A DNA stretch of 64,000 bases from a virus. The DNA is taken from positions 1 to 64,000 of the IMG/VR virus record IMGVR_UViG_3300047357_001427. The stretch is one strand, 5' to 3'. Each line of letters begins with the position of its first letter. The stretch's first letter is position 1. The notes under the pieces are model-generated. The model saw only the letters and a program-made list of their open reading frames with translations. It did no database searches and was not told the origin of the DNA. Of this stretch, positions 1 to 64,000 are shown in pieces. The position numbers and the translations under genes were made by a program.

Positions 1-1732
1 TTGCTATTTCGGCTTTGTCATCTGCAATTGTTCCTACCATATGACTGCCATTTCTCGTCGCAACAGAATTAAATGCTGAGGCTCGAAGAAAGTAAGGAAA
101 ATTAGTACTGTTAAACGAAAGGCCATTAGCGGCTGTAAATAAACCGATTATATCGACCACACAATTAGACAATAAGGATAAAACTGCGTGCCCGACTGTT
201 ATTCTGTTTGAGCAAAAATGAATTCTAGACTGAAACCAAGTATTTGGGTTACCACCCCATGGTATATGGCTTCCGTACTCAGGAAACCTAATAACTCCTC
301 CTGTATCAGCTTGAAACAAATAGTCACAATAAAAATTATCCCCTACGGCACCGACTCCTTCTGAAGGGGCAGCTTTTCTGGGCCCGAAGTCAAGCTCTAA
401 AGCTGGCGCCCAGAAACCTTTTTCCAAAGGGTCTAGAAGAGTAGACGCAGGGCCGTCACTATAATTTTCGACTTGAATTGTTGCCCCTCTGGAAGCTTCA
501 ATAAGGCAGTGTGTTGATCCTCTGGCATTGATTTTACAACCAATAAGATTGAGAATGCACGAATTGTGTGACCTTATCGCTGTGTGAACCCCGCCACTAT
601 CATCAAAATCAAACACAAGATTAACCAAGCTGAATAATATGCTTTTTGAGTTGAGCCACATGGGTACGTATGCGTTTTCACCACTGATACGCTTTGTTTT
701 CATTTTCACTTTAGTTAAGCCGCCCGTCCAGTATTTTGTAGAATCACCATATATATTGACGTAGCATTTGTTGATTTCGAGGTTGCCGTGGCTAGCAAAA
801 ATTCCATTGGAATTTTCAATTTCCCCTTCGTCTGTATCTGTTTGTAGATAAATGTTAATGACTGCATCGCTGGATGCTACATCATTTCTTATGTATGTAA
901 ACGCGTCACGAAGCCTTTTGAGCTTGGTTGTTAGTTTTCCATCGATGCCAACTGAGATTCCGCTCCTGTACTCAACCCCCTCGGTATCATGTATTTCTAT
1001 ACCTATAGTATTTGAGGCGGAAGAGGTTGCTAAAGATAATTTTTTGGTTTTATATTTTACGTCTTGATTTGGGACTCCATTCTGTTCGCATTCAACAATG
1101 TCAAAAGTTTCGTTTTGGCAAACTTCTGTAACTTCCAGCCCTCCTCCAGGTTGAACTAGTGAATCTAGGTTTTCGGCAGTTACTGGCGTTGTGTTTACTA
1201 ATACTTGGGAATCAGCAATTCCGTCCCCGTCTGTATCCACATACTCCACCGTCGAGGAAGCGTTTTTGTTTGGATTCTGAACTTCATTGCCTTCCGAATC
1301 AAATACTGTGTCTGTCTCACCTTCTGTGGCTTGTGATAATCCTTGGCTGTAACCATTCATTAGGTCATCAAAATTTAAGATGGACTGTATAACGGCGGTT
1401 TCGGCAGTCATACTGTCCGAGGCTAAAATTTGAAAGATTCCAGCATTAGCAGATACAGTGCTTGTGACATTTAGAGATCCAGCTATGCTTGGGTTTCCAT
1501 CAAAAAAAGTATCTCCAGTAAATTTTATATCACCAATTGCCGACAAGCCTCCTGTAAAACTGCCATAAATGAAATTTCCTGAATAATTTGGAGCTCCTCC
1601 CGATATAACCTGATCAAAAGTTACCTTTTTGGTCGAAAGACTTGAGCCCTCCAGGGCAGTGGGTATATAATTGCTACCAGTAATTTCTGCGTCTGAAGCG
1701 GAATCTAAATTTCTTATTTTTATATATGACAT
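1..1732 (-). CDS. Tail fibre / beta-helix adhesin-like protein (partial, 3' end outside window)
   Basis: An open frame runs from an ATG at 1732 leftward to the window edge (577 codons visible) with no stop. The N-terminal 130 residues are low-complexity and rich in Gly, Ser, Thr and Asn, as in fibre stalks. Around residues 165-173 there is an acidic loop DTDGDGIAD, a calcium-binding pattern like thrombospondin type-3 repeats. After about residue 270, short beta-strand-like stretches alternate with Asn/Gly turns (LEINKCYVNIYG, CILNLIGCKINARG), as in right-handed beta-helix fibres and spikes. It lies 13 bases downstream of the 326-aa gene on the same strand, so it is probably in one transcript. 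Role as an adhesin is inferred from composition; no enzymatic residues can be assigned. Confidence 0.6.
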   Translation of the reverse strand, partial: MSYIKIRNLDSASDAEITGSNYIPTALEGSSLSTKKVTFDQVISGGAPNYSGNFIYGSFTGGLSAIGDIKFTGDTFFDGNPSIAGSLNVTSTVSANAGIFQILASDSMTAETAVIQSILNFDDLMNGYSQGLSQATEGETDTVFDSEGNEVQNPNKNASSTVEYVDTDGDGIADSQVLVNTTPVTAENLDSLVQPGGGLEVTEVCQNETFDIVECEQNGVPNQDVKYKTKKLSLATSSASNTIGIEIHDTEGVEYRSGISVGIDGKLTTKLKRLRDAFTYIRNDVASSDAVINIYLQTDTDEGEIENSNGIFASHGNLEINKCYVNIYGDSTKYWTGGLTKVKMKTKRISGENAYVPMWLNSKSILFSLVNLVFDFDDSGGVHTAIRSHNSCILNLIGCKINARGSTHCLIEASRGATIQVENYSDGPASTLLDPLEKGFWAPALELDFGPRKAAPSEGVGAVGDNFYCDYLFQADTGGVIRFPEYGSHIPWGGNPNTWFQSRIHFCSNRITVGHAVLSLLSNCVVDIIGLFTAANGLSFNSTNFPYFLRASAFNSVATRNGSHMVGTIADDKAEIA

Positions 1733-1745
1733 AAATATATGTACA

Positions 1746-2726
1746 CTAAACTCCACCCATGTCCATCAAATCTTTCATCGAAAGTGATCCACCCTTTTTC
1801 TTTGCTGCTTCATGAAGTCCATCTTTCTGCGGGGTATTCATTCCTAGTTCTTCTAGGTCTTCTTTTGTGGCCCCAACAATTGTTGAAGCTGACGAGGAAT
1901 TGTTCATCTTACTTTTCATTTCGTCTCTCGCCTCTGAAGAGTTCGCGTAATCAAGTAATGCTTCTGGGTCTTTCTTTATCTTATCTGGGATGTCTTCATT
2001 CATTTCAAATATATTCTTATATATTCTTGTATATATTAAAAGATTAAGCTGGAAGTTGTTTAGCTTGACTACTGGTACGCCAAAGAAATCCATAGTACTT
2101 TCCGAGAATGAGTAATATATTTTGTAAAAATCCTGTACAGTTAGATGTTGTATGTTTTTTTCTGAAAATTTTTCATGAAAGCTATTGTATATTCTTACTA
2201 GAGCGGTAACTTCTTTTGTGCTTGTATCTTCGAATTCTTCTTGAGTATACAGGGGCTCGTCTAGATCTTGAGTTTTATAAAAGCTATTGAACATATAAAA
2301 GTCATTAGCTCTGTTGAGCGCGTAGTTGTCGCAGGAGTTGGTTATGAGGTCCGCCTTCTGTTTAGCTAGGTTGCTTAACTTCTCCTGGGCTTCTTTGATT
2401 TGTTTGTTTATTCTGTCCGTGGCGCTTTTGAGTACCAAATTTTTTTTATTTTTTATCAAGCTTTGGACATAAAACTTTTGAGTCTCTATTTCTGAATCGT
2501 CTGATTTGGACCAGATGCCTTGCTCTTCTAGATCGGCAAATATTTCCTCTTCAGTGGGAAGGCCTCTTGCTTTGGCGCGATCAAAGTGCATTTGGTAGAC
2601 TTGATCAAAGTCAACAAGGTCTGATACGGATTGATGTTTTATGTATCTTTTTTCTTCACCCACATAATAGGCTGAGAATCCGTCAACTATTTCTTTGAAT
2701 AGCCTTCTATACTCCTTTAAGTCCAC
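1746..2726 (-). CDS. Unknown phage protein, possible tail assembly chaperone (second half)
   Basis: 326 aa, acidic and largely helical, with a coiled-coil-like Lys/Glu/Gln stretch near residues 95-125 and a Ser/Asn/Gly-rich C-terminus. The start is GTG at 2726. It lies in the same reading frame as the preceding 254-aa gene, separated only by TAA and one TGG codon. No Shine-Dalgarno sequence is visible before the GTG, so translation probably depends on coupling to the upstream gene. Two adjacent helical ORFs of this size, near tail genes, recall the G and G-T tail assembly chaperones that wrap the tape measure. That identification is inference. The minus-strand position, away from the tape measure, is unusual for it. 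Confidence 0.5.
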   Translation of the reverse strand: MDLKEYRRLFKEIVDGFSAYYVGEEKRYIKHQSVSDLVDFDQVYQMHFDRAKARGLPTEEEIFADLEEQGIWSKSDDSEIETQKFYVQSLIKNKKNLVLKSATDRINKQIKEAQEKLSNLAKQKADLITNSCDNYALNRANDFYMFNSFYKTQDLDEPLYTQEEFEDTSTKEVTALVRIYNSFHEKFSEKNIQHLTVQDFYKIYYSFSESTMDFFGVPVVKLNNFQLNLLIYTRIYKNIFEMNEDIPDKIKKDPEALLDYANSSEARDEMKSKMNNSSSASTIVGATKEDLEELGMNTPQKDGLHEAAKKKGGSLSMKDLMDMGGV

Positions 2727-2729
2727 CCA

Positions 2730-3494
2730 TTAGAGTTCGCCAGAATCGATATCTTTCTCGAGATTGGAGAAATCTTCCTCGGATGCGTTTTGGCTAAAAT
2801 ACCAAAAACTAATAAAGGTCATAAGTTTTTCTCGAGCCAAGTCAAAAACTTCGTCTTCGTTTTCGTCAAGCTCATAGTAAGATTCTTCTTTTTCCTCGAT
2901 GGTTTTTCCAGCAAACAAAGGAGCTTCTTCCTCGCCTGGGCCGGTAGCATAAGAAAGATTAAGCATGTACCATAGTATGGTTTTGTTTTGAGCTTTAGTA
3001 TCTGCTGTATGATTGAATACGTTTTGATAGCTTGTTTCAAGATCAACAATACGCTTTCTGATAGCCGCAAAAGATTCGGTTAGTTCTTCTTCTTTTTTGG
3101 CTTCTTTGTCGTTTTTGTTTTTCTTGTTCATTGAGCGGCCAAGATCGTTTTGAACTTCGGTAAGTTCCCTGTAAAGGCGTATTAGTTCTGTTGAGTCTTC
3201 TTCTGAGAGTAGTCCTCCGCTGTCGCTGTATTTTTTTGCAAGCATAGCTTTTGTGAGAATGCCTTTTTTAATACACTTGCTCATTTCGATACTGAACTCC
3301 ATGTCTGCATCTTCCACTTGCCTGCGCGAGGGGGAGGCAATTCTGATAGTGTACTGAACTGGTTTTTTTACAGTCTTAGTTTTTGTTACTTTTTCTTTTT
3401 CCTTAGTTTCTTTGTTGACAACTTCGGAAACTTCTTGTTCCTCAACTTCTTCTTCTTTATTGACGGTAAACTTGTAGATTGTTTTTTTGCTCAT
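2730..3494 (-). CDS. Unknown phage protein, possible tail assembly chaperone (first half)
   Basis: 254 aa. The first 50 residues are highly charged (alternating Glu and Lys runs), followed by a short beta-like segment PVQYTIRIASPSRRQ and then a helical body. Residues 130-150 are a Lys/Glu-rich coiled coil. The gene ends in TAA, and the same frame then continues into the 326-aa gene. No enzyme motif is visible. It belongs to the minus-strand set transcribed from about 3839 leftward. A chaperone or structural scaffold role for the tail is plausible from position and architecture, but nothing in the sequence proves it. Confidence 0.5.
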   Translation of the reverse strand: MSKKTIYKFTVNKEEEVEEQEVSEVVNKETKEKEKVTKTKTVKKPVQYTIRIASPSRRQVEDADMEFSIEMSKCIKKGILTKAMLAKKYSDSGGLLSEEDSTELIRLYRELTEVQNDLGRSMNKKNKNDKEAKKEEELTESFAAIRKRIVDLETSYQNVFNHTADTKAQNKTILWYMLNLSYATGPGEEEAPLFAGKTIEEKEESYYELDENEDEVFDLAREKLMTFISFWYFSQNASEEDFSNLEKDIDSGEL

Positions 3495-3533
3495 ATTTTT
3501 ATATATTGTTTAATTGCTTAATGTATTATATAT

Positions 3534-3818
3534 TTAAAATTTAAAACTTATAGTAAAATTTTCTAGTGAATTTTCAGTAGTTCTTATACTTTCATTACCT
3601 AGGTCTAGTATTTTCTTTCTTAGGTATTGTAGTTTTGCTTGATCGAAGTAATCTGCTTGGTCGATTAACGGTTGATATTCTTTGGGTACAGATTTGCGAA
3701 GCTTCTCAAAGTTGCGAAGATGATCGTTGTTTAGATCTTCAATCATGATCAAGAAAGATTTAAAAAGTATCTTTGTGTTTTTACTGTAAAATGAATGTAT
3801 TGATTCGTCTGGCTTCAT
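3534..3818 (-). CDS. Hypothetical protein, first gene of the minus-strand structural operon
   Basis: 94 aa, mostly helical, no recognised domain. The start ATG at 3818 is preceded by AAGGAT at a suitable distance and lies about 20 bases downstream of the predicted transcription start of the promoter at 3846-3874. The gene is followed after 39 bases by the 254-aa gene. Being first in the operon with a good promoter suggests it is real, but its function is not recognisable. Confidence 0.55.
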   Translation of the reverse strand: MKPDESIHSFYSKNTKILFKSFLIMIEDLNNDHLRNFEKLRKSVPKEYQPLIDQADYFDQAKLQYLRKKILDLGNESIRTTENSLENFTISFKF

Positions 3819-3845
3819 GTAGTTTATCCTTGCTCGTTGTATCTT

Positions 3846-3874
3846 ATTATAAAATGCGAGAGTATTTTTTTCAA
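3846..3874 (-). promoter_or_regulatory. Sigma70-like promoter, minus strand
   Basis: Read on the minus strand: -35 TTGAAA (3874-3869), 17-base spacer, -10 TATAAT (3851-3846). Predicted start is near 3839, upstream of the 94-aa gene. It lies in the 75-base divergent gap opposite the plus-strand virion module. Spacing is ideal and 11 of 12 bases match consensus. Confidence 0.7.
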
Positions 3875-3893
3875 AGAAAGTGTATAATACTTT

Positions 3894-4343
3894 ATGGCGT
3901 CTTTTTTAACAGCGGCCCAAAAGGCAGAATACGAATCAGTAATGCAAGATATGCACGACACATTTGCGCGTAGCATTTTTGCGTACAAGGAATCTCAGAA
4001 GGTTATAGTAAGTACAGATCCAAACTTTAATTATCTGTACAACAACGTTAGGGGGGTAAGTCAGACAATAAGAAAAAGTCAATTCAGCACCCTTAAGGCC
4101 AGAATACTATACTCAGACAAGCAAACAGAAGTAAACTTTGATTCAGAAGTCAACAGCACAATAAAAGTAAGCCACGACATTGGAGAGGTTAGAATAAAGC
4201 TTGACTCAGAAGGGTATGAGTATTTTAAAGATGCAAAGCGTGTAGAAATAGATGGCCGCTTGATGTTTAAAGTTACAGACGTCAGGAAGCACGGACTATT
4301 CCGCCCCAAATTCTTTACTTATTATTTAAGACCAACAGATTAA
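3894..4343 (+). CDS. Putative head-tail joining / stopper protein
   Basis: 149 aa. An N-terminal helix (residues 5-35) is followed by a beta-rich C-terminal half with strand pairs such as EVRIKLDSEGYEYF and VEIDGRLMFKVTDV, the build of small head-closure (stopper) proteins. It is the first plus-strand gene of the virion module and overlaps the next gene by one base (TAATG). A TATAAT at 3883-3888 sits only 6 bases before the ATG, with no convincing -35, and no Shine-Dalgarno is evident. Assignment rests on fold pattern, size and position; no specific family is recognised. Confidence 0.5.
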   Translation: MASFLTAAQKAEYESVMQDMHDTFARSIFAYKESQKVIVSTDPNFNYLYNNVRGVSQTIRKSQFSTLKARILYSDKQTEVNFDSEVNSTIKVSHDIGEVRIKLDSEGYEYFKDAKRVEIDGRLMFKVTDVRKHGLFRPKFFTYYLRPTD

Positions 4344-4990
4344 TGCCAGTAATATTCTCAGTTAACGGTATAGCTTTCGATAAAGAATTAAAAAGATCTC
4401 TATCTTCAAAGAACTCACAAAAAACTATATTAAATAATTTAAAATTAAGAAACGGAGAATTAGTTTATAAAAAAATAGAAAAACTAAAAAGAGAAATGAT
4501 AGCAGATTTCTTAAGATTACCAGTAACCAAGGAGATATTGGCCGGATCAACATCAAGTAATATTAGTGGCACGCTGGGCGGTTACGGAAATCTTTTTACA
4601 TTTATAGGTTTTAATGAAGGAGATAGACCTATTAATCCAATTGTTCAGCTTTTATCTCAAACCAACTATAAGGTCACAAGGTTTGATCAAAATGGAGCAG
4701 CAAAATTAACAATAGAAATACCAAGCAAGCAAGATATATTTGGGGTTACTCCTTTGCCATGGGCTAGTGGAATAAGTTGGGCAGAAAGAATAGAGAAAGG
4801 AATGTCTGGATTGGGTATGTATTTAAACACGAGCAGCAAGAATAGTAGATCAGGGCGAGGAATTCAAGCAGACAACAAAATAAGAACAGGAAAATTCAGC
4901 AACACTTCTTATGTTTCCGTCTTTTTAAACAAATGGGTAAAGGTGTTTGAGAAAATAGATAGAGACATTTCAGTAGGAAGAGGGTTATGA
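4343..4990 (+). CDS. Putative tail completion / neck protein
   Basis: 215 aa. A long basic N-terminal helical segment is followed by a Gly-rich stretch (GTLGGYGNLFTFIGF, about residues 77-91) and a beta-rich C-terminus ending with a region that could bind a neighbouring subunit. This build resembles HK97-gp10-like tail completion proteins of siphophages. It overlaps the next gene by 4 bases (ATGA), so the two are translationally coupled. Position between the stopper candidate and the tail-tube gene supports the role; identity is inferred, not proven. Confidence 0.5.
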   Translation: MPVIFSVNGIAFDKELKRSLSSKNSQKTILNNLKLRNGELVYKKIEKLKREMIADFLRLPVTKEILAGSTSSNISGTLGGYGNLFTFIGFNEGDRPINPIVQLLSQTNYKVTRFDQNGAAKLTIEIPSKQDIFGVTPLPWASGISWAERIEKGMSGLGMYLNTSSKNSRSGRGIQADNKIRTGKFSNTSYVSVFLNKWVKVFEKIDRDISVGRGL

Positions 4991-5901
4991 AACCGCAATT
5001 TCAACACGACGCAACAAGCAGCTTTGCTTTATGGCTTGATCATTATCTTGTTTATAATGGAGAGGCTTACTCCAACAAGCAGGGTAATTTTTATTATGTA
5101 CCTGATGAAAGATTACCGATGTATCCAGATGATCCAGTAAATGGACTAGTTTCGTACAATAGTGAATACAAGCAATGGGTTTGTGATAGCGACATAACTG
5201 AAGCGGTAATACCAAGTGGAGTTTATATAGATACCGGAGATGGAGTTTATAACTTTTGTAAAAGAGGAGAGAGTGGGTTATCTTTAGATTTTGAAAACGG
5301 AAGAGTTCTTTTGGATGGAATATTTTTTCCAACAAACTATGCAGACTTAAGAATTAGTGGTGACTTTTCAGTTAAAGATATAAATATATACTTAGCCGAC
5401 GATACAGAAGAAAATTTAGTTATACAAAATAAATACAATGTAAATAGTCGAACTACTCCCGACTTGGGTCAGGGCACTGGGTTGGCACCTTATCAACAAG
5501 TGGCTCCAGCTGCATTTGTATCTATGGAGAGAACTCAAAATACTCCATTCGCATTCGGAGGAGAAGATTTAACCCATTTGTATTATAGGGTAATATTTTT
5601 CGCAGAGAACCTTTATCAGCTTGATGGTGCGATGTCTTTGTGTGCTGACGCATTTAATAGAGGTATAGTAAATGTAGGTTATGATAATTACCCGCTTGAT
5701 GAATATGGAGATCTTAAAACTGGATACTTTAGTTATACTGAAGCAGTAAAAAATTGCGACAATGTCGGCCCAATAATGTTTATAGATGATGTTCGAGCTT
5801 CTAAAATAAGCGACAGATTATCCAAAACAACTAATCCCGATTTATATTTAGGATTCGTTGATTTTGAGGTTAATCAAGCAAGGTTCCCAAGAGCTTGTTA
5901 A
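4987..5901 (+). CDS. Putative tail terminator or minor virion protein
   Basis: 304 aa, rich in Tyr, Asp and Gly, with alternating short strands and loops typical of virion proteins. No recognised motif. It starts with an ATGA overlap on the previous gene and lies directly before the major tail protein, the place where siphophages usually encode the tail terminator. It is about twice the usual terminator length, so a different minor structural role is possible. There is a 76-base gap to the next gene. Confidence 0.45.
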   Translation: MKPQFQHDATSSFALWLDHYLVYNGEAYSNKQGNFYYVPDERLPMYPDDPVNGLVSYNSEYKQWVCDSDITEAVIPSGVYIDTGDGVYNFCKRGESGLSLDFENGRVLLDGIFFPTNYADLRISGDFSVKDINIYLADDTEENLVIQNKYNVNSRTTPDLGQGTGLAPYQQVAPAAFVSMERTQNTPFAFGGEDLTHLYYRVIFFAENLYQLDGAMSLCADAFNRGIVNVGYDNYPLDEYGDLKTGYFSYTEAVKNCDNVGPIMFIDDVRASKISDRLSKTTNPDLYLGFVDFEVNQARFPRAC

Positions 5902-5963
5902 AAAAAATTTCCCAATACAAAATAAGGAATGTAATAAGAGATAACAACTTTTCAACAAAAAAT

Positions 5964-5977
5964 AGGAGAAAAATAAA
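5964..5977 (+). promoter_or_regulatory. Strong ribosome binding site of the 720-aa tail protein
   Basis: AGGAG at 5964-5968, nine bases before the ATG at 5978. This is one of the clearest Shine-Dalgarno sites in the window and fits a highly expressed structural protein. The rest of the 5902-5977 gap is AT-rich, with no convincing -35/-10 pair. Confidence 0.65.
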
Positions 5978-8140
5978 ATGGCAGTACATAGAAATCGAGT
6001 AATTTATCAATCAGAGGCTTTATTTGTAAGCCCAGATTCAACAGGATACCACTTTACTGGTTCCGCTATATCTAACGCCGAAGTGCCAGGAGACTACGCT
6101 TCAATAAGCTCAACGATTGGAGACGGTCCATTTGGACTAATGACTCCTCCAACAGGGTCCCAGCAAGTATTTGGTGGCACAGCAGCAGCTCCAGCCACGA
6201 ACAAGCGGAATGAAGTGGTTGGATGGTTGCCAGGTGATGCGTGGCCACAATGGAACGGAAAAGGCGAAGCTGGAACAGCTGGAGTAAAATCTAAAGTTTC
6301 GATTGCTGGAGCCAACGCTATCGGAGAGATAGTTTTTGAAGCAGACCGAACAGGTGACAGTTATGACGGAATAAAGCTAGAACTTACGCAAGTAGCAGGA
6401 GGAAACACTGTAGCCTTTTTTGGTACAACTTTAACTGTAGGGGCTGATTTTGCAGCCGGAGTAACTTATGACGATCTTCTTGCTATTTTTGCCACTCAAG
6501 GCGGAGTAACCGCTCTTTCTGACGCTGGAGGATTTAGTGTTGCCAAAGGGGCTGATCCATTTGCAACTGCAACGCGAAATGGTATTACTTTCACAGCTAA
6601 CGATAAGGGAGCTGCAAAAAATGGAATTAATTTTAGAGTTGTTGATAATGCTGTACCAAGCGCGAACTTTGCTGGTGGAACTCTTACTATAGGAGCTAAT
6701 ATTACCGGTGGCGCAGATGTTAATAGTGTTATTGCTACGCTTGACAGTGCGAATGGCTTAGCAGCACTAACTGCAGCTGGGTTTACTGCTGCTCTAAGTG
6801 GTAATGGTGCAGACCTAGCTACTGTTGGTACTATTGCTTCCGCAGGAGCCGACTCTCCAAAAGTTTCCAATGGCGTTACCGCTGGTGGGTTTGATGGAGT
6901 TAGTTATGCGAAAAGTCACGGAACAATCATCAAGCAACTAAAGCGTATTCAAACTGCAAACTATGGTTTTACCATCAGTAGGCAAGACGTTAATCAATTC
7001 GGTCATTTGGCACGTCTTGATTCTGTAGTTATTGAAGCTCCTACTGTTAATTTAGACTTCAGTTATTATCTTTTAGATGGATACAATGAAAGAATGATTG
7101 AGTTCATTACAAATGGTACAACCAACACTTTAAGTGGAGGGTTCTCACCTGAGCTTTATCAAGCAGGAAGTAACTTCTTTATCTTGACAATGCCAGAAGC
7201 TGGAGACGCAGTAAACGGAGACGTTAACGCAAGCGCAGCAGGTAATGATGATAAAAAGTCTGTTATTTCTTTAGGAAACGGTTATCTTACCGACTATAGC
7301 GTTGATATATCTGTGGGAGCAATTCCAACAGCAAGCGTTACAGTTGAGGGAATGAATATCAAAAGTGATATTGGTGAAACCGGAAACGACTTGCCAGCAA
7401 TCAAAATGACCGACGGAAGCTTTATGAGTAATGCGTGGGACAAGAATGCTGCAGGAGAAAGAACTCCAAAAGCTAATGGATGTACTGGATTATACTCTCT
7501 TCCAGCTGCAGAAAGTGGTTATGCAGGATGTGGCGATGTAGCGGCACTTAGGCCAGGAGATGTTGTTCTTGATCTTCAAGACGCAGGTTTAATCTCTAAA
7601 CAGGTTAGTGGTTTGAATGTTTCTACTCCAACTATTGGAAGCGCGCACGTTCAATCTGTTAGTATTAATATTCCTATGGCTAGAACAACTCTTCAGCGAC
7701 TTGGTTCTACTTTTGGGTTCTCTAAAACTCTTGATGTGCCAATCAATATAACAATGTCAGTTAGTGCTACGCTTTCAGACCTTAAGGAAGGCAACATGGC
7801 CGACTTACTTTGTGGTTGCGATAGAATCAACGCAACAGTCAAGATGATGGATCCTGAGTGCGTTGAGTGTGACACAAAAGATGGGCCTGTTGCTATGATT
7901 TTCGAATTAAAAGGAGCACGTCTTGAATCCGAAAACTTCACAAGCACTATCGGAGACAACAAGTCAGTTGACTTGACCTTTATCGCTCAGATCGCAGGAG
8001 CAGACGACCCTGATAATGGATTGTTTATTTTTGGAAAAGAATCTACTGAAGGTAATTTTGGATTACCGCCAGCATGGACCGGAGTCGGAGGTGTTGAAAA
8101 TATTCCAGCAGCGAACGAACTCATGGGGTACAGAGCATAA
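5978..8140 (+). CDS. Major tail (tube) protein, probable
   Basis: 720 aa. The C-terminal two thirds (from about residue 310) share a pattern with the next gene and with two genes after the tape measure: IQTANYGFTISRQDVNQFGH, a LLDGYNE strand, and GNGYLTDYSVDISVGAIPTASVTVEG. These fit a tail-tube beta-sandwich. Residues about 105-300 hold two tandem Gly/Ala/Thr-rich units (GIKLELTQVAGG..LTVGA and GINFRVVDNAV..LTIGA), probably an exposed decoration. Many Gly, Ala and Thr residues, a strong ribosome binding site and a strong terminator right after the gene all suggest high expression. It sits two genes before the tape measure, as expected. Which of the paralogues forms most of the tube is inferred. 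Confidence 0.7.
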   Translation: MAVHRNRVIYQSEALFVSPDSTGYHFTGSAISNAEVPGDYASISSTIGDGPFGLMTPPTGSQQVFGGTAAAPATNKRNEVVGWLPGDAWPQWNGKGEAGTAGVKSKVSIAGANAIGEIVFEADRTGDSYDGIKLELTQVAGGNTVAFFGTTLTVGADFAAGVTYDDLLAIFATQGGVTALSDAGGFSVAKGADPFATATRNGITFTANDKGAAKNGINFRVVDNAVPSANFAGGTLTIGANITGGADVNSVIATLDSANGLAALTAAGFTAALSGNGADLATVGTIASAGADSPKVSNGVTAGGFDGVSYAKSHGTIIKQLKRIQTANYGFTISRQDVNQFGHLARLDSVVIEAPTVNLDFSYYLLDGYNERMIEFITNGTTNTLSGGFSPELYQAGSNFFILTMPEAGDAVNGDVNASAAGNDDKKSVISLGNGYLTDYSVDISVGAIPTASVTVEGMNIKSDIGETGNDLPAIKMTDGSFMSNAWDKNAAGERTPKANGCTGLYSLPAAESGYAGCGDVAALRPGDVVLDLQDAGLISKQVSGLNVSTPTIGSAHVQSVSINIPMARTTLQRLGSTFGFSKTLDVPINITMSVSATLSDLKEGNMADLLCGCDRINATVKMMDPECVECDTKDGPVAMIFELKGARLESENFTSTIGDNKSVDLTFIAQIAGADDPDNGLFIFGKESTEGNFGLPPAWTGVGGVENIPAANELMGYRA

Positions 8141-8163
8141 AATAAATCTCATACTTTGAATAA

Positions 8164-8196
8164 AAATACACCTCAGTCATTGACTGGGGTGTATTT
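8164..8196 (+). terminator. Strong intrinsic terminator after the major tail gene
   Basis: A near-perfect hairpin: 15-bp stem (8164-8178 with 8182-8196, a single G-T wobble) and a 3-base loop (8179-8181), followed by an ATTTAT tract. It lies between the 720-aa and 532-aa tail genes and would reduce read-through, giving the first gene a higher transcript level. Confidence 0.8.
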
Positions 8197-8202
8197 ATTT
8201 AT

Positions 8203-9801
8203 ATGTCCGGTAAAAGAAATGCAATCAAATACAATTCAGTCGGAATATTTCTAACTGATTCTCGGCAAGCTAAATCTGGCTCTGATTTATTGTATTTTTT
8301 TAATAGGGTTCAATCGGCAAGTGTTTCTGTTGATGTAAGTAGGCAGGACATACAGCACATCGGGGGCGAAGATTTTCTGGATAGGAAAATAATTTCAGAG
8401 CCAAGCACTAAATTAAGTTTGGAGTATCTGCTTACAGATGGATACGAAGAGAGTCTTCTTGGCTTAAATATTCTGAGCAAGGGCGACGAAATGCCATCGT
8501 CAACTCTTTGCTGGAGGGAGGATTTCAATGGTAATTTGATTTTGCTTGAGAATGAAGGTGTCGATTACCTTCCAGCCTCTCAGTTGTTTGAAGATTCTTT
8601 GCCTGGCTGTTACACGCCTAGGGATGTCAGGTTTTCATCAAACACACAAGCTGCTCAATTTTTTGAAAAAAATGGAGAAAGTATTAAGCCTACGGAGACT
8701 AGTGCAGAAAATTACAAGGCGAACCAGGGCAAAAGCGCTTATTACGATTTAAAGGAAGACAAGACTATATTGATGGCTGTTGGGGCGGAGCCTTTTGATT
8801 TGACTGGTTACGAGAATAGGAAGAATCAATACTCAGGCGTTGACGTTATTGGTATAGGTAATTGCTACATAACTGATTATTCTATATCGGCAGGCGTTGG
8901 GGAGTTCCCTAAAGCTTCAGTTTCTTATGCCGCTTCGAATTTAAGACATTCCTGTAATGGCTCCGGCTACGGCGGACACTACTGGCTGGACAATGTAAAT
9001 GAGGTAGCTGTACTTTTAACTCAATTAAATACGTTTATTGAATTGCAGAATGGTCAAAATATTGGGCTTGGGTCGAGTGAGCAGAAATTCTATAAAGCCG
9101 GAGTGCAAAACCCGTCTTTGAATTTGGAAAACAAGGGTTCCGATTTAACTGGCCCAACAATAGAGAGACATGGAGAGGAGATAGATTTAGGCACCGGTAT
9201 TGAGTTTAACCCTAAAATGTACAAATCTCCCGTTATGGCAATTGCTCCAGGAGGCATAAATGTTAATTTAAAAAACCTTAATGTGGGCGGACCAATACTT
9301 TCGGGAAAGAACGAAGGGACATGTATAGAGGGTTCCGCGAATATACAAAGCTTTAATATAAACCTACCATTTGGGAGGGAGGATTTGTATGGCTTTGAGT
9401 CAATGCATGTTTACGGAAGAAAAATGAAATACCCGCAGATTGGGAGCGTGTCATTTTCTTTGCTCGCTAGCGCTTTTAATAGCGGAGATTTTAGGAAAAT
9501 ATTCTGCGAAGATGAGGATTACGAGATAGAAATTAACTTAAATAATCATTGTGATTATTTTTGCTCTGCATCTTCAGAGCATGAGACGTATGTTAAGTAC
9601 ATTATTAATAATGCTAGATTCGAGAGTTATTCTTTTAGTGAATCTATAGGCTCAATAGCTACAGTGGATTGTAGTTTTAGTTTTGGGGTGAGCCCTAATA
9701 ATGGATTCTTTATGAGTGGGTCTTTTGAAGATTATTATATAGCAGTACAACAAGGCATGGCACTGCAACTCGAAGGCGGTCAGCTTGTGGTAGATCAATA
9801 A
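8203..9801 (+). CDS. Second tail-tube-like protein (paralogue)
   Basis: 532 aa. Clear similarity to the 720-aa protein: RVQSASVSVDVSRQDIQHIGG, LLTDGYEESLLG and IGNCYITDYSISAGVGEFPKASVSY align with its matching segments. It lacks the two Gly/Ala-rich units and has a longer middle region. It lies 6 bases after the terminator hairpin and 73 bases before the tape measure. In long-tailed phages a second tube-type protein can form the first or last ring; that exact role is inference. Confidence 0.6.
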   Translation: MSGKRNAIKYNSVGIFLTDSRQAKSGSDLLYFFNRVQSASVSVDVSRQDIQHIGGEDFLDRKIISEPSTKLSLEYLLTDGYEESLLGLNILSKGDEMPSSTLCWREDFNGNLILLENEGVDYLPASQLFEDSLPGCYTPRDVRFSSNTQAAQFFEKNGESIKPTETSAENYKANQGKSAYYDLKEDKTILMAVGAEPFDLTGYENRKNQYSGVDVIGIGNCYITDYSISAGVGEFPKASVSYAASNLRHSCNGSGYGGHYWLDNVNEVAVLLTQLNTFIELQNGQNIGLGSSEQKFYKAGVQNPSLNLENKGSDLTGPTIERHGEEIDLGTGIEFNPKMYKSPVMAIAPGGINVNLKNLNVGGPILSGKNEGTCIEGSANIQSFNINLPFGREDLYGFESMHVYGRKMKYPQIGSVSFSLLASAFNSGDFRKIFCEDEDYEIEINLNNHCDYFCSASSEHETYVKYIINNARFESYSFSESIGSIATVDCSFSFGVSPNNGFFMSGSFEDYYIAVQQGMALQLEGGQLVVDQ

Positions 9802-9874
9802 ATATCAATATGTTATTTTAGGTGTACATATAGATGGTTATTAGTATAATCAATAAATAAAGGTATAAGGTAAT

Positions 9875-12800
9875 ATGGTAGGAATGAGGGCAGATGTAAC
9901 GCTTAATGTTAATACTTCTAAGGCTAAGAGAAGTATGGATCGCGCTGCTGCGGAGATAAATAGATCCATAAATGGAGTAAGTAAAAAACAAATTTCATTC
10001 AATGTTAATGGAAAAAGCTTTACTCAGCCTCTTGGTAGAATAACTGCATCCGCAAATGAATTTACAAAATCATTAGAAGCATCTAATGCTCGAGTTATTG
10101 CGTTCGGTGCTTCGGTAGGAATAATCAACGGAATATCTGAAGCGTTCAAGGCTTTGGTTGTGGAGACTGTAAAATTTGAAAAAGTATTACAGGATATAAA
10201 TGTTATAGTTGGAGCTTCTGCGGGAAAACTACAAGAATTTGGGGATGGACTATTTGATGTAGCAAGAAATACAGCTCAAGCTTTTACAGTTTCTGCCGAA
10301 GCTGCTCTTGAGTTTTCTAGACAAGGTCTCACCATGGAGGAAACCTTAAGAAGAACTAATGATGCTTTGATTTTGACGCGATTAACTGGGTTGGACGCAG
10401 CGTCTGCCGTATCTGGTTTAACTGCGGCTGTTAATGCATTCGGTGATGCTGGGTTATCAACCACAGATATTATTGATAAATTGGCGGCTGTTGACGTTAA
10501 ATTCGCAGTAAGCTCTGAGGATTTAATAAAGGCTTTAGAAAGAACTGGGGCTGTTGCTATCGACGCAGGTGTTGAGATTGACAGTCTAATTGGTTTAGTG
10601 ACAGCACTGCAGCAAACAACTGCTCGAGGGGGCGCAGTTATTGGTAATGGATTAAAAACAATTTTCACAAGAATACAAAGACCCGAATCAATAAGACAAT
10701 TAGAAGAAATAGGCATCGCCGTAAAGAATTTATCTGGATCCATATTGCCCGCAGACAAGATAATGATAAACATGGCTAAATCATTTGACAATTTAAGCCA
10801 GTCGCAAAAATCTAATATTGTTCAATTTTCAGCGGGAATATTTCAAGCCAATGTTTTTAGGGCAGCATTGAGGGATTTAGGTAAAGAGCAAAGTATTCAA
10901 GCGCAGGCCACTGAAATAGCAGGAAATGCGGCTGGAGATGCGGCGCAAAAGAATGAAATGCTAAACAAGACGATGGCAGCAATGGCATCGCAAACGACTA
11001 CATCTATTCAAGAACTCGCAGAGATACTTGGATCGATTGGTTTGTCTCCGGATATTGATTTCTTTTTATCGTCAATAAAGGATGGTATTGATGGAATAAA
11101 AAACACCCTAGGAGGAGGAGAAGACGAAGGTAGCACTTTTGCTAAGGGGTTAGTAAAGGGCATAGGTAATGTAATAACTGGACCTGCAGCTATAGCTTTT
11201 GGAGCTATTTTTATAAAACTTTTCGTTAATATTGCTAAGTTTGCTAGAACCTCATTGAAGGATGTTCTAGGCATAGTTAATGAAAAAGACAAAATAAGAG
11301 CAATGGAGGAGTCGATACTTAAAGCTCTTGGCGAAAATGTAAAACTACAGGAAGGGCTAAGCAATCTAGAAGACGACAGAAAAGCTCAAGAAATGTTTAT
11401 ATTAGGAATAATAGAAAAGCAAAACAGCGCAATGAGCGAGCAGGTTGATCTTGCTGCGAGGCTAGCCAAGCCACTGGTTAGGGCTGGAATTAATCCTGAT
11501 TTTTCAAAAAATGAAGCATCTGGAATGGTTCCAGTTGCGGCATCGGGAATGATACCCGAATCTTCTAAGAAGAAAGAAAGACAAGGGGCCGCCAAGGGTG
11601 GTTACGCAGCAGGAGCTATAGACTCAATGAACGTAAAAGGAGTCGGCACTGTTGTTTATAATAAAGCCGAAAAGGTTAAACAATTCCCTGGGATGAGTCA
11701 GCCCGCAATCATGCCCCCGAAAGAAAGCAGGGCAGGAAAGGGATACAAGGATGCTTTTGCTGGGCAGCACGGATTTGATCCATATGCTAGCGGCGGATTT
11801 GTTCCCAACTTTGCAGCAATGAGTGGTAGTAAATTAATGCTCGATCCTTCGTCGACTCAGTTGAGCGCTAATCCTGAAAGCGTTAAGGGGTCTAGAAATT
11901 TGGCTAAAAGTTATGCGGAGCTAGAAGCAACCGGCCAGCCAATCAGCGTGGAAGCCACAACAAAGCAACTTTTATCAAATAGCGGGGGAAGCCATTCTAA
12001 GAAAGTCAAAGAGGTTATAAGGTACCTGCAGGACGAGGGTGGAATCGAAAGCATAGAGCGTAAATTCAAGCTAAAGAAACTGCCCAAAAGGGGGAAAAGA
12101 ACGGACGATCAAGCTGAGGCAGATGTACTAAAAGCAGAGGGCGGAAAATATTTTAATACTGGAGGAAGGTCTGGCGATCCAACTTTTCCTGTTGATTTGG
12201 TTGGGTTAGGTATGAATCCAATCGAAGTTAAATCTGGAGAATGGAAGCTTCCAAATGTACTGTTAAAAAGCTTGCGTCTTTATAGCGATGACGGATTGAT
12301 GCGTTTTGCAGAAAGCCAAGGGGCTACCCAGGAAATGATTAACGAAGCTAGAAATGAAAAATTTAAAAAAGGAGCAAATCTATTAACCAAAAAAGGCTTA
12401 ATAGGTAAGGATGCTAGTTCTGAGCAGACTCATCAAGCTTTGCTGGCCCATAGGATGTCTGAAGGTTTGGTTCCTAATTTTGCTATAGAACCCTGGAGCC
12501 AGCGTTACAGAAGAAACAAAGGTAAAGAATTTAATACTTCTGAGGAAATTAATAAAGCTTACGGTGTAAAAGACTTGGGTGTTTCATTAAATCAGTATAA
12601 CGTAAGAAGAGATTTGAGCGAACAAGAAATACAAGAAATAAAAGATCAAAGAGCGGCAACAACTTCAAGGGCAGGGCAAACTTCTTATGTAAACATTTTC
12701 AAAAACTTAAGGGCTGGAGAATACAAAGACAGAGCTGATCTGGCCGACAAAACAAAAAGAGTCTCTAATATCGTTGAGCAGCTTATTACTAAAAGCGAAA

Positions 12801-15800
12801 CAACATCAAAAAAAGCTTCAAGAAAAGAAATTGGTGGCGGCAAAAATTTTGCAGATTTTCAGCAACTATTAACAGATCTTCCGGGCGGAGAAGCAGGTGG
12901 GTCTGAACTCCTGGAAAATAGTAGAAAAAGAGGTAAAATATTTGAAGAAATATTATCGGATCTTGGTGGGGTCAAGTTTGAGCAAAACCCAGACGCCATG
13001 GACTTTTCTAGAAAGAAGGAAAGGCTTCTTCGGGTTCCCGAAAAGACTGCGGATGCTATAGGTTTGGATAATTATGAAACTTATGGCGATGCCCATGCGG
13101 GACCAGGGCATGGAGTAAGATTAATGAGGGATAAGATTATAAGGGAGGTGCACAGCGAAGGATTGCTAGAAGGCCTACTTTCAAACAGGCAAGTGCATCT
13201 ACCAGGCGATGACTTTCCCGATATAGTGAATACTGGTAGGGACTCAGAAAGAGAAAAAGAAATTACCCTTGGAAATCTGATGAAAAAAGGAGGATTAAAA
13301 TCAGTAAAAGCAAGAAAAGCAATAAATGAATCCGTAAAGGCTAATCATGGTTATACATATGATGAATTATTAGTCGAACCTAAAAACAAGAAGAAACCCA
13401 CAGAGGAAGAAAAGAAAAAACTAGAATTAAAAAAACAGTTAGATAAAAAAATAATATCTTTTAATTATGTTACAGATGATGTAGATCTAGGAGCAATAGA
13501 CAAAAGAACAAAAACAGGAAGGAAAGTTAAAGAATTAGAAGGTCTTAAATCAGGAAATGTTTCGGGCGGATTAATACCAAACTTCGCAGACCCAAGAACT
13601 CGCAGCCAAAAAATACAAGACACATTGGCCGACCCATCGAACAAGGGAATAAAGTTCAACAAGCCACCATCTCCCGCCAACATCACCTCGGCTCAAATAA
13701 GCAGGCATCTAGATATCCCAATAGGAAAAACCCCAGAAACTCAGCCAAGCGATGAGGATATAAAAAACGCAATCAAGGCGGTTTGCCAAACAAGAGAGAA
13801 ACTTCAACTTCCCGGTTACGAGAATTTAAAATCAATCGACAAAACAAAAATCCTCAAGAAATACAAAAAACAGGCGGGAGAGGGAGAGTATTACGGAAAT
13901 AAAGATTTGAGTGCGGCGAGAGGTTTTGTGCCTAATTTTGCAAATGTGCACCTGTATAGAGGCCAAAAGAACAAAACCCTAGATACTCCAGACATCTCAG
14001 AAAACTTGCCCAGCTTTGCTTCTGCTAGAACACCTAATGATGTAGTTGAGATAGTTCAGGACTTCGTGAAGAGACATGTTAGTGGTGATTTAGCTGGATA
14101 CAGAAACAAGCAGGGGACTTCTGGGGAAAAGAAAGCTTCGGGCGCGAACTCTTACAGCACGTCTCCGCAAGTTGCAGATAACTTTGCTAATAGTATTGAT
14201 CTAACAAGCAATGACATGTCACCGGGGCAAGTTTTCAAAAAAACAGTTCCTTCAAAAAACATATTTAATAAAGCCAAACTACTAAAAATACTCAACAAAG
14301 GATCTGATCCGAAGAGCGGCAACTATCCAAGTGTCGAGAAGTTTAAGAAAGAAATCGCATCAGGAGCAGTAAAGAACTGGGCGCAGAAAAACGGGGGCAT
14401 GTACCTCAATATATCTGGCGTTAATAATGATGATTCATCCGGCAAAAGGTACGGCCAAAGCATGAAGCAGATAGTGCCTCTCGCTGACGTTGGTTATAAT
14501 GATGACGGAACAAGACAAATCCACCAAGGAGAAAGAGAAGTAATTCAATTATTTAATAATGGATTAATTCCTAATTTTTCAAAAGTAGAGCGAGTTCAAA
14601 AATCACAAAAAAGAAGAGTAAAAGAACAAGTAACAGAAGAAGATAAAGATTTAGCTCATAATATTTTTGATTATTTAAAAACAAATATAAGTAACCTATC
14701 CTCAAGGTTTAGGTTTAATAGATCTACTGTATCATTTGGTGGAAATCCAGAAGATTACGAAAAAGTATTTAATCATTCATCATCAAGAAAGAACAAAGAA
14801 AACCTAATTGAAATAGCTAAATCTGAAATGAAAATGAATCGAATCTTGAAAGGTTTCATGATTCCTCATAATGAAGGTGTTGCCACTGCAAGAGGAAAGC
14901 ATAAAGCTCCCCGTGATCCATTTTTAGATGGAGCTATGCACGGCGGCCTTGTTCCTAATTTTGCAGATCCATTAAGTGCGGCGATATCAAGAGAGCGAGC
15001 AGCAGGAGTTCCTCAGGCCAGAATCAGGGTAGAGAAAAGTTCTCAATTAAAAAGTGCTCAAAACCCAATGGGGCTCGCAGTAACTAATACTAGAGATGAG
15101 CCGGCCGGAGTACAGCAGGGAATAAGGCGCGCCAAGACTATGGGTATAGACCCAAAGAAACATGGAGCGAGCAAGGGCATGGTGCCGAACTTTGCCGCGC
15201 CACAAATTCCAGACGCAATTTTAAATAATGCTAAAAATGAATTGTCTCAAATGTCTAAAGCTTTCACCGATAGCTTTAGTGAGTTTTCAAAAATAGCCAG
15301 CAAGTTTGGTAAGGAAGGTAAAGAGACATTAGCTGAGATAGCCAGCTTTGATATTTCTAAAGACTTTGAAGGAATCAAGGATTTATTAAATGAAAAAATG
15401 GAAAGAACAGAGGCACAAATAAATTCCATAACAGAAAAAACAGGCAAGCTTTCCAAAGGTGAACAAACTAGGTTGGGCGAACTAAAGAAGGCTAAGTCAT
15501 CAGGAGAAGCGCTATTAAAATCTACAGAAGAAAAGTCGCAAAAATCAAAAGCAGTAAAAAACTTATCATCCAGTGAGCCCGAAGCTCAGAAGACACAATT
15601 AATCAAGTCCGAAAACGCAATGATAAAAAAGATGCTTACCGCAAGAGGTACAGATCTTAAATCTCTAAAAGAAGCAACTAAGGCTAGTCAAGATTTCAGA
15701 ATAGCTTTGGATGAATCCGCAAAATCTGCTGAGGAATCAGACGATGACGGAGGTGGGCTTCAGCGTTTGTTTTATCTTCAGTCGGCGATTAGCTTAGTTA

Positions 15801-18800
15801 ATGGTCAATTTGAAACGCTGGCTGAAGGCGCATCTGGGCTAACCAAGACCTTTGCACAGGGAATGTTGGCGATAAGCAATGTAACAGCTTCTTTTATTCA
15901 GCAAAAAGAACTAGTTTCTGAAGGAATGAATATGGCTGGAGTGAAAAGGAATGAGTCCTTCTCGATTGGTCAGGCGTTTAATCCAGAGGCTAGAGCCGCC
16001 AGAAGAAGTGCTGCAGCAGCATCGGATGCAGGATCCAGGGGCAGCGGAGTAGGCAGGATGGGAGGATTGATGAGAAACCTTTCAGGAGTAGGAAGAATGT
16101 TTGGACGATTCTTGCCAGTTATTGGTCAGTTATATACTGGTTTCACTGTAGTAAATGAAGCATTCAAGATGTTTAATATAGGTGAGATGTTCGGCCTAGA
16201 GAAAGGCTCTGGGGTTATGGATCTTCTCTCGAGCCAAGGAGAAAGGGCCGCAAAGAAACTAGAAAAATTAGGAGAAAGTACCGAGAAATTGCAAGGAGCT
16301 CTTGAGTCGTTAAATAGCCAAACAGAAAATAGAGAAAAAGTTACAGATCTTGAAATTTTAGGATCAAGAAGAACTCAGAAGCAGGAGCTGGAACTTCAGC
16401 AATTAAAACTAAAGGGGCTAGACATAGATATAAAAGCTCAGGACGCTTTATCTGGTCTTTTGGACGAAAATCTAGTAGGAACAAAAGTATCAAAAAGATT
16501 TATCGAAGAACTGTCGAAAGGCACAAACAGCAACGAAGACTACGTAAAAGTAATAGAAAGAGTAATAAAGGCGCAAAAGAGCCAGGCAGCATTTCTTAGT
16601 GGGTCCAAAAGTTTTGGAGACTTGATAGACAAGAAGCTTGACAAATTTAATCCGGATAGTGACGACATCAAGCTGCTCCAAGGAGCGTCAAAAGTTAGAG
16701 GATCCCAGATAGGAATGGGCTTTTCTTCTGCAGCTGCAGGTGGCGAGGATATGGATGTTAAAGATAGACTATCTATATTGAGCAAAAATATAGCTGCCCT
16801 TGAAAGAGAATCTTCCACTGTAAGTTTTAGAAGCATGAGTGATGTGACCAAACTAACCGATAGGTTAGCAAAGAACCTGCAGGGTACAGAAGATTTTGAT
16901 GCAGAAATGATGGCTTCTCAGATAAATTCTTTTATTAAAAACATAGATGAATCAATTGATAATCCATCTGGCTTAGATCCTAGAGAGACAAAAGCAGTAA
17001 ACGCTGGAATGAAGCAAATGGTTATTCAGCTAAACAAGCTCAAGAAAAACCTAGAAGGAGAATCAGATAGGCAGCAAGAGGCTCAATTAAAAAAAGAATA
17101 TGTAACTGCATATAAAAATATCATATTTAATATCGAACAATTTAGAAAAAACGAAGCTCACTTAACCAAGTTATCTCTTGCGTCGTTAGCCCATCAAAAT
17201 AAATTAAATTCATCCCAACAAAGTTTACTGCTTGAGTATAATGCGATAGGTAAAGAAGCCGCAATCTCTTCCGACTTTGCGAGAAAAAGAAATGCAATGG
17301 AGGCAAAATTTATTGCAGACAAGCAGGGTGTTGAGATGAAAACTATTGAATCTTTGAATAAATTAAGGGATACATATTTTAATACTGATCAATTAGCTCA
17401 ACAATTCAAAAAAGATGGAAAACAAGCGGCAGACGCAGTACAAGCCCTCAAGGATAATATCAAAGAAGGAGTAAGCAATGCAGACTTTGCGGGAATCGGC
17501 AAGAGCATGAATCTGAATCCAGAAGTAATGGCAAAAGTGACCGAAGCATTCGAGCAAACATCCGCAGAAACTAAAAACGCAACATCATCATTAGAAGTCA
17601 TCTCCTCATTGCTTAATAAATTTGGAAAAGCTACAGATAGTTCGACTGCTTCTGCCCTCTTACTGGCTTTGCACGAAAAGGGCTTAGTCACAATAACCGA
17701 TGAGCATTTAAATCTATTAAGATCCGGCTTATTAAGTAGAGAAAGACAATTAGAATTATTAAATACAGGCAATAAAGAAGCACAACAATTACTAAAGCTA
17801 GAAGAAGAACATAAATTCATAAAAGAAAAAACAGTAACAGGCGCAGCTAAATTATATAAAATATTACAAGCAAGAGGCCGCGAAGAAAAACACGTATTAG
17901 ATTCCGTAAAAGGCGAAGCTGCAACCCTTGCGGTGCTGAATGATTTTTATAAAAAAGATGTTTCCATATTAGCTAAAAGCTCAGAAGCTATGGAGTTAGG
18001 TTTCCAAAAGCAAGAAGAGAAAAATAGAACAGACGCAATATCCGCAGTGCATTCCCTTAGGATGCTCGAAGCTCAAACTGGTTCGCTTAAAAATTCAGAA
18101 AATTCATTGATAATTTTAGAGGCAAAACTTAAGAGCGAAACAGAAAATGCAAAATTAGCTCTACAGGAATCTGAGTTCAGGTTAGATTACTTGAAAGATC
18201 AGTCTAAGAGGGAAGAATTAGTTGGACGCCAGCTCGCAAAGGAAATGGCTGATTTACAAACTAGTAATTTATTGGCGGCCGAAAAGAATCTTCAATTATC
18301 AAAGACTGGAGAACTGAGAAAGCTTGTTGAGGAACAGCTCAATGCGACGCTTCATTCTTCTAGGCTGGAAGCTTTAACGGCAGCAGAAAATGCTTTATTA
18401 TTGACTGGAAAAACAAAGCAAGTAAAATTAATACAAGAAGCCAACGAATTACAAGAAGCCTCGAATAAGCTGACCGAGTTGCAGAATGCTGTAACAAAAG
18501 CTGGGGTTAGCGATAAGACTTTACGCATGACTACCACTGCAGACATCGGGATAGAAAAAGCTAATTCCATATTAGAAACAAGGACTGCAGGCATGAAAGC
18601 TACGGTTGAGCCTAATGCTGACAATATGCTTGCTTATGCAAACTCTCTTGAGCAAACCAACAAACTGCTTGGAAATGGAAGTAGGGCGATAGATAGGTTT
18701 AGGGCAAGAATGGCCGAAATGAATGTTGAGGCTGAGAATCTTGGTGCGGATTTAGTTAATATAGGAATAGACAACGCAAGAAGCGGCCTAACTCAGATGT

Positions 18801-21397
18801 TTAAGGATATTGGTTCAGGAGCCAAGGGCGCATCTGAGGCATGGGCTGACTTTGGTCTTGGGCTAGCTAACGAATTGCTTGATCGACTAATGCAAAACAA
18901 TGTAGATAAAATAATCAAGAATTTAACATTTGCATTTACTGGAGAGAGTGGAGAGTCTGACGAGATTAAAATAGCCAAAGAGACCGCCCACCTGGTTGGA
19001 ATAAACGAGGGAATAATATCTTCGAATAAAGATTTAACATCAGCAGTAAGGGCTGCGTCAGAAGCATTAAAAAATAAAATACAATTAAGCCAATCTCCAG
19101 ATGAGCAGTTTAACGATGTTATCGCGCCCAATGCAGTAAAGACGCCAGATACGTTTGTAAATGTCCAAGAGAATGCCGCTAAAATACAGGCCGATTTGGA
19201 GACATCAAACAAGATAGATTTGGAAGTATCCTCGTTTATAGAAAATTTATACAAACCAATTGCTCCTCTAGGCGAACTTGCAACCGCAGCAACAGAAGCG
19301 GCTGCGGCGATTAATAAAGAGCCAGCAACAACCAGAGACTTGTTTGAAGCCCAAGATAAGGTGAAAGATTTCAAGGCTAACGAACCACTTCTTAAAAAAG
19401 CGGACCCAGAAGATTCGATAGATCAACTTTTTAATCGAAACGAATATCAGTCCCAAAGATCAAAGATGGAAAATGAGCGGCCCGACTTAATATCCAGCAA
19501 GTATGCAGCGCAAAAAAAAGCAGAAGGAATTAAAGCTCAAATATCAGAAATAAACTCAATAAGTAACCCCACTAGAGAGCAGCACGAAAAACGAAAACAG
19601 TTAAACAATGTATTAGAAGAATCAAACCAAGAATTTACTAAATTCTCAAACAAACTCAAGAAATCAGACCAAGACCTAGCTAGTTTGGATGCCAAATTCA
19701 AGACAGCAACCACAAGTTTAGCGGCACTCGAAGCCAAGGTGGCAAGCATTACCCAAGCGTTAAATATACCGAATTCAGTGGGTCCTGAGCCAGCATTAAC
19801 TAATGATGGGCGAATGGATGTGCAAGCTCTGCTCAGCAAGCATTCAGGCGGCAAAATACAACACTTCGCAAAAGGCGGATTCGTAGACGGCCCAGCGGGG
19901 GTAGATAAAGTTCCTGCAATGCTAACAGCAGGAGAGTATGTCGTACCTAAAGACAAAGTATCTCAATTAAAGCAAGCAGGCGGAATGATTCAACACTTCA
20001 GGGATGGAACGGGCAGCAGGGGAGCTCAAAAGAAAGAAGACAGCGGGACAAAAGAGAAAAAAGAAAAAAGTAGATTCCAATCCGGCATGGAGGGTGTAGC
20101 TAATATAGTAGTAATGAATGAAGTTTCTCGTGCCGTAGCTGATTCGTTAGATGGAAAAACTGATTCTCCTCCAACCTTTGACGAAAATAAATTCAAAAAC
20201 CTTGGTTTGAGGTCTGATGTAAACATAAAAAGGGGTGACCCTAGATTAAGCTCTAAATTTTTGTCAAGAGATCCGGTTATGCAGCAGTATAAGGACTTTC
20301 TCTTGGAGAAAGCCGCTTACGACGTACAAAAGAAAAATGAAAAATTTGAAAAAAGAAAAGCGACTTTGGCTACAGTAGTAGGAGCTGTTCAGAGTATGGC
20401 TATTGCTGGGGTTACAGAGATTGCCGCTCCATTTATACAGGGGGCCGTTACAGGGCTTGAAAATACATATGGAAAGTACGCTCCCACAGATAGCGCGAAA
20501 GCTTATAGGGCCGCAAGAGCACAAGACCCTAAGCTGAATGTTAATTACAGAGATGTAAAGAATAGCATGAAAAATAACAAACCTCTTGTTGTCGGAGAAA
20601 GCTCGTATTTTCCGGCGAGAACAAAGGAGGGTGGTTTTACATGGGACAAAGCTAGGGTTTCAAACGGCAAAATGCAGGGCCCCAAACAATTCCCCTCGCA
20701 TAGGTTTCCCGCCTTCAACGAAGACGCAGCGAGAGAGGAAATTTTCGGTAAAAAAATTATAAAAAAAGCTTCAGGAGGTTCCGTACCAGCAATGTTGACG
20801 GCGGGGGAAGGTTTTATACCCGAAAAAACAGCCAAGAGAATTGGGTATGAAAACTTAAACACAATGAACAGAACGGGTAACCTACCAACAGTTCAGGGGG
20901 CGCCAGGAATAGATCAAGTCGGACCAGTAGGTTTGACAGAAGGAGACTTTATAATCAAGAAAAATTCTACAGATAAGCTTCTTAGGGAAAATCCATCAAT
21001 GATGAAATTTGCCCTACAGAACCCAGAAGGATTCAAAAAAGGGGAGAGAGGTTATTACGAAGGAGGTGTGGTTGGCAACTCTTCACCGGCAACAGTAGCA
21101 CCACCCGCAAAACCAAGATCAACAAACAGAATACAGCAGCAAAATCCAGCAGAGATGCTGAACAGTATAGCCGCCCCAAAAACACAAACCCCTCAAGTAG
21201 AGGCGCAAGGTAAAACCAGCGATGTAACGAATAATATAAATGTAAATGTCACCATAGATCAATCGGGGCAAGAAAAGGTTTCTTCGGATAGTTCTGGTGG
21301 CTCATACGAGGAGGAGCAGAATTTATCTTTAAAAATAAAAACAGCAGTGCTGGATGTGATCAGGCAAGAAAAAAGAATTGGAGGGGAGCTTAACTAA
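9875..21397 (+). CDS. Tail tape measure protein with embedded effector-like domains
   Basis: 3840 aa, the largest gene here. Residues 1-400 match the tape-measure core of siphophages (long Ala-rich helices; FEKVLQDINVIVGAS, ALRDLGKEQS). A hydrophobic segment lies near 436-455 and another near 2075-2095. Residues 641-1774 are modular: seven G-[FLM]-[VI]-P-N-F-[AS] motifs begin at 641, 864, 1232, 1350, 1563, 1691 and 1768 and separate blocks of different composition, including a putative ADP-ribosyltransferase (1357-1562) and nuclease-like motifs (D774, E784-V-K786). Residues 1775-3300 are mainly coiled coil. The C-terminus has VPAMLTAGEYVVPK and related Gly-rich elements (about 3330, 3634, 3678) common in tape measures. 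It sets tail length and is expected to be ejected into the cell. The start ATG follows AAGG. It overlaps the next gene by one base. Confidence 0.93.
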   Translation: MVGMRADVTLNVNTSKAKRSMDRAAAEINRSINGVSKKQISFNVNGKSFTQPLGRITASANEFTKSLEASNARVIAFGASVGIINGISEAFKALVVETVKFEKVLQDINVIVGASAGKLQEFGDGLFDVARNTAQAFTVSAEAALEFSRQGLTMEETLRRTNDALILTRLTGLDAASAVSGLTAAVNAFGDAGLSTTDIIDKLAAVDVKFAVSSEDLIKALERTGAVAIDAGVEIDSLIGLVTALQQTTARGGAVIGNGLKTIFTRIQRPESIRQLEEIGIAVKNLSGSILPADKIMINMAKSFDNLSQSQKSNIVQFSAGIFQANVFRAALRDLGKEQSIQAQATEIAGNAAGDAAQKNEMLNKTMAAMASQTTTSIQELAEILGSIGLSPDIDFFLSSIKDGIDGIKNTLGGGEDEGSTFAKGLVKGIGNVITGPAAIAFGAIFIKLFVNIAKFARTSLKDVLGIVNEKDKIRAMEESILKALGENVKLQEGLSNLEDDRKAQEMFILGIIEKQNSAMSEQVDLAARLAKPLVRAGINPDFSKNEASGMVPVAASGMIPESSKKKERQGAAKGGYAAGAIDSMNVKGVGTVVYNKAEKVKQFPGMSQPAIMPPKESRAGKGYKDAFAGQHGFDPYASGGFVPNFAAMSGSKLMLDPSSTQLSANPESVKGSRNLAKSYAELEATGQPISVEATTKQLLSNSGGSHSKKVKEVIRYLQDEGGIESIERKFKLKKLPKRGKRTDDQAEADVLKAEGGKYFNTGGRSGDPTFPVDLVGLGMNPIEVKSGEWKLPNVLLKSLRLYSDDGLMRFAESQGATQEMINEARNEKFKKGANLLTKKGLIGKDASSEQTHQALLAHRMSEGLVPNFAIEPWSQRYRRNKGKEFNTSEEINKAYGVKDLGVSLNQYNVRRDLSEQEIQEIKDQRAATTSRAGQTSYVNIFKNLRAGEYKDRADLADKTKRVSNIVEQLITKSETTSKKASRKEIGGGKNFADFQQLLTDLPGGEAGGSELLENSRKRGKIFEEILSDLGGVKFEQNPDAMDFSRKKERLLRVPEKTADAIGLDNYETYGDAHAGPGHGVRLMRDKIIREVHSEGLLEGLLSNRQVHLPGDDFPDIVNTGRDSEREKEITLGNLMKKGGLKSVKARKAINESVKANHGYTYDELLVEPKNKKKPTEEEKKKLELKKQLDKKIISFNYVTDDVDLGAIDKRTKTGRKVKELEGLKSGNVSGGLIPNFADPRTRSQKIQDTLADPSNKGIKFNKPPSPANITSAQISRHLDIPIGKTPETQPSDEDIKNAIKAVCQTREKLQLPGYENLKSIDKTKILKKYKKQAGEGEYYGNKDLSAARGFVPNFANVHLYRGQKNKTLDTPDISENLPSFASARTPNDVVEIVQDFVKRHVSGDLAGYRNKQGTSGEKKASGANSYSTSPQVADNFANSIDLTSNDMSPGQVFKKTVPSKNIFNKAKLLKILNKGSDPKSGNYPSVEKFKKEIASGAVKNWAQKNGGMYLNISGVNNDDSSGKRYGQSMKQIVPLADVGYNDDGTRQIHQGEREVIQLFNNGLIPNFSKVERVQKSQKRRVKEQVTEEDKDLAHNIFDYLKTNISNLSSRFRFNRSTVSFGGNPEDYEKVFNHSSSRKNKENLIEIAKSEMKMNRILKGFMIPHNEGVATARGKHKAPRDPFLDGAMHGGLVPNFADPLSAAISRERAAGVPQARIRVEKSSQLKSAQNPMGLAVTNTRDEPAGVQQGIRRAKTMGIDPKKHGASKGMVPNFAAPQIPDAILNNAKNELSQMSKAFTDSFSEFSKIASKFGKEGKETLAEIASFDISKDFEGIKDLLNEKMERTEAQINSITEKTGKLSKGEQTRLGELKKAKSSGEALLKSTEEKSQKSKAVKNLSSSEPEAQKTQLIKSENAMIKKMLTARGTDLKSLKEATKASQDFRIALDESAKSAEESDDDGGGLQRLFYLQSAISLVNGQFETLAEGASGLTKTFAQGMLAISNVTASFIQQKELVSEGMNMAGVKRNESFSIGQAFNPEARAARRSAAAASDAGSRGSGVGRMGGLMRNLSGVGRMFGRFLPVIGQLYTGFTVVNEAFKMFNIGEMFGLEKGSGVMDLLSSQGERAAKKLEKLGESTEKLQGALESLNSQTENREKVTDLEILGSRRTQKQELELQQLKLKGLDIDIKAQDALSGLLDENLVGTKVSKRFIEELSKGTNSNEDYVKVIERVIKAQKSQAAFLSGSKSFGDLIDKKLDKFNPDSDDIKLLQGASKVRGSQIGMGFSSAAAGGEDMDVKDRLSILSKNIAALERESSTVSFRSMSDVTKLTDRLAKNLQGTEDFDAEMMASQINSFIKNIDESIDNPSGLDPRETKAVNAGMKQMVIQLNKLKKNLEGESDRQQEAQLKKEYVTAYKNIIFNIEQFRKNEAHLTKLSLASLAHQNKLNSSQQSLLLEYNAIGKEAAISSDFARKRNAMEAKFIADKQGVEMKTIESLNKLRDTYFNTDQLAQQFKKDGKQAADAVQALKDNIKEGVSNADFAGIGKSMNLNPEVMAKVTEAFEQTSAETKNATSSLEVISSLLNKFGKATDSSTASALLLALHEKGLVTITDEHLNLLRSGLLSRERQLELLNTGNKEAQQLLKLEEEHKFIKEKTVTGAAKLYKILQARGREEKHVLDSVKGEAATLAVLNDFYKKDVSILAKSSEAMELGFQKQEEKNRTDAISAVHSLRMLEAQTGSLKNSENSLIILEAKLKSETENAKLALQESEFRLDYLKDQSKREELVGRQLAKEMADLQTSNLLAAEKNLQLSKTGELRKLVEEQLNATLHSSRLEALTAAENALLLTGKTKQVKLIQEANELQEASNKLTELQNAVTKAGVSDKTLRMTTTADIGIEKANSILETRTAGMKATVEPNADNMLAYANSLEQTNKLLGNGSRAIDRFRARMAEMNVEAENLGADLVNIGIDNARSGLTQMFKDIGSGAKGASEAWADFGLGLANELLDRLMQNNVDKIIKNLTFAFTGESGESDEIKIAKETAHLVGINEGIISSNKDLTSAVRAASEALKNKIQLSQSPDEQFNDVIAPNAVKTPDTFVNVQENAAKIQADLETSNKIDLEVSSFIENLYKPIAPLGELATAATEAAAAINKEPATTRDLFEAQDKVKDFKANEPLLKKADPEDSIDQLFNRNEYQSQRSKMENERPDLISSKYAAQKKAEGIKAQISEINSISNPTREQHEKRKQLNNVLEESNQEFTKFSNKLKKSDQDLASLDAKFKTATTSLAALEAKVASITQALNIPNSVGPEPALTNDGRMDVQALLSKHSGGKIQHFAKGGFVDGPAGVDKVPAMLTAGEYVVPKDKVSQLKQAGGMIQHFRDGTGSRGAQKKEDSGTKEKKEKSRFQSGMEGVANIVVMNEVSRAVADSLDGKTDSPPTFDENKFKNLGLRSDVNIKRGDPRLSSKFLSRDPVMQQYKDFLLEKAAYDVQKKNEKFEKRKATLATVVGAVQSMAIAGVTEIAAPFIQGAVTGLENTYGKYAPTDSAKAYRAARAQDPKLNVNYRDVKNSMKNNKPLVVGESSYFPARTKEGGFTWDKARVSNGKMQGPKQFPSHRFPAFNEDAAREEIFGKKIIKKASGGSVPAMLTAGEGFIPEKTAKRIGYENLNTMNRTGNLPTVQGAPGIDQVGPVGLTEGDFIIKKNSTDKLLRENPSMMKFALQNPEGFKKGERGYYEGGVVGNSSPATVAPPAKPRSTNRIQQQNPAEMLNSIAAPKTQTPQVEAQGKTSDVTNNINVNVTIDQSGQEKVSSDSSGGSYEEEQNLSLKIKTAVLDVIRQEKRIGGELN
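11795..15196 (+). repeat. Seven-fold GxxPNFA motif array inside the tape measure
   Basis: Seven copies of G-[FLM]-[VI]-P-N-F-[AS] occur at residues 641, 864, 1232, 1350, 1563, 1691 and 1768, spaced 77 to 368 residues apart. Codons differ between copies (for example the Pro codons ccc, cct, cca, ccg), so the protein motif is conserved rather than the DNA. Each copy falls at a boundary between blocks that otherwise look unrelated. It may be a linker, a folding or docking peptide, or a cleavage site. Confidence 0.8.
13943..14560 (+). other. Putative ADP-ribosyltransferase domain within the tape measure
   Basis: Residues 1357-1562. The three hallmarks of the R-S-E ADP-ribosyltransferase class occur in the right order and spacing: L-Y-R1362-G, then Y-S1428-T-S1430 followed by VADNFA, then G-E1553-R-E1555-V. 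The first residues place LYRG on the first strand, as in VIP2, iota-toxin and phage Alt/Mod-type enzymes. The block is bounded on both sides by GxxPNFA motifs. NAD-dependent modification of a host target on genome entry is inferred; activity is not shown. Confidence 0.65.
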
Positions 21398-22428
21398 TGA
21401 AGCAAGCTGTATTAGGTTATGAACAAAAATTCTTTATTGATGGAACTCAAATTCACGGAGTGCAAAGCGTTGACGGATCTTACTCTATAAGCGAGAAGCC
21501 AATAAATATCCTCGGATGGGGGCACGTAAATAGTAATTTTTACAAGCAAGGATTAGATAATTTCGCCCAGCCAGATGGGTCTTTTATATTGGACGAAAAT
21601 GGATTCAATATAATTGGAGAACAGACTCTTGATTGCGCAAGGCAGATAGATGGCAGGAAGGTTCCTGAAAGCATGGCCATATTAAACTCCCCGCTGGAGG
21701 GTTCTTTTTCTATAGACTCAATACTAGTTAGTGAGGACTTTTTCATTCAATACACTGGGGATAGACCATTTAATGGAAGCATACATCACGGAAATAAGTA
21801 TTTTGGTTTTAGTGAAGGATATATTAATAATCATACTGTATCCTGCGCTGTAGGTCAGCTGCCGACAACCTCTACATCTATTACGGTTTTTGGGGACGTT
21901 GGAGGTTCGCCAGATTACGTGAAGCAGGATGATGGGGCGGGTATATTTTTACAAGAAAATGAAGGTTTTGGAATTTCAACTGAGGACTCCAATGGTGGAA
22001 GTTACAACGCATCTGGAGACAATAGTTTTCCAGAAATAAGATTAACCAATCAAGGCTCAATAATAATAGAGTGTGACGGCTCCTACACCGATAGAGTTAC
22101 ATCTTTTTCGCACTCAATAGAGGTTCCTCTTTCGCCAATATATACGGTTGGAGCTTCTGTTCCGGCACAAGTAGATGTAGTTTGGCCAACCATGAGCACA
22201 ACTTCGTTTAGTTTAGATATAGACGAGTACCAATACCAAAGCATGAGGAAATATTTAAGGAATCCTCACGTTAAAGATATATCTGTAACTATAAACGATT
22301 GCTTTGGTAGGTTGATACAAAAATACATAGTAAAATCAGCAAGGCTAATGAGCGAAACCATGGCCTCCTCAACAGACGGAAGGATGACTGTAAATTTGTC
22401 ATATAAATCTTATTATAATAAGAGATGA
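21397..22428 (+). CDS. Tail-tube-like protein downstream of the tape measure
   Basis: 343 aa. Beta-rich, with the segment GYINNHTVSCAVGQLPTTSTSITVFG, which matches the YLTDYSVDISVGAIPTASVTVEG element of the major tail protein, and a C-terminal beta hairpin (VKDISVTINDCFGRLIQKYIVKSA) usual in tube and distal-tail folds. It starts by a TAATG overlap with the tape measure and ends in an ATGA overlap with the next gene. In lambda-like order this is where tail-tip assembly genes begin. A tube-cap or distal tail ring role is inferred. Confidence 0.55.
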   Translation: MKQAVLGYEQKFFIDGTQIHGVQSVDGSYSISEKPINILGWGHVNSNFYKQGLDNFAQPDGSFILDENGFNIIGEQTLDCARQIDGRKVPESMAILNSPLEGSFSIDSILVSEDFFIQYTGDRPFNGSIHHGNKYFGFSEGYINNHTVSCAVGQLPTTSTSITVFGDVGGSPDYVKQDDGAGIFLQENEGFGISTEDSNGGSYNASGDNSFPEIRLTNQGSIIIECDGSYTDRVTSFSHSIEVPLSPIYTVGASVPAQVDVVWPTMSTTSFSLDIDEYQYQSMRKYLRNPHVKDISVTINDCFGRLIQKYIVKSARLMSETMASSTDGRMTVNLSYKSYYNKR

Positions 22429-23624
22429 GTAAGCCTTTTTATAGATATGAGGACGTTCCTGTGTTGCTAGCGACCAAAGGTAGTGAACCAATTATGGTTT
22501 TTGCTAGTTCTGCTGGACTTTCTGCAAGCCAACCGATAGAGGCTAAGAAATTCCTAGAAGACCATAATATATCTTTTGCATTACAGACTGGGGATGTGCA
22601 TTTTACAGGAGCTTATGAATCTGGCTTTTTGATGGGTCCAAGAAATGGCCCGGGCGTAAGAATGTCTGAATCGGTTGAGACTATACCAAGTGGTTACAAG
22701 ATAACATACCCAGGAGGACAATCTTTATATTTAACCGAAGATTTATCTGCTGGAGATTACTATATTAAGGTGAGGTCCACCGGTGATACATTATTGGATT
22801 ATGATAGGGATATAGAATACGGAGAAGTTGATGTTTTAAGAAATTATGCGGCATCAAATGTTGTAAGGGGTGCGTTGAATATTTCTTACTATATGAATAC
22901 TGGAAACCTTCATACGTTTGCAAACTTGACTGGATTATTAGATCCAAATATTTACCCACAAATTAATGAAGAGAAAATTACAGGATCATTTGGTGATTAT
23001 ATTTTTGAAGACGCATACTTGAGGGAGTTAAATTTTTCCGCACAACCTTTTCAACCAATAGAATCGAGACTAAGCATAGATATATATGGAAAAATGGAAT
23101 ACCGTGAGGGCTTGTCGCAGTCAATACTTGACGATTATGGATGCTTGAAAGAGAATCAATTTAGCATACCTCACGCAGTCAACACTAAACTTGTTGGCGC
23201 CTCCGGAATTGGCATAAATTACCCGCTTAATTTTGATTATACTATATCGTCGCAAAGATCTCCAGAGGTGCCAGTCCCATTAAGTGGTAAAATTAGCGAA
23301 GATGGTGAGGTGCCAGTTCGGGTCACAAAAGATAATATAGATATCACTATAAAAATTCAAGGAGAGAAGCTTGATCCATTTCTAAAAATATCAGGACAAA
23401 GAGCTAACGTCACAGTTGAGCTTTCTGATATTGGATTCAATAAGGAATTTACGGACAATAACGAAGGGTTGATGAATAAATTTTCTCTAGCCGGAAGTTT
23501 GATTTATCCTGATATGCCATCTCAAGAGCTAAGGGATTATGGAGTTGTGGAGGAGGATAATTTAAGCGTTTCAGAGGGTGGCTTTTTAAAGGGCACTGCA
23601 ACAATAAAACAGTCTTACAGGTAA
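22425..23624 (+). CDS. Tail-tube-like / distal tail protein
   Basis: 399 aa. It contains DYIFEDAYLRELNFSAQPFQPIESRLSIDIYG, aligning with the conserved strand-loop-strand of the three other tube-like proteins here. It also has a repeated Pro/Val beta motif (PEVPVPLSGKISEDGEVPV). The N-terminal 150 residues have no recognised fold. Translationally coupled on both sides (ATGA before, TAATG after). Probably part of the distal tail ring; the exact role is not decided by sequence. Confidence 0.55.
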   Translation: MSKPFYRYEDVPVLLATKGSEPIMVFASSAGLSASQPIEAKKFLEDHNISFALQTGDVHFTGAYESGFLMGPRNGPGVRMSESVETIPSGYKITYPGGQSLYLTEDLSAGDYYIKVRSTGDTLLDYDRDIEYGEVDVLRNYAASNVVRGALNISYYMNTGNLHTFANLTGLLDPNIYPQINEEKITGSFGDYIFEDAYLRELNFSAQPFQPIESRLSIDIYGKMEYREGLSQSILDDYGCLKENQFSIPHAVNTKLVGASGIGINYPLNFDYTISSQRSPEVPVPLSGKISEDGEVPVRVTKDNIDITIKIQGEKLDPFLKISGQRANVTVELSDIGFNKEFTDNNEGLMNKFSLAGSLIYPDMPSQELRDYGVVEEDNLSVSEGGFLKGTATIKQSYR

Positions 23625-26600
23625 TGGATATACCGGCTTCATTATGGAATACTGCAAGACAGTACAAGAAGGATGATATAGTTCAAGTTGCAAATTTGGC
23701 TCTTCCTGGTGATGAATATAGGGATAAAAATGGAGATCTTGTTCAGCCGATAACCACTCATGATTATCTTCAATTACAAACAGATCAAGAGTATGTAATA
23801 TCCGCAGATGTCTTGGCCGAGGTGGATGTAATAGATAGCCAGGAAATTACTATAGGTACATATTTTAGCATTAATAATAGCCTGAATTATTCTATAGGAT
23901 GCATGGTTAAAAAATTAACTGAATCGTCTTCAACTATAGACGATCAAAAGACATATATTACTCAGTCATCTGGGGGAGTTGTTGATTTAGAAAACTCTAT
24001 AGGCATAGGGGTAGGGATTAAGTTCCTTGACGCCCTTGGAGAAAGAATAAAAGTTTCGAATCTTAGGGATAGTCACAGGTTAATGGCTGGCAGCGAACTT
24101 AATGATCGTGAATATTATAATGTATTGTTAGATATAGAAGCAAGTTCAATACCTGATGGCGCAGTTGGCGCATATTTATTTGTATTTGTTTATGGTATAA
24201 AATCTGGCGGATTTATGTTTAAGAAACCTTTTGCTTCTGATTTGGGTAGGTTTTTTTATTGCGTCGAGGATCATTCCTCTGGCTTTGGTAACGAACCAAA
24301 TGCAGAACTGGGCTCAAAATATTGGACTCAAGATTTCATATGGAGGCCTTCTTATGGTTCGAAGTCAGATTTTGTAGCCATCAATGATGAACTAAAAATG
24401 GGAGAGGGTAAAGATTATGTAACCAGCATGGCCATAAATTCCTTGCCGATGGAGCTAACTTTAAACTTTAATAATAGAACCGATGCAGAAGCTAAAGCTA
24501 TAGTTCATTTTTTACAAGAAAAGTCATTTGCTTATAATTCAATTTTTAGTTTAGATTATAAAGGTAATAGATTATTGTCAAGTGATGTAGCTTCTTTCAA
24601 TTTTAAATATAGTTATCCCTATAAGGATGATTTAAAGTATACTTGTACTGAATTTGATCATTCGATAGTTTATAGAAATAAAAATAATATCAAGGCTAAA
24701 TTCGTATGCAACACTGAGAGCACTTTGGCTAGCTTCGAGAGTCACGCTGGATACAATAAAAGAGTTGACGCTTTGATACCTATATTTATAGACGAAGTAA
24801 CTCACTTTAAAAAAGGAGAGCAAATAAGCTTAAATACATTCACCCTGGAGGGGGATGATGGAGCAAAGAAAATAGAGCCAAGTAATATATTAAAAGTAAA
24901 AAGATATGACGAGCCCGGAGAGTCGATAAAAGGTTTGATAATATGCAAAGAGCCCGAAAAGTTCGAAGAAGGAGATTGTGTTTTTGTAAAAGTAAAAGAT
25001 CCAGAAAACTCTATATATAATGTAGGAAAAACAAAAATATATAAAAAAATATCTGAAACTGAATTTGTTTTTCACCCGTTATTGGAAGAGGGGTCATATG
25101 AAGACGTGGTAAATTTAAAGGCTACATCTTCGGCTGGAGAAAACACTTCAGTGCAATGGTTCGATGAGGATATCGGTAACCAGTTGAAAATAAGAGAGGA
25201 AGAGTTAGAGACTATCGATTTAGCTGATCAAGTTTGGCGCCCAACTGACATCAATAAAATAACGCCAAGAGAAACAACTCTGGAGCAAGATTATGGAGCT
25301 CAATATTTTGAGGAAAACGCACTTGAGCAAATAACGATAAGAGGTCAAGAATTTATTGTTTTTGACAACGTATCAATAGTCAGAATGCCTACATGCCCTG
25401 AGGATTGCGCAGATAGTAAGGTTTTGATGCCGGAGGGAGTGTCTATCATACCTGCAACTAACGAAGATCCAGCAACTGGAGAAAGTAGGAAAAGACAAGT
25501 ATACTTAAAAAACTACAGAAGGCTACAAATAGACTCAGAGATCACTGCAGATACTCAAACTGTTAAGTTTACTCCTATGGAGAGTTTTACACTGGAGGCA
25601 AAGGATGACTTCTGGCTGCTTATTTCTGCCGTTCAAGGCAGGAGTAGTTTATACCTAAAAGATCCAGACGAAATTCCAAAATATCCTTGGCTAGAAGTTA
25701 GAACCTTTGACCACAAGCCAAGTTTAAATTTCAACATAAACCACACTCCTGAAAACATACAAACAAGTTTTCTTAAATACTACAATAAGAAATATAAGAA
25801 AGAATTAAATTCTAATCTATCTACATTTAATGTAGTTTTTGATAAAAGGAGCGACCAGGAGGCTGCCGAAATATTGCAGTTCCTTGAGAGCCATCTTGGG
25901 CACAAGAAATTTAGGTTTCAAATGCCTAGGCCATATTTAAAAGATACAAGCGCGACGACTTCTCCGAGTAGACCTTTCATATCAACTTTTTATTGTCCTA
26001 GCTGGGGGCACGATATAGTTTACAAGAATAATCATAGTATTACAGCAACCTTCGTAGAGTCCACAACCTCAACAGAAGAAGATTTGCGTAATGTTTTTGG
26101 CATAGGCAGGGAGGAGCAGAAGCCTTGCTATGGAGCTGAACTTTTTGACCCTGTTACTAAATTTGAATTATGCACCTTTTCTTCGATATTGCAGGCCACA
26201 AATGGAATTGGATTTGAAGTAGTAGAAGGTGAGAACGAGCAATTAATTGGAAAATCTAAAGCTGTTGATTTAGTTTTTATAGTTGATACGACGGGCAGTA
26301 TGACCAATCAGAGTATGGAGACGAATGGAGTCACCAAAACAAAGTATCAGGTATGTGTAGATATACTTTTAAAAATGATAACAGCTCACGATAGCTATAT
26401 CATGCCTGGGACCGAATCATATAATGGTGAATTTAACACTCCAGCATTAAGCTTTGGGTCAAATAGTGGTGATAACACTATACCTCCATGGCCAGCAGAT
26501 AATGAAGTCTTGAATAGCTTGTTACCTAAACTTTACGATCCGCTAAAGGAATTGCGAGATTCTCTTGAGAATGAGGGTTATAATTTAAAAAACTTAGATA

Positions 26601-28561
26601 GATTTAAAATAAAAATAGACCAAAAAAGAGTAAATCTTGGTTTTATATTGATGGCAGATAGTAGACAAGTGATACAGGACGTATCGGATTATCCCAACTC
26701 ATTCGATAAGGTGCAATCTTATAAGAGCGTAAACATAAAAAACCCTAATAGCCAACTAATGGAAGATTCGCCTAGAGCGGTTAGTCAGGCCTTGGCTCAG
26801 TTTTATAATAGCCCACGAGCTGAGCATGTGACCGATAGGATTATCATTATGTTGAGCGATGGTATTTTTACGACTCCCGACGCAACTGGATTGTCACCAC
26901 CCTATAACCAGGTTTATAGCCAATATACTCTTGATATGTGCGCTCAATTAAGAAAGGGTGGAGAGTTGGCGGTTAGACGGCCAACCGACAAAGTACTAAA
27001 GAAGTATGGATACGGAAGTCAGACGCCTTTTAATAAGCTAGAGAATTATAAAACAAAAGAAAAAGATGGGGGGGTATCTCAATACAATAATCCAGACATT
27101 GAAGAAGAGAACCCTACCTGGTACAATGAAGAAATGCCGACGGTATTTATGTTTGCCAGGGTGGGCATACCTGGCCAATTATCAACTTACGCTCCAAACT
27201 ATGTTTATGATTATGATAAACCGGCGCCGTACTTAGAACCACCAAGCAAGACTCCTCAATTCTTTTTTCCAATAACGCAGGCTGGCGACTTAAATGGCGA
27301 GGTAACTAGAATGATGGACCTAATAAAAGTTGTAGAAATGCTAACCAATGATAATGGTTATCAAAACGTGTTTTCAATAGTGTTATATAATTGCGGGCCT
27401 CATGATGTGCAGCTTAAGAATACACTAGTAAACATAAAAGGCCAAGCTGGCCCGCTAAAATATACAACCGAAATCTTAAAGGAAGGAATACCTAGAGGTG
27501 GTAACGTTCGTGACTTAAATTATACCCAACCACACCAAGGTAAAGCATTAATAAATCAAGGTTATGGTGGCCAATATTATGGAGATCTAGATAATCAGGA
27601 TTTATTTTCAGACGAACCAAGAGATTCAAATATATTGTGGTCTTCATTTAATACGAAGTACGAAGTATCTAGGGAGGGGGTTATTGAAAATATAAATGGA
27701 GGTTGGGCTGAGAATTCAACACTAAGTGAGGGAGTAAAGAATGTGGGTGTCGCTTTCAAGGGAATGCCTGTAAGGGTATTTAAGGCGGATTCAGGTTTGG
27801 AAATAACAGACTATAACATAGGTAATGTTCACGCTGACAATCAATACAGGGGTGATTATTCACACTTGCCGTTGGTTAAGCCTGGTGAGAAACTTGATTT
27901 GTTTTTTGGAATAAAAACTAACAAGCTGAGCGATTTCTCTGAGGGCGTGCAATTGTTAGTAAATTCAGACGATGGAACCATAAGAGAGATGGATTGCTAT
28001 GCTAATTATGAATTTGACATACTCATTCCAACAAGTAAAGACATTATAGGAGACACCAAAACAAAAGATAAGGGCCCAAAGAATTGCCAGAGTGTATGGA
28101 TGAATTCAAATCTTGTTATAAATCATCCAGAATATGGAAAAGTTTCTTTTGATAGTAGCCCTAAGTTACCTATCGCCCCAACATACCACCCTGAGGCTTT
28201 AAGGAATTTCGCAGATAAGCCGCCGACGTCAGGGGGTAATTCTTTCAAGATGTGCAACATAGCTTCAGCTCAAACATATACATTTTCTCAACCAATAAGA
28301 AATCCTCTTTTGGCTGTGTATAGTTTGGGGACCCCTGGTCTTAGCGTAACTATAAAAACAAGCACCAAAGTTATCGATTATTCGGGAGGAGCAAAATCAG
28401 CTGAAAATTCTACTATAGTTGTTGATACAGACTTTAGCTTCAAGGGGCCAGAGGCTTTTGGAGTCCTTCAGTTTCCGGGAGAACATACAAGTATAACTTT
28501 AACACCAAGCACTCCTGAGTGTTACTATAGTCTCGTATGGGGGTTGCAATATTGCCCATGA
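23624..28561 (+). CDS. Large minor tail protein: two lambda-M-like domains plus a VWA domain
   Basis: 1645 aa. Two copies of a phage minor tail protein M-like unit are visible: about residues 268-361 (LTLNFNNRTDAEAKAIVHFL ... KAKFVCN) and 690-812 (FNVVFDKRSDQEAAEILQFL ... SITATFVES), each with the FxxRxDxEAxxI-FL helix and a Cys-containing strand. A von Willebrand A domain starts near residue 880, with a MIDAS pattern D888-x-T890-x-S892 and a downstream MLSDG (D1079). The rest, to 1645, is beta-rich. It lies after the tape measure where M is expected. VWA domains bind divalent metal and protein or surface ligands, so attachment to the cell is a reasonable guess. Starts by TAATG overlap. Confidence 0.75.
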   Translation: MDIPASLWNTARQYKKDDIVQVANLALPGDEYRDKNGDLVQPITTHDYLQLQTDQEYVISADVLAEVDVIDSQEITIGTYFSINNSLNYSIGCMVKKLTESSSTIDDQKTYITQSSGGVVDLENSIGIGVGIKFLDALGERIKVSNLRDSHRLMAGSELNDREYYNVLLDIEASSIPDGAVGAYLFVFVYGIKSGGFMFKKPFASDLGRFFYCVEDHSSGFGNEPNAELGSKYWTQDFIWRPSYGSKSDFVAINDELKMGEGKDYVTSMAINSLPMELTLNFNNRTDAEAKAIVHFLQEKSFAYNSIFSLDYKGNRLLSSDVASFNFKYSYPYKDDLKYTCTEFDHSIVYRNKNNIKAKFVCNTESTLASFESHAGYNKRVDALIPIFIDEVTHFKKGEQISLNTFTLEGDDGAKKIEPSNILKVKRYDEPGESIKGLIICKEPEKFEEGDCVFVKVKDPENSIYNVGKTKIYKKISETEFVFHPLLEEGSYEDVVNLKATSSAGENTSVQWFDEDIGNQLKIREEELETIDLADQVWRPTDINKITPRETTLEQDYGAQYFEENALEQITIRGQEFIVFDNVSIVRMPTCPEDCADSKVLMPEGVSIIPATNEDPATGESRKRQVYLKNYRRLQIDSEITADTQTVKFTPMESFTLEAKDDFWLLISAVQGRSSLYLKDPDEIPKYPWLEVRTFDHKPSLNFNINHTPENIQTSFLKYYNKKYKKELNSNLSTFNVVFDKRSDQEAAEILQFLESHLGHKKFRFQMPRPYLKDTSATTSPSRPFISTFYCPSWGHDIVYKNNHSITATFVESTTSTEEDLRNVFGIGREEQKPCYGAELFDPVTKFELCTFSSILQATNGIGFEVVEGENEQLIGKSKAVDLVFIVDTTGSMTNQSMETNGVTKTKYQVCVDILLKMITAHDSYIMPGTESYNGEFNTPALSFGSNSGDNTIPPWPADNEVLNSLLPKLYDPLKELRDSLENEGYNLKNLDRFKIKIDQKRVNLGFILMADSRQVIQDVSDYPNSFDKVQSYKSVNIKNPNSQLMEDSPRAVSQALAQFYNSPRAEHVTDRIIIMLSDGIFTTPDATGLSPPYNQVYSQYTLDMCAQLRKGGELAVRRPTDKVLKKYGYGSQTPFNKLENYKTKEKDGGVSQYNNPDIEEENPTWYNEEMPTVFMFARVGIPGQLSTYAPNYVYDYDKPAPYLEPPSKTPQFFFPITQAGDLNGEVTRMMDLIKVVEMLTNDNGYQNVFSIVLYNCGPHDVQLKNTLVNIKGQAGPLKYTTEILKEGIPRGGNVRDLNYTQPHQGKALINQGYGGQYYGDLDNQDLFSDEPRDSNILWSSFNTKYEVSREGVIENINGGWAENSTLSEGVKNVGVAFKGMPVRVFKADSGLEITDYNIGNVHADNQYRGDYSHLPLVKPGEKLDLFFGIKTNKLSDFSEGVQLLVNSDDGTIREMDCYANYEFDILIPTSKDIIGDTKTKDKGPKNCQSVWMNSNLVINHPEYGKVSFDSSPKLPIAPTYHPEALRNFADKPPTSGGNSFKMCNIASAQTYTFSQPIRNPLLAVYSLGTPGLSVTIKTSTKVIDYSGGAKSAENSTIVVDTDFSFKGPEAFGVLQFPGEHTSITLTPSTPECYYSLVWGLQYCP

Positions 28562-29937
28562 GTTTTATAACTGAACAATCTGGGGTATGTCTCTCTCCTT
28601 CCGGTGAAACTGTCTATACTTCATGCAATTGGTTTATTGATGAACATGGGCAGCGGTATTTAAATACGGAGGAAAGTAAGAGGATACTTCCAGAAGGCAA
28701 CTGTTTGCCGATTGCTAATTTTGATTGTGACTCTAGTAGGAAAACGGTTGATAGTGGTAAGTTTGTATCAATTGTAAATACGTGTAGCTTGCCAATAACT
28801 ATTACTGGTTTTAGAAATTCAGACCCCGAAAGGTTTTCTATATTGAGGTACCCTGAATATGCTGGATTTTCTGAATACACAACAGGAAATACTGAAGAAT
28901 TACCTTTTACTGTCGAACCCTTTCAGAGAAAAGTCGTTAATGCATTTTTTCATCCATTAATATCTGAGCTTGCAAGTGGGACTCCCGGAACGTTAGAAAA
29001 TAGAAATGGAGATAAATTTAGAGCAAAAATAGACATTCTTCCTGGGTTCGAAGTCTTGAACTGCCAGAAGGAAAACTTTGTTTCTGTGCTTTGGTGGGAT
29101 GGATCATGTGGCGGAGGTGGAGATAACTTAATACTAATGGATCAGCCAATCGAAAGTTCTGGCCAATGGTTTGAGCCATCAGGATTGGATTCATACATAG
29201 TAAGGACTGGGATATATTACCCAGAGCAAGAGGCTGCTCAATATTTTGATCATACAGGTCAAGACATAACACTAACAGAAGACTACGAGCTTCCATCAAA
29301 CTATTGCTCCGCATCGTTTAAGCTTGAAGCTGAGTTTTTGTGCGAAGCCGTTGGCAGGGAATTTCTAAACAATGATGACAACTTCATAGAGCCAGACTTG
29401 TCGATAATCAAAAAAATACAAAACCAATATTCATTAGGTAAGAAAAAAACGATAGAGCTAAATATAGCAAACAATAAATCTGTGCAGAATATTTTTACAG
29501 GACTTAGAGATTGCTCTGTGGCTTATGCTTCAATGCTAGAAAATATGAATCCAATTTGGCACGAAGCTTATGGGGATGTTGGGATATCTGGATCTCTTGG
29601 CGCTTTTCATTCTTTGGTTGATGGCTTGATCAAGGCGGGGCAAGACGTTGATATTAATAATTTAATTATGTCAACTTTACCTCCAACGAATATAAGTTAT
29701 GGTGGCGCTGAGATTCAAGTATCTTACACGAGTAATAATACAGGGCAAGTGGAACTAGATGGATACCTATGGACGGGCATGGTGATAGAGAATAGGCCTG
29801 TGAAAAATACTGAATACTTGACAAATCAAGCGGTGTTTTTTAATGCCCAGATGATCCCAGGACCTCAAGAAGATGTCAGAATGTTTATAGTTGATAGCGG
29901 CGATTTTAATCTATACCCAATGAAAGAAAAAATATGA
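28558..29937 (+). CDS. Cysteine-rich tail-tip protein of unknown function
   Basis: About 459 aa from the ATG at 28558, chosen because it makes an ATGA overlap with the previous stop; a further in-frame start 21 bases upstream is less likely. The N-terminus is Cys-rich (SGVCLSPSGETVYTSCNWF, CLPIANFDCDS, NTCSLPITITGF); the DSGKFVSIVNTCSLPITITG stretch resembles an immunoglobulin-like strand pair. The second half is mixed helix and strand. Coupled by ATGA to the next gene. It belongs to the tip cluster by position. No family recognised. Confidence 0.55.
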   Translation: MSFITEQSGVCLSPSGETVYTSCNWFIDEHGQRYLNTEESKRILPEGNCLPIANFDCDSSRKTVDSGKFVSIVNTCSLPITITGFRNSDPERFSILRYPEYAGFSEYTTGNTEELPFTVEPFQRKVVNAFFHPLISELASGTPGTLENRNGDKFRAKIDILPGFEVLNCQKENFVSVLWWDGSCGGGGDNLILMDQPIESSGQWFEPSGLDSYIVRTGIYYPEQEAAQYFDHTGQDITLTEDYELPSNYCSASFKLEAEFLCEAVGREFLNNDDNFIEPDLSIIKKIQNQYSLGKKKTIELNIANNKSVQNIFTGLRDCSVAYASMLENMNPIWHEAYGDVGISGSLGAFHSLVDGLIKAGQDVDINNLIMSTLPPTNISYGGAEIQVSYTSNNTGQVELDGYLWTGMVIENRPVKNTEYLTNQAVFFNAQMIPGPQEDVRMFIVDSGDFNLYPMKEKI

Positions 29938-31079
29938 GTATATATAATATGTCATCGGGAGATAATGACCCAAATAATGATTTCTTAAGAATGCATATAG
30001 CTATGGATGCAGATTCAAGTTCAACTATCACAATTTTCAATAGCGGCAATACAGGAGTCGTTAAATATAGTACAAATTCTGATTACGCATGGAAGGTCGA
30101 GAGAATTAAATACATATCAGAAGACATAAGAGCATTAAAAGCTTCAGAGAGTCAAAGGGTTGGGTACCCTGAATCTATATCCTGGATCCCTGGTTCGTTG
30201 GTGTCGCCGCTATCGAGCTCGGAGGAAGTAGAGGTTGGTGATCTAGAATCATTTACAAGTAAAGATGACTTAAATGGAGCGCAATATCTAAAATCAGGAC
30301 ACCTAGTACTAGAAGAACACTATGAAGAACAATGGAGCCCGCAGGGTATAATTCAAGTATCAAATGTTTATTCGGAGTACGGAAACATGCCGTTCGTTGA
30401 CATAGAGAATAAAGATATAGAGTCCACAGGTGTTATAAATTTATATTCATCCTCTCTAAAGGGTTGCATTTTCAGCATTGACATAAAGAGGAATTTCATA
30501 AGTGGAGAGGCTAATGAGGCGGGCAGTATACTTCTATCAGATCAGATTGCTACAAAATCAAGCAGCTCAGTAAGAAGAAACGATACAATCAGCGAGTGGA
30601 ATAGTATATTTGAGATAAATAAAAACTGCAACGCTGACTCTATATTTAAAAACGGAAAAAATAGAGACGAAGTGTTTGCAAAAGAATTAAAGTCATACCT
30701 AGATGACACTTGGTACAACAAACTAAGGAGAAACTTGTGGGGTGATTATATAGATAATGAAAATATAGAATTAAGCTCAAGAGATCCAGAAACATTAAAG
30801 AATCATATATTTTATTGTTTTTATTATTTTGGAGCTTCTGATGATATAAATATATTATCTAATGCTAGTTTTTACGCTAATGAAGGGTTGAGCTGGTATA
30901 TTGGTCTTGGCGGTAAAAGTTTATTTTCGAACAACATAAGGTCAATGAAAACCGAGTTGAGTTACCTCCCAGTCATATCCGAAACTAAAAAAGTAACAAA
31001 AGTTTATGGCCTACCACCTAGAACAACTTATTCATATAATTTGCAAAACAATATTAATATTGCTGATTTTATTGATTAA
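29934..31079 (+). CDS. Hypothetical tail-tip protein
   Basis: 381 aa, Ser, Asn and Tyr rich, mainly beta with one helical part around residues 240-300. No recognised domain, signal peptide or membrane segment. It starts by ATGA overlap with the preceding tail gene and precedes the lambda-L-like gene by 23 bases, so a tail-tip or hub accessory role is likely. Function not recognised. Confidence 0.5.
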   Translation: MSIYNMSSGDNDPNNDFLRMHIAMDADSSSTITIFNSGNTGVVKYSTNSDYAWKVERIKYISEDIRALKASESQRVGYPESISWIPGSLVSPLSSSEEVEVGDLESFTSKDDLNGAQYLKSGHLVLEEHYEEQWSPQGIIQVSNVYSEYGNMPFVDIENKDIESTGVINLYSSSLKGCIFSIDIKRNFISGEANEAGSILLSDQIATKSSSSVRRNDTISEWNSIFEINKNCNADSIFKNGKNRDEVFAKELKSYLDDTWYNKLRRNLWGDYIDNENIELSSRDPETLKNHIFYCFYYFGASDDINILSNASFYANEGLSWYIGLGGKSLFSNNIRSMKTELSYLPVISETKKVTKVYGLPPRTTYSYNLQNNINIADFID

Positions 31080-31102
31080 TTAATTTATAATATATATATG
31101 TC

Positions 31103-32152
31103 ATGAGTAATACGGAAAAGAATATTAAAACTTTATTTGAATTGGATCCTTCTGCTATTATTTGTTTGTATAGAATAAACTTAAGAGAAAAGGGTCAGTA
31201 TTTATTTCACGCCGGAGAAAATGGATATAAAAACAAGCTAGTATTTAATAACCAGGAGTACGATTTCTTTCCTATAAAGGTCGATGGCTTCGAAACCCCA
31301 GGAGACGGAAGGCTTCCTCGGCCAAAGATGACGTTCACCAATCACCAAGGAGTAATTTCCTTGCGGCTTAATTATTTTGACGATTTTATTAATTATAAAG
31401 TTACTAGAATAAAGACATTTGTTAAGTATTTAGATGCAATTAATTTTCCTCATGGTGTTAATCCTCACGCCGAACCTGATCCTGATGCAGCTTTTGGGGA
31501 GGATGTTTTCTTTGTTAATCAAAAAACAAAAGAGGATGATAGTATAGTAGAATTTGAACTCGTATCTCTTCTTGAGTTGGAAAACGCAAATGTGCCGGCT
31601 CGCACAATTTATTCTAATAATTGTCCGTGGAACTACAGGGGGGCAATTGGCTGCGGTTATAACGGAAAACCTATATCAGACGCGAAGAACAAGAGGTTTG
31701 TGCCGAGCGGATATCATCCTGTAAAAATAGGGGATAAGTTTTTACCAGGGGGAGCGGTTGGGGCTGATGTTTATTTTGAAGACGAGTTTCAAAGTGAGGA
31801 GTTTGCTAAGGCGGAAAGTGACGACAGCTATCAAGATTGGATCATAACGGAAACATACCAGAAGGGTGATGTTGTCAAAGTGGTTCCATATGATTACGAC
31901 TCAGACCTTAATCCGATAGATATATATGTATGTTTGAATAATCAAGTTAGATCTAACCCCATACACGACTCAGAAAACTGGGCTCTAGATGATTGCGATA
32001 GAACATTGTGTGGTTGCAGGTTGAGGTTCTCAGACCAATCTGTTGATGCTGGGGGCGGATCGAGATCCTCTAACGAGAAGTCATGCGTAGAGTCAAAAGA
32101 TGGACTTCCGTTTGGAGGTTTTCCTGGAGTTGACCCTTATGAATTTAAGTAA
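31103..32152 (+). CDS. Minor tail protein L-like (metal-centre tail hub protein)
   Basis: 349 aa. The N-terminal 170 residues match the lambda L pattern (hub-like beta domain, FELVSLLELENANVPARTIYSNNCPW). Cysteines C174, C184, C298, C303 and C305 in NNCPWNYRGAIGCGYNG and DRTLCGCRLRF fit the C-terminal Cys cluster that holds an iron-sulfur centre in lambda L. Between C184 and C298 is an extra 100-residue insertion with a W/Y-rich pattern (YQKGDVVKVVP ... IYVCLNNQ ... SENWALDDC) resembling small carbohydrate-binding modules. L sits next to K and J, as in lambda. In lambda, L helps build the tip complex. Confidence 0.8.
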   Translation: MSNTEKNIKTLFELDPSAIICLYRINLREKGQYLFHAGENGYKNKLVFNNQEYDFFPIKVDGFETPGDGRLPRPKMTFTNHQGVISLRLNYFDDFINYKVTRIKTFVKYLDAINFPHGVNPHAEPDPDAAFGEDVFFVNQKTKEDDSIVEFELVSLLELENANVPARTIYSNNCPWNYRGAIGCGYNGKPISDAKNKRFVPSGYHPVKIGDKFLPGGAVGADVYFEDEFQSEEFAKAESDDSYQDWIITETYQKGDVVKVVPYDYDSDLNPIDIYVCLNNQVRSNPIHDSENWALDDCDRTLCGCRLRFSDQSVDAGGGSRSSNEKSCVESKDGLPFGGFPGVDPYEFK

Positions 32153-32866
32153 ATGTTTGAGAGGCAAGTCATAGTTCACGCAGAGAGCAATCCAGAAGAA
32201 GAGGTGTGTGGATTTGTTTTGCTTAATAAGGATTTAAGCGTATCAGTTGAGCCCGCAATAAACGAACATTCAGCGCCAAGAGATTGCTTTGCGATATCAC
32301 CAAGAAGCTTCATTAGGCGCTCCATGAGCAAAACCATAATAGGAGTATACCACTCCCATCCAAGAAGCAACGAGAGGCCTTCTGATCCGGATATAGCTAT
32401 GTCTGAGGAAATGGGGATACCTTATTTAATTTACAGCGTAATAACCAAGAAGTTTTTTCTTTATTACCCCGAAAGTTACGAGCCCAAAAGACTCACTGGG
32501 AACCCATACGTCAAGGGTTTCTTTGAGTGTACTTGTTTGCTTAAAGACTATTTCAAAAAAGAACTAAACATAAACATATCTAAATGGAACGAAAACTATT
32601 GGCTTCCACAAGAAGATAAAGATGCAAATAGACTATTAATAAATATATTAAATAATAATTTAAATAAAATAGAAGATAAAAAATTACAAAAACATGATGT
32701 AATAGTGTTTCAGGTTGGGCGTAATAATAGGTGTCACGTTGGTGTATATTGCGGTGATGATTACTTCATACATCAGGCTGATAAAATTTTATCAAGAAAG
32801 GAATTACTTGATCACCGTTGGCAGGCAAAAATAAAAGAAGTGTACAGGCACTCATCGTTAGTGTAA
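32153..32866 (+). CDS. Tail assembly protein K-like: JAMM peptidase + NlpC/P60 domain
   Basis: 237 aa. Residues 1-100 form a JAB/MPN domain with a complete JAMM metal motif: E16/E17, then H67-x-H69-P-x6-S77-x-x-D80. From about residue 115 there is an NlpC/P60-type domain with a nucleophile in FFECTCLL (C126 or C128) and H195 in CHVGVYCG. This two-domain pair is the lambda K arrangement, active in tail-tip assembly and possibly in cell-wall cleavage at entry. The gene starts right after the stop of L. Both active sites look intact. Confidence 0.85.
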   Translation: MFERQVIVHAESNPEEEVCGFVLLNKDLSVSVEPAINEHSAPRDCFAISPRSFIRRSMSKTIIGVYHSHPRSNERPSDPDIAMSEEMGIPYLIYSVITKKFFLYYPESYEPKRLTGNPYVKGFFECTCLLKDYFKKELNINISKWNENYWLPQEDKDANRLLINILNNNLNKIEDKKLQKHDVIVFQVGRNNRCHVGVYCGDDYFIHQADKILSRKELLDHRWQAKIKEVYRHSSLV

Positions 32867-32885
32867 ATATACACAAGGAAAAAGG

Positions 32886-35800
32886 ATGAAGAAGGTATTT
32901 TTACACGGAGAGCTTGGTAAGGAGTTTGGGGAGGAGTGGAGTTTAGATGTTAAATCTGCTTCTGAGGCTTTGTCTGCCCTGTTCGCAAACAACAGTTTAA
33001 TAGAAGTTTACCTAAATAAAAAGCAGCAGGATAATGTATTTTACGGGGTAAGAAGTGGAAAATGTCAGTCATTTCTTACGAGTGACGAAATGAGCGCAAG
33101 GACTAATGATGATTTCCACCTGTTTCCTATACCTATTGGCTCTGGGGGGGCAGTGGTTGGGTTAATGGTCACTGCAGCGACCACTGCTGCTAGCATGTAT
33201 GTTTCTAAGAAAATGGCTGAAGCTATGCAGCGTGAGGATAAAACTGTAAAAGCTCAGACTCAATCATTTTTATTTAACGGTAGTGAGAATAGATACGAGC
33301 AAGGGGCAACTGTTCCTTTGGGTTATGGAAGAATGAAGGTTGGGAGTAATACTATATCTGCTTGTAATGTCAATTACGATTACGACTCAGACAAGGGGGA
33401 TATATTTAATTTCACAAGCGGGCTTTATAGTTTAATACCAACGTACAGCAAATACTACAATGACGAATACGGACCACTTGGTTCTTCTTTTCATGTTAAT
33501 CAATTCGATGGTAGTAGCAAATTTAAAACTGCAGATCCTGCTTATTTATTTTTGAAAACAGCGCCATCATTGAATACATTTGGTTCGAACGATGGATCAT
33601 ATGGTCAGTATGAAGATGCGGCAGCACAACAAAATAGGTATGTTACGCAAGGCAGTAGCGAAGGTAATTCTATTGGTGGGTACATGTATTATGAGTATAA
33701 TTATTTTAAAGGTTTGAATAAGTCACTACTTGGAAATGCTCAAGCTAATGGTAATTGGTTTCAGGATCCGAATATTTTAGACAATACATTGGCGGTTTCA
33801 TCGGCGGTTGCAATAAAGAGTTCGTTAGTGTGCCTTCAGTCAGCCCCAATAGCTGGAAATGAAGAAAAAGTTTTTTACCCAATAATGTTTGCCGATAGCG
33901 AGCTTACTAGTGCAAGAAATCCTATAGATAGGAACGATCAGGGTTTTGCTCCAATACAGGTTGGAGAAAGGTGGAAGGGGGCAGATAAGAATAATGGAGT
34001 AGGTTGGTTTAAGTTAGAATCCGCTTCAGTTTACAAGGCTGTGGACTTAGTGTGTGAGGGGCCTATTGATGGTTTTTCAGACAACAATGGGGATACATTA
34101 AAGTTTCGCAAAGAACTAGAGAGAAACGACGATCCAGCTTTAATGAGAAACAGTATGGATGACTACCTACAAGGGGTATACTTGAATGACGACCAAGCTA
34201 AGGAAGTCAATCATGCGACAAATTTAGATTCTTACAATATAAACGAATTCGATATAGACATAGGTATGAATAAGGATGGTCTAATTGGGTCAAACGATCA
34301 ATCTTTACTAGAACCTCAGTATTTATTTACAGCAAACACTAAGGACATAAACGCTCCGCTGTATGGGCCAAGATCAATTAATCAAGGAGCTATAGTTACA
34401 GAGCAAAACGATATAGGTCCATTCAAGCAAAACAAAACCTACAAGTTAGGGGAATTGGTATCTTATCAGGACGACGGTCAATCTTATAATTATAAATTAA
34501 GTAATAGTTTGTCGAATAAATTTTCAAAAAATGAGGACTATAACTATGCAGCAGATGATGTCAAGATAGTTTACGAAGAGAATGGAGATAGTAAGACTTT
34601 TTATGCGGCCACACAATTGATAAATGAATATAATACATTCGACGGAGGCTATGTGGACATTGAAAACGATAATTATTATCTACCTGGAGATAAGATAAAG
34701 TCAGAAAGTTTCTTGGGCGGTGTTAAATACTACGAAATGGGGCCTGATTCTGAGAAATTTTTAGGCGTATTTGATTACAAAAAAACTTACGCTGGCCTCA
34801 ATGGATATGTAATAATGAAATCTCAGGGCGACGTAAATTCTACATCTCCTATATATAAAATAACTGGAGATTACAACCCCGCTGAGAATGACTCGATAGG
34901 GGAATTTGCTAAATTATTAATGCACAAATATAGAGACGAAGACAATCAAGAAAAAGTTGTTTCTAGTGATCCAATATATATATTAAAAAATACAGAAGAT
35001 GAAGATTTGGCGGGAAATAGAATTATAGGAGATGAGCAGGATATTACGCCATCCACATCTAATTTGTGGCAGTCTATAGTTATAACATCCCCTCAGGATG
35101 AAGTTAAGAATGGACCTATAGGTCCGGGCATCCAAGGCGATGAATATAATGGAGATTTAAATTTGTTTAAATTTGCAAATAACGATTCAGTTGAATTAAC
35201 AAAGTCTCAAGAGGAAGAGTATTATGTCGCCCACTCTATAATTAATCCATTAGTTGAGGAGGTTTATGTTTCGCTACAGATTGACGAATTAGCTTACATA
35301 TATGAAGGTGACGAACTCAACGTGACATACAAACCTGGAGCATTAATGGGTGCCCTTTTTGGATTGATGATAGTTGCCGAAGAGGCTACCGCTGTGGCTG
35401 GTAGTATCGCGGCAGCTATAGGTTTGCCTACTGAGCCCGGAGCAAAAATAATGGGTGGGAAGCAAATGGCAAAAGCAGTGGCTAAGATAGCGTCAGTAAT
35501 TGCGTTGGGAGCTGTACTGGGAAACAATACAAAATTTAAAATAGGAACAAAAGTAGAAAACTCAGGAGAGACCTGGCCTAATAGGGCAAGATTTAGAATT
35601 AAATATGGCAACCAAGGAGAATCGCAGTATTCAACAGATGTGTACATTTATGGAGTAGCTACGTCGCCATATAGGAAAGATGTAAAAATCTATCTACCAC
35701 CAAATCCCTCCGCAAAAGACCGGTCTATAAAAGTATACAAATTAAACAGGGAAAGGAACCCAGTAAAAGAAGGAGAGCAATCCGCAAGATACAAAGAAAA

Positions 35801-38183
35801 AATGCTATTAGCTGGCATAACGGAAATTTCACCAGTACAGTTAAGTTACCCTAATTCAGTTGTTATAGGAACAAGGATCAATGCAAGAGATGTTCCGTCA
35901 ATACCTAAAAGAAATTACAATTTAAAATTAAAAAAACTAGCGATACCCTCAAACTATAATCCAGAGACAAGAATATACGATGGAAATTGGAATGGGCTAT
36001 TCAGGGGACAATCCTCAAGCGGTGACCAAGTTCCTGATACAGCTAAGGAATGGACCGACAATCCGGCTTGGTGTTTGTATGATTTAATATCAAACAAGAG
36101 ATACGGGGTTGGGAAGTTTGGGGTAAAGCCTGAGAATATAGACAGGTGGACCCTTTATAGAATCGCTAAATATTGCGACGAATTTGTTCCGACTGGTTAT
36201 AGTTCAAAGTATAAGCAGAGAGCATTTAAACTATACGGGGATAAAACTATAAAAATAGACCCTACAGAAAACTTAGACATTGCTAAATTTAATAAAGAGT
36301 TTAACCATCCTAACAAGAGGTTGGCTATATACTATGATAATAATAAGTATGAATCAATAAAAATAAATGGGACTTCAAATTCTGGAAACGAAGTGAGTTT
36401 AGAAATTAATCCATCTTTAGATTTTGGTAAATGCGCAGTAGAAATAGATTACCCTCTCGTGGAGCCTAGGTATACTATTAATGCTTTTTTAATGAATTCC
36501 GATAATGCATTTAAATTAATAAATGAATTTGCCGCAATTTTTAGAGCATTTGCATATTGGTCTGGTGGGGCAATTAATTTTTTCCAAGACGAAAAGAAAG
36601 ACTCGGTAATGCTTTTCGCTAACAATAACATATCTAAGGATGGATTCTCTTATTCAAGCACCCCAAAGACCAGTAGAACAAATTCGTGCAAGATAAAATA
36701 CGTTGATAGGTTTAATAATTTTAAATCAAAAATAGAATATTCTGAGGAAAGAATATCGGTGCAGAAAAATAACATAATAGAGCAGACAATAGATGGTTTT
36801 GGGATAACTTCTCAAGGGCAAGCGAAGAGAGCTGCTGATTTTGTTGTTAAAAGCGCCAACATGGAATCAGAGATATTATCTTTTACGACCAGTTCAATTG
36901 GTTCTTATTTAAAGCCGGGAGATGTGATAGATGTACTAGACAATAAGAGAACCATAGGAAGGTTTGCCGGAAAGGTAACAGATATATCAATATACGGGGA
37001 CGGTAAGTCTGCTGAGATATCAGTAGATTACCCAATCAATTCAATAATAGAAAAAGACGACAAGGATACATGGAAGAATATAACATTATATAATATATCT
37101 GGAAATGAAACTATAAGATCTCTTGATGAAAAAATGCAGCCAAGCGACCAAGAGATATCAAATATGAGATCCTCTCAGATAAAAACATTTACAGCTGCAA
37201 ACCTTTACGAAGATAATCAAAAATTATTATTAGTAAGCAACCCATATAGTTTTATTTCGGGAGAGTACACTTGGGGAGAAGCAAAGAGAGATGCGGTAGA
37301 TAGGGGTGGAAGTTTAGCTACAATTACCAATGATACTGATCAATTATTAATGCAGTCAACCATTGAGTCTGGGCAAACTGGATGGATAGGTGGGTATTTC
37401 CTGGATTTACCCCCTCCTCCTAGATTCATATGGGATAAACCTGAAGCTTGCAATACTGATGAAATATCCTTTTATAGTTGGGCTGAAGGTTTTCCAAAAA
37501 TAGGAGACTCACTTCAGGATCACGAAGATCAGACTATAGTGACAGACTGTGATGAATTTGAAATAATGACAGACCCGCCAGATGGTTTTGGTAATTTTAT
37601 AGCGACAAGTGGATCTGAAGATAGTTCAATTAATGGAGACTGGGTGACACTGCCAGGGGTTAATAAAATAGGATATATATTACAGAAGGAAAGCGATGAT
37701 TCGCTTTTCTCGCTAAAAGATGTTAAAGGTTCGACATTCATGATGGAGGACTCGGTAAACCTTGCTGAACCCAAGCAATTTAAAGTCGTAAACATCACAG
37801 AATCATCTAATGGAATTTTTGAAGTTAGAGGGTTAGAATATAATAAAGAAAAATTTGACAACATAGAAAAAAATATGTCGATAAAGGCTCCAGAATCTCC
37901 TGTTATTTTTACCGAAAGCGCGCTAGATGCACCTTCAGAAATAACTATAGAGATATTGAGCGAGAACGTGTCTAGGAAAATACCATACGGACTCAAGCTT
38001 TCATGGAATACTGTACTATCCGCAGCGAGCTACAAAGTTCAGTTTTTTAATGGAAATATATTAATGTCTACATTTGAAGTACCAAACGATAAGGGAAGCG
38101 AAACCAACTCCTATAGTTATAGGAATGAAATAATCAAGGAGAATGGCAATTATTATGGAAGGGTGTACTCTATAGTTTCGTGA
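32886..38183 (+). CDS. Fused tail tip protein: lambda-I-like + J-like, with C-type-lectin-like insert
   Basis: 1765 aa. Residues 1-85 match the lambda I beta-grasp type (KVFLHGELGKEFGEEWSLDV), followed by a hydrophobic Gly/Ala stretch near 85-115. A J-like hub follows (YKAVDLVCEGPIDGFSD; EKMLLAGITEISPVQLSYPN; a WCLYDLISNKRYGVG stretch near 1060). A further hydrophobic pair lies about 818-880. Residues about 1440-1600 look like a C-type lectin fold (TWGEAKRDAVDRGGSLATI ... GWIGGY ... FYSWAEGFP), and the last 90 residues resemble fibronectin III. The tip protein binds the host receptor and closes the tube. Preceded by AGGAAAAAGG. In lambda, I and J are separate genes. Confidence 0.82.
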   Translation: MKKVFLHGELGKEFGEEWSLDVKSASEALSALFANNSLIEVYLNKKQQDNVFYGVRSGKCQSFLTSDEMSARTNDDFHLFPIPIGSGGAVVGLMVTAATTAASMYVSKKMAEAMQREDKTVKAQTQSFLFNGSENRYEQGATVPLGYGRMKVGSNTISACNVNYDYDSDKGDIFNFTSGLYSLIPTYSKYYNDEYGPLGSSFHVNQFDGSSKFKTADPAYLFLKTAPSLNTFGSNDGSYGQYEDAAAQQNRYVTQGSSEGNSIGGYMYYEYNYFKGLNKSLLGNAQANGNWFQDPNILDNTLAVSSAVAIKSSLVCLQSAPIAGNEEKVFYPIMFADSELTSARNPIDRNDQGFAPIQVGERWKGADKNNGVGWFKLESASVYKAVDLVCEGPIDGFSDNNGDTLKFRKELERNDDPALMRNSMDDYLQGVYLNDDQAKEVNHATNLDSYNINEFDIDIGMNKDGLIGSNDQSLLEPQYLFTANTKDINAPLYGPRSINQGAIVTEQNDIGPFKQNKTYKLGELVSYQDDGQSYNYKLSNSLSNKFSKNEDYNYAADDVKIVYEENGDSKTFYAATQLINEYNTFDGGYVDIENDNYYLPGDKIKSESFLGGVKYYEMGPDSEKFLGVFDYKKTYAGLNGYVIMKSQGDVNSTSPIYKITGDYNPAENDSIGEFAKLLMHKYRDEDNQEKVVSSDPIYILKNTEDEDLAGNRIIGDEQDITPSTSNLWQSIVITSPQDEVKNGPIGPGIQGDEYNGDLNLFKFANNDSVELTKSQEEEYYVAHSIINPLVEEVYVSLQIDELAYIYEGDELNVTYKPGALMGALFGLMIVAEEATAVAGSIAAAIGLPTEPGAKIMGGKQMAKAVAKIASVIALGAVLGNNTKFKIGTKVENSGETWPNRARFRIKYGNQGESQYSTDVYIYGVATSPYRKDVKIYLPPNPSAKDRSIKVYKLNRERNPVKEGEQSARYKEKMLLAGITEISPVQLSYPNSVVIGTRINARDVPSIPKRNYNLKLKKLAIPSNYNPETRIYDGNWNGLFRGQSSSGDQVPDTAKEWTDNPAWCLYDLISNKRYGVGKFGVKPENIDRWTLYRIAKYCDEFVPTGYSSKYKQRAFKLYGDKTIKIDPTENLDIAKFNKEFNHPNKRLAIYYDNNKYESIKINGTSNSGNEVSLEINPSLDFGKCAVEIDYPLVEPRYTINAFLMNSDNAFKLINEFAAIFRAFAYWSGGAINFFQDEKKDSVMLFANNNISKDGFSYSSTPKTSRTNSCKIKYVDRFNNFKSKIEYSEERISVQKNNIIEQTIDGFGITSQGQAKRAADFVVKSANMESEILSFTTSSIGSYLKPGDVIDVLDNKRTIGRFAGKVTDISIYGDGKSAEISVDYPINSIIEKDDKDTWKNITLYNISGNETIRSLDEKMQPSDQEISNMRSSQIKTFTAANLYEDNQKLLLVSNPYSFISGEYTWGEAKRDAVDRGGSLATITNDTDQLLMQSTIESGQTGWIGGYFLDLPPPPRFIWDKPEACNTDEISFYSWAEGFPKIGDSLQDHEDQTIVTDCDEFEIMTDPPDGFGNFIATSGSEDSSINGDWVTLPGVNKIGYILQKESDDSLFSLKDVKGSTFMMEDSVNLAEPKQFKVVNITESSNGIFEVRGLEYNKEKFDNIEKNMSIKAPESPVIFTESALDAPSEITIEILSENVSRKIPYGLKLSWNTVLSAASYKVQFFNGNILMSTFEVPNDKGSETNSYSYRNEIIKENGNYYGRVYSIVS

Positions 38184-40690
38184 TGTCATTCTCAAATTCT
38201 AAAACAGTAAGGGTGCCATTGTCCGACCCAATTCCAAAATACGGAAAAACTTTTAGAGTATCTAATATTTATTTAAACTCTTCAAGTCAGGCGCAGAAAG
38301 TAAAAGATCTAAAGGAATCTTCAACTGAGACGTCTTACTATAATCAAGACTTTGAGAATAAGTATCTATCGGTAGGGTGGGACATAATAGATCCCAGGAA
38401 CAACTACGAGTATAAAATAAGTTCAGAAATAGAGGCTAATGAATATATCAGCGGTTTTAATGTAGATGTATATAAAAATTATGGAGACTTAACCGGGCAA
38501 AATGCAATAGATAACGGCGAAAAAGTATTTTCAGCAACTGGAATAAAAAACAATTCTATAGAATACGAAATAAGTGATAATGATTTTTATAGAAATTATT
38601 CTGTTGAAGTAACGCTAATTGATTTTACAGGCAACAAGAGTGTTGGATTACTTACGACACAGAATCCGAATGCAGAGTTTAATATTCCTGTAAGTGGTAT
38701 GGAATCCGGTATATTTACTTGCAATTATATTAAGCCCACGGGGGAAAATGGCGAAGATAAATCTCATGATCTTCAATATGTGACTCTTTATAATTTTACT
38801 GGATTGCAAATGGGAACCTTCCCTGGGGTGGACAATAGCGCGAGAAGTGTCTTGTCAAAAAATGGTTATTTAGAAATAGAATTAACCCCTGGAACTGCGA
38901 ATTACATAATGTCTATAGCTTCGGATTCTTATTCATCTGGGAGTCCATATGGATTCTTTAAGGATCAGGAATATTTAACTGGCACTGGCTTCACTGGTTA
39001 CGTAGGCAGGAATGATGAGCCATTTTTAATAGATTACTACCCTGAAGTTAGCTCTATTAGTGGTGGTAGAATATCTGGAGCTGATGCATATCATTATGAA
39101 TTCGAAGTGAATTACGACACTGGCAGTAATTTACTTCATACTGTTTATGGTATAACAGGAACGGGTCAAACATCTGGTTCTGTTTCTGGTTACGATGGGC
39201 AAATATTCTTCGATAGTGGGGTTTTGTTTGACACAAGCTATAATGATAATAATACTGGATTGCAGTACATTTATGATAACTCACTAAGCTTGCATAGCGG
39301 TTTTTTTACTGGTGAGTTAATTGACGTGCGAACGGTAACTGGAGTTGGTTTTACCGGCTCTGGGACATATGGCAGTGGAGCTGGGCATTATTGGCAGGAA
39401 GGTTTTCCGAAATACACAGGTTACGAATCTACCGGTGCAGGAGGGGAAATAATTTCTGGGGGTTTTTATGATTATGGGTACTTTGACCCATACATAGGAA
39501 AATTTAAATGTGCAAGTTATTCCGAAGTGAAATCCGAAAACCAGGAACCTGTTGGGATATATTCAATGCCAAAAAACAATCCAAATAGCTATGATATAAA
39601 ATATAGATCAACTTCAAATTTCACAAAAACATATGAACAGGCAGCTTCTTATTTAAATTCAATAGGAGAAATGCCGGCGGTTATATTAAACCCTTCGCAA
39701 CTAAATAAGTTAGTTAAGATTAATGGCGACATTGGTTGGGTTGGTTTAAGGAGAAATAATGTTGCCGTGCTTACCGGAATTTTTACTCAAGATTTTGATA
39801 ATCAATCATTTTTTGATGGAACAAATTTTGATAATGAGCTTAGTAGGGATTTAGAATTTATTAATTCAAGTGGACTTCTAGAGATGTCAAGATTAGAAGT
39901 TAATAACGTAGGGAATGATTGGTGTTGGACTAATTCAAGTGGGACTCATATATATAAATATGCGGGAAGTGGTTATGAAAAGACTAGAAGTGCAAATATA
40001 TCCTTTGATATAATTAGAGATATTGATGGCAGGGTTATTAGTTCAACTGGGCACACTGCAGAAGCTCCGCCGATGGAAATTTCTGAGATTACAGCTGAGT
40101 CAGGAAATCAAACAGTAAAGTTTGATTATAAATTTACAAATCAATATTTCGAAACTGGCAGCACTAATTATAACGTGGTACAAATGAACCTATATGGAGG
40201 TACAGGCGAAGGTTTTATCGCAAATAATGGTAGTTTGTTATCAACACATTACATAACAGACCAGAACGATGGATCAAATGGGGGTGATTTAATGCAGGGC
40301 TCTATTTCTTACAAAATTAATCAGGGGTACTCAGTTCCAGAATATTTTAAGTTAATGCCGTTTGATACAATAGGTTCAGGGATATTGGCCAACGTAAACG
40401 AATTAGCCGGACAGGGATCTATAACAACGAACTCAAATGATCAAGCCACAATCATAAGCTTAGACGGTATGCATTTTAAAAACTCAAACTGCATAGATGT
40501 AGAGTTTCCTTTTACCCACCAGAATGTACCAGTGGTTACGTTTGGACTAAATTATACTGGGAGCAATGATAATGTATCTTACTTAGGGGCGATGATAGCT
40601 AGTGAGCCTAGTAAGTCTTCAGTTAGATTTGTACTTACAAATCCCCCTCCAAGTACTGGATACGCATTAAACGTTAGGTCGATAGGTTAG
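38183..40690 (+). CDS. Distal tail / receptor-binding protein with lectin-like domains
   Basis: About 835 aa. The ATG at 38183 overlaps the previous stop (TGATG); a GTG directly before it is an alternative start. Gly/Ser/Thr/Tyr-rich beta protein with many TGxGxTG loops around residues 270-420. About residues 470-640 resemble a degenerate C-type lectin (EQAASYLNSIGEMPAVI ... GDIGWVGLRRN ... NDWCWTNSSG). The last 65 residues fit an H-type-lectin-like beta sandwich (IDVEFPFTHQNVPVVTFGLN ... GYALNVRSIG). Last gene of the tail operon, next to the tip protein. Receptor binding is inferred from these folds. Confidence 0.6.
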   Translation: MSFSNSKTVRVPLSDPIPKYGKTFRVSNIYLNSSSQAQKVKDLKESSTETSYYNQDFENKYLSVGWDIIDPRNNYEYKISSEIEANEYISGFNVDVYKNYGDLTGQNAIDNGEKVFSATGIKNNSIEYEISDNDFYRNYSVEVTLIDFTGNKSVGLLTTQNPNAEFNIPVSGMESGIFTCNYIKPTGENGEDKSHDLQYVTLYNFTGLQMGTFPGVDNSARSVLSKNGYLEIELTPGTANYIMSIASDSYSSGSPYGFFKDQEYLTGTGFTGYVGRNDEPFLIDYYPEVSSISGGRISGADAYHYEFEVNYDTGSNLLHTVYGITGTGQTSGSVSGYDGQIFFDSGVLFDTSYNDNNTGLQYIYDNSLSLHSGFFTGELIDVRTVTGVGFTGSGTYGSGAGHYWQEGFPKYTGYESTGAGGEIISGGFYDYGYFDPYIGKFKCASYSEVKSENQEPVGIYSMPKNNPNSYDIKYRSTSNFTKTYEQAASYLNSIGEMPAVILNPSQLNKLVKINGDIGWVGLRRNNVAVLTGIFTQDFDNQSFFDGTNFDNELSRDLEFINSSGLLEMSRLEVNNVGNDWCWTNSSGTHIYKYAGSGYEKTRSANISFDIIRDIDGRVISSTGHTAEAPPMEISEITAESGNQTVKFDYKFTNQYFETGSTNYNVVQMNLYGGTGEGFIANNGSLLSTHYITDQNDGSNGGDLMQGSISYKINQGYSVPEYFKLMPFDTIGSGILANVNELAGQGSITTNSNDQATIISLDGMHFKNSNCIDVEFPFTHQNVPVVTFGLNYTGSNDNVSYLGAMIASEPSKSSVRFVLTNPPPSTGYALNVRSIG

Positions 40691-40694
40691 GAAA

Positions 40695-41513
40695 CTAGGA
40701 TATTAAGCTGATTAATATCTTGGCGTCTTTGACTGATATATCATCCCAGTCTTTCCAGGATTCTATGTTCTTATTTTGGTAGATTCCTTCTTTTTTTTCT
40801 TGCCAGCATTTTTTAATAAACGGCTTGAATTCTTCAAACGATTCAGTAGAGAGAATACTCTTTGCTCTATTTCTTAGGGTAGTTATAGGGCTAAATGGAT
40901 CACTTTTTTTAGAAGAATCTTTATGCGCAGGTGCGTTTGGGTTTGATTTATCAATCTCGTCATCTCCAACTATATGGACATTAAGGAAGTTCCTGACACA
41001 TCTAACGAAAGATCTATTGCAAGCTATAGTCTCTAGGAATTTGGTAGCAAAACTGCTTGTGTTTTTTGTGCTTGCATTTGCCATATCCTGAAATGAGACT
41101 GGCTCATTTCCTGTTTCATAGTTGGGGATAAAGACCGTACTACAAGTAACTGCAACGTGGTGGTCTTCGCACTTATCCATAGAGTAAGAAATGCTTGAAA
41201 AACCCCTAAGCCTGGCCAGCTCTTTGATTCCGCTGAGCTTGATCAGTAGCTGGTTATCTTTTAGCCCATCTATAGATCTTGGCATATCTTTGTTTCGAGC
41301 CTGAAACCAAAGCTTATTTGGGAACAAATGCTCTTCTTTTATCATCGCTCTCCAGTTCACAGAGCCGTCTTCATTAAAGACATATTGAATATTTTTAAGC
41401 AAACCGCTCTCATCCCTGTTGAATAAGGATGGACCGATAGAGTTATCTATTTTAGAGTCTGAGACGGTTGAGGAGTTTTCAGTTGTTGTTTCACTTTTTT
41501 TTGATTTTGTCAT
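40695..41513 (-). CDS. Candidate single-strand annealing protein (Rad52/Erf-like)
   Basis: 272 aa, last gene of the minus-strand operon. The core (about residues 95-190) has ELARLRGFSSISYS, a strand pair VAVTCSTVFIPN, then FLETIACNRSFVRCVRNFLN. The last segment fits the AxxRAxxRAxRNxLGI helix of phage annealing proteins. The N-terminus is low-complexity Ser/Thr/Lys and the C-terminus is charged. It pairs logically with the SSB gene upstream in the same block. Fold call is by motif only. It overlaps the previous gene by 23 bases and converges on the tail operon with a 4-base gap. Confidence 0.5.
   Translation of the reverse strand: MTKSKKSETTTENSSTVSDSKIDNSIGPSLFNRDESGLLKNIQYVFNEDGSVNWRAMIKEEHLFPNKLWFQARNKDMPRSIDGLKDNQLLIKLSGIKELARLRGFSSISYSMDKCEDHHVAVTCSTVFIPNYETGNEPVSFQDMANASTKNTSSFATKFLETIACNRSFVRCVRNFLNVHIVGDDEIDKSNPNAPAHKDSSKKSDPFSPITTLRNRAKSILSTESFEEFKPFIKKCWQEKKEGIYQNKNIESWKDWDDISVKDAKILISLIS
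40699..40719. terminator. AT-rich hairpin at the convergent gene junction
   Basis: Stem GATATTAA / TTAATATC (8 bp) with loop GCTGA. It lies just after the plus-strand tail operon stop and within the last codons of the minus-strand annealing gene. No long T tract follows, so it is only a weak candidate for ending transcripts from either side. Confidence 0.35.
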
Positions 41514-42669
41514 GGTTATAAATATTTAGGTGATTTACTTCTTCCCAGAAATCATCATTATCAATAATATTTTGGTCTTCGATTTCTCTTTCAATACCAG
41601 CTTTCCATGAAGCCTTACTTGAGTATTCTTTACCATTAGATATTAATAACTTGTTGCTGTGATAGAAAGTATTATCACATAATGCAGAACAAAAGTCAAG
41701 GTCTTTATTTTTCTTTTTTATATATTCTTCTATGGTTCTATCAAAAAAATTAAATCTTAATTCGGATATATTCTCGCGCTCCCTGCAAACTAATGAGTAT
41801 TTAATGTTCATGGAATCTAGGCTACAAAGGTAATCTTCGTCAAAATTTAAATCTTCCATAAATAATGTAATTCCTGCAATATTAGATCTATGCCTGTAGA
41901 TTAAATTTAAGTCAATCTTCCTGGAGGTCATTAGGTTGATCTTGAAATTAAACCATTCGTGAATAAATGAGTCATCGTCCGTATAGTCACACCGAAGATT
42001 AATTATGGATGTTGGCGAAAAGCCTAATGGACAATGGTGGTCGGGTATAACTTCTAATATGCTATTATTATAGTACTGACCTATGTTTAAGGTTTTATAA
42101 CCATCTAGGTTGTTGCTAACATCTATAAAGTTTAAAGCTTTGAAGAATATTTCCTCAGGATTTATTTTATCAATTGATTTATTTTTATCCATACCTGAGT
42201 AGCTAGGTTTTGAGCCTTCCAAATCAGGAGATAAGCAAAAGTGCTTAGACTCCCTATTCCATACTGGGCCAGACTGCTCAGGAAGCATATCTGAAAATAT
42301 TGATATAGATGGAATATCTAAGCATGAAGACAGGTGTAAGGAAAAGCTGTCAACACAAATGTGCAGAGAAGAGCCTTTTAATATATAAACGATATTCTTA
42401 AAAGATGTAGATCCTCTAAGATCATGATCTACACCCTTACATTGGTAATCTTCTTTTGAGCCAACTTGTATTACATCATAACCTTTGGCGTTTTTTTTAA
42501 TCATGGAAACCACGGTTTCCCAGTGAGAATAATTTCTTGATTGTATGCCTTTAGACGTTTGTAGGGTTATGTATTTATCGGAAGTAATTGGATAAAAATG
42601 ATCAGAAATTTGTGGGCGCCCTATTTTGACTCCTAGGCATTTTGCGTACTCTTCAATTAAGTGACTCAT
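41491..42669 (-). CDS. GT9-type glycosyltransferase, C-terminal half
   Basis: 392 aa. The N-terminal 140 residues are the C-terminal nucleotide-sugar domain of a heptosyltransferase-like (GT9) enzyme: YITLQTSKGIQSRNYSHW, GYDVIQVGSKEDY, then SSLHICVDSFSLHLSSCLDI and PSISIFSD. The N-terminal GT9 domain is found at the end of the preceding gene, which overlaps by 4 bases (ATGA); so two proteins would have to associate, or this is a broken single gene. The last 200 residues are unrelated and of unknown role. GT9 enzymes build surface glycans from sugar nucleotides. Confidence 0.6.
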   Translation of the reverse strand: MSHLIEEYAKCLGVKIGRPQISDHFYPITSDKYITLQTSKGIQSRNYSHWETVVSMIKKNAKGYDVIQVGSKEDYQCKGVDHDLRGSTSFKNIVYILKGSSLHICVDSFSLHLSSCLDIPSISIFSDMLPEQSGPVWNRESKHFCLSPDLEGSKPSYSGMDKNKSIDKINPEEIFFKALNFIDVSNNLDGYKTLNIGQYYNNSILEVIPDHHCPLGFSPTSIINLRCDYTDDDSFIHEWFNFKINLMTSRKIDLNLIYRHRSNIAGITLFMEDLNFDEDYLCSLDSMNIKYSLVCRERENISELRFNFFDRTIEEYIKKKNKDLDFCSALCDNTFYHSNKLLISNGKEYSSKASWKAGIEREIEDQNIIDNDDFWEEVNHLNIYNHDKIKKK

Positions 42670-44579
42670 AATTTGCTTTTTAATTCGAATTGGTTTTTAT
42701 CTTTTCCGTTGTGCTGAAAGTTGAATATTTTCTGGGTGCCAATATGTGGGAGAAAAGCTAAATCAAAATATCCCTTATGGTCACCGCAGCCTTCTAGGAA
42801 TAATAAATTATCAAGCTCCTCTTTGTACGCTATGACTTTATGTACGTTGCTGTTGTCCTCAATACAATCAAAGAATTCAGGTTTAGTTATTATGTAAATA
42901 TTATGGTCAGGATAAAGGTTTTTAACTTCGCCTAATAGTCCATTAATCATCAGAACATCAGACTCATTTCTTGGGATAACGATGGCGAGTCTATTTTCAG
43001 GACCTTCGTCGTCAAGTAAGTCCTTGAAATCTAAGGATTTACCGATGGTGGAGTTTTCTTTATTTGCCACATCTTTGAAATATTCAATTATCCCCTCCCT
43101 GCTTTTACCTTTGGACATTTCCTGTATCCAGTATTTATGACCATCATCAGTATTTGGATCGACATCTACGTTTAATATGTTTTTATATATATCAACCAAC
43201 CACTCAGAGTCAGACTCAATTTCAGGAGGACTATATTTTGAGTTCCTTAATTTTTCTAAAAAATTAAAATCCCAATTATTGTCTGGCATTGAATCTATTA
43301 TGCCTTCTAGCTGTGATCCAATGACGCCGCACGAGAAATTATCTTCAACAAACTTGCGGCCAATCTTGCCCATTTTATCTCTCTTAGCGCGCTTCATTTT
43401 GAAGACCTTAGTTAATTGTTTTGATATGCTTGATGGGTACGTGCTAGCTTTTATGAATTGAGTTCCAGGCTCCCTGTATTCAGCCCAATCCAACGGGAAG
43501 GATCCGCATTCTGCACTTGAGGTGTCTTCTCCGCAGCTATAGTTTGTGACAAGTGTTACGAGCTCGGTAAGTTTGGCTTCTTGTATTGGTATTTCTTGGC
43601 CTCCCGAAGTAAACGGGTGACAATATACATCCATGAGGTTGTATATTTCGTTAAGTTGTTTTTCTGAAACGCCTGATTGTACGTTTGTGGTGCTCTGGGT
43701 TTTTTTTGAACCGCAAAATTTGCAATCTAATTTTTGACCTTGAAATGGTTTAATTTCATATTGCCTACAAGACGCACAGTAGTAAGTAGTAAGAACTCTG
43801 GAGTTTTCAATTCCTTTCTCTTTTATTAATCTTGTGATATCCCATCCTTCTCCCCAATGGGTGTGGAGTAATAATTTAGCGTTAGATTCTGGGTTTTGTT
43901 TAATGAAGTCAAAGAAACCCTCCAGTAAGTTCGGTACACTTTTCCTTAGTTGGTTTCTAAAAACAAAGCCAATTAAAAAACAGTTGGTGTCAATCAAAAA
44001 CTTCTTCCTTAATGCTGACTTACTTTCTTCTGGAATCTTGAAGAAGCTCTTTGTTTCAACAGCTCCCCTTAAGGTCTTTACTTGGTTGTGGCCTAGTTTT
44101 TTAAGTTCTCTTTCTGCAAAGCTTGCCCATACATAAAAATTTTTAATGAATGGCGCAGCCTCTATGGCTAATGGCAAAATTGGCTCCGAATCTAACGTTG
44201 TCCATATCATGCAATTGGTCTTATTCCACCAGTTTCTTTTCCAATATCCGTTAAAGCCCCATATGTCTTCTGCACCTATATATACATCAGGCTTAAATTC
44301 TTTAATTAAGTCATCTATGGTTTCTGCGCCGTAACCTGCAGCTCTAGCCATATTAGGATCCTTATTTAATTGTTTGAGTTTTTCTTGGTCGTCAGGTAGG
44401 GTTCCTACGCATTTCCATGGTAGCTTTGATAGAGCTGGGTGGAGTTTAGTCATACCATTGCACGCTTCTATTATTTCGTATTTTCCTGTAGAGTGTAGGT
44501 GACGTAATACATTTTTACAATTCTTACCGAAGCCAGTAAAAGCTTTACTGTGATTACTATGAAATAATATCTTCTTCAT
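42666..44579 (-). CDS. GT4-type glycosyltransferase with zinc ribbon and a GT9 N-terminal domain
   Basis: 637 aa. Residues 1-430 fit a GT-B enzyme of the GT4 family: KKILFHSNHSKAFTGFGKN at the N-terminus, and a donor-site region near 315-345 (EIYNLMDVYCHPFTSGGQEI). An unusual CxxC ... CxxC zinc ribbon (about residues 268-295, CASC and CKFC) is inserted between the two Rossmann halves. After about 528 a second start-like Rossmann element, LAIVIPRNESDVLMINGLL, matches a GT9 N-terminal domain, completed by the next gene. The gene follows the 189-aa gene with start and stop adjoining. Role in building surface or virion glycan is inferred. Confidence 0.7.
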   Translation of the reverse strand: MKKILFHSNHSKAFTGFGKNCKNVLRHLHSTGKYEIIEACNGMTKLHPALSKLPWKCVGTLPDDQEKLKQLNKDPNMARAAGYGAETIDDLIKEFKPDVYIGAEDIWGFNGYWKRNWWNKTNCMIWTTLDSEPILPLAIEAAPFIKNFYVWASFAERELKKLGHNQVKTLRGAVETKSFFKIPEESKSALRKKFLIDTNCFLIGFVFRNQLRKSVPNLLEGFFDFIKQNPESNAKLLLHTHWGEGWDITRLIKEKGIENSRVLTTYYCASCRQYEIKPFQGQKLDCKFCGSKKTQSTTNVQSGVSEKQLNEIYNLMDVYCHPFTSGGQEIPIQEAKLTELVTLVTNYSCGEDTSSAECGSFPLDWAEYREPGTQFIKASTYPSSISKQLTKVFKMKRAKRDKMGKIGRKFVEDNFSCGVIGSQLEGIIDSMPDNNWDFNFLEKLRNSKYSPPEIESDSEWLVDIYKNILNVDVDPNTDDGHKYWIQEMSKGKSREGIIEYFKDVANKENSTIGKSLDFKDLLDDEGPENRLAIVIPRNESDVLMINGLLGEVKNLYPDHNIYIITKPEFFDCIEDNSNVHKVIAYKEELDNLLFLEGCGDHKGYFDLAFLPHIGTQKIFNFQHNGKDKNQFELKSKL

Positions 44580-45148
44580 TAAATCGGGCAGTCTTCTTCG
44601 GTTTTAGAGTATTTAGATTTAGAAAATGACTCAATATTTTTCTCTATACGAAAGTTGTATATTCTAGTTAGAATAGTTTCTAGGAATCTAGATAAGCATT
44701 CCGCCTCTCCAGCTTCTAGTGAACATTTAAATGTACTACTTCCGTTTTTAATAATTGTCAACCCGAAGTTTGGCAGTATTTGAATCTCCTCTTTGTAGCT
44801 TTTTGTTTTTGCGTCAAACTTAGAAACTTTAGATTCTTTATCCCACGGAGTAAATTTTATAGTAGTTTTTTTACCTTCGAATTGATGGAAGGTGTCGTAT
44901 GCAAATCTATTCTTTACTGCGTTGATTATTGAGCCACACTCAAACTCGTTGAATTTCAGGGTAATGTTTTTCTCTGGGTCTTCCTTGTTCTTGATGAAGG
45001 TTCCTCGCCTAGCTTTCTCGTCCCAGCTGTGCTGCATTATAGCTGAAACGAACAAAATAGGTTCGCCGCTATTCTTGTCGTGACCCATTGAGAAACTGAA
45101 ACCGAATCCAGAGTTGTATTTATTTGGTTTGTATAATTGTAAGCTCAT
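44579..45148 (-). CDS. Hypothetical protein, possible PC4/Whirly-like ssDNA-binding fold
   Basis: 189 aa. A beta-rich N-terminal half with the run LKFNEFECGSIINAVKNRF, FHQFEGKKTTIKFTPW, then a C-terminal helix with GEAECLSRFLETILTRIY. The strand-strand-helix pattern with basic residues resembles single-strand binding folds of the PC4/Whirly type, but no decisive motif is present. It overlaps the glycosyltransferase gene downstream by one base and follows the 128-aa gene closely. Treat as unknown. Confidence 0.4.
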   Translation of the reverse strand: MSLQLYKPNKYNSGFGFSFSMGHDKNSGEPILFVSAIMQHSWDEKARRGTFIKNKEDPEKNITLKFNEFECGSIINAVKNRFAYDTFHQFEGKKTTIKFTPWDKESKVSKFDAKTKSYKEEIQILPNFGLTIIKNGSSTFKCSLEAGEAECLSRFLETILTRIYNFRIEKNIESFSKSKYSKTEEDCPI

Positions 45149-45150
45149 AA

Positions 45151-45537
45151 TTAATCGAAGTCTATTTTAACGTTTTTACTTTCATATGTTTTAGTTTTTT
45201 CCATATGATGTTTTGTTCCTCCTCTTTCCTTAGAGTAGTTTTCAAAGTATTTTTTCTTTAGTGGATCTACGCCATCATTCTTTTCGGCGCGCATAGATGA
45301 AAGTTCGGCGCTCTTATCCATCATGTCACCAACACTACCCTTCATGTTTGCAGTAGAGTTTACAAAGCTAGCATTATCCCAGGGGTCAATAGAACCTTCT
45401 GTGTTTAATTGGGATGACGTAAAGATTCTTTTCCATTCCAATCCTTTCTCATCTACATACTTCTTCTCATCATTCATGTGGAAGAACACTTCTGTTTCCT
45501 CTTCGGTCTCAGGGTTTTGAAAGATATACATTGGCAT
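45151..45537 (-). CDS. FmdB-like small protein that has lost the zinc ribbon
   Basis: 128 aa. The N-terminus MPMYIFQNPETEEETEVFF has the opening strands of FmdB-type small zinc-ribbon proteins, but the CxxC pairs are gone. The middle and end (GSVGDMMDKSAELSSMRAEK, DPLKKKYFENYSKERGG) are conserved-looking and helical; similar proteins occur in cyanophage genomes (from memory). Its ATG lies only about two bases after the predicted start of transcription, so its message would be leaderless. Function unknown. Confidence 0.5.
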   Translation of the reverse strand: MPMYIFQNPETEEETEVFFHMNDEKKYVDEKGLEWKRIFTSSQLNTEGSIDPWDNASFVNSTANMKGSVGDMMDKSAELSSMRAEKNDGVDPLKKKYFENYSKERGGTKHHMEKTKTYESKNVKIDFD

Positions 45538-45545
45538 AGTGTTAG

Positions 45546-45574
45546 ATTATACCAGATATATACTATATTGTCAA
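45546..45574 (-). promoter_or_regulatory. Perfect-consensus sigma70 promoter, minus strand
   Basis: TTGACA (45574-45569), 17-base spacer, TATAAT (45551-45546): all 12 consensus bases match. Predicted start about 45539, two bases before the ATG of the FmdB-like gene at 45537, so the transcript is nearly leaderless. It drives the block 45537 to 40695 and touches the stop of the upstream 98-aa gene. Confidence 0.85.
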
Positions 45575-45871
45575 CTATTTTTTATCTAACTTATTACAGC
45601 TTAATTGTATTAAATCCAATAGAGAATCAAATAACCAACAACAAGCACTAGAACATAAAGGAAATAACAAATATAAAATATTACTTTCTTTAAAATAATA
45701 CATTAATAAACCAATCAATAAACCACACCAAAAACCTAAACATAAACTACAATTAAATAATTCCTTTAATAAATTAGAATATTTAAAAATAAAATTCCTC
45801 GGACGACTTAATATGGACCCATACCTGAGGATCCACATTAAGCCGACACAGGAGATTAATTCAATTGCCAT
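45575..45871 (-). CDS. Small membrane protein, DUF1360-like
   Basis: 98 aa with two to three hydrophobic segments and the motif LFNCSLCLGFWCGLL, which resembles small phage membrane proteins of the DUF1360 kind (LLxCxFCxGFW). Codon use is AT-rich. It overlaps the upstream 62-aa gene by 11 bases and its stop touches the -35 of the promoter at 45546-45574. Role unknown; membrane location is predicted only. Confidence 0.5.
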   Translation of the reverse strand: MAIELISCVGLMWILRYGSILSRPRNFIFKYSNLLKELFNCSLCLGFWCGLLIGLLMYYFKESNILYLLFPLCSSACCWLFDSLLDLIQLSCNKLDKK

Positions 45872-46049
45872 TTAGCGACTCTAGCGCTTCTTTAATAACT
45901 AGAAGTTGCTCTTGAGTCAAGGATACTTCCCCGCCGAAATCATCGGTGAGGGTGTAGTGATCTGTTTTTTCTTTAGATTTTTTAAGCACTGGGCATCTTC
46001 CTTTACCGCAGCAAAGAAGGACTCCACCATCTTGTTTTTTGATGTTCAT
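45861..46049 (-). CDS. Small Cys-containing protein
   Basis: 62 aa with a tight cysteine cluster, LLCCGKGRCPVLKK, then a helical tail LTQEQLLVIKEALESLNG. The cluster could bind metal. It overlaps the glycosyltransferase upstream by four bases (ATGA) and the membrane protein downstream by 11. No family recognised. Confidence 0.45.
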   Translation of the reverse strand: MNIKKQDGGVLLCCGKGRCPVLKKSKEKTDHYTLTDDFGGEVSLTQEQLLVIKEALESLNGN

Positions 46050-47131
46050 TTATTTATTAAGTTTAGGATTTTTTCAACTGTATTATCGTAAGTAAATACT
46101 TCTTTTATTTCAACACCTTTTTCGTTTCTTTTTCCATATTTATCTATAGCTTTATCTAGCGCTTTGTAGAACGATTGGTCTGAGAATGTATTTAGGTTGC
46201 CTTGGTTGAATGGTTGACCTTTTTGGAAGAAAGCTCCGTCATAAATTTCTTCTTTACCCTCTGGTTCAACTAATATTGAGTTATCTTTTGTGGCCCAATC
46301 TTTGTGAGATGTGGCATTCAATACAACGCTCCATTTTCCCAGGCAGGTAGAATTAAATGCAGGCAGGTTCCATCCTTCTGCTCCGCTTAAACCACTTAGG
46401 TTAATGTCAATAGAGTTGTAAAGCTCATTCATTTCCGAATTAGTCTTAAGGTATGGTAAGAAGTTTATGTTTGTGTATCTCTTACCTCCTAGTGCTTGAC
46501 TTATAGCAATATTCATTTGCTCCGGCTTGAAGAATGGATTAGTTATGCAGCAAGTTAATTGGTATTCATTATTGTTTCCGTATCTATCTGCCCAAAGATT
46601 GATAATTTTTGCTGTATGTTTTCTTTTTTCAAACTTCCCAACTAGACCAAAATTAACTCTATCCTTTAAATAAACTTTATTGGTTTCGGAAAAATCGGTA
46701 TCAAATCCTATCGGTATGTACTCTGTATTGTTTAGTCCTGATTCCTTGAAGCTATTCATTGCGCTAGAACTACTGAAGATACATTTTTCCTGAACCCCGC
46801 AAATGTTTTTCTCCACAATAGTTGGGGAGTCGCACTCGTAGAAAGTATAAAGAAACTGATTATTACCTATGCCAGATTCGGATCCATTTATGTGCCACAT
46901 TTTCAAGGATGGAGAATCTGGGCAGAGCGTGGAGAATCTTTCATTGGATGATTTTTCTATCCAGGATTTTAATTCAATGTCAATTTTATCGTAAGCTGTA
47001 AAATCTAGAGACTTACCTATTGGAAAGAATGAGACTTCTACGTCTTTTTTGTGGAGTGATCTTAGCATGTTTACAGAAACATTGCCAAAACTTAATGAGT
47101 TTATTGGTGCGCTGAAATTTATCTTATTCAT
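46046..47131 (-). CDS. GT-B glycosyltransferase (GT4-like)
   Basis: 361 aa. Two Rossmann-type halves are visible, with the C-terminal donor region VNFGLVGKFEKRKHTAKIIN, then SGLSGAEGWNLPAFNSTCLGK, which carries the E of the usual GT4 GxxExxG-like motif. No membrane segment. It sits between SSB and the small Cys protein with minimal gaps, so it is co-transcribed from the sigma-factor promoter. Sugar and acceptor cannot be predicted. Confidence 0.7.
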   Translation of the reverse strand: MNKINFSAPINSLSFGNVSVNMLRSLHKKDVEVSFFPIGKSLDFTAYDKIDIELKSWIEKSSNERFSTLCPDSPSLKMWHINGSESGIGNNQFLYTFYECDSPTIVEKNICGVQEKCIFSSSSAMNSFKESGLNNTEYIPIGFDTDFSETNKVYLKDRVNFGLVGKFEKRKHTAKIINLWADRYGNNNEYQLTCCITNPFFKPEQMNIAISQALGGKRYTNINFLPYLKTNSEMNELYNSIDINLSGLSGAEGWNLPAFNSTCLGKWSVVLNATSHKDWATKDNSILVEPEGKEEIYDGAFFQKGQPFNQGNLNTFSDQSFYKALDKAIDKYGKRNEKGVEIKEVFTYDNTVEKILNLINK

Positions 47132-47133
47132 AT

Positions 47134-47523
47134 TTAAAATGGCATTTCTTCTTCTTCTACTATTGATTGTATAGTAGGACTTGGTTGTGGATTTTCAACA
47201 ACAACGTTCGTTGATTCTTTTTTTGCGCTTGGTAGGAACCTGACTAAGTCTGCGCCGAGGTAAAACTTCTGTCTTGAGTTTCCGTTCTTGTCCTCCCATT
47301 TGCTAACTTTTATTTTGCCCTCAACATAAACACAAGATCCTTTTGATAGGAACTTCTTGCAGTTATCTGCGGTTTTATTCCAGCATTCAGTATCCATAAA
47401 TAGCACTTCGTCTTTGGAGCTGTTTATTGCTAGTGAAAATGAGCACTTAGTGTTACTGCTCTCGAATGATTTAGTCTCTGGGTCTTTTGTTAGGTGACCT
47501 ATTCCTATAAATTTATTTATCAT
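47134..47523 (-). CDS. ssb: Single-stranded DNA-binding protein
   Basis: 129 aa, typical phage SSB length. The OB fold is clear (MINKFIGIGHLTKDPETKSF, MDTECWNKTADNCKKFLSKGS, VYVEGKIKVSKWEDKNG). A short linker ends in the acidic tip EEEEMPF, the equivalent of the DDDIPF tail that recruits partner proteins. It overlaps the sigma-like gene by ATGA. It protects single-stranded DNA in replication and probably works with the annealing candidate 6 kb downstream on the same strand. Confidence 0.93.
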   Translation of the reverse strand: MINKFIGIGHLTKDPETKSFESSNTKCSFSLAINSSKDEVLFMDTECWNKTADNCKKFLSKGSCVYVEGKIKVSKWEDKNGNSRQKFYLGADLVRFLPSAKKESTNVVVENPQPSPTIQSIVEEEEMPF

Positions 47524-48116
47524 AATTCGTTTTTTAGTTCTCTTTTTATTTTAGTGATTGCTTTGTCGTGGATATTTATACATCCTTGTATGCTAAGCTT
47601 TAGCGGCTTGCATATTTTATTCCACGGCATTACGTTGTTTCTCTGCCCTTCTATGTATCTCATTCTGAATATTTTTGAAACCCTGGTGTCAGGATCTTTA
47701 TTTATTAAATTCATGATCTTACTTAAAACTTCTAAGTCTACTTTCTTATCCTCAGGTTGAGTCTCTGACCTTTTACCAATGTCGGCATAATCCATGTGAA
47801 CTTCTTTGGAGTTCTTATTTTTATTATATAGGTTTAAGCACAACCACCTTGTCTCATTGCCCAGATGGGTTGAGAATTTAGTATTCCTGGAATCATCATA
47901 TTTTAGCGCCGCTTTATATATGTAGTAATTCCTATCTTTCAGTAGGTCAACTCTATCGGACACTATACCTGAGGTGCTAGTAGGGGAGTAATTATTCACC
48001 ATTGTTATGAATATACCACTATGACGTTGGACCAATTCACCCAAGCTTTGTTCGGGCTCTACACCAACCTGCAAATTACAGACCAGCTCATTATCGGATA
48101 AGGAGTTTATTTCCAT
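47520..48116 (-). CDS. Sigma-70-like RNA polymerase sigma factor
   Basis: 198 aa. Region 2 is visible as YIYKAALKYDDSRNTKFST, followed by HLGNETRWLCLNLYN, the DxxRNxKFSTxxxxxxRW pattern of sigma core-binding helices. A C-terminal helix-turn-helix (PWNKICKPLKLSIQGCINIH) fits region 4. Region 3 is very short. It may redirect host polymerase to late phage promoters, which fits the tail operon lacking classical -35 boxes, but no target promoters are proven. First gene of its operon, read from the promoter at 48138-48166. Confidence 0.7.
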   Translation of the reverse strand: MEINSLSDNELVCNLQVGVEPEQSLGELVQRHSGIFITMVNNYSPTSTSGIVSDRVDLLKDRNYYIYKAALKYDDSRNTKFSTHLGNETRWLCLNLYNKNKNSKEVHMDYADIGKRSETQPEDKKVDLEVLSKIMNLINKDPDTRVSKIFRMRYIEGQRNNVMPWNKICKPLKLSIQGCINIHDKAITKIKRELKNEL

Positions 48117-48137
48117 TTTTTATTTAGAATAAATGAT

Positions 48138-48166
48138 AGACTAACATATAATCATAGTAATGTCAA
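48138..48166 (-). promoter_or_regulatory. Sigma70-like promoter of the sigma-factor operon, minus strand
   Basis: TTGACA (48166-48161), 17-base spacer, TAGTCT (48143-48138) with TGT just before, giving an extended -10. The -35 matches fully and the -10 partly. The nrdA promoter at 57578 has the same ATGTTAGT core. Predicted start about 48131, 15 bases before the ATG at 48116. Confidence 0.6.
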
Positions 48167-48197
48167 GCAAAAATAAAGAAAAAAATCTCGCGCGTTT

Positions 48198-48276
48198 GGT
48201 CTTCGTAAGATATGAGGTCTTCGTAGGAATTACTAATTGATTAGACTAACGTGAGACAAATAAGATTAACGTGAGA
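48198..48276. repeat. Two pairs of direct repeats in the divergent intergenic region
   Basis: GGTCTTCGTA occurs at 48198 and 48216 (period 18). GACTAACGTGAGA at 48244 and GATTAACGTGAGA at 48264 (period 20, one mismatch). They sit between the sigma-operon promoter and the plus-strand glycan locus. Paired sites of about two helical turns suggest protein binding sites, as in operators or iterons. Confidence 0.7.
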
Positions 48277-48279
48277 ATA

Positions 48280-48305
48280 GCTTCAATAGCTAAAGCTCTT
48301 GAAGC
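48280..48305 (+). promoter_or_regulatory. Inverted repeat upstream of the glycan locus
   Basis: A 26-base imperfect palindrome: outer arms GCTTCAA / TTGAAGC (7 bp) with inner AGC / GCT pairs and a short loop. It lies 21 bases before the ATG at 48327 and overlaps where a promoter would be expected. It could be an operator or an RNA hairpin; no standard -35/-10 pair is convincing here. Confidence 0.5.
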
Positions 48306-48326
48306 ATTATAACATAAATTTAAATA

Positions 48327-49094
48327 ATGTCAAGGAAAAAACATAGCACCCTAATATTAACCTCCTATTTTTCGGTAAAGCCGCACCCGAACAATCCAGG
48401 TGATAGTGCAGTAGTGGGTAGGGGGCCGGATGGAATGGTTGCTAAATCTGACATTAATTACATAAAAGAATGGTATGATTCTGTGGTTAGGAATAAGATA
48501 AAATCTGTAGTTTTTCACGACAACCTAGAAGATGACTTAATTAGAGAATACTCGAATGATTATGTGTCTTTTGAGAAAGTATCACCAACTGAATATTCAA
48601 ACAATGATTACAGATTTTTTTGCTTCAGTAATTACCTTGAGAGCTTGATCGAGAAGCCCAATGTGGTATTTCATACTGACGCATCAGATGTTAAGGTTGT
48701 TATGGATCCGGTAAGTCTCATTGATCAGAACGATTCGATAGATTATTTTGCCTGTAAGGACTCAATAGCATTAAACCAGTTTCCGTATAAGAAAATACAT
48801 GATCACTTTAACTGGGATGATGGCTTTAACTTTGATATAAATTACGGGTTATGGGATTTGATTAACATGGGCGTTGTGGGCGGATCATTTGACAAAATGG
48901 TGAAATTTTATAAAACTTTCGTTGAAGTAAGAGAGTCCATGGGGCAGCCAGATTTCAATTCAGACATGTGGATACTACAATACTTATTAAGGTCCAAACT
49001 TCAACCTTGTGAATTTATAATGGGCGAGCCTGTGTGTAGTCAGTTCAAAGGTTACCAAAGCGAAAGGGAGGATGTCTACTTTATCCACAAGTAA
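48327..49094 (+). CDS. Putative GT-A-fold glycosyltransferase
   Basis: 255 aa. First gene of the plus-strand glycan locus. A Rossmann-like start (STLILTSYFSVKPHPN) is followed by strand-loop elements and FHTDASDVKVVMDP, with a DxSD that can serve as the metal-binding DxD of GT-A enzymes. Family by motif only; donor and acceptor unknown. It overlaps the following GT2 gene by 23 bases. Confidence 0.5.
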   Translation: MSRKKHSTLILTSYFSVKPHPNNPGDSAVVGRGPDGMVAKSDINYIKEWYDSVVRNKIKSVVFHDNLEDDLIREYSNDYVSFEKVSPTEYSNNDYRFFCFSNYLESLIEKPNVVFHTDASDVKVVMDPVSLIDQNDSIDYFACKDSIALNQFPYKKIHDHFNWDDGFNFDINYGLWDLINMGVVGGSFDKMVKFYKTFVEVRESMGQPDFNSDMWILQYLLRSKLQPCEFIMGEPVCSQFKGYQSEREDVYFIHK

Positions 49095-49800
49095 AATTAC
49101 AGTTTACTGCTCGACCTATGATTCGATCAAGTGGATCAAAGGCTATTTGGACAATATAAACTCTCAGATCTCTGAGCCATTTGATTTATTTTTCATAGAC
49201 GCAGGTTCTACGGATGGTTCCCTTGAAGAAATTAAACAATTCAAATTTAATGGACATATTAATGTTTCTATTTTTGAGCCTGGATTTTTATCTATTTATG
49301 AAGCGTGGAATCTTGCGGTAGCTAAATCCAACACTCCATATTTAGTTAATTTTAATACAGATGATAGGCTCAACTTTCACACACTCTCAACTTACCATAA
49401 TTACATCGAGGGGCATCCAGAAGTAGATTTATTTTACGGAGTGCATAACTTCGTGTCTGAAATTGGCGGACCCAATCTGCCAATAGGTGAGTACTGGAGA
49501 AATTTAACCAACTCCTTACTGTCTGAATCAGAAGAGAAGTTAATGTTTTCTATTAATCCTTGCGGACCATTTCCCCTAGTCAAGAAACAATCATTAGTTA
49601 ATGCCGGGGAATTTGATAAAAAATATTTCTCATCTGCCGACTATGACATGTGGTTGAGAATGTTTTCGATGGGCATGAAATTTAAAAGAACTCAAGACAT
49701 TATTGGTGATTTTCTATACCGCCCTGATTCAGTTTCTCAATCAAAACTAAAAGAATCCGAAACCCACGATAAAGAAATACAATTAAAATACAAAAAATGA
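49072..49800 (+). CDS. GT2 family glycosyltransferase
   Basis: 242 aa. Classical GT2 start (KITVYCSTYDSIKWIKGYLD, FIDAGSTDGSLEEIKQF), then the DxD-like NTDDRLNF and a C-terminal acceptor region with SADYDMWLRMFSMGMKFKR. The ATG at 49072 is preceded by GGGAGG and overlaps the previous gene, indicating translational coupling; ATGA overlap with the next gene. It transfers a sugar to a surface or virion glycan (inferred). Confidence 0.8.
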   Translation: MSTLSTSKITVYCSTYDSIKWIKGYLDNINSQISEPFDLFFIDAGSTDGSLEEIKQFKFNGHINVSIFEPGFLSIYEAWNLAVAKSNTPYLVNFNTDDRLNFHTLSTYHNYIEGHPEVDLFYGVHNFVSEIGGPNLPIGEYWRNLTNSLLSESEEKLMFSINPCGPFPLVKKQSLVNAGEFDKKYFSSADYDMWLRMFSMGMKFKRTQDIIGDFLYRPDSVSQSKLKESETHDKEIQLKYKK

Positions 49801-50459
49801 AAAAAGTAGTATCATTTTCCCTTTGGGGTAATAACGATCATTATACATATGGGGCTATTGAGAATGCAAAAAGCATTGGTAGTGAATTATACATCGGATG
49901 GGAAAGCTGGTTCTATACTCATCCACTTGTGAGCGATAAAATTCAAGAAAAAATTCAAACAGAGGGAGGGAAGATAATACCAACAGAAGACAATCCAGAT
50001 TACTCTATGACTTTTGCTCGATTTAAACCAATGACACATGACGGTGTATCTATTTTTGTGAGCCGCGATTGCGACTCAAGGGTTTCTGATAAAGAATACC
50101 AGGCTGTAATTGAGTGGGAAGAAAGTGATATGCAATTTCACTGTATTAGAGATCATCGATTTCATAATGATTGGGCGGTCATGGCTGGAATGTGGGGGTG
50201 CAAGAGGTCGGGTAACGCAGGCTTAAATGAGCTATACGAACGCTTGATTGACTTCCGAAAAGGCGATGAATACCACAACGACCAAATATCACTGCATTCT
50301 TTATATCAAAAGCATAGCAAAAACTTCCTCGAGCATGATGGCAGGGCTAGGCATAATGAAAAAAAATTCCCAAATCATAAACCTTTCAAACACGGGTCAT
50401 TTATAGGTGAACGCATAACACATGACAACAAACCTGGCCCAATAGAAAAATGGAATTAA
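49797..50459 (+). CDS. Glycosyltransferase-like protein of the locus
   Basis: 220 aa. Pattern VVSFSLWGNNDHYTYGAIEN, then FVSRDCDSRVSDKEYQAVIEW and WAVMAGMWGCKRSG. This N-terminal series and the RDCDSR element occur together in a family of glycosyltransferase-like proteins from polysaccharide clusters; here the acidic cluster (DCDSR) takes the place of DxD. Coupled by ATGA before and 10-base overlap after. Confidence 0.6.
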   Translation: MKKVVSFSLWGNNDHYTYGAIENAKSIGSELYIGWESWFYTHPLVSDKIQEKIQTEGGKIIPTEDNPDYSMTFARFKPMTHDGVSIFVSRDCDSRVSDKEYQAVIEWEESDMQFHCIRDHRFHNDWAVMAGMWGCKRSGNAGLNELYERLIDFRKGDEYHNDQISLHSLYQKHSKNFLEHDGRARHNEKKFPNHKPFKHGSFIGERITHDNKPGPIEKWN

Positions 50460-51115
50460 ACACAAAAAGCGTTCTCATCCATCACCATCTCGGTCTCGGG
50501 GATCATATTGTTTGCAATGCAATAGTTAGAAAACTTCATAAAAAATATAAAAAAATAAAACTCGCAGTTCTACATCATAATTTATCCAGCGTAAAGCAAC
50601 TATATAGAGATATTGATGTAGAACTTTGTCCCGTAAACTCGGATTCCGATTGCGAAAAAATGTATAAAAATAACAAGTTCATCAGAATTGGTTTTGAGAA
50701 TTGCAAGCTACCCAATTGGGAGGAATCTTTTTACGAGCAAATGAATATAGATTATTCGTATCGATTTTCACATTTCTTTATCGAAAGAGATTATGAGAGA
50801 GAAAATTTATTAGAAAAAAAGCTAGAGCTTACCGATAAGTTTTCATTTCACAACAACTCATATAGCGGCGGAAAAATTGAAATAAATTCCATAAGCTCTT
50901 TACATAAAATCTTCCTATCACCAATTACAGATAGTATTTTTGACTGGATTGGTGTACTTGAAAAAGCTGAAGAAATACACACCATAGACAGTTCAATCTT
51001 TCAATTAATAAAACAGCTAAATATTAAATCTAAGAATTATTTCTATAACCACAGGAATCCATTCTTTAATTTCTCAAAAGAATGTGGTCAGAGATGGAAT
51101 ATTATTGAATCATGA
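50450..51115 (+). CDS. Putative GT-B glycosyltransferase (GT9-like)
   Basis: 221 aa, short for a full GT-B enzyme. N-terminal KSVLIHHHLGLGDHIVCNA resembles the start of GT9-like enzymes (GxGDxV). The rest has alternating strands and helices, with a possible donor site in EEIHTIDSSIFQLIKQLNI. Overlaps the gene before by 10 bases. May be a reduced or partner-dependent transferase. Confidence 0.5.
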   Translation: MELNTKSVLIHHHLGLGDHIVCNAIVRKLHKKYKKIKLAVLHHNLSSVKQLYRDIDVELCPVNSDSDCEKMYKNNKFIRIGFENCKLPNWEESFYEQMNIDYSYRFSHFFIERDYERENLLEKKLELTDKFSFHNNSYSGGKIEINSISSLHKIFLSPITDSIFDWIGVLEKAEEIHTIDSSIFQLIKQLNIKSKNYFYNHRNPFFNFSKECGQRWNIIES

Positions 51116-51131
51116 TGTAACATCACATATT

Positions 51132-51626
51132 ATGATTAAAACAATTTATTTTAAAGATAAATCCTATCCACTATTTCAAAGTAGAGGTCACGCATCCCAA
51201 TTCTGCATTCCTTTTGCAAAGCATGTATGCAAGGGTAATGGGTACGATGTGGGATGCATGAAAAAAGAATGGAGCTACCCTGGAGCAAAACCAATAGATA
51301 TTTCTTTTGATGATCCATGGGATGCAAATAATTTACCTAGCAACGAAAAGGTTGATTATATTTTCTCCAGTCACTGCCTTGAGCACGTCCCCCACTGGGT
51401 GGATACACTAGATTATTGGTATGATTTTATCGAAAGTTCCGGCACTTTATTTCTATACTTACCTGATTATAGTCAAACCTATTGGAGGCCATGGAACAAC
51501 AGAAAACATATACATATTTTCTCCAGAGATATAATTCATGACTATCTAAAAGATAAAGGTTATTCTAATATTTTTGTATCCAATGTAGATTTAAACAATT
51601 CCTTCATAGCTATGGCTGAAAAATAA
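51132..51626 (+). CDS. Class I SAM-dependent methyltransferase (type 11-like)
   Basis: 164 aa from the ATG at 51132, which follows the previous stop by 16 bases; an in-frame ATG at 51084 would add 16 residues overlapping the gene before. SAM-binding loop is present as GYDVGCMKKEW, with the catalytic-fold element VDYIFSSHCLEHVPHWVDTL (the post-II ExHxPxW pattern) and LYLPDYSQTYW. It probably methylates a sugar or acceptor of the locus glycan. Confidence 0.65.
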   Translation: MIKTIYFKDKSYPLFQSRGHASQFCIPFAKHVCKGNGYDVGCMKKEWSYPGAKPIDISFDDPWDANNLPSNEKVDYIFSSHCLEHVPHWVDTLDYWYDFIESSGTLFLYLPDYSQTYWRPWNNRKHIHIFSRDIIHDYLKDKGYSNIFVSNVDLNNSFIAMAEK

Positions 51627-51638
51627 CATCCCCCTAAA

Positions 51639-52430
51639 ATGAAGATAATAAAACCACTAATAGGCGGCCACGATGGATCATCATTCAGGGAATTACTTGA
51701 CGCATGGTCGGAAAAAGGTTTTTGCGATATTGAAAATGGGCCAACCCATAGGTCTCCTGGATTCCAATCAGATCCAGATTCTCCAGAGGCAAAGTGCTGG
51801 GTAGAACAACAAGGAGGCGTATTATTATATGATTTTCCCCTCCTAGATAGATTAAAGCATGATTACAATATGTGTCTTTTTTCAAATACATTCAAGAATG
51901 GGGCTGGAAATAAAAAGTGGATCTTTTGGCCTTGGCGATCAAAAACTTATGAAGCATTAAAGAACGAATTGCGCTTAAGTTATGAATCTAGAATGATAAA
52001 TATAGGCTTTATTGGTACGCCCACCAATCACGAAAGACACAAACTTTCTTTTGAGTGGTCAAAACATTGCGATTTATTCCATTATGAAACCAGAAAAGTA
52101 GATCATATAGATTACCTTAAATCTCTTTCTCGTATGAAATATGGATTATGCTTAAGAGGGGTCGGGCCAAAATGCCTTAGAGATATAGAATTAATCGGAA
52201 TGGGGACGGTTCCTATTTTTACCGAAGGAGTGTGCACTGATTATCCAGAACCTTTAATTGAAAACGTTCATTATGTTTGCGGCAAGAACTTGCAAATATC
52301 TCTTGAGAAAATTAAATCTATAACAAAGAAACAATGGGGGCACATGTCTAATAATTGCATAGATTGGTTTGAAAGAAATTGCTCGATAGAAGGATCTTTT
52401 CATAAAACACTATCTATAATTAATGAATAG
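51639..52430 (+). CDS. Exostosin-like glycosyltransferase
   Basis: 263 aa. Central segment MINIGFIGTPTNHERHK and C-terminal KYGLCLRGVGPKCLRDIELI, then GMGTVPIFTEGVCTDYPEPL, which match the exostosin/GT47-type pattern (small C-terminal Rossmann half). Position inside the glycan locus supports it. It is 13 bases after the methyltransferase and overlaps the next gene by 8 bases. Confidence 0.55.
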   Translation: MKIIKPLIGGHDGSSFRELLDAWSEKGFCDIENGPTHRSPGFQSDPDSPEAKCWVEQQGGVLLYDFPLLDRLKHDYNMCLFSNTFKNGAGNKKWIFWPWRSKTYEALKNELRLSYESRMINIGFIGTPTNHERHKLSFEWSKHCDLFHYETRKVDHIDYLKSLSRMKYGLCLRGVGPKCLRDIELIGMGTVPIFTEGVCTDYPEPLIENVHYVCGKNLQISLEKIKSITKKQWGHMSNNCIDWFERNCSIEGSFHKTLSIINE

Positions 52431-53133
52431 CTTAGAAACTTCAATGAGCCACCTTGACGGTGACCCATCCATTTTGCCGTTTTCGGTAATCCCCAGCCAA
52501 ATACCCGGAAGGCCCAACTTCGCTTGCGGACAGGTTAAATCAAACACGGAGCTAGGTCAGCGGATAATGGATATCGCTAGAAATCCTGAATATAAAACAT
52601 ATCTAGAAATAGGCACCTGGTGCGGCCTAGGAACTACAAAATGCTTCCTTGATTCCATTTTTTTACGTGAAGACGAATCCAAACTCATATCCCTAGAGTC
52701 TAATTTACAATTCTACAACATAACAAAACGGTATTGGGAGAAATTTATAGAGGTTCATGAATTAAATCCCAATAAATTTGACTTAAAGTATGGCTCCCTT
52801 ATTCCATATAAAGATTTAGACGAATCTTTTGTAACGGACGCGGGATTCACTAAAGATACATATGACTACAATGCCGACATCAAACTTTGTCCAACTATAT
52901 CTATAACTAAAAACATTGATGTTTTATGCCTAGACGGTGGGCACTTTTCCACTCAACTAGAATGGGATTTATTTAAAAATACCGTAAAAGTATTAGTCCT
53001 AGACGACACCAACACCTCTAAAACACGGTCTATAATTTCCGAAGCAGAGAACTCTGGCGTTTGGGATACTTTGTATTCGAGCCAAAATCGTAATGGAGAG
53101 GTAATTTTAAAGAAAAAGAAACACTTTCTATAA
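52423..53133 (+). CDS. Methyltransferase-fold protein
   Basis: 236 aa. A class I methyltransferase-like glycine motif YLEIGTWCGLGTTKCFL, a following acidic strand KLISLESN, and the later IDVLCLDGGHFSTQLEWDL. The last resembles cephalosporin-hydroxylase/methyltransferase 24-type proteins that act on sugars. No obvious membrane segment. Overlaps the exostosin-like gene. Substrate unknown. Confidence 0.55.
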   Translation: MNSLETSMSHLDGDPSILPFSVIPSQIPGRPNFACGQVKSNTELGQRIMDIARNPEYKTYLEIGTWCGLGTTKCFLDSIFLREDESKLISLESNLQFYNITKRYWEKFIEVHELNPNKFDLKYGSLIPYKDLDESFVTDAGFTKDTYDYNADIKLCPTISITKNIDVLCLDGGHFSTQLEWDLFKNTVKVLVLDDTNTSKTRSIISEAENSGVWDTLYSSQNRNGEVILKKKKHFL

Positions 53134-53136
53134 TTA

Positions 53137-53673
53137 ATGAATATTCAAAACAAACCGTGGATGTCCGAGGAAGAAACAAATCTTATCCTTAGTTTTATCA
53201 ATAAAAACGATATTATGCTAGAATACGGATGTGGAGGAAGCACTTTATTTCTCCCCAATTATGTAGATAGATATTACAGCATAGAGTCCGACCAACTCTG
53301 GGCTGATTCGGTTAAAAAAAACATACCAAAAAACGCTAAAATTTATACCATACCGACAACAAGACCCGAAGACCAAGAACAAAGGGAGATGACAAAATGG
53401 AATCAACTATATACTACCAAAACGTATTTTGCATACAAAAAGTACATAGAAACTGCGTCATTAATTAACAGGAAAATAACAAAAGTCTTAATAGACGGAA
53501 GGGCAAGGCCTCAATGCGCAAGATACATCTTTGATCTCTTGGATGAAGATGCGATATTATTTTTTCACGACTGGCACCCCTCGAGACGCTGGTACAAAAC
53601 AATACTTGAAAAATACGAAATAATAAAGACAATAGATAAAGGGCAAATGTTAGCGGTCTTAAAAAAGAAATGA
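53137..53673 (+). CDS. Methyltransferase-fold protein
   Basis: 178 aa. DIMLEYGCGGSTLFLPN gives the SAM-binding glycine loop, then DRYYSIESDQLWADSV supplies the acidic strand. A later ILFFHDWHPSRRWY has basic/aromatic residues that could bind a phosphate or sugar. Starts 3 bases after the previous stop. It could modify the glycan made next door; not shown. Confidence 0.55.
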   Translation: MNIQNKPWMSEEETNLILSFINKNDIMLEYGCGGSTLFLPNYVDRYYSIESDQLWADSVKKNIPKNAKIYTIPTTRPEDQEQREMTKWNQLYTTKTYFAYKKYIETASLINRKITKVLIDGRARPQCARYIFDLLDEDAILFFHDWHPSRRWYKTILEKYEIIKTIDKGQMLAVLKKK

Positions 53674-53721
53674 ATAAAAATCATCATTGATTAATAGCTA
53701 TACAAATTTATCATATACTGA

Positions 53722-54753
53722 ATGAAAAAAATAATTATAACAGGAGTTACCGGCCAAGACGGGAGCCACATGGCTGACTATTTATTAAAGAATACTGATC
53801 ATAAAATTTATGGCTCGGTGCGCAGGCTGAGTGTTAAAAACCATGAGAACATTTTGCACCTAGAAGGCAATCCTAGATTCGAGCTAATAAATATGGATCT
53901 CAATGATGCGCACAGCATTCGGGACGTAATACTAGACATTAAGCCAGACTATTTTATTAATTTTGCAGCTCAATCTTTCGTGGCTGGAAGCTGGGATTAC
54001 CCAATCCAGACATGGGATACTGATGCTGATGCGGTTCTGCATATCATGGAATCCATAAGAAGATTTTCTCCGGAATGTAGATTTTATAATGCTGGATCAT
54101 CTGAAGAATTCGGAGATGTAGTGTGTGTTCCTCAGGATGAGAATCACCCACTAAGACCACAATCTCCCTATGGTGCCGCCAAGTGCGCGGCCAGGCACAT
54201 CGTCAGGGTCTACAGGGAGTCTTACAATTTATACGCAGTACAGGGTTGGCTATTTAATCATGAAGGCACTCGTCGAGGCCTTGACTTTGTAACCAGAAAA
54301 ATCAGCCACAGTATAGCAAAAATTAAAATTGCTCTAGAAAATGGAAAAGATATACCCATTCTTCAACTAGGTAACCTTGACGCCAAGAGAGACTGGAGTG
54401 ATGCTGAAGATTTTATGTCTGGAGTGTGGATCATGCTCAACCAAGACAAGCCTAAGAATTACGTATTGGGTAGCGGGGAAATGCACACTGTAAGAGAATT
54501 CCTAACCAAGACTTTAGAGTTTGCGGAAATAGATTTCTACTCCGAGGGTCAAGATGATAATGAAAAATTTTACACAAAAAAAGGCAAGTTATTCTTTGAG
54601 GTTAGTCCCAAATACTACAGGCCAGCCGAAGTCCACAAGCTTTGCGGAGACTGCTCTCTTGCCGAAAAGGAACTTGGCTGGGTCAGGAAGGTAGACTTCT
54701 TTGGGCTTGTCTCTAAGATGTACCATAACGATTATTCGTTATTGTCTAAGTGA
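53722..54753 (+). CDS. gmd: GDP-mannose 4,6-dehydratase
   Basis: 343 aa, normal family length. Extended SDR: NADP-binding GVTGQDGSHMADYLL at the N-terminus, catalytic S127-E128-E129 in SSEEFGD, Y150-G-A-A-K154 in SPYGAAKCAARH, then NHEGTRRGLDFVTRK, typical of Gmd. Converts GDP-D-mannose to GDP-4-keto-6-deoxy-D-mannose, the first step to GDP-L-fucose. Cytoplasmic. The next gene, fcl, overlaps by GTGA. A short 48-base gap upstream may hold a weak promoter (TATACT near 53713). Confidence 0.92.
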   Translation: MKKIIITGVTGQDGSHMADYLLKNTDHKIYGSVRRLSVKNHENILHLEGNPRFELINMDLNDAHSIRDVILDIKPDYFINFAAQSFVAGSWDYPIQTWDTDADAVLHIMESIRRFSPECRFYNAGSSEEFGDVVCVPQDENHPLRPQSPYGAAKCAARHIVRVYRESYNLYAVQGWLFNHEGTRRGLDFVTRKISHSIAKIKIALENGKDIPILQLGNLDAKRDWSDAEDFMSGVWIMLNQDKPKNYVLGSGEMHTVREFLTKTLEFAEIDFYSEGQDDNEKFYTKKGKLFFEVSPKYYRPAEVHKLCGDCSLAEKELGWVRKVDFFGLVSKMYHNDYSLLSK

Positions 54754-55709
54754 AGCAAGAAAAAATATTCATAGCTGGCCATCGCGGAATGGTCGGTTCT
54801 TCTATACTTGGCAAGCTTGAACGCTCAAACTATTCCAATATTGTAACAAGAACCAGGCAAGAGATGAACCTAATGAATAAACATAAGGTTTTGGACTTCT
54901 TTAGGGATGAAAAAATTGACACAGTAATTCTTTGCGCAGCTAAGGTTGGCGGAATTCTGGCCAACAATACATACAGAGCAGACTTCCTTTATGATAATTT
55001 ACAAATTTCATCAACAATAATAAAGGCTGCGCAAAAGTTTGGAGTCAAGAAGTTAATCAACTTAGGTTCTTCATGCATATATCCAAAGCATGCAGACATA
55101 CCAATTAAAGAAGAATACTTGTTAACCGGGCCACTCGAACATACCAATGAGCCCTATGCTATAGCTAAAATAGCGGCGCTCAAAATGTGCGAAAGCTTCT
55201 ACGATCAATATGGTTGCAACTTTTACTCGGTAATGCCGTGCAATCTATACGGCCCTAGGGATAATTTTGATCTAAAGAGTTCGCACGTCCTGCCTGCTTT
55301 AATAAACAAAATACATTGCGCAAAAGAAAAAGGCGATAAATCAATAGAAGTATGGGGATCTGGCAAGCCCCTACGTGAATTTTTATATGTCGAAGATTTG
55401 GCTGATGGCGTTATCCATTGCATGGAGAACATAAACGCAGAGGACATATATAGCGATGGCGTTTCCCATATAAATTGTGGATCAGAACAAGAGGTTACGA
55501 TATTAGAATTAGTGCATTTAATCAAAGACGCAATCGGCTATGATGGAGAAATAGTATTTGACAGCTCTAAGCCGGACGGAACTTTTAGAAAAAAAATGGA
55601 CAACACAAGAATTAAATCAAAAGGATTCTCGCCAAAAGTCGCACTAAAGGATGGAATAGTTAAAACGTACAAATGGTATCTAGAAAATTTAAACATTGAC
55701 TGCGATTAA
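54750..55709 (+). CDS. fcl: GDP-L-fucose synthase
   Basis: 319 aa. GTG start, chosen because it makes a GTGA overlap with gmd. NADP loop GHRGMVGSSI, then C109 in GSSCIYPKHADIPIKEEYL, Y136-A-I-A-K140, which are exactly the positions of the E. coli enzyme's catalytic Cys109, Tyr136 and Lys140. Epimerises and reduces GDP-4-keto-6-deoxymannose to GDP-L-fucose. With gmd, this gives the phage a complete two-step route from GDP-mannose to GDP-fucose. Confidence 0.92.
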   Translation: MKQEKIFIAGHRGMVGSSILGKLERSNYSNIVTRTRQEMNLMNKHKVLDFFRDEKIDTVILCAAKVGGILANNTYRADFLYDNLQISSTIIKAAQKFGVKKLINLGSSCIYPKHADIPIKEEYLLTGPLEHTNEPYAIAKIAALKMCESFYDQYGCNFYSVMPCNLYGPRDNFDLKSSHVLPALINKIHCAKEKGDKSIEVWGSGKPLREFLYVEDLADGVIHCMENINAEDIYSDGVSHINCGSEQEVTILELVHLIKDAIGYDGEIVFDSSKPDGTFRKKMDNTRIKSKGFSPKVALKDGIVKTYKWYLENLNIDCD

Positions 55710-55724
55710 GTGTAAAACATAATT

Positions 55725-56636
55725 ATGTCAAAGAAAAAATGTTTAGTTACAGGTGGCGCCGGATTTATTGGCAGCCATCTCGTTGAAAGATTACTTAAAG
55801 CCGGACACGATGTTATCGTAGTTGATGATGAATCCTCCACAGCAAATTCTAATTTCACATGGAGAGATGATTGCGAAAACCACAAAGTAGATATCTGTGA
55901 TTTTGAAAAACTTAATCCACTCTTCAAGGGTGTTGACTTGGTTTTTCATCTAGCTGCTAGGTCCAGGATACAAATTTGCGTACAGGATCCGGCTGATGCC
56001 ATCAAGAATAACTCGCTAGGAACCTGCAACGTTCTTCAGGCCGCACGACTAAATGACTGCAAGAAAGTAATGTTCGCAGGAACATCCTCTTGCTATGGGC
56101 TCAAAAACCCAATTCCCCTAAGAGAGGATATGCCAAATGATTGCTTGAACCCATATTCTGTAAGCAAGTCTAACTGCGAAGAGCTTTGCAAAATGTATAC
56201 AAAACTTTTTAACCTAGAAACTGTTCTATTTAGATTCTTTAACGTCTACGGCGAGCGCCAGCCTTTAGCTGGAGATTACGCGCCAGTTGTCGGCCTATTC
56301 TTCAGGCAAAAAGAATCGGGCGAAGCAATGACTGTTGTCGGAGATGGCCTTCAAACTAGAGACTACACTCATGTCAAAGACATAGTCGAGGCGATGTTTC
56401 TGGCTGGAGAATCGCATGACAAGAAAATCGTGGGAGAGCTTTTCAACCTCGGAACTGGCACAAATCATTCAGTCTTAGACTTGGTTAAATTAACTGGAGG
56501 TGAGCACGTTCATATCCCGGCAAGACCAGGAGAGTCAAGAGAAACTCTTGCGGACAACACTAAGGCTAAAACTATGCTTGGATGGAATCCATCCCGCAAA
56601 ATAGAAGATTGGATTGAAAAGAACAGACCAAATTAA
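55725..56636 (+). CDS. NAD-dependent sugar epimerase/dehydratase (UDP-glucose 4-epimerase-like)
   Basis: 303 aa. Extended SDR with VTGGAGFIGSHLVERLL, VVDDESSTANSNFTW, the catalytic series SSCYG and YSVSKSNCEELCKMY, then RFFNVYGERQPLAGDYAPVV. It best fits UDP-glucose 4-epimerase-type enzymes, although UDP-glucuronate epimerase or decarboxylase are possible, especially as the next gene is a UDP-glucose dehydrogenase. 15 bases after fcl; overlaps the dehydrogenase by 23 bases. Confidence 0.75.
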   Translation: MSKKKCLVTGGAGFIGSHLVERLLKAGHDVIVVDDESSTANSNFTWRDDCENHKVDICDFEKLNPLFKGVDLVFHLAARSRIQICVQDPADAIKNNSLGTCNVLQAARLNDCKKVMFAGTSSCYGLKNPIPLREDMPNDCLNPYSVSKSNCEELCKMYTKLFNLETVLFRFFNVYGERQPLAGDYAPVVGLFFRQKESGEAMTVVGDGLQTRDYTHVKDIVEAMFLAGESHDKKIVGELFNLGTGTNHSVLDLVKLTGGEHVHIPARPGESRETLADNTKAKTMLGWNPSRKIEDWIEKNRPN

Positions 56637-57471
56637 AATCGGGGTTATAGGAAATGGATTCGTTGGTTCCGCAGTTGCCAACGGATTTTCGTCCGAGGAA
56701 GTAAAGGTATATGATAAAAATTCAGACTTATCGACCCACCCACTTAGAGATGTAATACTTCAGGATTTTGTTTTCATATGCGTACCAACACCAATGAGGG
56801 ATATTATGGGAGATGATTGCAATCTATCAATTATAGAATCCTGCTTTAGCGAAATTAAATCTATTGGTTCGAACGCCACCTTTATAATAAAATCAACGGT
56901 TCCAATTGGGACAACTGACAACCTGCAGGAAGCGCATCCGGAATTACACATCATCCATTCCCCAGAATTTCTTACCGCTAAATTCGCAAAAGAAGATTTC
57001 ATTAATGCGGATAGGCATATAATAGGCTACACCAAATACCAGCACGTCGCACAGGAAGCTGCTAGCTTATTCAAATACAATTTTCCTAATGTTCCATGTC
57101 TTATAATGAAAAGCGTTGAGTCTGAATCCGTAAAGTATATCGCCAACTGTTTCTTTGCTACTAAGGTTAGTTTTTTTAATGAGATACACCTCCTAATTAA
57201 TAAACTTGGATTAGATTGGGACTCTATTATTGATGGAGTCATTGGTGACAAAAGAATAGGTGAATCCCACTATCAAGTTCCCGGTCACGACGGAGACAAA
57301 GGTTTTGGTGGCACATGCTTTCCAAAAGACATTAATGCATTAATATCCACCTTTGAGAAAAATGGGTTAGATGCGAAACTTTTAAAATCAGCATGGTCAG
57401 TCAATCTAGACGTAAGGAAAGACTTAGATTGGGGAAATTCAACCTCCGCCGTAAACGATAGCGATTCATAA
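56614..57471 (+). CDS. UDP-glucose / GDP-mannose dehydrogenase-like protein, short form
   Basis: 285 aa. NAD-binding start IGVIGNGFVGSAVANGF, FICVPTPMRD and FIIKSTVPIGTTDNL, SPEFLTAKFAKEDF, and the catalytic Cys at C235 in GFGGTCFPKD. This is the UDP-glucose 6-dehydrogenase pattern, which makes UDP-glucuronate. Normal length is about 390-450 aa; this one ends soon after the active site and lacks most of the C-terminal UDP-binding domain, so activity may be reduced or changed. Start is probably TTG at 56614. Last gene of the glycan locus. Confidence 0.7.
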   Translation: MKRTDQIKIGVIGNGFVGSAVANGFSSEEVKVYDKNSDLSTHPLRDVILQDFVFICVPTPMRDIMGDDCNLSIIESCFSEIKSIGSNATFIIKSTVPIGTTDNLQEAHPELHIIHSPEFLTAKFAKEDFINADRHIIGYTKYQHVAQEAASLFKYNFPNVPCLIMKSVESESVKYIANCFFATKVSFFNEIHLLINKLGLDWDSIIDGVIGDKRIGESHYQVPGHDGDKGFGGTCFPKDINALISTFEKNGLDAKLLKSAWSVNLDVRKDLDWGNSTSAVNDSDS

Positions 57472-57490
57472 ATTTAGCAACAAGCGAACT

Positions 57491-57536
57491 AGGGATTCTC
57501 TTTGTCATCTTGTTTATTCAAGATTCAACTATTCAT
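57491..57536 (+). repeat. 46-bp element, copy 1
   Basis: Blocks AGGGATTC, TCATCTTG, TTCAAGATTC and ATTCAT in the same order and spacing as copy 2 (63403-63448), with differing bases between. Part of it forms a small hairpin (ATCTTG / CAAGAT). It begins 20 bases after the dehydrogenase stop and is followed by a T-rich run. Confidence 0.7.
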
Positions 57537-57577
57537 CCTTGGTTTTTTTATTGTTAATAAATTATTTTCGTTTTTAC

Positions 57578-57606
57578 TTGATCTACACGTTTTTTTATGT
57601 TAGTAT
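57578..57606 (+). promoter_or_regulatory. Promoter of nrdA, sigma70-like
   Basis: TTGATC (57578-57583), 17-base spacer ending in ATGT, TAGTAT (57601-57606). TGT just before the -10 gives an extended -10, with the same ATGTTAGT core as the sigma-factor promoter. Predicted start about 57613, leaving a 59-base leader before the ATG at 57672, in which I see no clear Shine-Dalgarno. Confidence 0.65.
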
Positions 57607-57671
57607 GCTTACTTTAACAAAACTTACATTTTTTATAAAACAACACAACCCCTTAGTGTAAAAACAATTTC

Positions 57672-60140
57672 ATGAATATTAAAGTTAAGAAAAGAAATGG
57701 CCGCCTAGAAGAATTCGAAGTAGATAAAATAAACGCCAGCGCATTAAGAGCGTGCAGTGACATAGACAACGTTTCTCCAAGCGAGATAGTATTAGATGCA
57801 CAGTTGCAATTATTCGATAAAATAACTACTATCGAAATAGACAAAGCTTTGGTTTTATCTGCTAGAGAAAAAATAGAAAAAGAGCCAAACTATTCTTACG
57901 CTGCTGCAGGGTTACTCTTGAACTGCCTATACAAAGAAGTATTTAAAGAAGGGGTTGACTCAGAAGCTTTTGAGTCACAGTATAGAAAAAGCTTTATACA
58001 GAACATTAAAAAATTAGTAAAGCAGGAAATGCTAGACGAGAGATTACTTGGATTTGATTTTGCTAAACTCTCAGAGGCGCTAAAGATAGACAGAGACAAG
58101 AAGTTTAAATACTTAGGAATCCAGATACTATTTGATCGTTACTTCATAAGAAGTGAAAAGAAAATAATGGAAACTCCTCAAGCTTTCTGGATGAGAGTTG
58201 CAATGGGTCTAGCCATCAACGAAGAAGATAAAAACGAAAAAGCAATAGAGTTCTACAATCTGTTCAGTCAATTTTTATATACAGCCTCTACTCCCACACT
58301 ATTCAACAGCGGTACAACACACTCACAGCTTAGCTCTTGTTACCTTAATACTTTTGACGATAGTATTGATGGTATATTTGATGGGGCCTGGCAAGAAGCT
58401 AGAAAATCCAAGTTTGCTGGTGGTTTAGGTTTTGATGTAACTCCATTTAGGTCTTCAGGCTCCCACATCAAGGGAACAAATGGAACTTCTGGAGGTTTAA
58501 TTCCATGGTTGAAAATTTACAACGACTTGCTGGTCGCCGTAAACCAAGGCGGAAAGCGCCCAGGTGCAGGTTGCGCATACCTAGAACCTTGGCATTTAGA
58601 CTTTGAGGACTTCTTAAACTTAAGAAGAAATACTGGCGACGATAGACTTAGGTGTCACGATATGAATACTGCTTCATGGATTCCAGATATCTTTATGAGG
58701 AAAGTTGAATCTAATGAAGATTGGTATTTCTTTGACCCAAACGAAAAGCTCATTGATAGTGAAGTAAGTCTGCACGATTCCTTTGGCGAAGACTTTGACA
58801 ATAAGTATAACGCAATGTGCCAATCAGCAGAAGAAGGAAATGTTAAAAACTTCAGAAAAACCCCAGCAAAAGAGTTGTGGAAAAAAATGCTCAAGGTATT
58901 ATTTGAGACATCACATCCTTGGTGTACCTTCAAGGATCCGTGCAATATAAGATACACCAATCAGCATGAAGGAGTTGTCCATAGTAGTAATCTATGCACA
59001 GAAATAACACTCCACACTAAAGCCTCTAAATATAAATCCGGCGAGAAGACTGAAATTGGAGAGACTGCTGTATGTAACTTAGGATCAATAAATCTACTCA
59101 ACCATGTGGAGGAGAAGTCCACGCACGGCAAGTCTGGTTATTTTATTAATTACGATAAACTGAAATCAACAATACATACAGCTGTAAGAATGCTTGATAA
59201 TGTTATTGATATCAACTTTTATCCAACAAAGGAAGCTGCTAACTCAAATCTGAAAAATCGCCCTATAGGTCTAGGCATGATGGCGATACACGACGTGCTT
59301 CATAAATTAAATATTAATATTGATAGCGATGAATCTATTAAATTCAATGATGAATTGTTTGAGTTTTATTCTTGCCAATCCATATACGCTAGCTCCATAC
59401 TGGCCAAGGAAAGAGGATCCTATGAAACTTATGAAGGCTCGCTATGGAGTCAAAATATTTTCCCAATTGATTCCTACAATAACCTAATGTCCTACAAGGG
59501 ACAAACGCCATCTGGTAATGGTGAAACCAAGAAAGACGAGTGGGAGATCTCAAGGCGACATGTTTCTGAATTCGGTATGAGAAACTCTAATGTTATGGCT
59601 ATTGCGCCAACTGCAACCATAGGTTATATTAACGGGGTAGAGCAAAGCATTGAGCCCAACTTTTCCGTACTCTTTGTTTATGAAAATAAAAGCGGCAACT
59701 TCTTTATTACTAACCAGCATTTTATTGATGATATGAAAGACGAAGGCTTGTGGAGTCCCGAGGTGGCAAAGCTAGTCAAGGATGTTGATGGAGATCTTTC
59801 TTTACTTAATGGCGATATCCCACAGTGGATAAAGGAAAAATACAAAACTGCCTTTGACAGGGATATGTTCAAGTTAATAGAATGCAACGCAGCTAGGCAA
59901 AAATGGCTCGACCAAGCAATTAGCTTTAATTTATACAACAACTCAACGTCCTTGAAGTACTTAAATGACATTTACATGGAGTGCTGGAAATCAGGACTAA
60001 AGACAACGTACTATTTAAGGAATAGGGCCGCCAGTAAGGTAGAGAAGTCGACCTCCGAAGATTCAAATTCTTCTAGCTCTCAAACCGCCTGCAGTATTGA
60101 AGCGATGAAGAATGGTGGAGAATGTGAAAGCTGTCAATAG
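57672..60140 (+). CDS. nrdA: Ribonucleoside-diphosphate reductase, large (alpha) subunit
   Basis: 822 aa. N-terminal ATP-cone (residues 1-95, KRNGRLEEFEVDKINASALR). The barrel contains C223 in LSSCYLN, then N440, C442 and E444 in SSNLCTEITLHT, all in positions of the class I catalytic set, and CNLGSINL after that. The tail ends with CESC, the shuttle pair that is re-reduced by thioredoxin or glutaredoxin. Reduces ribonucleoside diphosphates to deoxy forms for phage DNA. Pairs with nrdB, 4.7 kb downstream. It has its own promoter and overlaps the Nudix gene by 29 bases. Confidence 0.96.
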   Translation: MNIKVKKRNGRLEEFEVDKINASALRACSDIDNVSPSEIVLDAQLQLFDKITTIEIDKALVLSAREKIEKEPNYSYAAAGLLLNCLYKEVFKEGVDSEAFESQYRKSFIQNIKKLVKQEMLDERLLGFDFAKLSEALKIDRDKKFKYLGIQILFDRYFIRSEKKIMETPQAFWMRVAMGLAINEEDKNEKAIEFYNLFSQFLYTASTPTLFNSGTTHSQLSSCYLNTFDDSIDGIFDGAWQEARKSKFAGGLGFDVTPFRSSGSHIKGTNGTSGGLIPWLKIYNDLLVAVNQGGKRPGAGCAYLEPWHLDFEDFLNLRRNTGDDRLRCHDMNTASWIPDIFMRKVESNEDWYFFDPNEKLIDSEVSLHDSFGEDFDNKYNAMCQSAEEGNVKNFRKTPAKELWKKMLKVLFETSHPWCTFKDPCNIRYTNQHEGVVHSSNLCTEITLHTKASKYKSGEKTEIGETAVCNLGSINLLNHVEEKSTHGKSGYFINYDKLKSTIHTAVRMLDNVIDINFYPTKEAANSNLKNRPIGLGMMAIHDVLHKLNINIDSDESIKFNDELFEFYSCQSIYASSILAKERGSYETYEGSLWSQNIFPIDSYNNLMSYKGQTPSGNGETKKDEWEISRRHVSEFGMRNSNVMAIAPTATIGYINGVEQSIEPNFSVLFVYENKSGNFFITNQHFIDDMKDEGLWSPEVAKLVKDVDGDLSLLNGDIPQWIKEKYKTAFDRDMFKLIECNAARQKWLDQAISFNLYNNSTSLKYLNDIYMECWKSGLKTTYYLRNRAASKVEKSTSEDSNSSSSQTACSIEAMKNGGECESCQ

Positions 60141-60534
60141 AAGAGCCTCTGGTGTTGCTGTACTATTTAAAAATTCGGTACTATTAGCCAAGAGGTCAGA
60201 AAAGTGCTACGTTACCGGAAAGTCATATCCTTACGGAGGTTACTGGTCTGTGTTTGGTGGATCAATAGATGAAGGAGAAACTCCAATTGAGTGCGCCGGA
60301 AGGGAATTAATGGAAGAGTCAAAGATATTTGTAGACTTTAAATTTATTGAGTTTATCGATGTAATAAGAGATGAATATTGTGATTTTTACTTTCATATAC
60401 ATAGGTCCAATAAAATAGTGGTTCCACAGTTATGCCAAGAACATACTGAGTTTGGTTGGTTCAAAATCAACGAGCTAGTAAATTTTCAAGACTTAATAGA
60501 TCCTAACATAGTTAGCCTTCTAGATGGTATATAA
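60112..60534 (+). CDS. Nudix hydrolase
   Basis: 140 aa. The Nudix box is complete except for the last Gly: G-S-I-D-E-G-E-x7-R-E-L-M-E-E-S (about residues 50-71), with the R-E and E-E metal-binding residues present. The usual G after EE is S here. The start at 60112 lies inside the end of nrdA. It may remove unwanted nucleotides (dNTP, sugar nucleotides or capped RNA ends); substrate cannot be read from the sequence. Placed with nrdA, nucleotide pool work is the simplest reading. Confidence 0.85.
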   Translation: MVENVKAVNRRASGVAVLFKNSVLLAKRSEKCYVTGKSYPYGGYWSVFGGSIDEGETPIECAGRELMEESKIFVDFKFIEFIDVIRDEYCDFYFHIHRSNKIVVPQLCQEHTEFGWFKINELVNFQDLIDPNIVSLLDGI

Positions 60535-60560
60535 TTGCACTTTAATGTGTATTTATATAC

Positions 60561-61652
60561 ATGAGAAAAAAACTAATACAATCGATAGCGTCCTTATTAC
60601 TAGACAATCCAGTATCTAAATACGTTAAAAAGAATAAATTTTCAGAAAAAAAATTAAATGTTTCTGAGCATCCTGCAGATAAAAGAGATTGGGTTCATGT
60701 CTCTCAGTATTTAAAATCCGAAAGCGTCAACAGCAAGGAATTCTCCAGAAGATCACTATGCGTAAGCGTCGCTAACCAAGGGTCAATAGGTTCATGCGTG
60801 GGCCACAGCGGAAGGGTTGTTCTTGGTTCGGCTAGTGCGTTCAAGAACGAAGAGCCAAGCCCTATGTGGATATACAAGACCGCTAAAAAATACGACCCAT
60901 GGGCCGGTGAAGATTACTCAGGAACATCAATCAGGGGTGCTGCTAACGCATTAATAAACGAAGGTTGCTGCTTTGAAAGCTTTTGGCCATATATAGATAG
61001 CGAATCCAGCAACCCCAAAGAAGGAGCAAAAGAAGACGCTGGACTCAAAAAGATTAGCTCCTACCACGTTATACCCTGCTCTGAAACAGAAGAGATTAAA
61101 AGGATGGTGATTGACCGTCCACTTTGGTATGCGTTCAAAGTCAGGGATTATTTTTTTTCCATTGGCTATGACGGCATTGTTGATACAGAAAAATACCTAG
61201 CATCAGAGGTTGCAGGCGGCCATGCGGTATGCCTCATTGGTTGGAAGTATATAAACGACAAGCTTTACTGGGAATTCCAAAACAGTTGGGGTTTATTTTT
61301 TGGAAACTCTGGCTACTTTTTTATGGAGGATTCCTTATTTAAGTTTTCTATCATGAACTCTATTGGCCCTTACTATGTAGAGTTTTCGGATGGGTTTGTT
61401 AATCCAAAACCAATTGACCCCGAACCAGAACCAGAGCCAGAGCCTGTAGAACCAGAACCAGAACCTGTAGAACCAGAGCCAGAACCTGTAGAACCAGAAC
61501 CAGAACCTGTAGAACCAGAACCAGAACCTGTAGAACCAGAACCAGAGCCTGTAGAACCAGAACCAGAGCCAGAACCCAAGAAAAGCAAAAACATACCATT
61601 GATAATTTGCGCAATAGTTGTGATTCTGGCATTGATCATATCCTCTAGTTAA
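60561..61652 (+). CDS. Papain-like (C1) cysteine peptidase with PEP repeats and C-terminal membrane anchor
   Basis: 363 aa. Papain-type catalytic set: Q73 and C79 in NQGSIGSCVGHS, H221 in GGHAVCLIGW, N241 in FQNSWG. No signal peptide. Residues about 285-339 are a Pro/Glu-rich linker with six VEPEPEP-type units. Residues 345-363 (IPLIICAIVVILALIISSS) form one membrane helix at the very end, so the protein is probably tail-anchored with the protease facing the cytoplasm. Typical phage peptidases lack this. Possible role in host takeover, superinfection or lysis timing. 26 bases after Nudix; one-base overlap with the next gene. Confidence 0.85.
   Translation: MRKKLIQSIASLLLDNPVSKYVKKNKFSEKKLNVSEHPADKRDWVHVSQYLKSESVNSKEFSRRSLCVSVANQGSIGSCVGHSGRVVLGSASAFKNEEPSPMWIYKTAKKYDPWAGEDYSGTSIRGAANALINEGCCFESFWPYIDSESSNPKEGAKEDAGLKKISSYHVIPCSETEEIKRMVIDRPLWYAFKVRDYFFSIGYDGIVDTEKYLASEVAGGHAVCLIGWKYINDKLYWEFQNSWGLFFGNSGYFFMEDSLFKFSIMNSIGPYYVEFSDGFVNPKPIDPEPEPEPEPVEPEPEPVEPEPEPVEPEPEPVEPEPEPVEPEPEPVEPEPEPEPKKSKNIPLIICAIVVILALIISSS
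61418..61578 (+). repeat. Tandem 21-bp repeats encoding PEPEPVE units
   Basis: Six 21-bp units encode VEPEPEP and vary at third positions (gaa/gag, cca), so the protein is under selection rather than a pure DNA expansion. The array lies inside the linker of the cysteine peptidase. Confidence 0.85.
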
Positions 61653-61969
61653 TGAATTTAATCATAGATTCAACTCTATCCGAACCACCCAGTGAGATAT
61701 CCTGTTTCAGGGACGTGACCATGTATAGTAAAGTGTTTCATTTTGAAAACGTACTGCTTTCCTGCAAGATGGGTACAAGATCTATGTACTGGAATTGGTT
61801 GAAGAATAACGGCGCTCATGATTTTATCTCCTATGTTCTCCACGAGGGGGAGCTGGAGTCTGGCGCATTAATCCATCCCAAAAAAGGAGATATAGTTGTA
61901 GATAGAATAAATGCACTAAACCTAAACTACATAATAACTAGACTCAAAAAAATATCAGACAATTTATAA
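61652..61969 (+). CDS. Hypothetical protein
   Basis: 105 aa, no signal peptide or membrane segment, no recognised motif. It starts by a TAATG overlap with the protease gene and stops directly before the spanin candidate, so it is in the same operon. It may work with one of these neighbours; nothing more can be said from the sequence. Confidence 0.5.
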   Translation: MNLIIDSTLSEPPSEISCFRDVTMYSKVFHFENVLLSCKMGTRSMYWNWLKNNGAHDFISYVLHEGELESGALIHPKKGDIVVDRINALNLNYIITRLKKISDNL

Positions 61970-62293
61970 ATGAAAAAATATCTATTAATTTTAATCATCC
62001 CCTTTTTGCTTAATTGTTCTACATTTAAAAAAAGTAAAAACACTAATAACTCGACAAGTATACAACAAGTTATACCAAGCATTAATGATTTCAATAAAGC
62101 TGATATAAATAAAGACCAAGTTATAGATAAAAATGAATCAATTAAATTTTTTAATAAAAATAATTCAATAGACTACGATACTCCTTTTGCAGTTTTCTCT
62201 ATACTGTCAACTATTGTTATGGTTATTTGTTTTTGGCCGATAGTTTATTCTTATTTAACGTCGTTAATTAAAAGATTCAAGAATCGTTCTTGA
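61970..62293 (+). CDS. Small lipoprotein with EF-hand and C-terminal membrane helix, unimolecular spanin candidate
   Basis: 107 aa. Signal MKKYLLILIIPFLLNC ends in a lipobox (LLNC, Cys16). A Ser/Asn-rich linker follows, then an EF-hand-like loop (DINKDQVIDKNE, about residues 43-54, with D, N, D, I and E at the calcium positions), then a membrane helix at about 72-97 (FAVFSILSTIVMVICFW). A lipid anchor at one end and a membrane helix at the other is the layout of unimolecular spanins, which join outer and inner membrane for lysis. The stretch between them is short. A plain membrane-bound lipoprotein is the alternative. Confidence 0.55.
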   Translation: MKKYLLILIIPFLLNCSTFKKSKNTNNSTSIQQVIPSINDFNKADINKDQVIDKNESIKFFNKNNSIDYDTPFAVFSILSTIVMVICFWPIVYSYLTSLIKRFKNRS

Positions 62294-62301
62294 TTTTTTT
62301 T
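62277..62301 (+). terminator. Intrinsic terminator after the spanin candidate
   Basis: Perfect 7-bp stem TCAAGAA / TTCTTGA with loop TCG, followed directly by eight T (62294-62301). It contains the stop codon of the spanin candidate and precedes the nrdB promoter, isolating nrdB transcription from the upstream operon. Confidence 0.88.
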
Positions 62302-62303
62302 AC

Positions 62304-62332
62304 TTGACCTTTCTTATTTTTTGTTGTATAGT
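62304..62332 (+). promoter_or_regulatory. Promoter of nrdB, sigma70-like
   Basis: TTGACC (62304-62309), 17-base spacer, TATAGT (62327-62332). It begins two bases after the T-tract of the terminator. Predicted start near 62339, giving a leader of about 33 bases before the ATG at 62372; no clear Shine-Dalgarno in it. Confidence 0.75.
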
Positions 62333-62371
62333 TATGTGATCTAATTATTAATCGCATTCGTTATACTATAC

Positions 62372-63385
62372 ATGAAAGATAAAACAGGAGAACTTTTAAC
62401 AGACAATATCGCCGGGGTAAACAGAATATTGCCCCATAAACATAAATATGCATGGGACTTATTCCTCAAAAGTTGCGCAAACAACTGGATGCCCACTGAA
62501 ATATCTATGCAAAACGATATAGCTCAATGGAAAAACAATGAAATTACAGAAGATGAAAAATTACTTGTTAAACGATGTCTTGGATTTTTTGCAGGAAGTG
62601 AGTCTTTGGTTGGCAATAATTTGCTTTTGTCCGCTTTTCGTTATATTACAGACGCTGAGTGTCGCCAGTATATATTGCGTCAAGCTTTTGAAGAAAGTCT
62701 TCACAACCTAACTGTTGTATACATATGCGATAGTCTTGATTTAGAAATTGACGAGGTCTATGCGGCCTATCAAAATGTTCCAAGCATTAAAGCTAAGGAT
62801 GATTTCTTGATGCAGATTACTGACGATATTAGTTCTAATGACTTCAACTCAACTAGCATTGAGGGTAAACAGGCTATATTAAGAAACTTCTTGACCTACT
62901 GGATTATATGCGAAGGTACTTTTTTCTTTAGTGGCTTTGCTATGCTTCTTGCGCTTGGTCGCCAAAATAAATTACAGGGTGTTTCTGATCAGATTAAATA
63001 TACATTGAGGGACGAAAGCTCTCACATTGCATTTGGAACTTATCTCATCAATACTTTAATTGATCAAAACCCCTCTATCTGGACTAAAGAAATTCAAGAG
63101 GAATTTATTGAACACATTAAAAAAGCAGTTGACCTTGAAATTGCTTACGCAAAAGATGTTCTTCCCACTGGAATACTTGGCTTGAATGCAGACATGTTCG
63201 TGGACTATATGCATTACATTGGTAATAGACGCCTAGAAGCTATAGGATTAGATTACAGGTTCCCTAGCGACAAGAACCCATTCCCTTGGCTCGGAGAGGT
63301 TGTTGACGTGCAGGCGATGGGTAATTTCTTTGAAAGAAGAGTTCGCGAGTATCAACAAAGCGGCTCGTTAGAAGACGACTTTTAG
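62372..63385 (+). CDS. nrdB: Ribonucleotide reductase small (beta) subunit, class I, lacking the radical tyrosine
   Basis: 337 aa. Ferritin-like R2 protein. Metal ligands are present: E77 (GSES), E108 and H111 (EESLH), E181 (CEGTFF), E215 and H218 (RDESSH); spacing 77-108-111 equals the E. coli 84-115-118. The first ligand is Glu rather than the usual Asp, and the residue four after H111, the radical Tyr position, is V115. Glu plus a non-Tyr residue is the pattern of class Ic (Chlamydia-type, Mn/Fe) enzymes. The protein generates the oxidant that starts the NrdA reaction. Own promoter; copy 2 of the 46-bp element follows. Confidence 0.95.
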   Translation: MKDKTGELLTDNIAGVNRILPHKHKYAWDLFLKSCANNWMPTEISMQNDIAQWKNNEITEDEKLLVKRCLGFFAGSESLVGNNLLLSAFRYITDAECRQYILRQAFEESLHNLTVVYICDSLDLEIDEVYAAYQNVPSIKAKDDFLMQITDDISSNDFNSTSIEGKQAILRNFLTYWIICEGTFFFSGFAMLLALGRQNKLQGVSDQIKYTLRDESSHIAFGTYLINTLIDQNPSIWTKEIQEEFIEHIKKAVDLEIAYAKDVLPTGILGLNADMFVDYMHYIGNRRLEAIGLDYRFPSDKNPFPWLGEVVDVQAMGNFFERRVREYQQSGSLEDDF

Positions 63386-63402
63386 ATTCTTAAAAGCGCC
63401 TT

Positions 63403-63448
63403 AGGGATTCATACTATCATCTTGCTTGTTCAAGATTCTGATATTCAT
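63403..63448 (+). repeat. 46-bp element, copy 2
   Basis: Same four blocks (AGGGATTC, TCATCTTG, TTCAAGATTC, ATTCAT) at the same spacing as copy 1 at 57491-57536. It begins 18 bases after the nrdB stop and contains the same ATCTTG / CAAGAT mini-hairpin. Confidence 0.7.
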
Positions 63449-63472
63449 TTTCAAGAGTTTTAATTTTATTAG

Positions 63473-63501
63473 ATATATAACACTCATGTAGTGTAATATA
63501 T
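63473..63501 (+). promoter_or_regulatory. AT-rich inverted repeat before the last gene
   Basis: Arms ATATATAACACT and AGTGTAATATAT pair over 11 of 12 positions around a 5-base loop. It lies directly before the GTG at 63505, so it could hide or time the start, or be a binding site. Confidence 0.4.
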
Positions 63502-63504
63502 ATA

Positions 63505-64000
63505 GTGGCATGCAGTCGTATAAATACATTATCTAGCGTAAGCGGAGAAACTGGAACTCTTCGCTATATATCCAGTGAGTCAATATCAAATTCCCACAGG
63601 GTAACTACTTCGGAGATTTATTCCACAAATGGTAGCATAACTAATCTAAGTTCTACTAACGCAATAATTCATGACTCGGAAAGTTTTCGCAAGGGTTATA
63701 AAAGTTATGCAGTTAATTATGATTATCCAGAAATAACAGCTAGTAGTTCTTTTTTTTATTCAAGTAAGGAGCCATATATCTCAGGTGAGACCTCCGATTT
63801 TATTGGCGAATCCATAAAACTTAATGGCGACGGAAGAGTTCTTGCTGCAAGCTCTACTTCCGGAAATGGGCTTGTTAGAGTTTTTTCTTCTGATGGAGAC
63901 TATTGGAGACAGCTGGGTGCAGATATAGCGGGCTCTCCTCTTGACGGCCTAGGTTCTTCTATAGATTTAAACGAAGAAGGTAATATGTTGGCAATTGGGA
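63505..64000 (+). CDS. Beta-propeller-like surface or tail protein (partial, 3' end outside window)
   Basis: 165 codons visible from a GTG start at 63505; no nearer in-frame start is preferred and the upstream frame is closed by a stop. The N-terminal 90 residues are Ser/Thr-rich and structureless. Then GYxxV-like blade motifs appear: FIGESIKLNGDGRVLAASST, DYWRQLGADIAGSPLDGLGS and SIDLNEEGNMLAIG. These match FG-GAP/integrin-alpha-like repeats (WxQLGxDIxG ... DGNxLAIG) seen in tail fibres and cell-surface proteins. Ca-binding loops are probable further on. Confidence 0.55.
   Translation, partial: MACSRINTLSSVSGETGTLRYISSESISNSHRVTTSEIYSTNGSITNLSSTNAIIHDSESFRKGYKSYAVNYDYPEITASSSFFYSSKEPYISGETSDFIGESIKLNGDGRVLAASSTSGNGLVRVFSSDGDYWRQLGADIAGSPLDGLGSSIDLNEEGNMLAIG

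What the first reader, a model, noticed from the sequence alone, without database searches (positions are those of the whole stretch)
61970..62293. Spanin candidate with an EF-hand loop
Lipobox at Cys16, C-terminal membrane helix, and a DxNxDxxID..E loop (DINKDQVIDKNE) between. This is the unimolecular spanin layout, with an apparent calcium site that could gate lysis by periplasmic calcium. The periplasmic stretch is short, which argues for caution.
Basis: partly seen in the sequence, partly recalled or inferred. Interest (0 to 1): 0.55.

Follow-up and report, generated by a model that had tools for sequence, protein, structure and literature searches.

The report
Phage envelope lipoprotein with calcium loop
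An uncultured phage, probably marine, carries a small protein built like the single-piece tethers some phages use to break the outer membrane of their host, and its middle carries a genuine-looking calcium-binding loop that is kept in many related phages but missing in others.

Summary
The ORF at 61970-62293 is as described: lipobox-type signal (FLLNC16), EF-hand loop at residues 45-56, C-terminal membrane helix. The loop is not chance: a profile of 22 relatives matches EF-hand proteins of the PDB at E 3e-10. In a gene family recovered through a conserved 144-aa neighbour, 54 of 80 loci encode a lipobox + C-terminal-helix protein overlapping that neighbour; 16 of 41 distinct sequences have a strict EF loop, 0.04 expected by shuffling. 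But 24 of 41 lack it, so the loop is optional. A lysis role is likely, not shown: a PHROGs 'holin' gene lies in the cassette in 13 of 80 loci, and the following GAF gene has a relative beside endolysin and holin in phage P12024S. Against: 57-residue linker, no holin beside the window gene, no endolysin family over cut-off in ten records, helical rather than beta periplasmic part. Reading: u-spanin-like tether with a structural EF-hand, a new variant of a known kind; calcium gating is unsupported.

The parts
61970..62293 (+). 107-aa lipobox / EF-hand / C-terminal membrane-helix protein (u-spanin-like)
   Evidence: ORF and translation; near relatives 94-99% in 5 viral contigs; divergent relatives
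61970..62017 (+). signal peptide with lipobox FLLNC, lipidation Cys16; Ser at +2
   Evidence: sequence; Asp at +2 in 0 of 41 family sequences; -2 Leu and -1 Asn non-consensus
62018..62080 (+). flexible linker, residues 17-37
   Evidence: AF2 pLDDT under 50 at 19-32; fast evolving, dN 0.515 for 17-38
62081..62161 (+). helix-loop-helix (residues 38-64); EF loop DINKDQVIDKNE at 62102-62137 (residues 45-56)
   Evidence: AF2 helices 38-44 and 54-64; profile to PDB EF-hands E 3e-10; invariant F41, D45, E56
62189..62245 (+). C-terminal transmembrane helix (residues 74-92 by hydropathy; AF2 helix 70-106), basic tail after it
   Evidence: hydropathy, AF2
61652..61969 (+). 105-aa protein of unknown function; its stop codon abuts the start of the lipoprotein gene
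   Evidence: homologues near the 144-aa/lipoprotein cassette in many related loci
60561..61652 (+). papain-family (C1) protease with (PEPEPV)n linker and C-terminal membrane helix; gene neighbour, role in the same process inferred
   Evidence: PF00112 E 1.2e-15; Cys79, His221, Asn241 invariant in 10 relatives (catalytic assignment recalled)

Best explanation
The gene encodes a u-spanin-like tether. The N-terminus is lipidated on Cys16 and (inferred) sorted to the outer membrane, while the C-terminal helix stays in the inner membrane. Late in infection, once the wall is opened, the tether helps bring the two membranes together so that the outer membrane breaks. The middle holds one real EF-hand. 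In the calcium-rich periplasm of a seawater bacterium it is most likely always loaded and acts structurally: it folds the middle of an otherwise floppy linker and, because single EF-hands tend to pair (recalled), may drive side-by-side pairing of tethers, or may shield the linker from proteolysis. Shown by sequence: layout, EF-hand, family, gene order. Inferred: lipidation, sorting, calcium binding, pairing, lysis role, and all steps of the mechanism.
For: Layout conserved: 54 of 80 loci carrying the 144-aa two-helix gene have a lipobox + C-terminal-helix ORF starting at exactly +431, overlapping its stop codon; 41 distinct sequences; Asp at +2 in 0 of 41. At the window's own gene position the layout recurs in L013 and L014 and, without EF loop, in L086 and L088. 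EF-hand: strict loop in 16 of 41 against 0.038 expected by shuffling; Glu at loop position 12 in 17 of 17 although the classifying pattern did not require it; the best 60 PDB profile hits shown are EF-hand proteins, top E 3.1e-10; Foldseek's 6 weak PDB hits are calcium sensors or EF-hand proteins, including the synthetic homodimer 1cta. Lysis link: phrog_9987 'holin' E 1.8e-11, gene directly upstream of the 144-aa gene in 13 of 80 loci; GAF gene downstream in 54 of 54 lipoprotein loci and 1 of 26 others; its relative in Nonlabens phage P12024S lies next to an endolysin (phrog_894, 4.8e-45) and a holin (phrog_3427, 3.2e-31). Bacteroidetes phages are reported to use only unimolecular spanins (PMC12596118, passage); a Flavobacteriaceae MAG contig carries the 144-aa gene with flanks of the window-type phages.
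Against: Periplasmic part short: 57 residues here, 34-40 in EF-less relatives. No holin or endolysin beside the window gene; Amidase_2, Phage_lysozyme, M15_3 and SLT gave 0 of 10 records each, M15_4 one sub-threshold hit (the records may be fragments). The 144-aa protein is not recognised as a holin: PF11351 in 0 of 8 records, hhalign to the P12024S holin probability 0.2%. T1-type u-spanins are beta-rich; this one is modelled helical. No spanin family matches P0001; its best PHROG is of unknown function, E 0.0032. Lipobox non-consensus. No spanin with an EF-hand appeared in the papers searched, so the analogy is architectural.
Confidence: 0.55

Rival explanations
1. Inner-membrane periplasmic regulator: lipid and helix both sit in the inner membrane, the EF-hand hairpin lies in the periplasm, and the protein controls its coupled membrane partner (the 144-aa protein) or the GAF sensor, for example in lysis timing or superinfection sensing.
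For: Very short linkers (34-40 residues in EF-less members); strict coupling to a two-helix membrane protein and a membrane-anchored GAF protein (GAF PF01590 E 1.2e-8).
Against: Asp at +2, the inner-membrane retention signal of E. coli, in 0 of 41; in window-type phages the lipoprotein gene is not adjacent to the 144-aa gene, so gene order does not require obligate partnership.
Confidence: 0.2
2. Calcium-gated spanin: periplasmic calcium changes switch membrane fusion on or off.
For: Genuine EF loop under purifying selection.
Against: Loop absent in 24 of 41 distinct family members at the same gene position and in L086/L088 at the window's position; seawater calcium should saturate a single EF site (recalled chemistry).
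Confidence: 0.08
3. Surface or superinfection-exclusion lipoprotein unrelated to lysis.
For: Phage lipoproteins of that kind exist (recalled); in the window the neighbours are a protease, an unknown gene and ribonucleotide reductase, not lysis genes.
Against: C-terminal membrane helix, and holin-PHROG / GAF neighbourhood in relatives.
Confidence: 0.08
4. Accessory of the upstream membrane-anchored protease: the EF-hand lipoprotein anchors, regulates or resists that protease.
For: EF loci with at least 4 kb upstream: 15 of 19 have a C1, M64 or S8 protease against 3 of 23 EF-less loci; papain is upstream in the window.
Against: Not independent: tree-aware pairing leaves 2 supported pairs (4 on all branches) and cannot reach significance; 4 EF loci lack any of the three proteases.
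Confidence: 0.09

Closest known systems
Unimolecular spanins (T1 gp11 type; PMC6139136)
   Same: N-terminal lipidation signal, C-terminal membrane helix, no cysteine in the periplasmic part of P0001
   Different: EF-hand helix-loop-helix instead of beta-rich domain; short linker; no sequence match; no adjacent endolysin
Cellulophaga phage phiST gp017 (phrog_20921, function unknown)
   Same: Lipobox LLSC and C-terminal helix, 149 aa; weak match to P0001 over residues 1-70 (PHROG E 0.0032; tblastn E 1; sequence)
   Different: No EF loop; longer; match not significant and partly signal peptide; neighbours are annotated hypothetical and structural proteins
EF-hand superfamily (calmodulin-type loops)
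   Same: Loop ligands 1, 3, 5, 9, 12, hydrophobic 8, flanking helices; family profile E 3e-10 to PDB EF-hands
   Different: Single hand without intramolecular partner; Gln at position 6 in P0001; single sequences below the Pfam cut-offs
Nonlabens phage P12024S lysis region
   Same: Membrane-anchored GAF gene beside lysis genes
   Different: Has an M15 endolysin and a recognised holin; no lipobox ORF seen between the tail-fibre-like gene and gene 16

Membership tests
Unimolecular spanin | N-terminal lipidation signal | tested here: inconclusive
   FLLNC in P0001 is off-consensus at -1 and -2; many relatives carry LSGC or similar. AWAC, also off-consensus, works in gp11
Unimolecular spanin | C-terminal transmembrane domain | tested here: met
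   hydropathy 74-92, AF2 helix 70-106
Unimolecular spanin | outer-membrane sorting signal (no Asp at +2) | tested here: met
   Ser17 in P0001; 0 of 41 relatives with Asp; sorting itself not shown
Unimolecular spanin | part of a holin-endolysin lysis cassette | tested here: inconclusive
   window: not seen. Relatives: holin PHROG in 13 of 80; five endolysin families without a hit over cut-off in 10 records
Unimolecular spanin | no periplasmic cysteine (58 of 58 in the census) | tested here: met
   P0001 has Cys16 and one cysteine in the membrane helix only
Unimolecular spanin | beta-rich periplasmic domain (T1 gp11 family) | tested here: not met
   AF2: helix-loop-helix, no strand. A feature of the T1 family, not of all u-spanins by definition
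Unimolecular spanin | complements an RzRz1 lysis defect / fuses membranes | not testable with these tools
   needs bench work
EF-hand | 12-residue loop with ligands at 1, 3, 5, 9, 12 and hydrophobic at 8, flanked by helices | tested here: met
EF-hand | profile similarity to proven EF-hands | tested here: met
   family profile E 3.1e-10. Single sequences stay below Pfam cut-offs (best L028 23.6 bits of 25.9; P0001 10.2 of 25.4)
EF-hand | occurs in pairs | tested here: not met
   one loop per protein in the 22 aligned; pairing between protomers untested
EF-hand | binds calcium | not testable with these tools
   needs bench work
Holin (for the 144-aa neighbour in relatives) | recognised by a holin family model | tested here: not met
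   no Pfam or PHROGs family for the L016 copy at E up to 0.5 and 0.1; best PHROG of 6 members 0.14, none named holin; PF11351 0 of 8; hhalign 0.2%

The most novel reading that the evidence does not exclude
A class of phage membrane tethers in which a single EF-hand, folded and paired by seawater-level calcium, is the collapsing or oligomerising element that draws inner and outer membrane together, replacing the beta or coiled-coil parts of known spanins: a calcium-folded minimal fusogen, gained and lost as a module inside one gene family.
Probability: 0.13. Interest if true: 0.8.

Novelty: new variant of a known kind. Interest (0 to 1): 0.58.

Why it matters
How unimolecular spanins work is stated to be unknown (PMC6139136, section 13), and cyanophages are prominent among its 'spanin-less' phages. 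A family of 73-111-residue lipoprotein tethers with and without an EF-hand at the same gene position is a natural experiment: it would define how short a spanin can be, and whether a calcium-folded module can serve as its structural part. It also gives a gene-neighbourhood handle (144-aa gene, GAF gene) for finding outer-membrane disruption genes in uncultured phages.

Tried and rejected
Direct sequence searches for relatives of P0001 gave only near copies: 5 contigs; its 12-row profile found 6; single divergent members found only themselves. tblastn of P0001 and of the L027 and L118 members against 50,697 cultured phage records: no significant match; likewise the 144-aa and 60-aa neighbours. 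The family was therefore recovered by gene neighbourhood.

Rejected: calcium gating as main reading; the EF loop as chance; the 144-aa protein as a proven holin. The EF-hand/protease association looked strong by count (15 of 19 against 3 of 23; the 12 of 54 loci with under 4 kb upstream left out) but fails a tree-aware test. Foldseek against BFVD gave nothing; against PDB only E 6-10 hits. Only one genome contigs locus was found, a 4,476-base Flavobacteriaceae MAG contig, too weak to name a host. Literature: the listings of searches showed no paper describing an EF-hand spanin; PMC6139136 and PMC12596118 contain neither 'EF-hand' nor 'calcium' in the main text. Of PMC6139136 I saw the abstract, passages and sections 13 and 15; of PMC7830690 and PMC12596118 passages only; other papers as search listings. 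PMC6206483 (T1 u-spanin localisation) is not held.

Full report
The observation. The signal peptide ends in FLLNC with Cys16; the lipobox is unusual because -2 is Leu and -1 is Asn, where the consensus quoted in PMC6139136 is [LVI][ASTVI][GAS]C. Residues 45-56, DINKDQVIDKNE, have Asp/Asn/Asp/Asp/Glu at loop positions 1, 3, 5, 9 and 12 and Ile at 8; Gly at 6 is replaced by Gln. A 19-residue hydrophobic helix starts at 74 and a basic tail follows. The start codon abuts the stop codon of the preceding 105-aa gene. Six of 29 checked gene starts in the window have a Shine-Dalgarno-like core upstream.

Where it is. The window lies in a 70,922-base IMG/VR virus record. Upstream are genes for the ribonucleotide reductase large chain (named by its phage relatives), a Nudix protein, a papain-family protease with a (PEPEPV)n linker and C-terminal membrane helix, and the 105-aa unknown; downstream is the ribonucleotide reductase small chain. 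No other sense-strand lipobox ORF was seen in the record by a simple scan, and no recognised lysis gene lies next to it.

Finding its family. P0001 itself finds only near-identical copies, so I followed its neighbours. Relatives of the papain gene led to L013-L029, where a lipobox / EF loop / C-terminal helix protein lies a short way downstream again and again; in L023-L025 the neighbour is instead a small lipoprotein without that layout. In L016-L022 and L026-L029 the lipoprotein gene overlaps a 144-aa two-helix gene. A profile of that 144-aa protein found 113 relatives, of which the best 80 were kept.

What the 80 loci show. In 54 of 80 a lipobox + C-terminal-helix ORF starts at exactly +431 of the 144-aa gene; 25 have none there and 1 has a long ORF. 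The 54 hold 41 distinct sequences. By a loose pattern 17 of 41 (23 of 54 loci) carry an EF loop, 24 of 41 (31 of 54) do not. The strict pattern is met by 16 of 41 against 0.038 expected from shuffled segments; the sequences are related, so this is a count and not a probability. Loop position 12 is Glu in 17 of 17 although the classifying pattern did not ask for it. Asp at +2 occurs in 0 of 41. On a tree of 56 of the 144-aa proteins the EF label needs 5 changes, so the EF-hand looks like a module gained or lost several times, though well-supported branches alone do not exclude one origin.

The EF-hand is real by profile. In an alignment of 22 EF-bearing members C16, F41, D45 and E56 are invariant, with I52 and P72 nearly so. 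Its profile hits 541 distinct PDB sequences at E up to 1; the best 60 shown are EF-hand proteins, top E 3.1e-10. AlphaFold2 (mean pLDDT 73.8, pTM 0.37) gives helix 38-44, loop, helix 54-64, then a long helix 70-106; residues 19-32 are below 50. Foldseek has 6 weak PDB hits (E 6-10), all calcium sensors or EF-hand proteins, one of them the synthetic homodimer 1cta; the viral library gave nothing of note. Against the 64%-identical L013 protein dN is 0.144 in the EF segment and 0.515 in the linker; the counts of changes are small.

Is it a lysis protein? For: in 13 of 80 loci a 60-63-aa gene precedes the 144-aa gene, and the L016 copy matches phrog_9987 'holin' at 1.8e-11. A membrane-anchored GAF protein gene (PF01590 E 1.2e-8 for the L078 copy) follows in 54 of 54 lipoprotein loci but only 1 of 26 others. 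Its relative in the isolated flavobacterial phage P12024S (tblastn 9e-15) is directly followed by an M15 endolysin (phrog_894, 4.8e-45) and a holin (phrog_3427, 3.2e-31). PMC12596118 states that Bacteroidetes phages use only unimolecular spanins (passage), and a Flavobacteriaceae MAG contig holds the window-type 144-aa neighbourhood; binning makes that weak. Against: none of this is adjacent to the window gene; near relatives of the window phage carry the 144-aa gene elsewhere on the contig, with no lipoprotein gene after it (L133, L139, L141, L144). Amidase_2, Phage_lysozyme, M15_3 and SLT gave 0 of 10 records, M15_4 one sub-threshold hit, with records possibly incomplete. The 144-aa protein is not recognised as a holin.

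Length. Between Cys16 and the helix lie 57 residues; relatives at the 144-aa site have 47-60 with EF and 34-40 without. The shortest two-component spanin pair in the census has 62 (PMC6139136). At about 0.34 nm per residue (recalled) 57 residues reach at most 19 nm, and roughly 12 nm if an EF-hand is folded (own estimate). Either the host periplasm is narrow, or membranes are already close where the tether acts, or both anchors lie in the inner membrane (rival 1).

Mechanism. I take it as a u-spanin-like tether whose EF-hand is structural. In seawater (about 10 mM calcium, recalled) the site should be filled as soon as the segment reaches the periplasm, so gating is unlikely; folding, pairing between protomers or protease resistance are the likelier uses. 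The last idea rests on a count: 15 of 19 EF loci with at least 4 kb upstream have a C1, M64 or S8 protease gene against 3 of 23 EF-less loci, but 2-4 independent pairs cannot establish it. That the phage is marine is inferred from its relatives and was not looked up.

The protease next door. The upstream protease varies in kind: papain, subtilase (PF00082 1.4e-45) or M64 (PF09471 1.6e-8). Papain and subtilase versions share a P- and E-rich linker, a membrane helix and, in L005, L013, L014, L089, L075 and L137, a similar tail around a short W/F-D motif after the helix, as if different catalytic domains sit on one chassis. The window's own copy ends just after the helix.

Novelty. The layout is that of a known kind, the unimolecular spanin; the EF-hand, the shortness and the cassette are not described in the papers that my searches returned (listings and passages only). 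Verdict: new variant of a known kind, function inferred.

Noticed in passing
60561-61652; L005 6229-7683, L013 6001-7200, L014 6001-7203, L089 3758-5017, L075 3674-4813, L137 5-1114: Swappable membrane-anchored protease chassis: papain or subtilase domain, then a P- and E-rich linker, a C-terminal helix and a shared tail with a W/F-D motif. The window copy lacks the tail.
   Followed up: partly
L120 3251-4753, L117, L118, L121, L122, L098, L132, L089: M64-type peptidase upstream of the 144-aa/lipoprotein cassette (family shown for L120 by Pfam; others by tblastn).
   Followed up: partly
L078 5655-6245 and equivalents in all 54 lipoprotein loci: Membrane-anchored GAF-domain protein always following the lipoprotein; relatives in Nonlabens and Microcystis phages.
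   Followed up: partly
61652-61969; L078 3047-3361: Conserved 105-aa protein without any family match, repeatedly near the protease or lipoprotein genes.
   Followed up: no
61399-61579 (window), L005, L004: The EPEPEPV repeat of the papain gene varies widely in copy number between near-identical phages (window protein 363 aa, L004 421 aa, L005 484 aa in all).
   Followed up: no
L023 5713-5982, L024 616-891, L025 5731-5976: Another small lipoprotein without EF loop or membrane helix, divergently next to the papain gene in three related phages.
   Followed up: no
L027 8743-9522: Gene downstream of the cassette with sub-threshold sigma-70 region 2 similarity (E 1e-4), perhaps a late sigma factor.
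   Followed up: no
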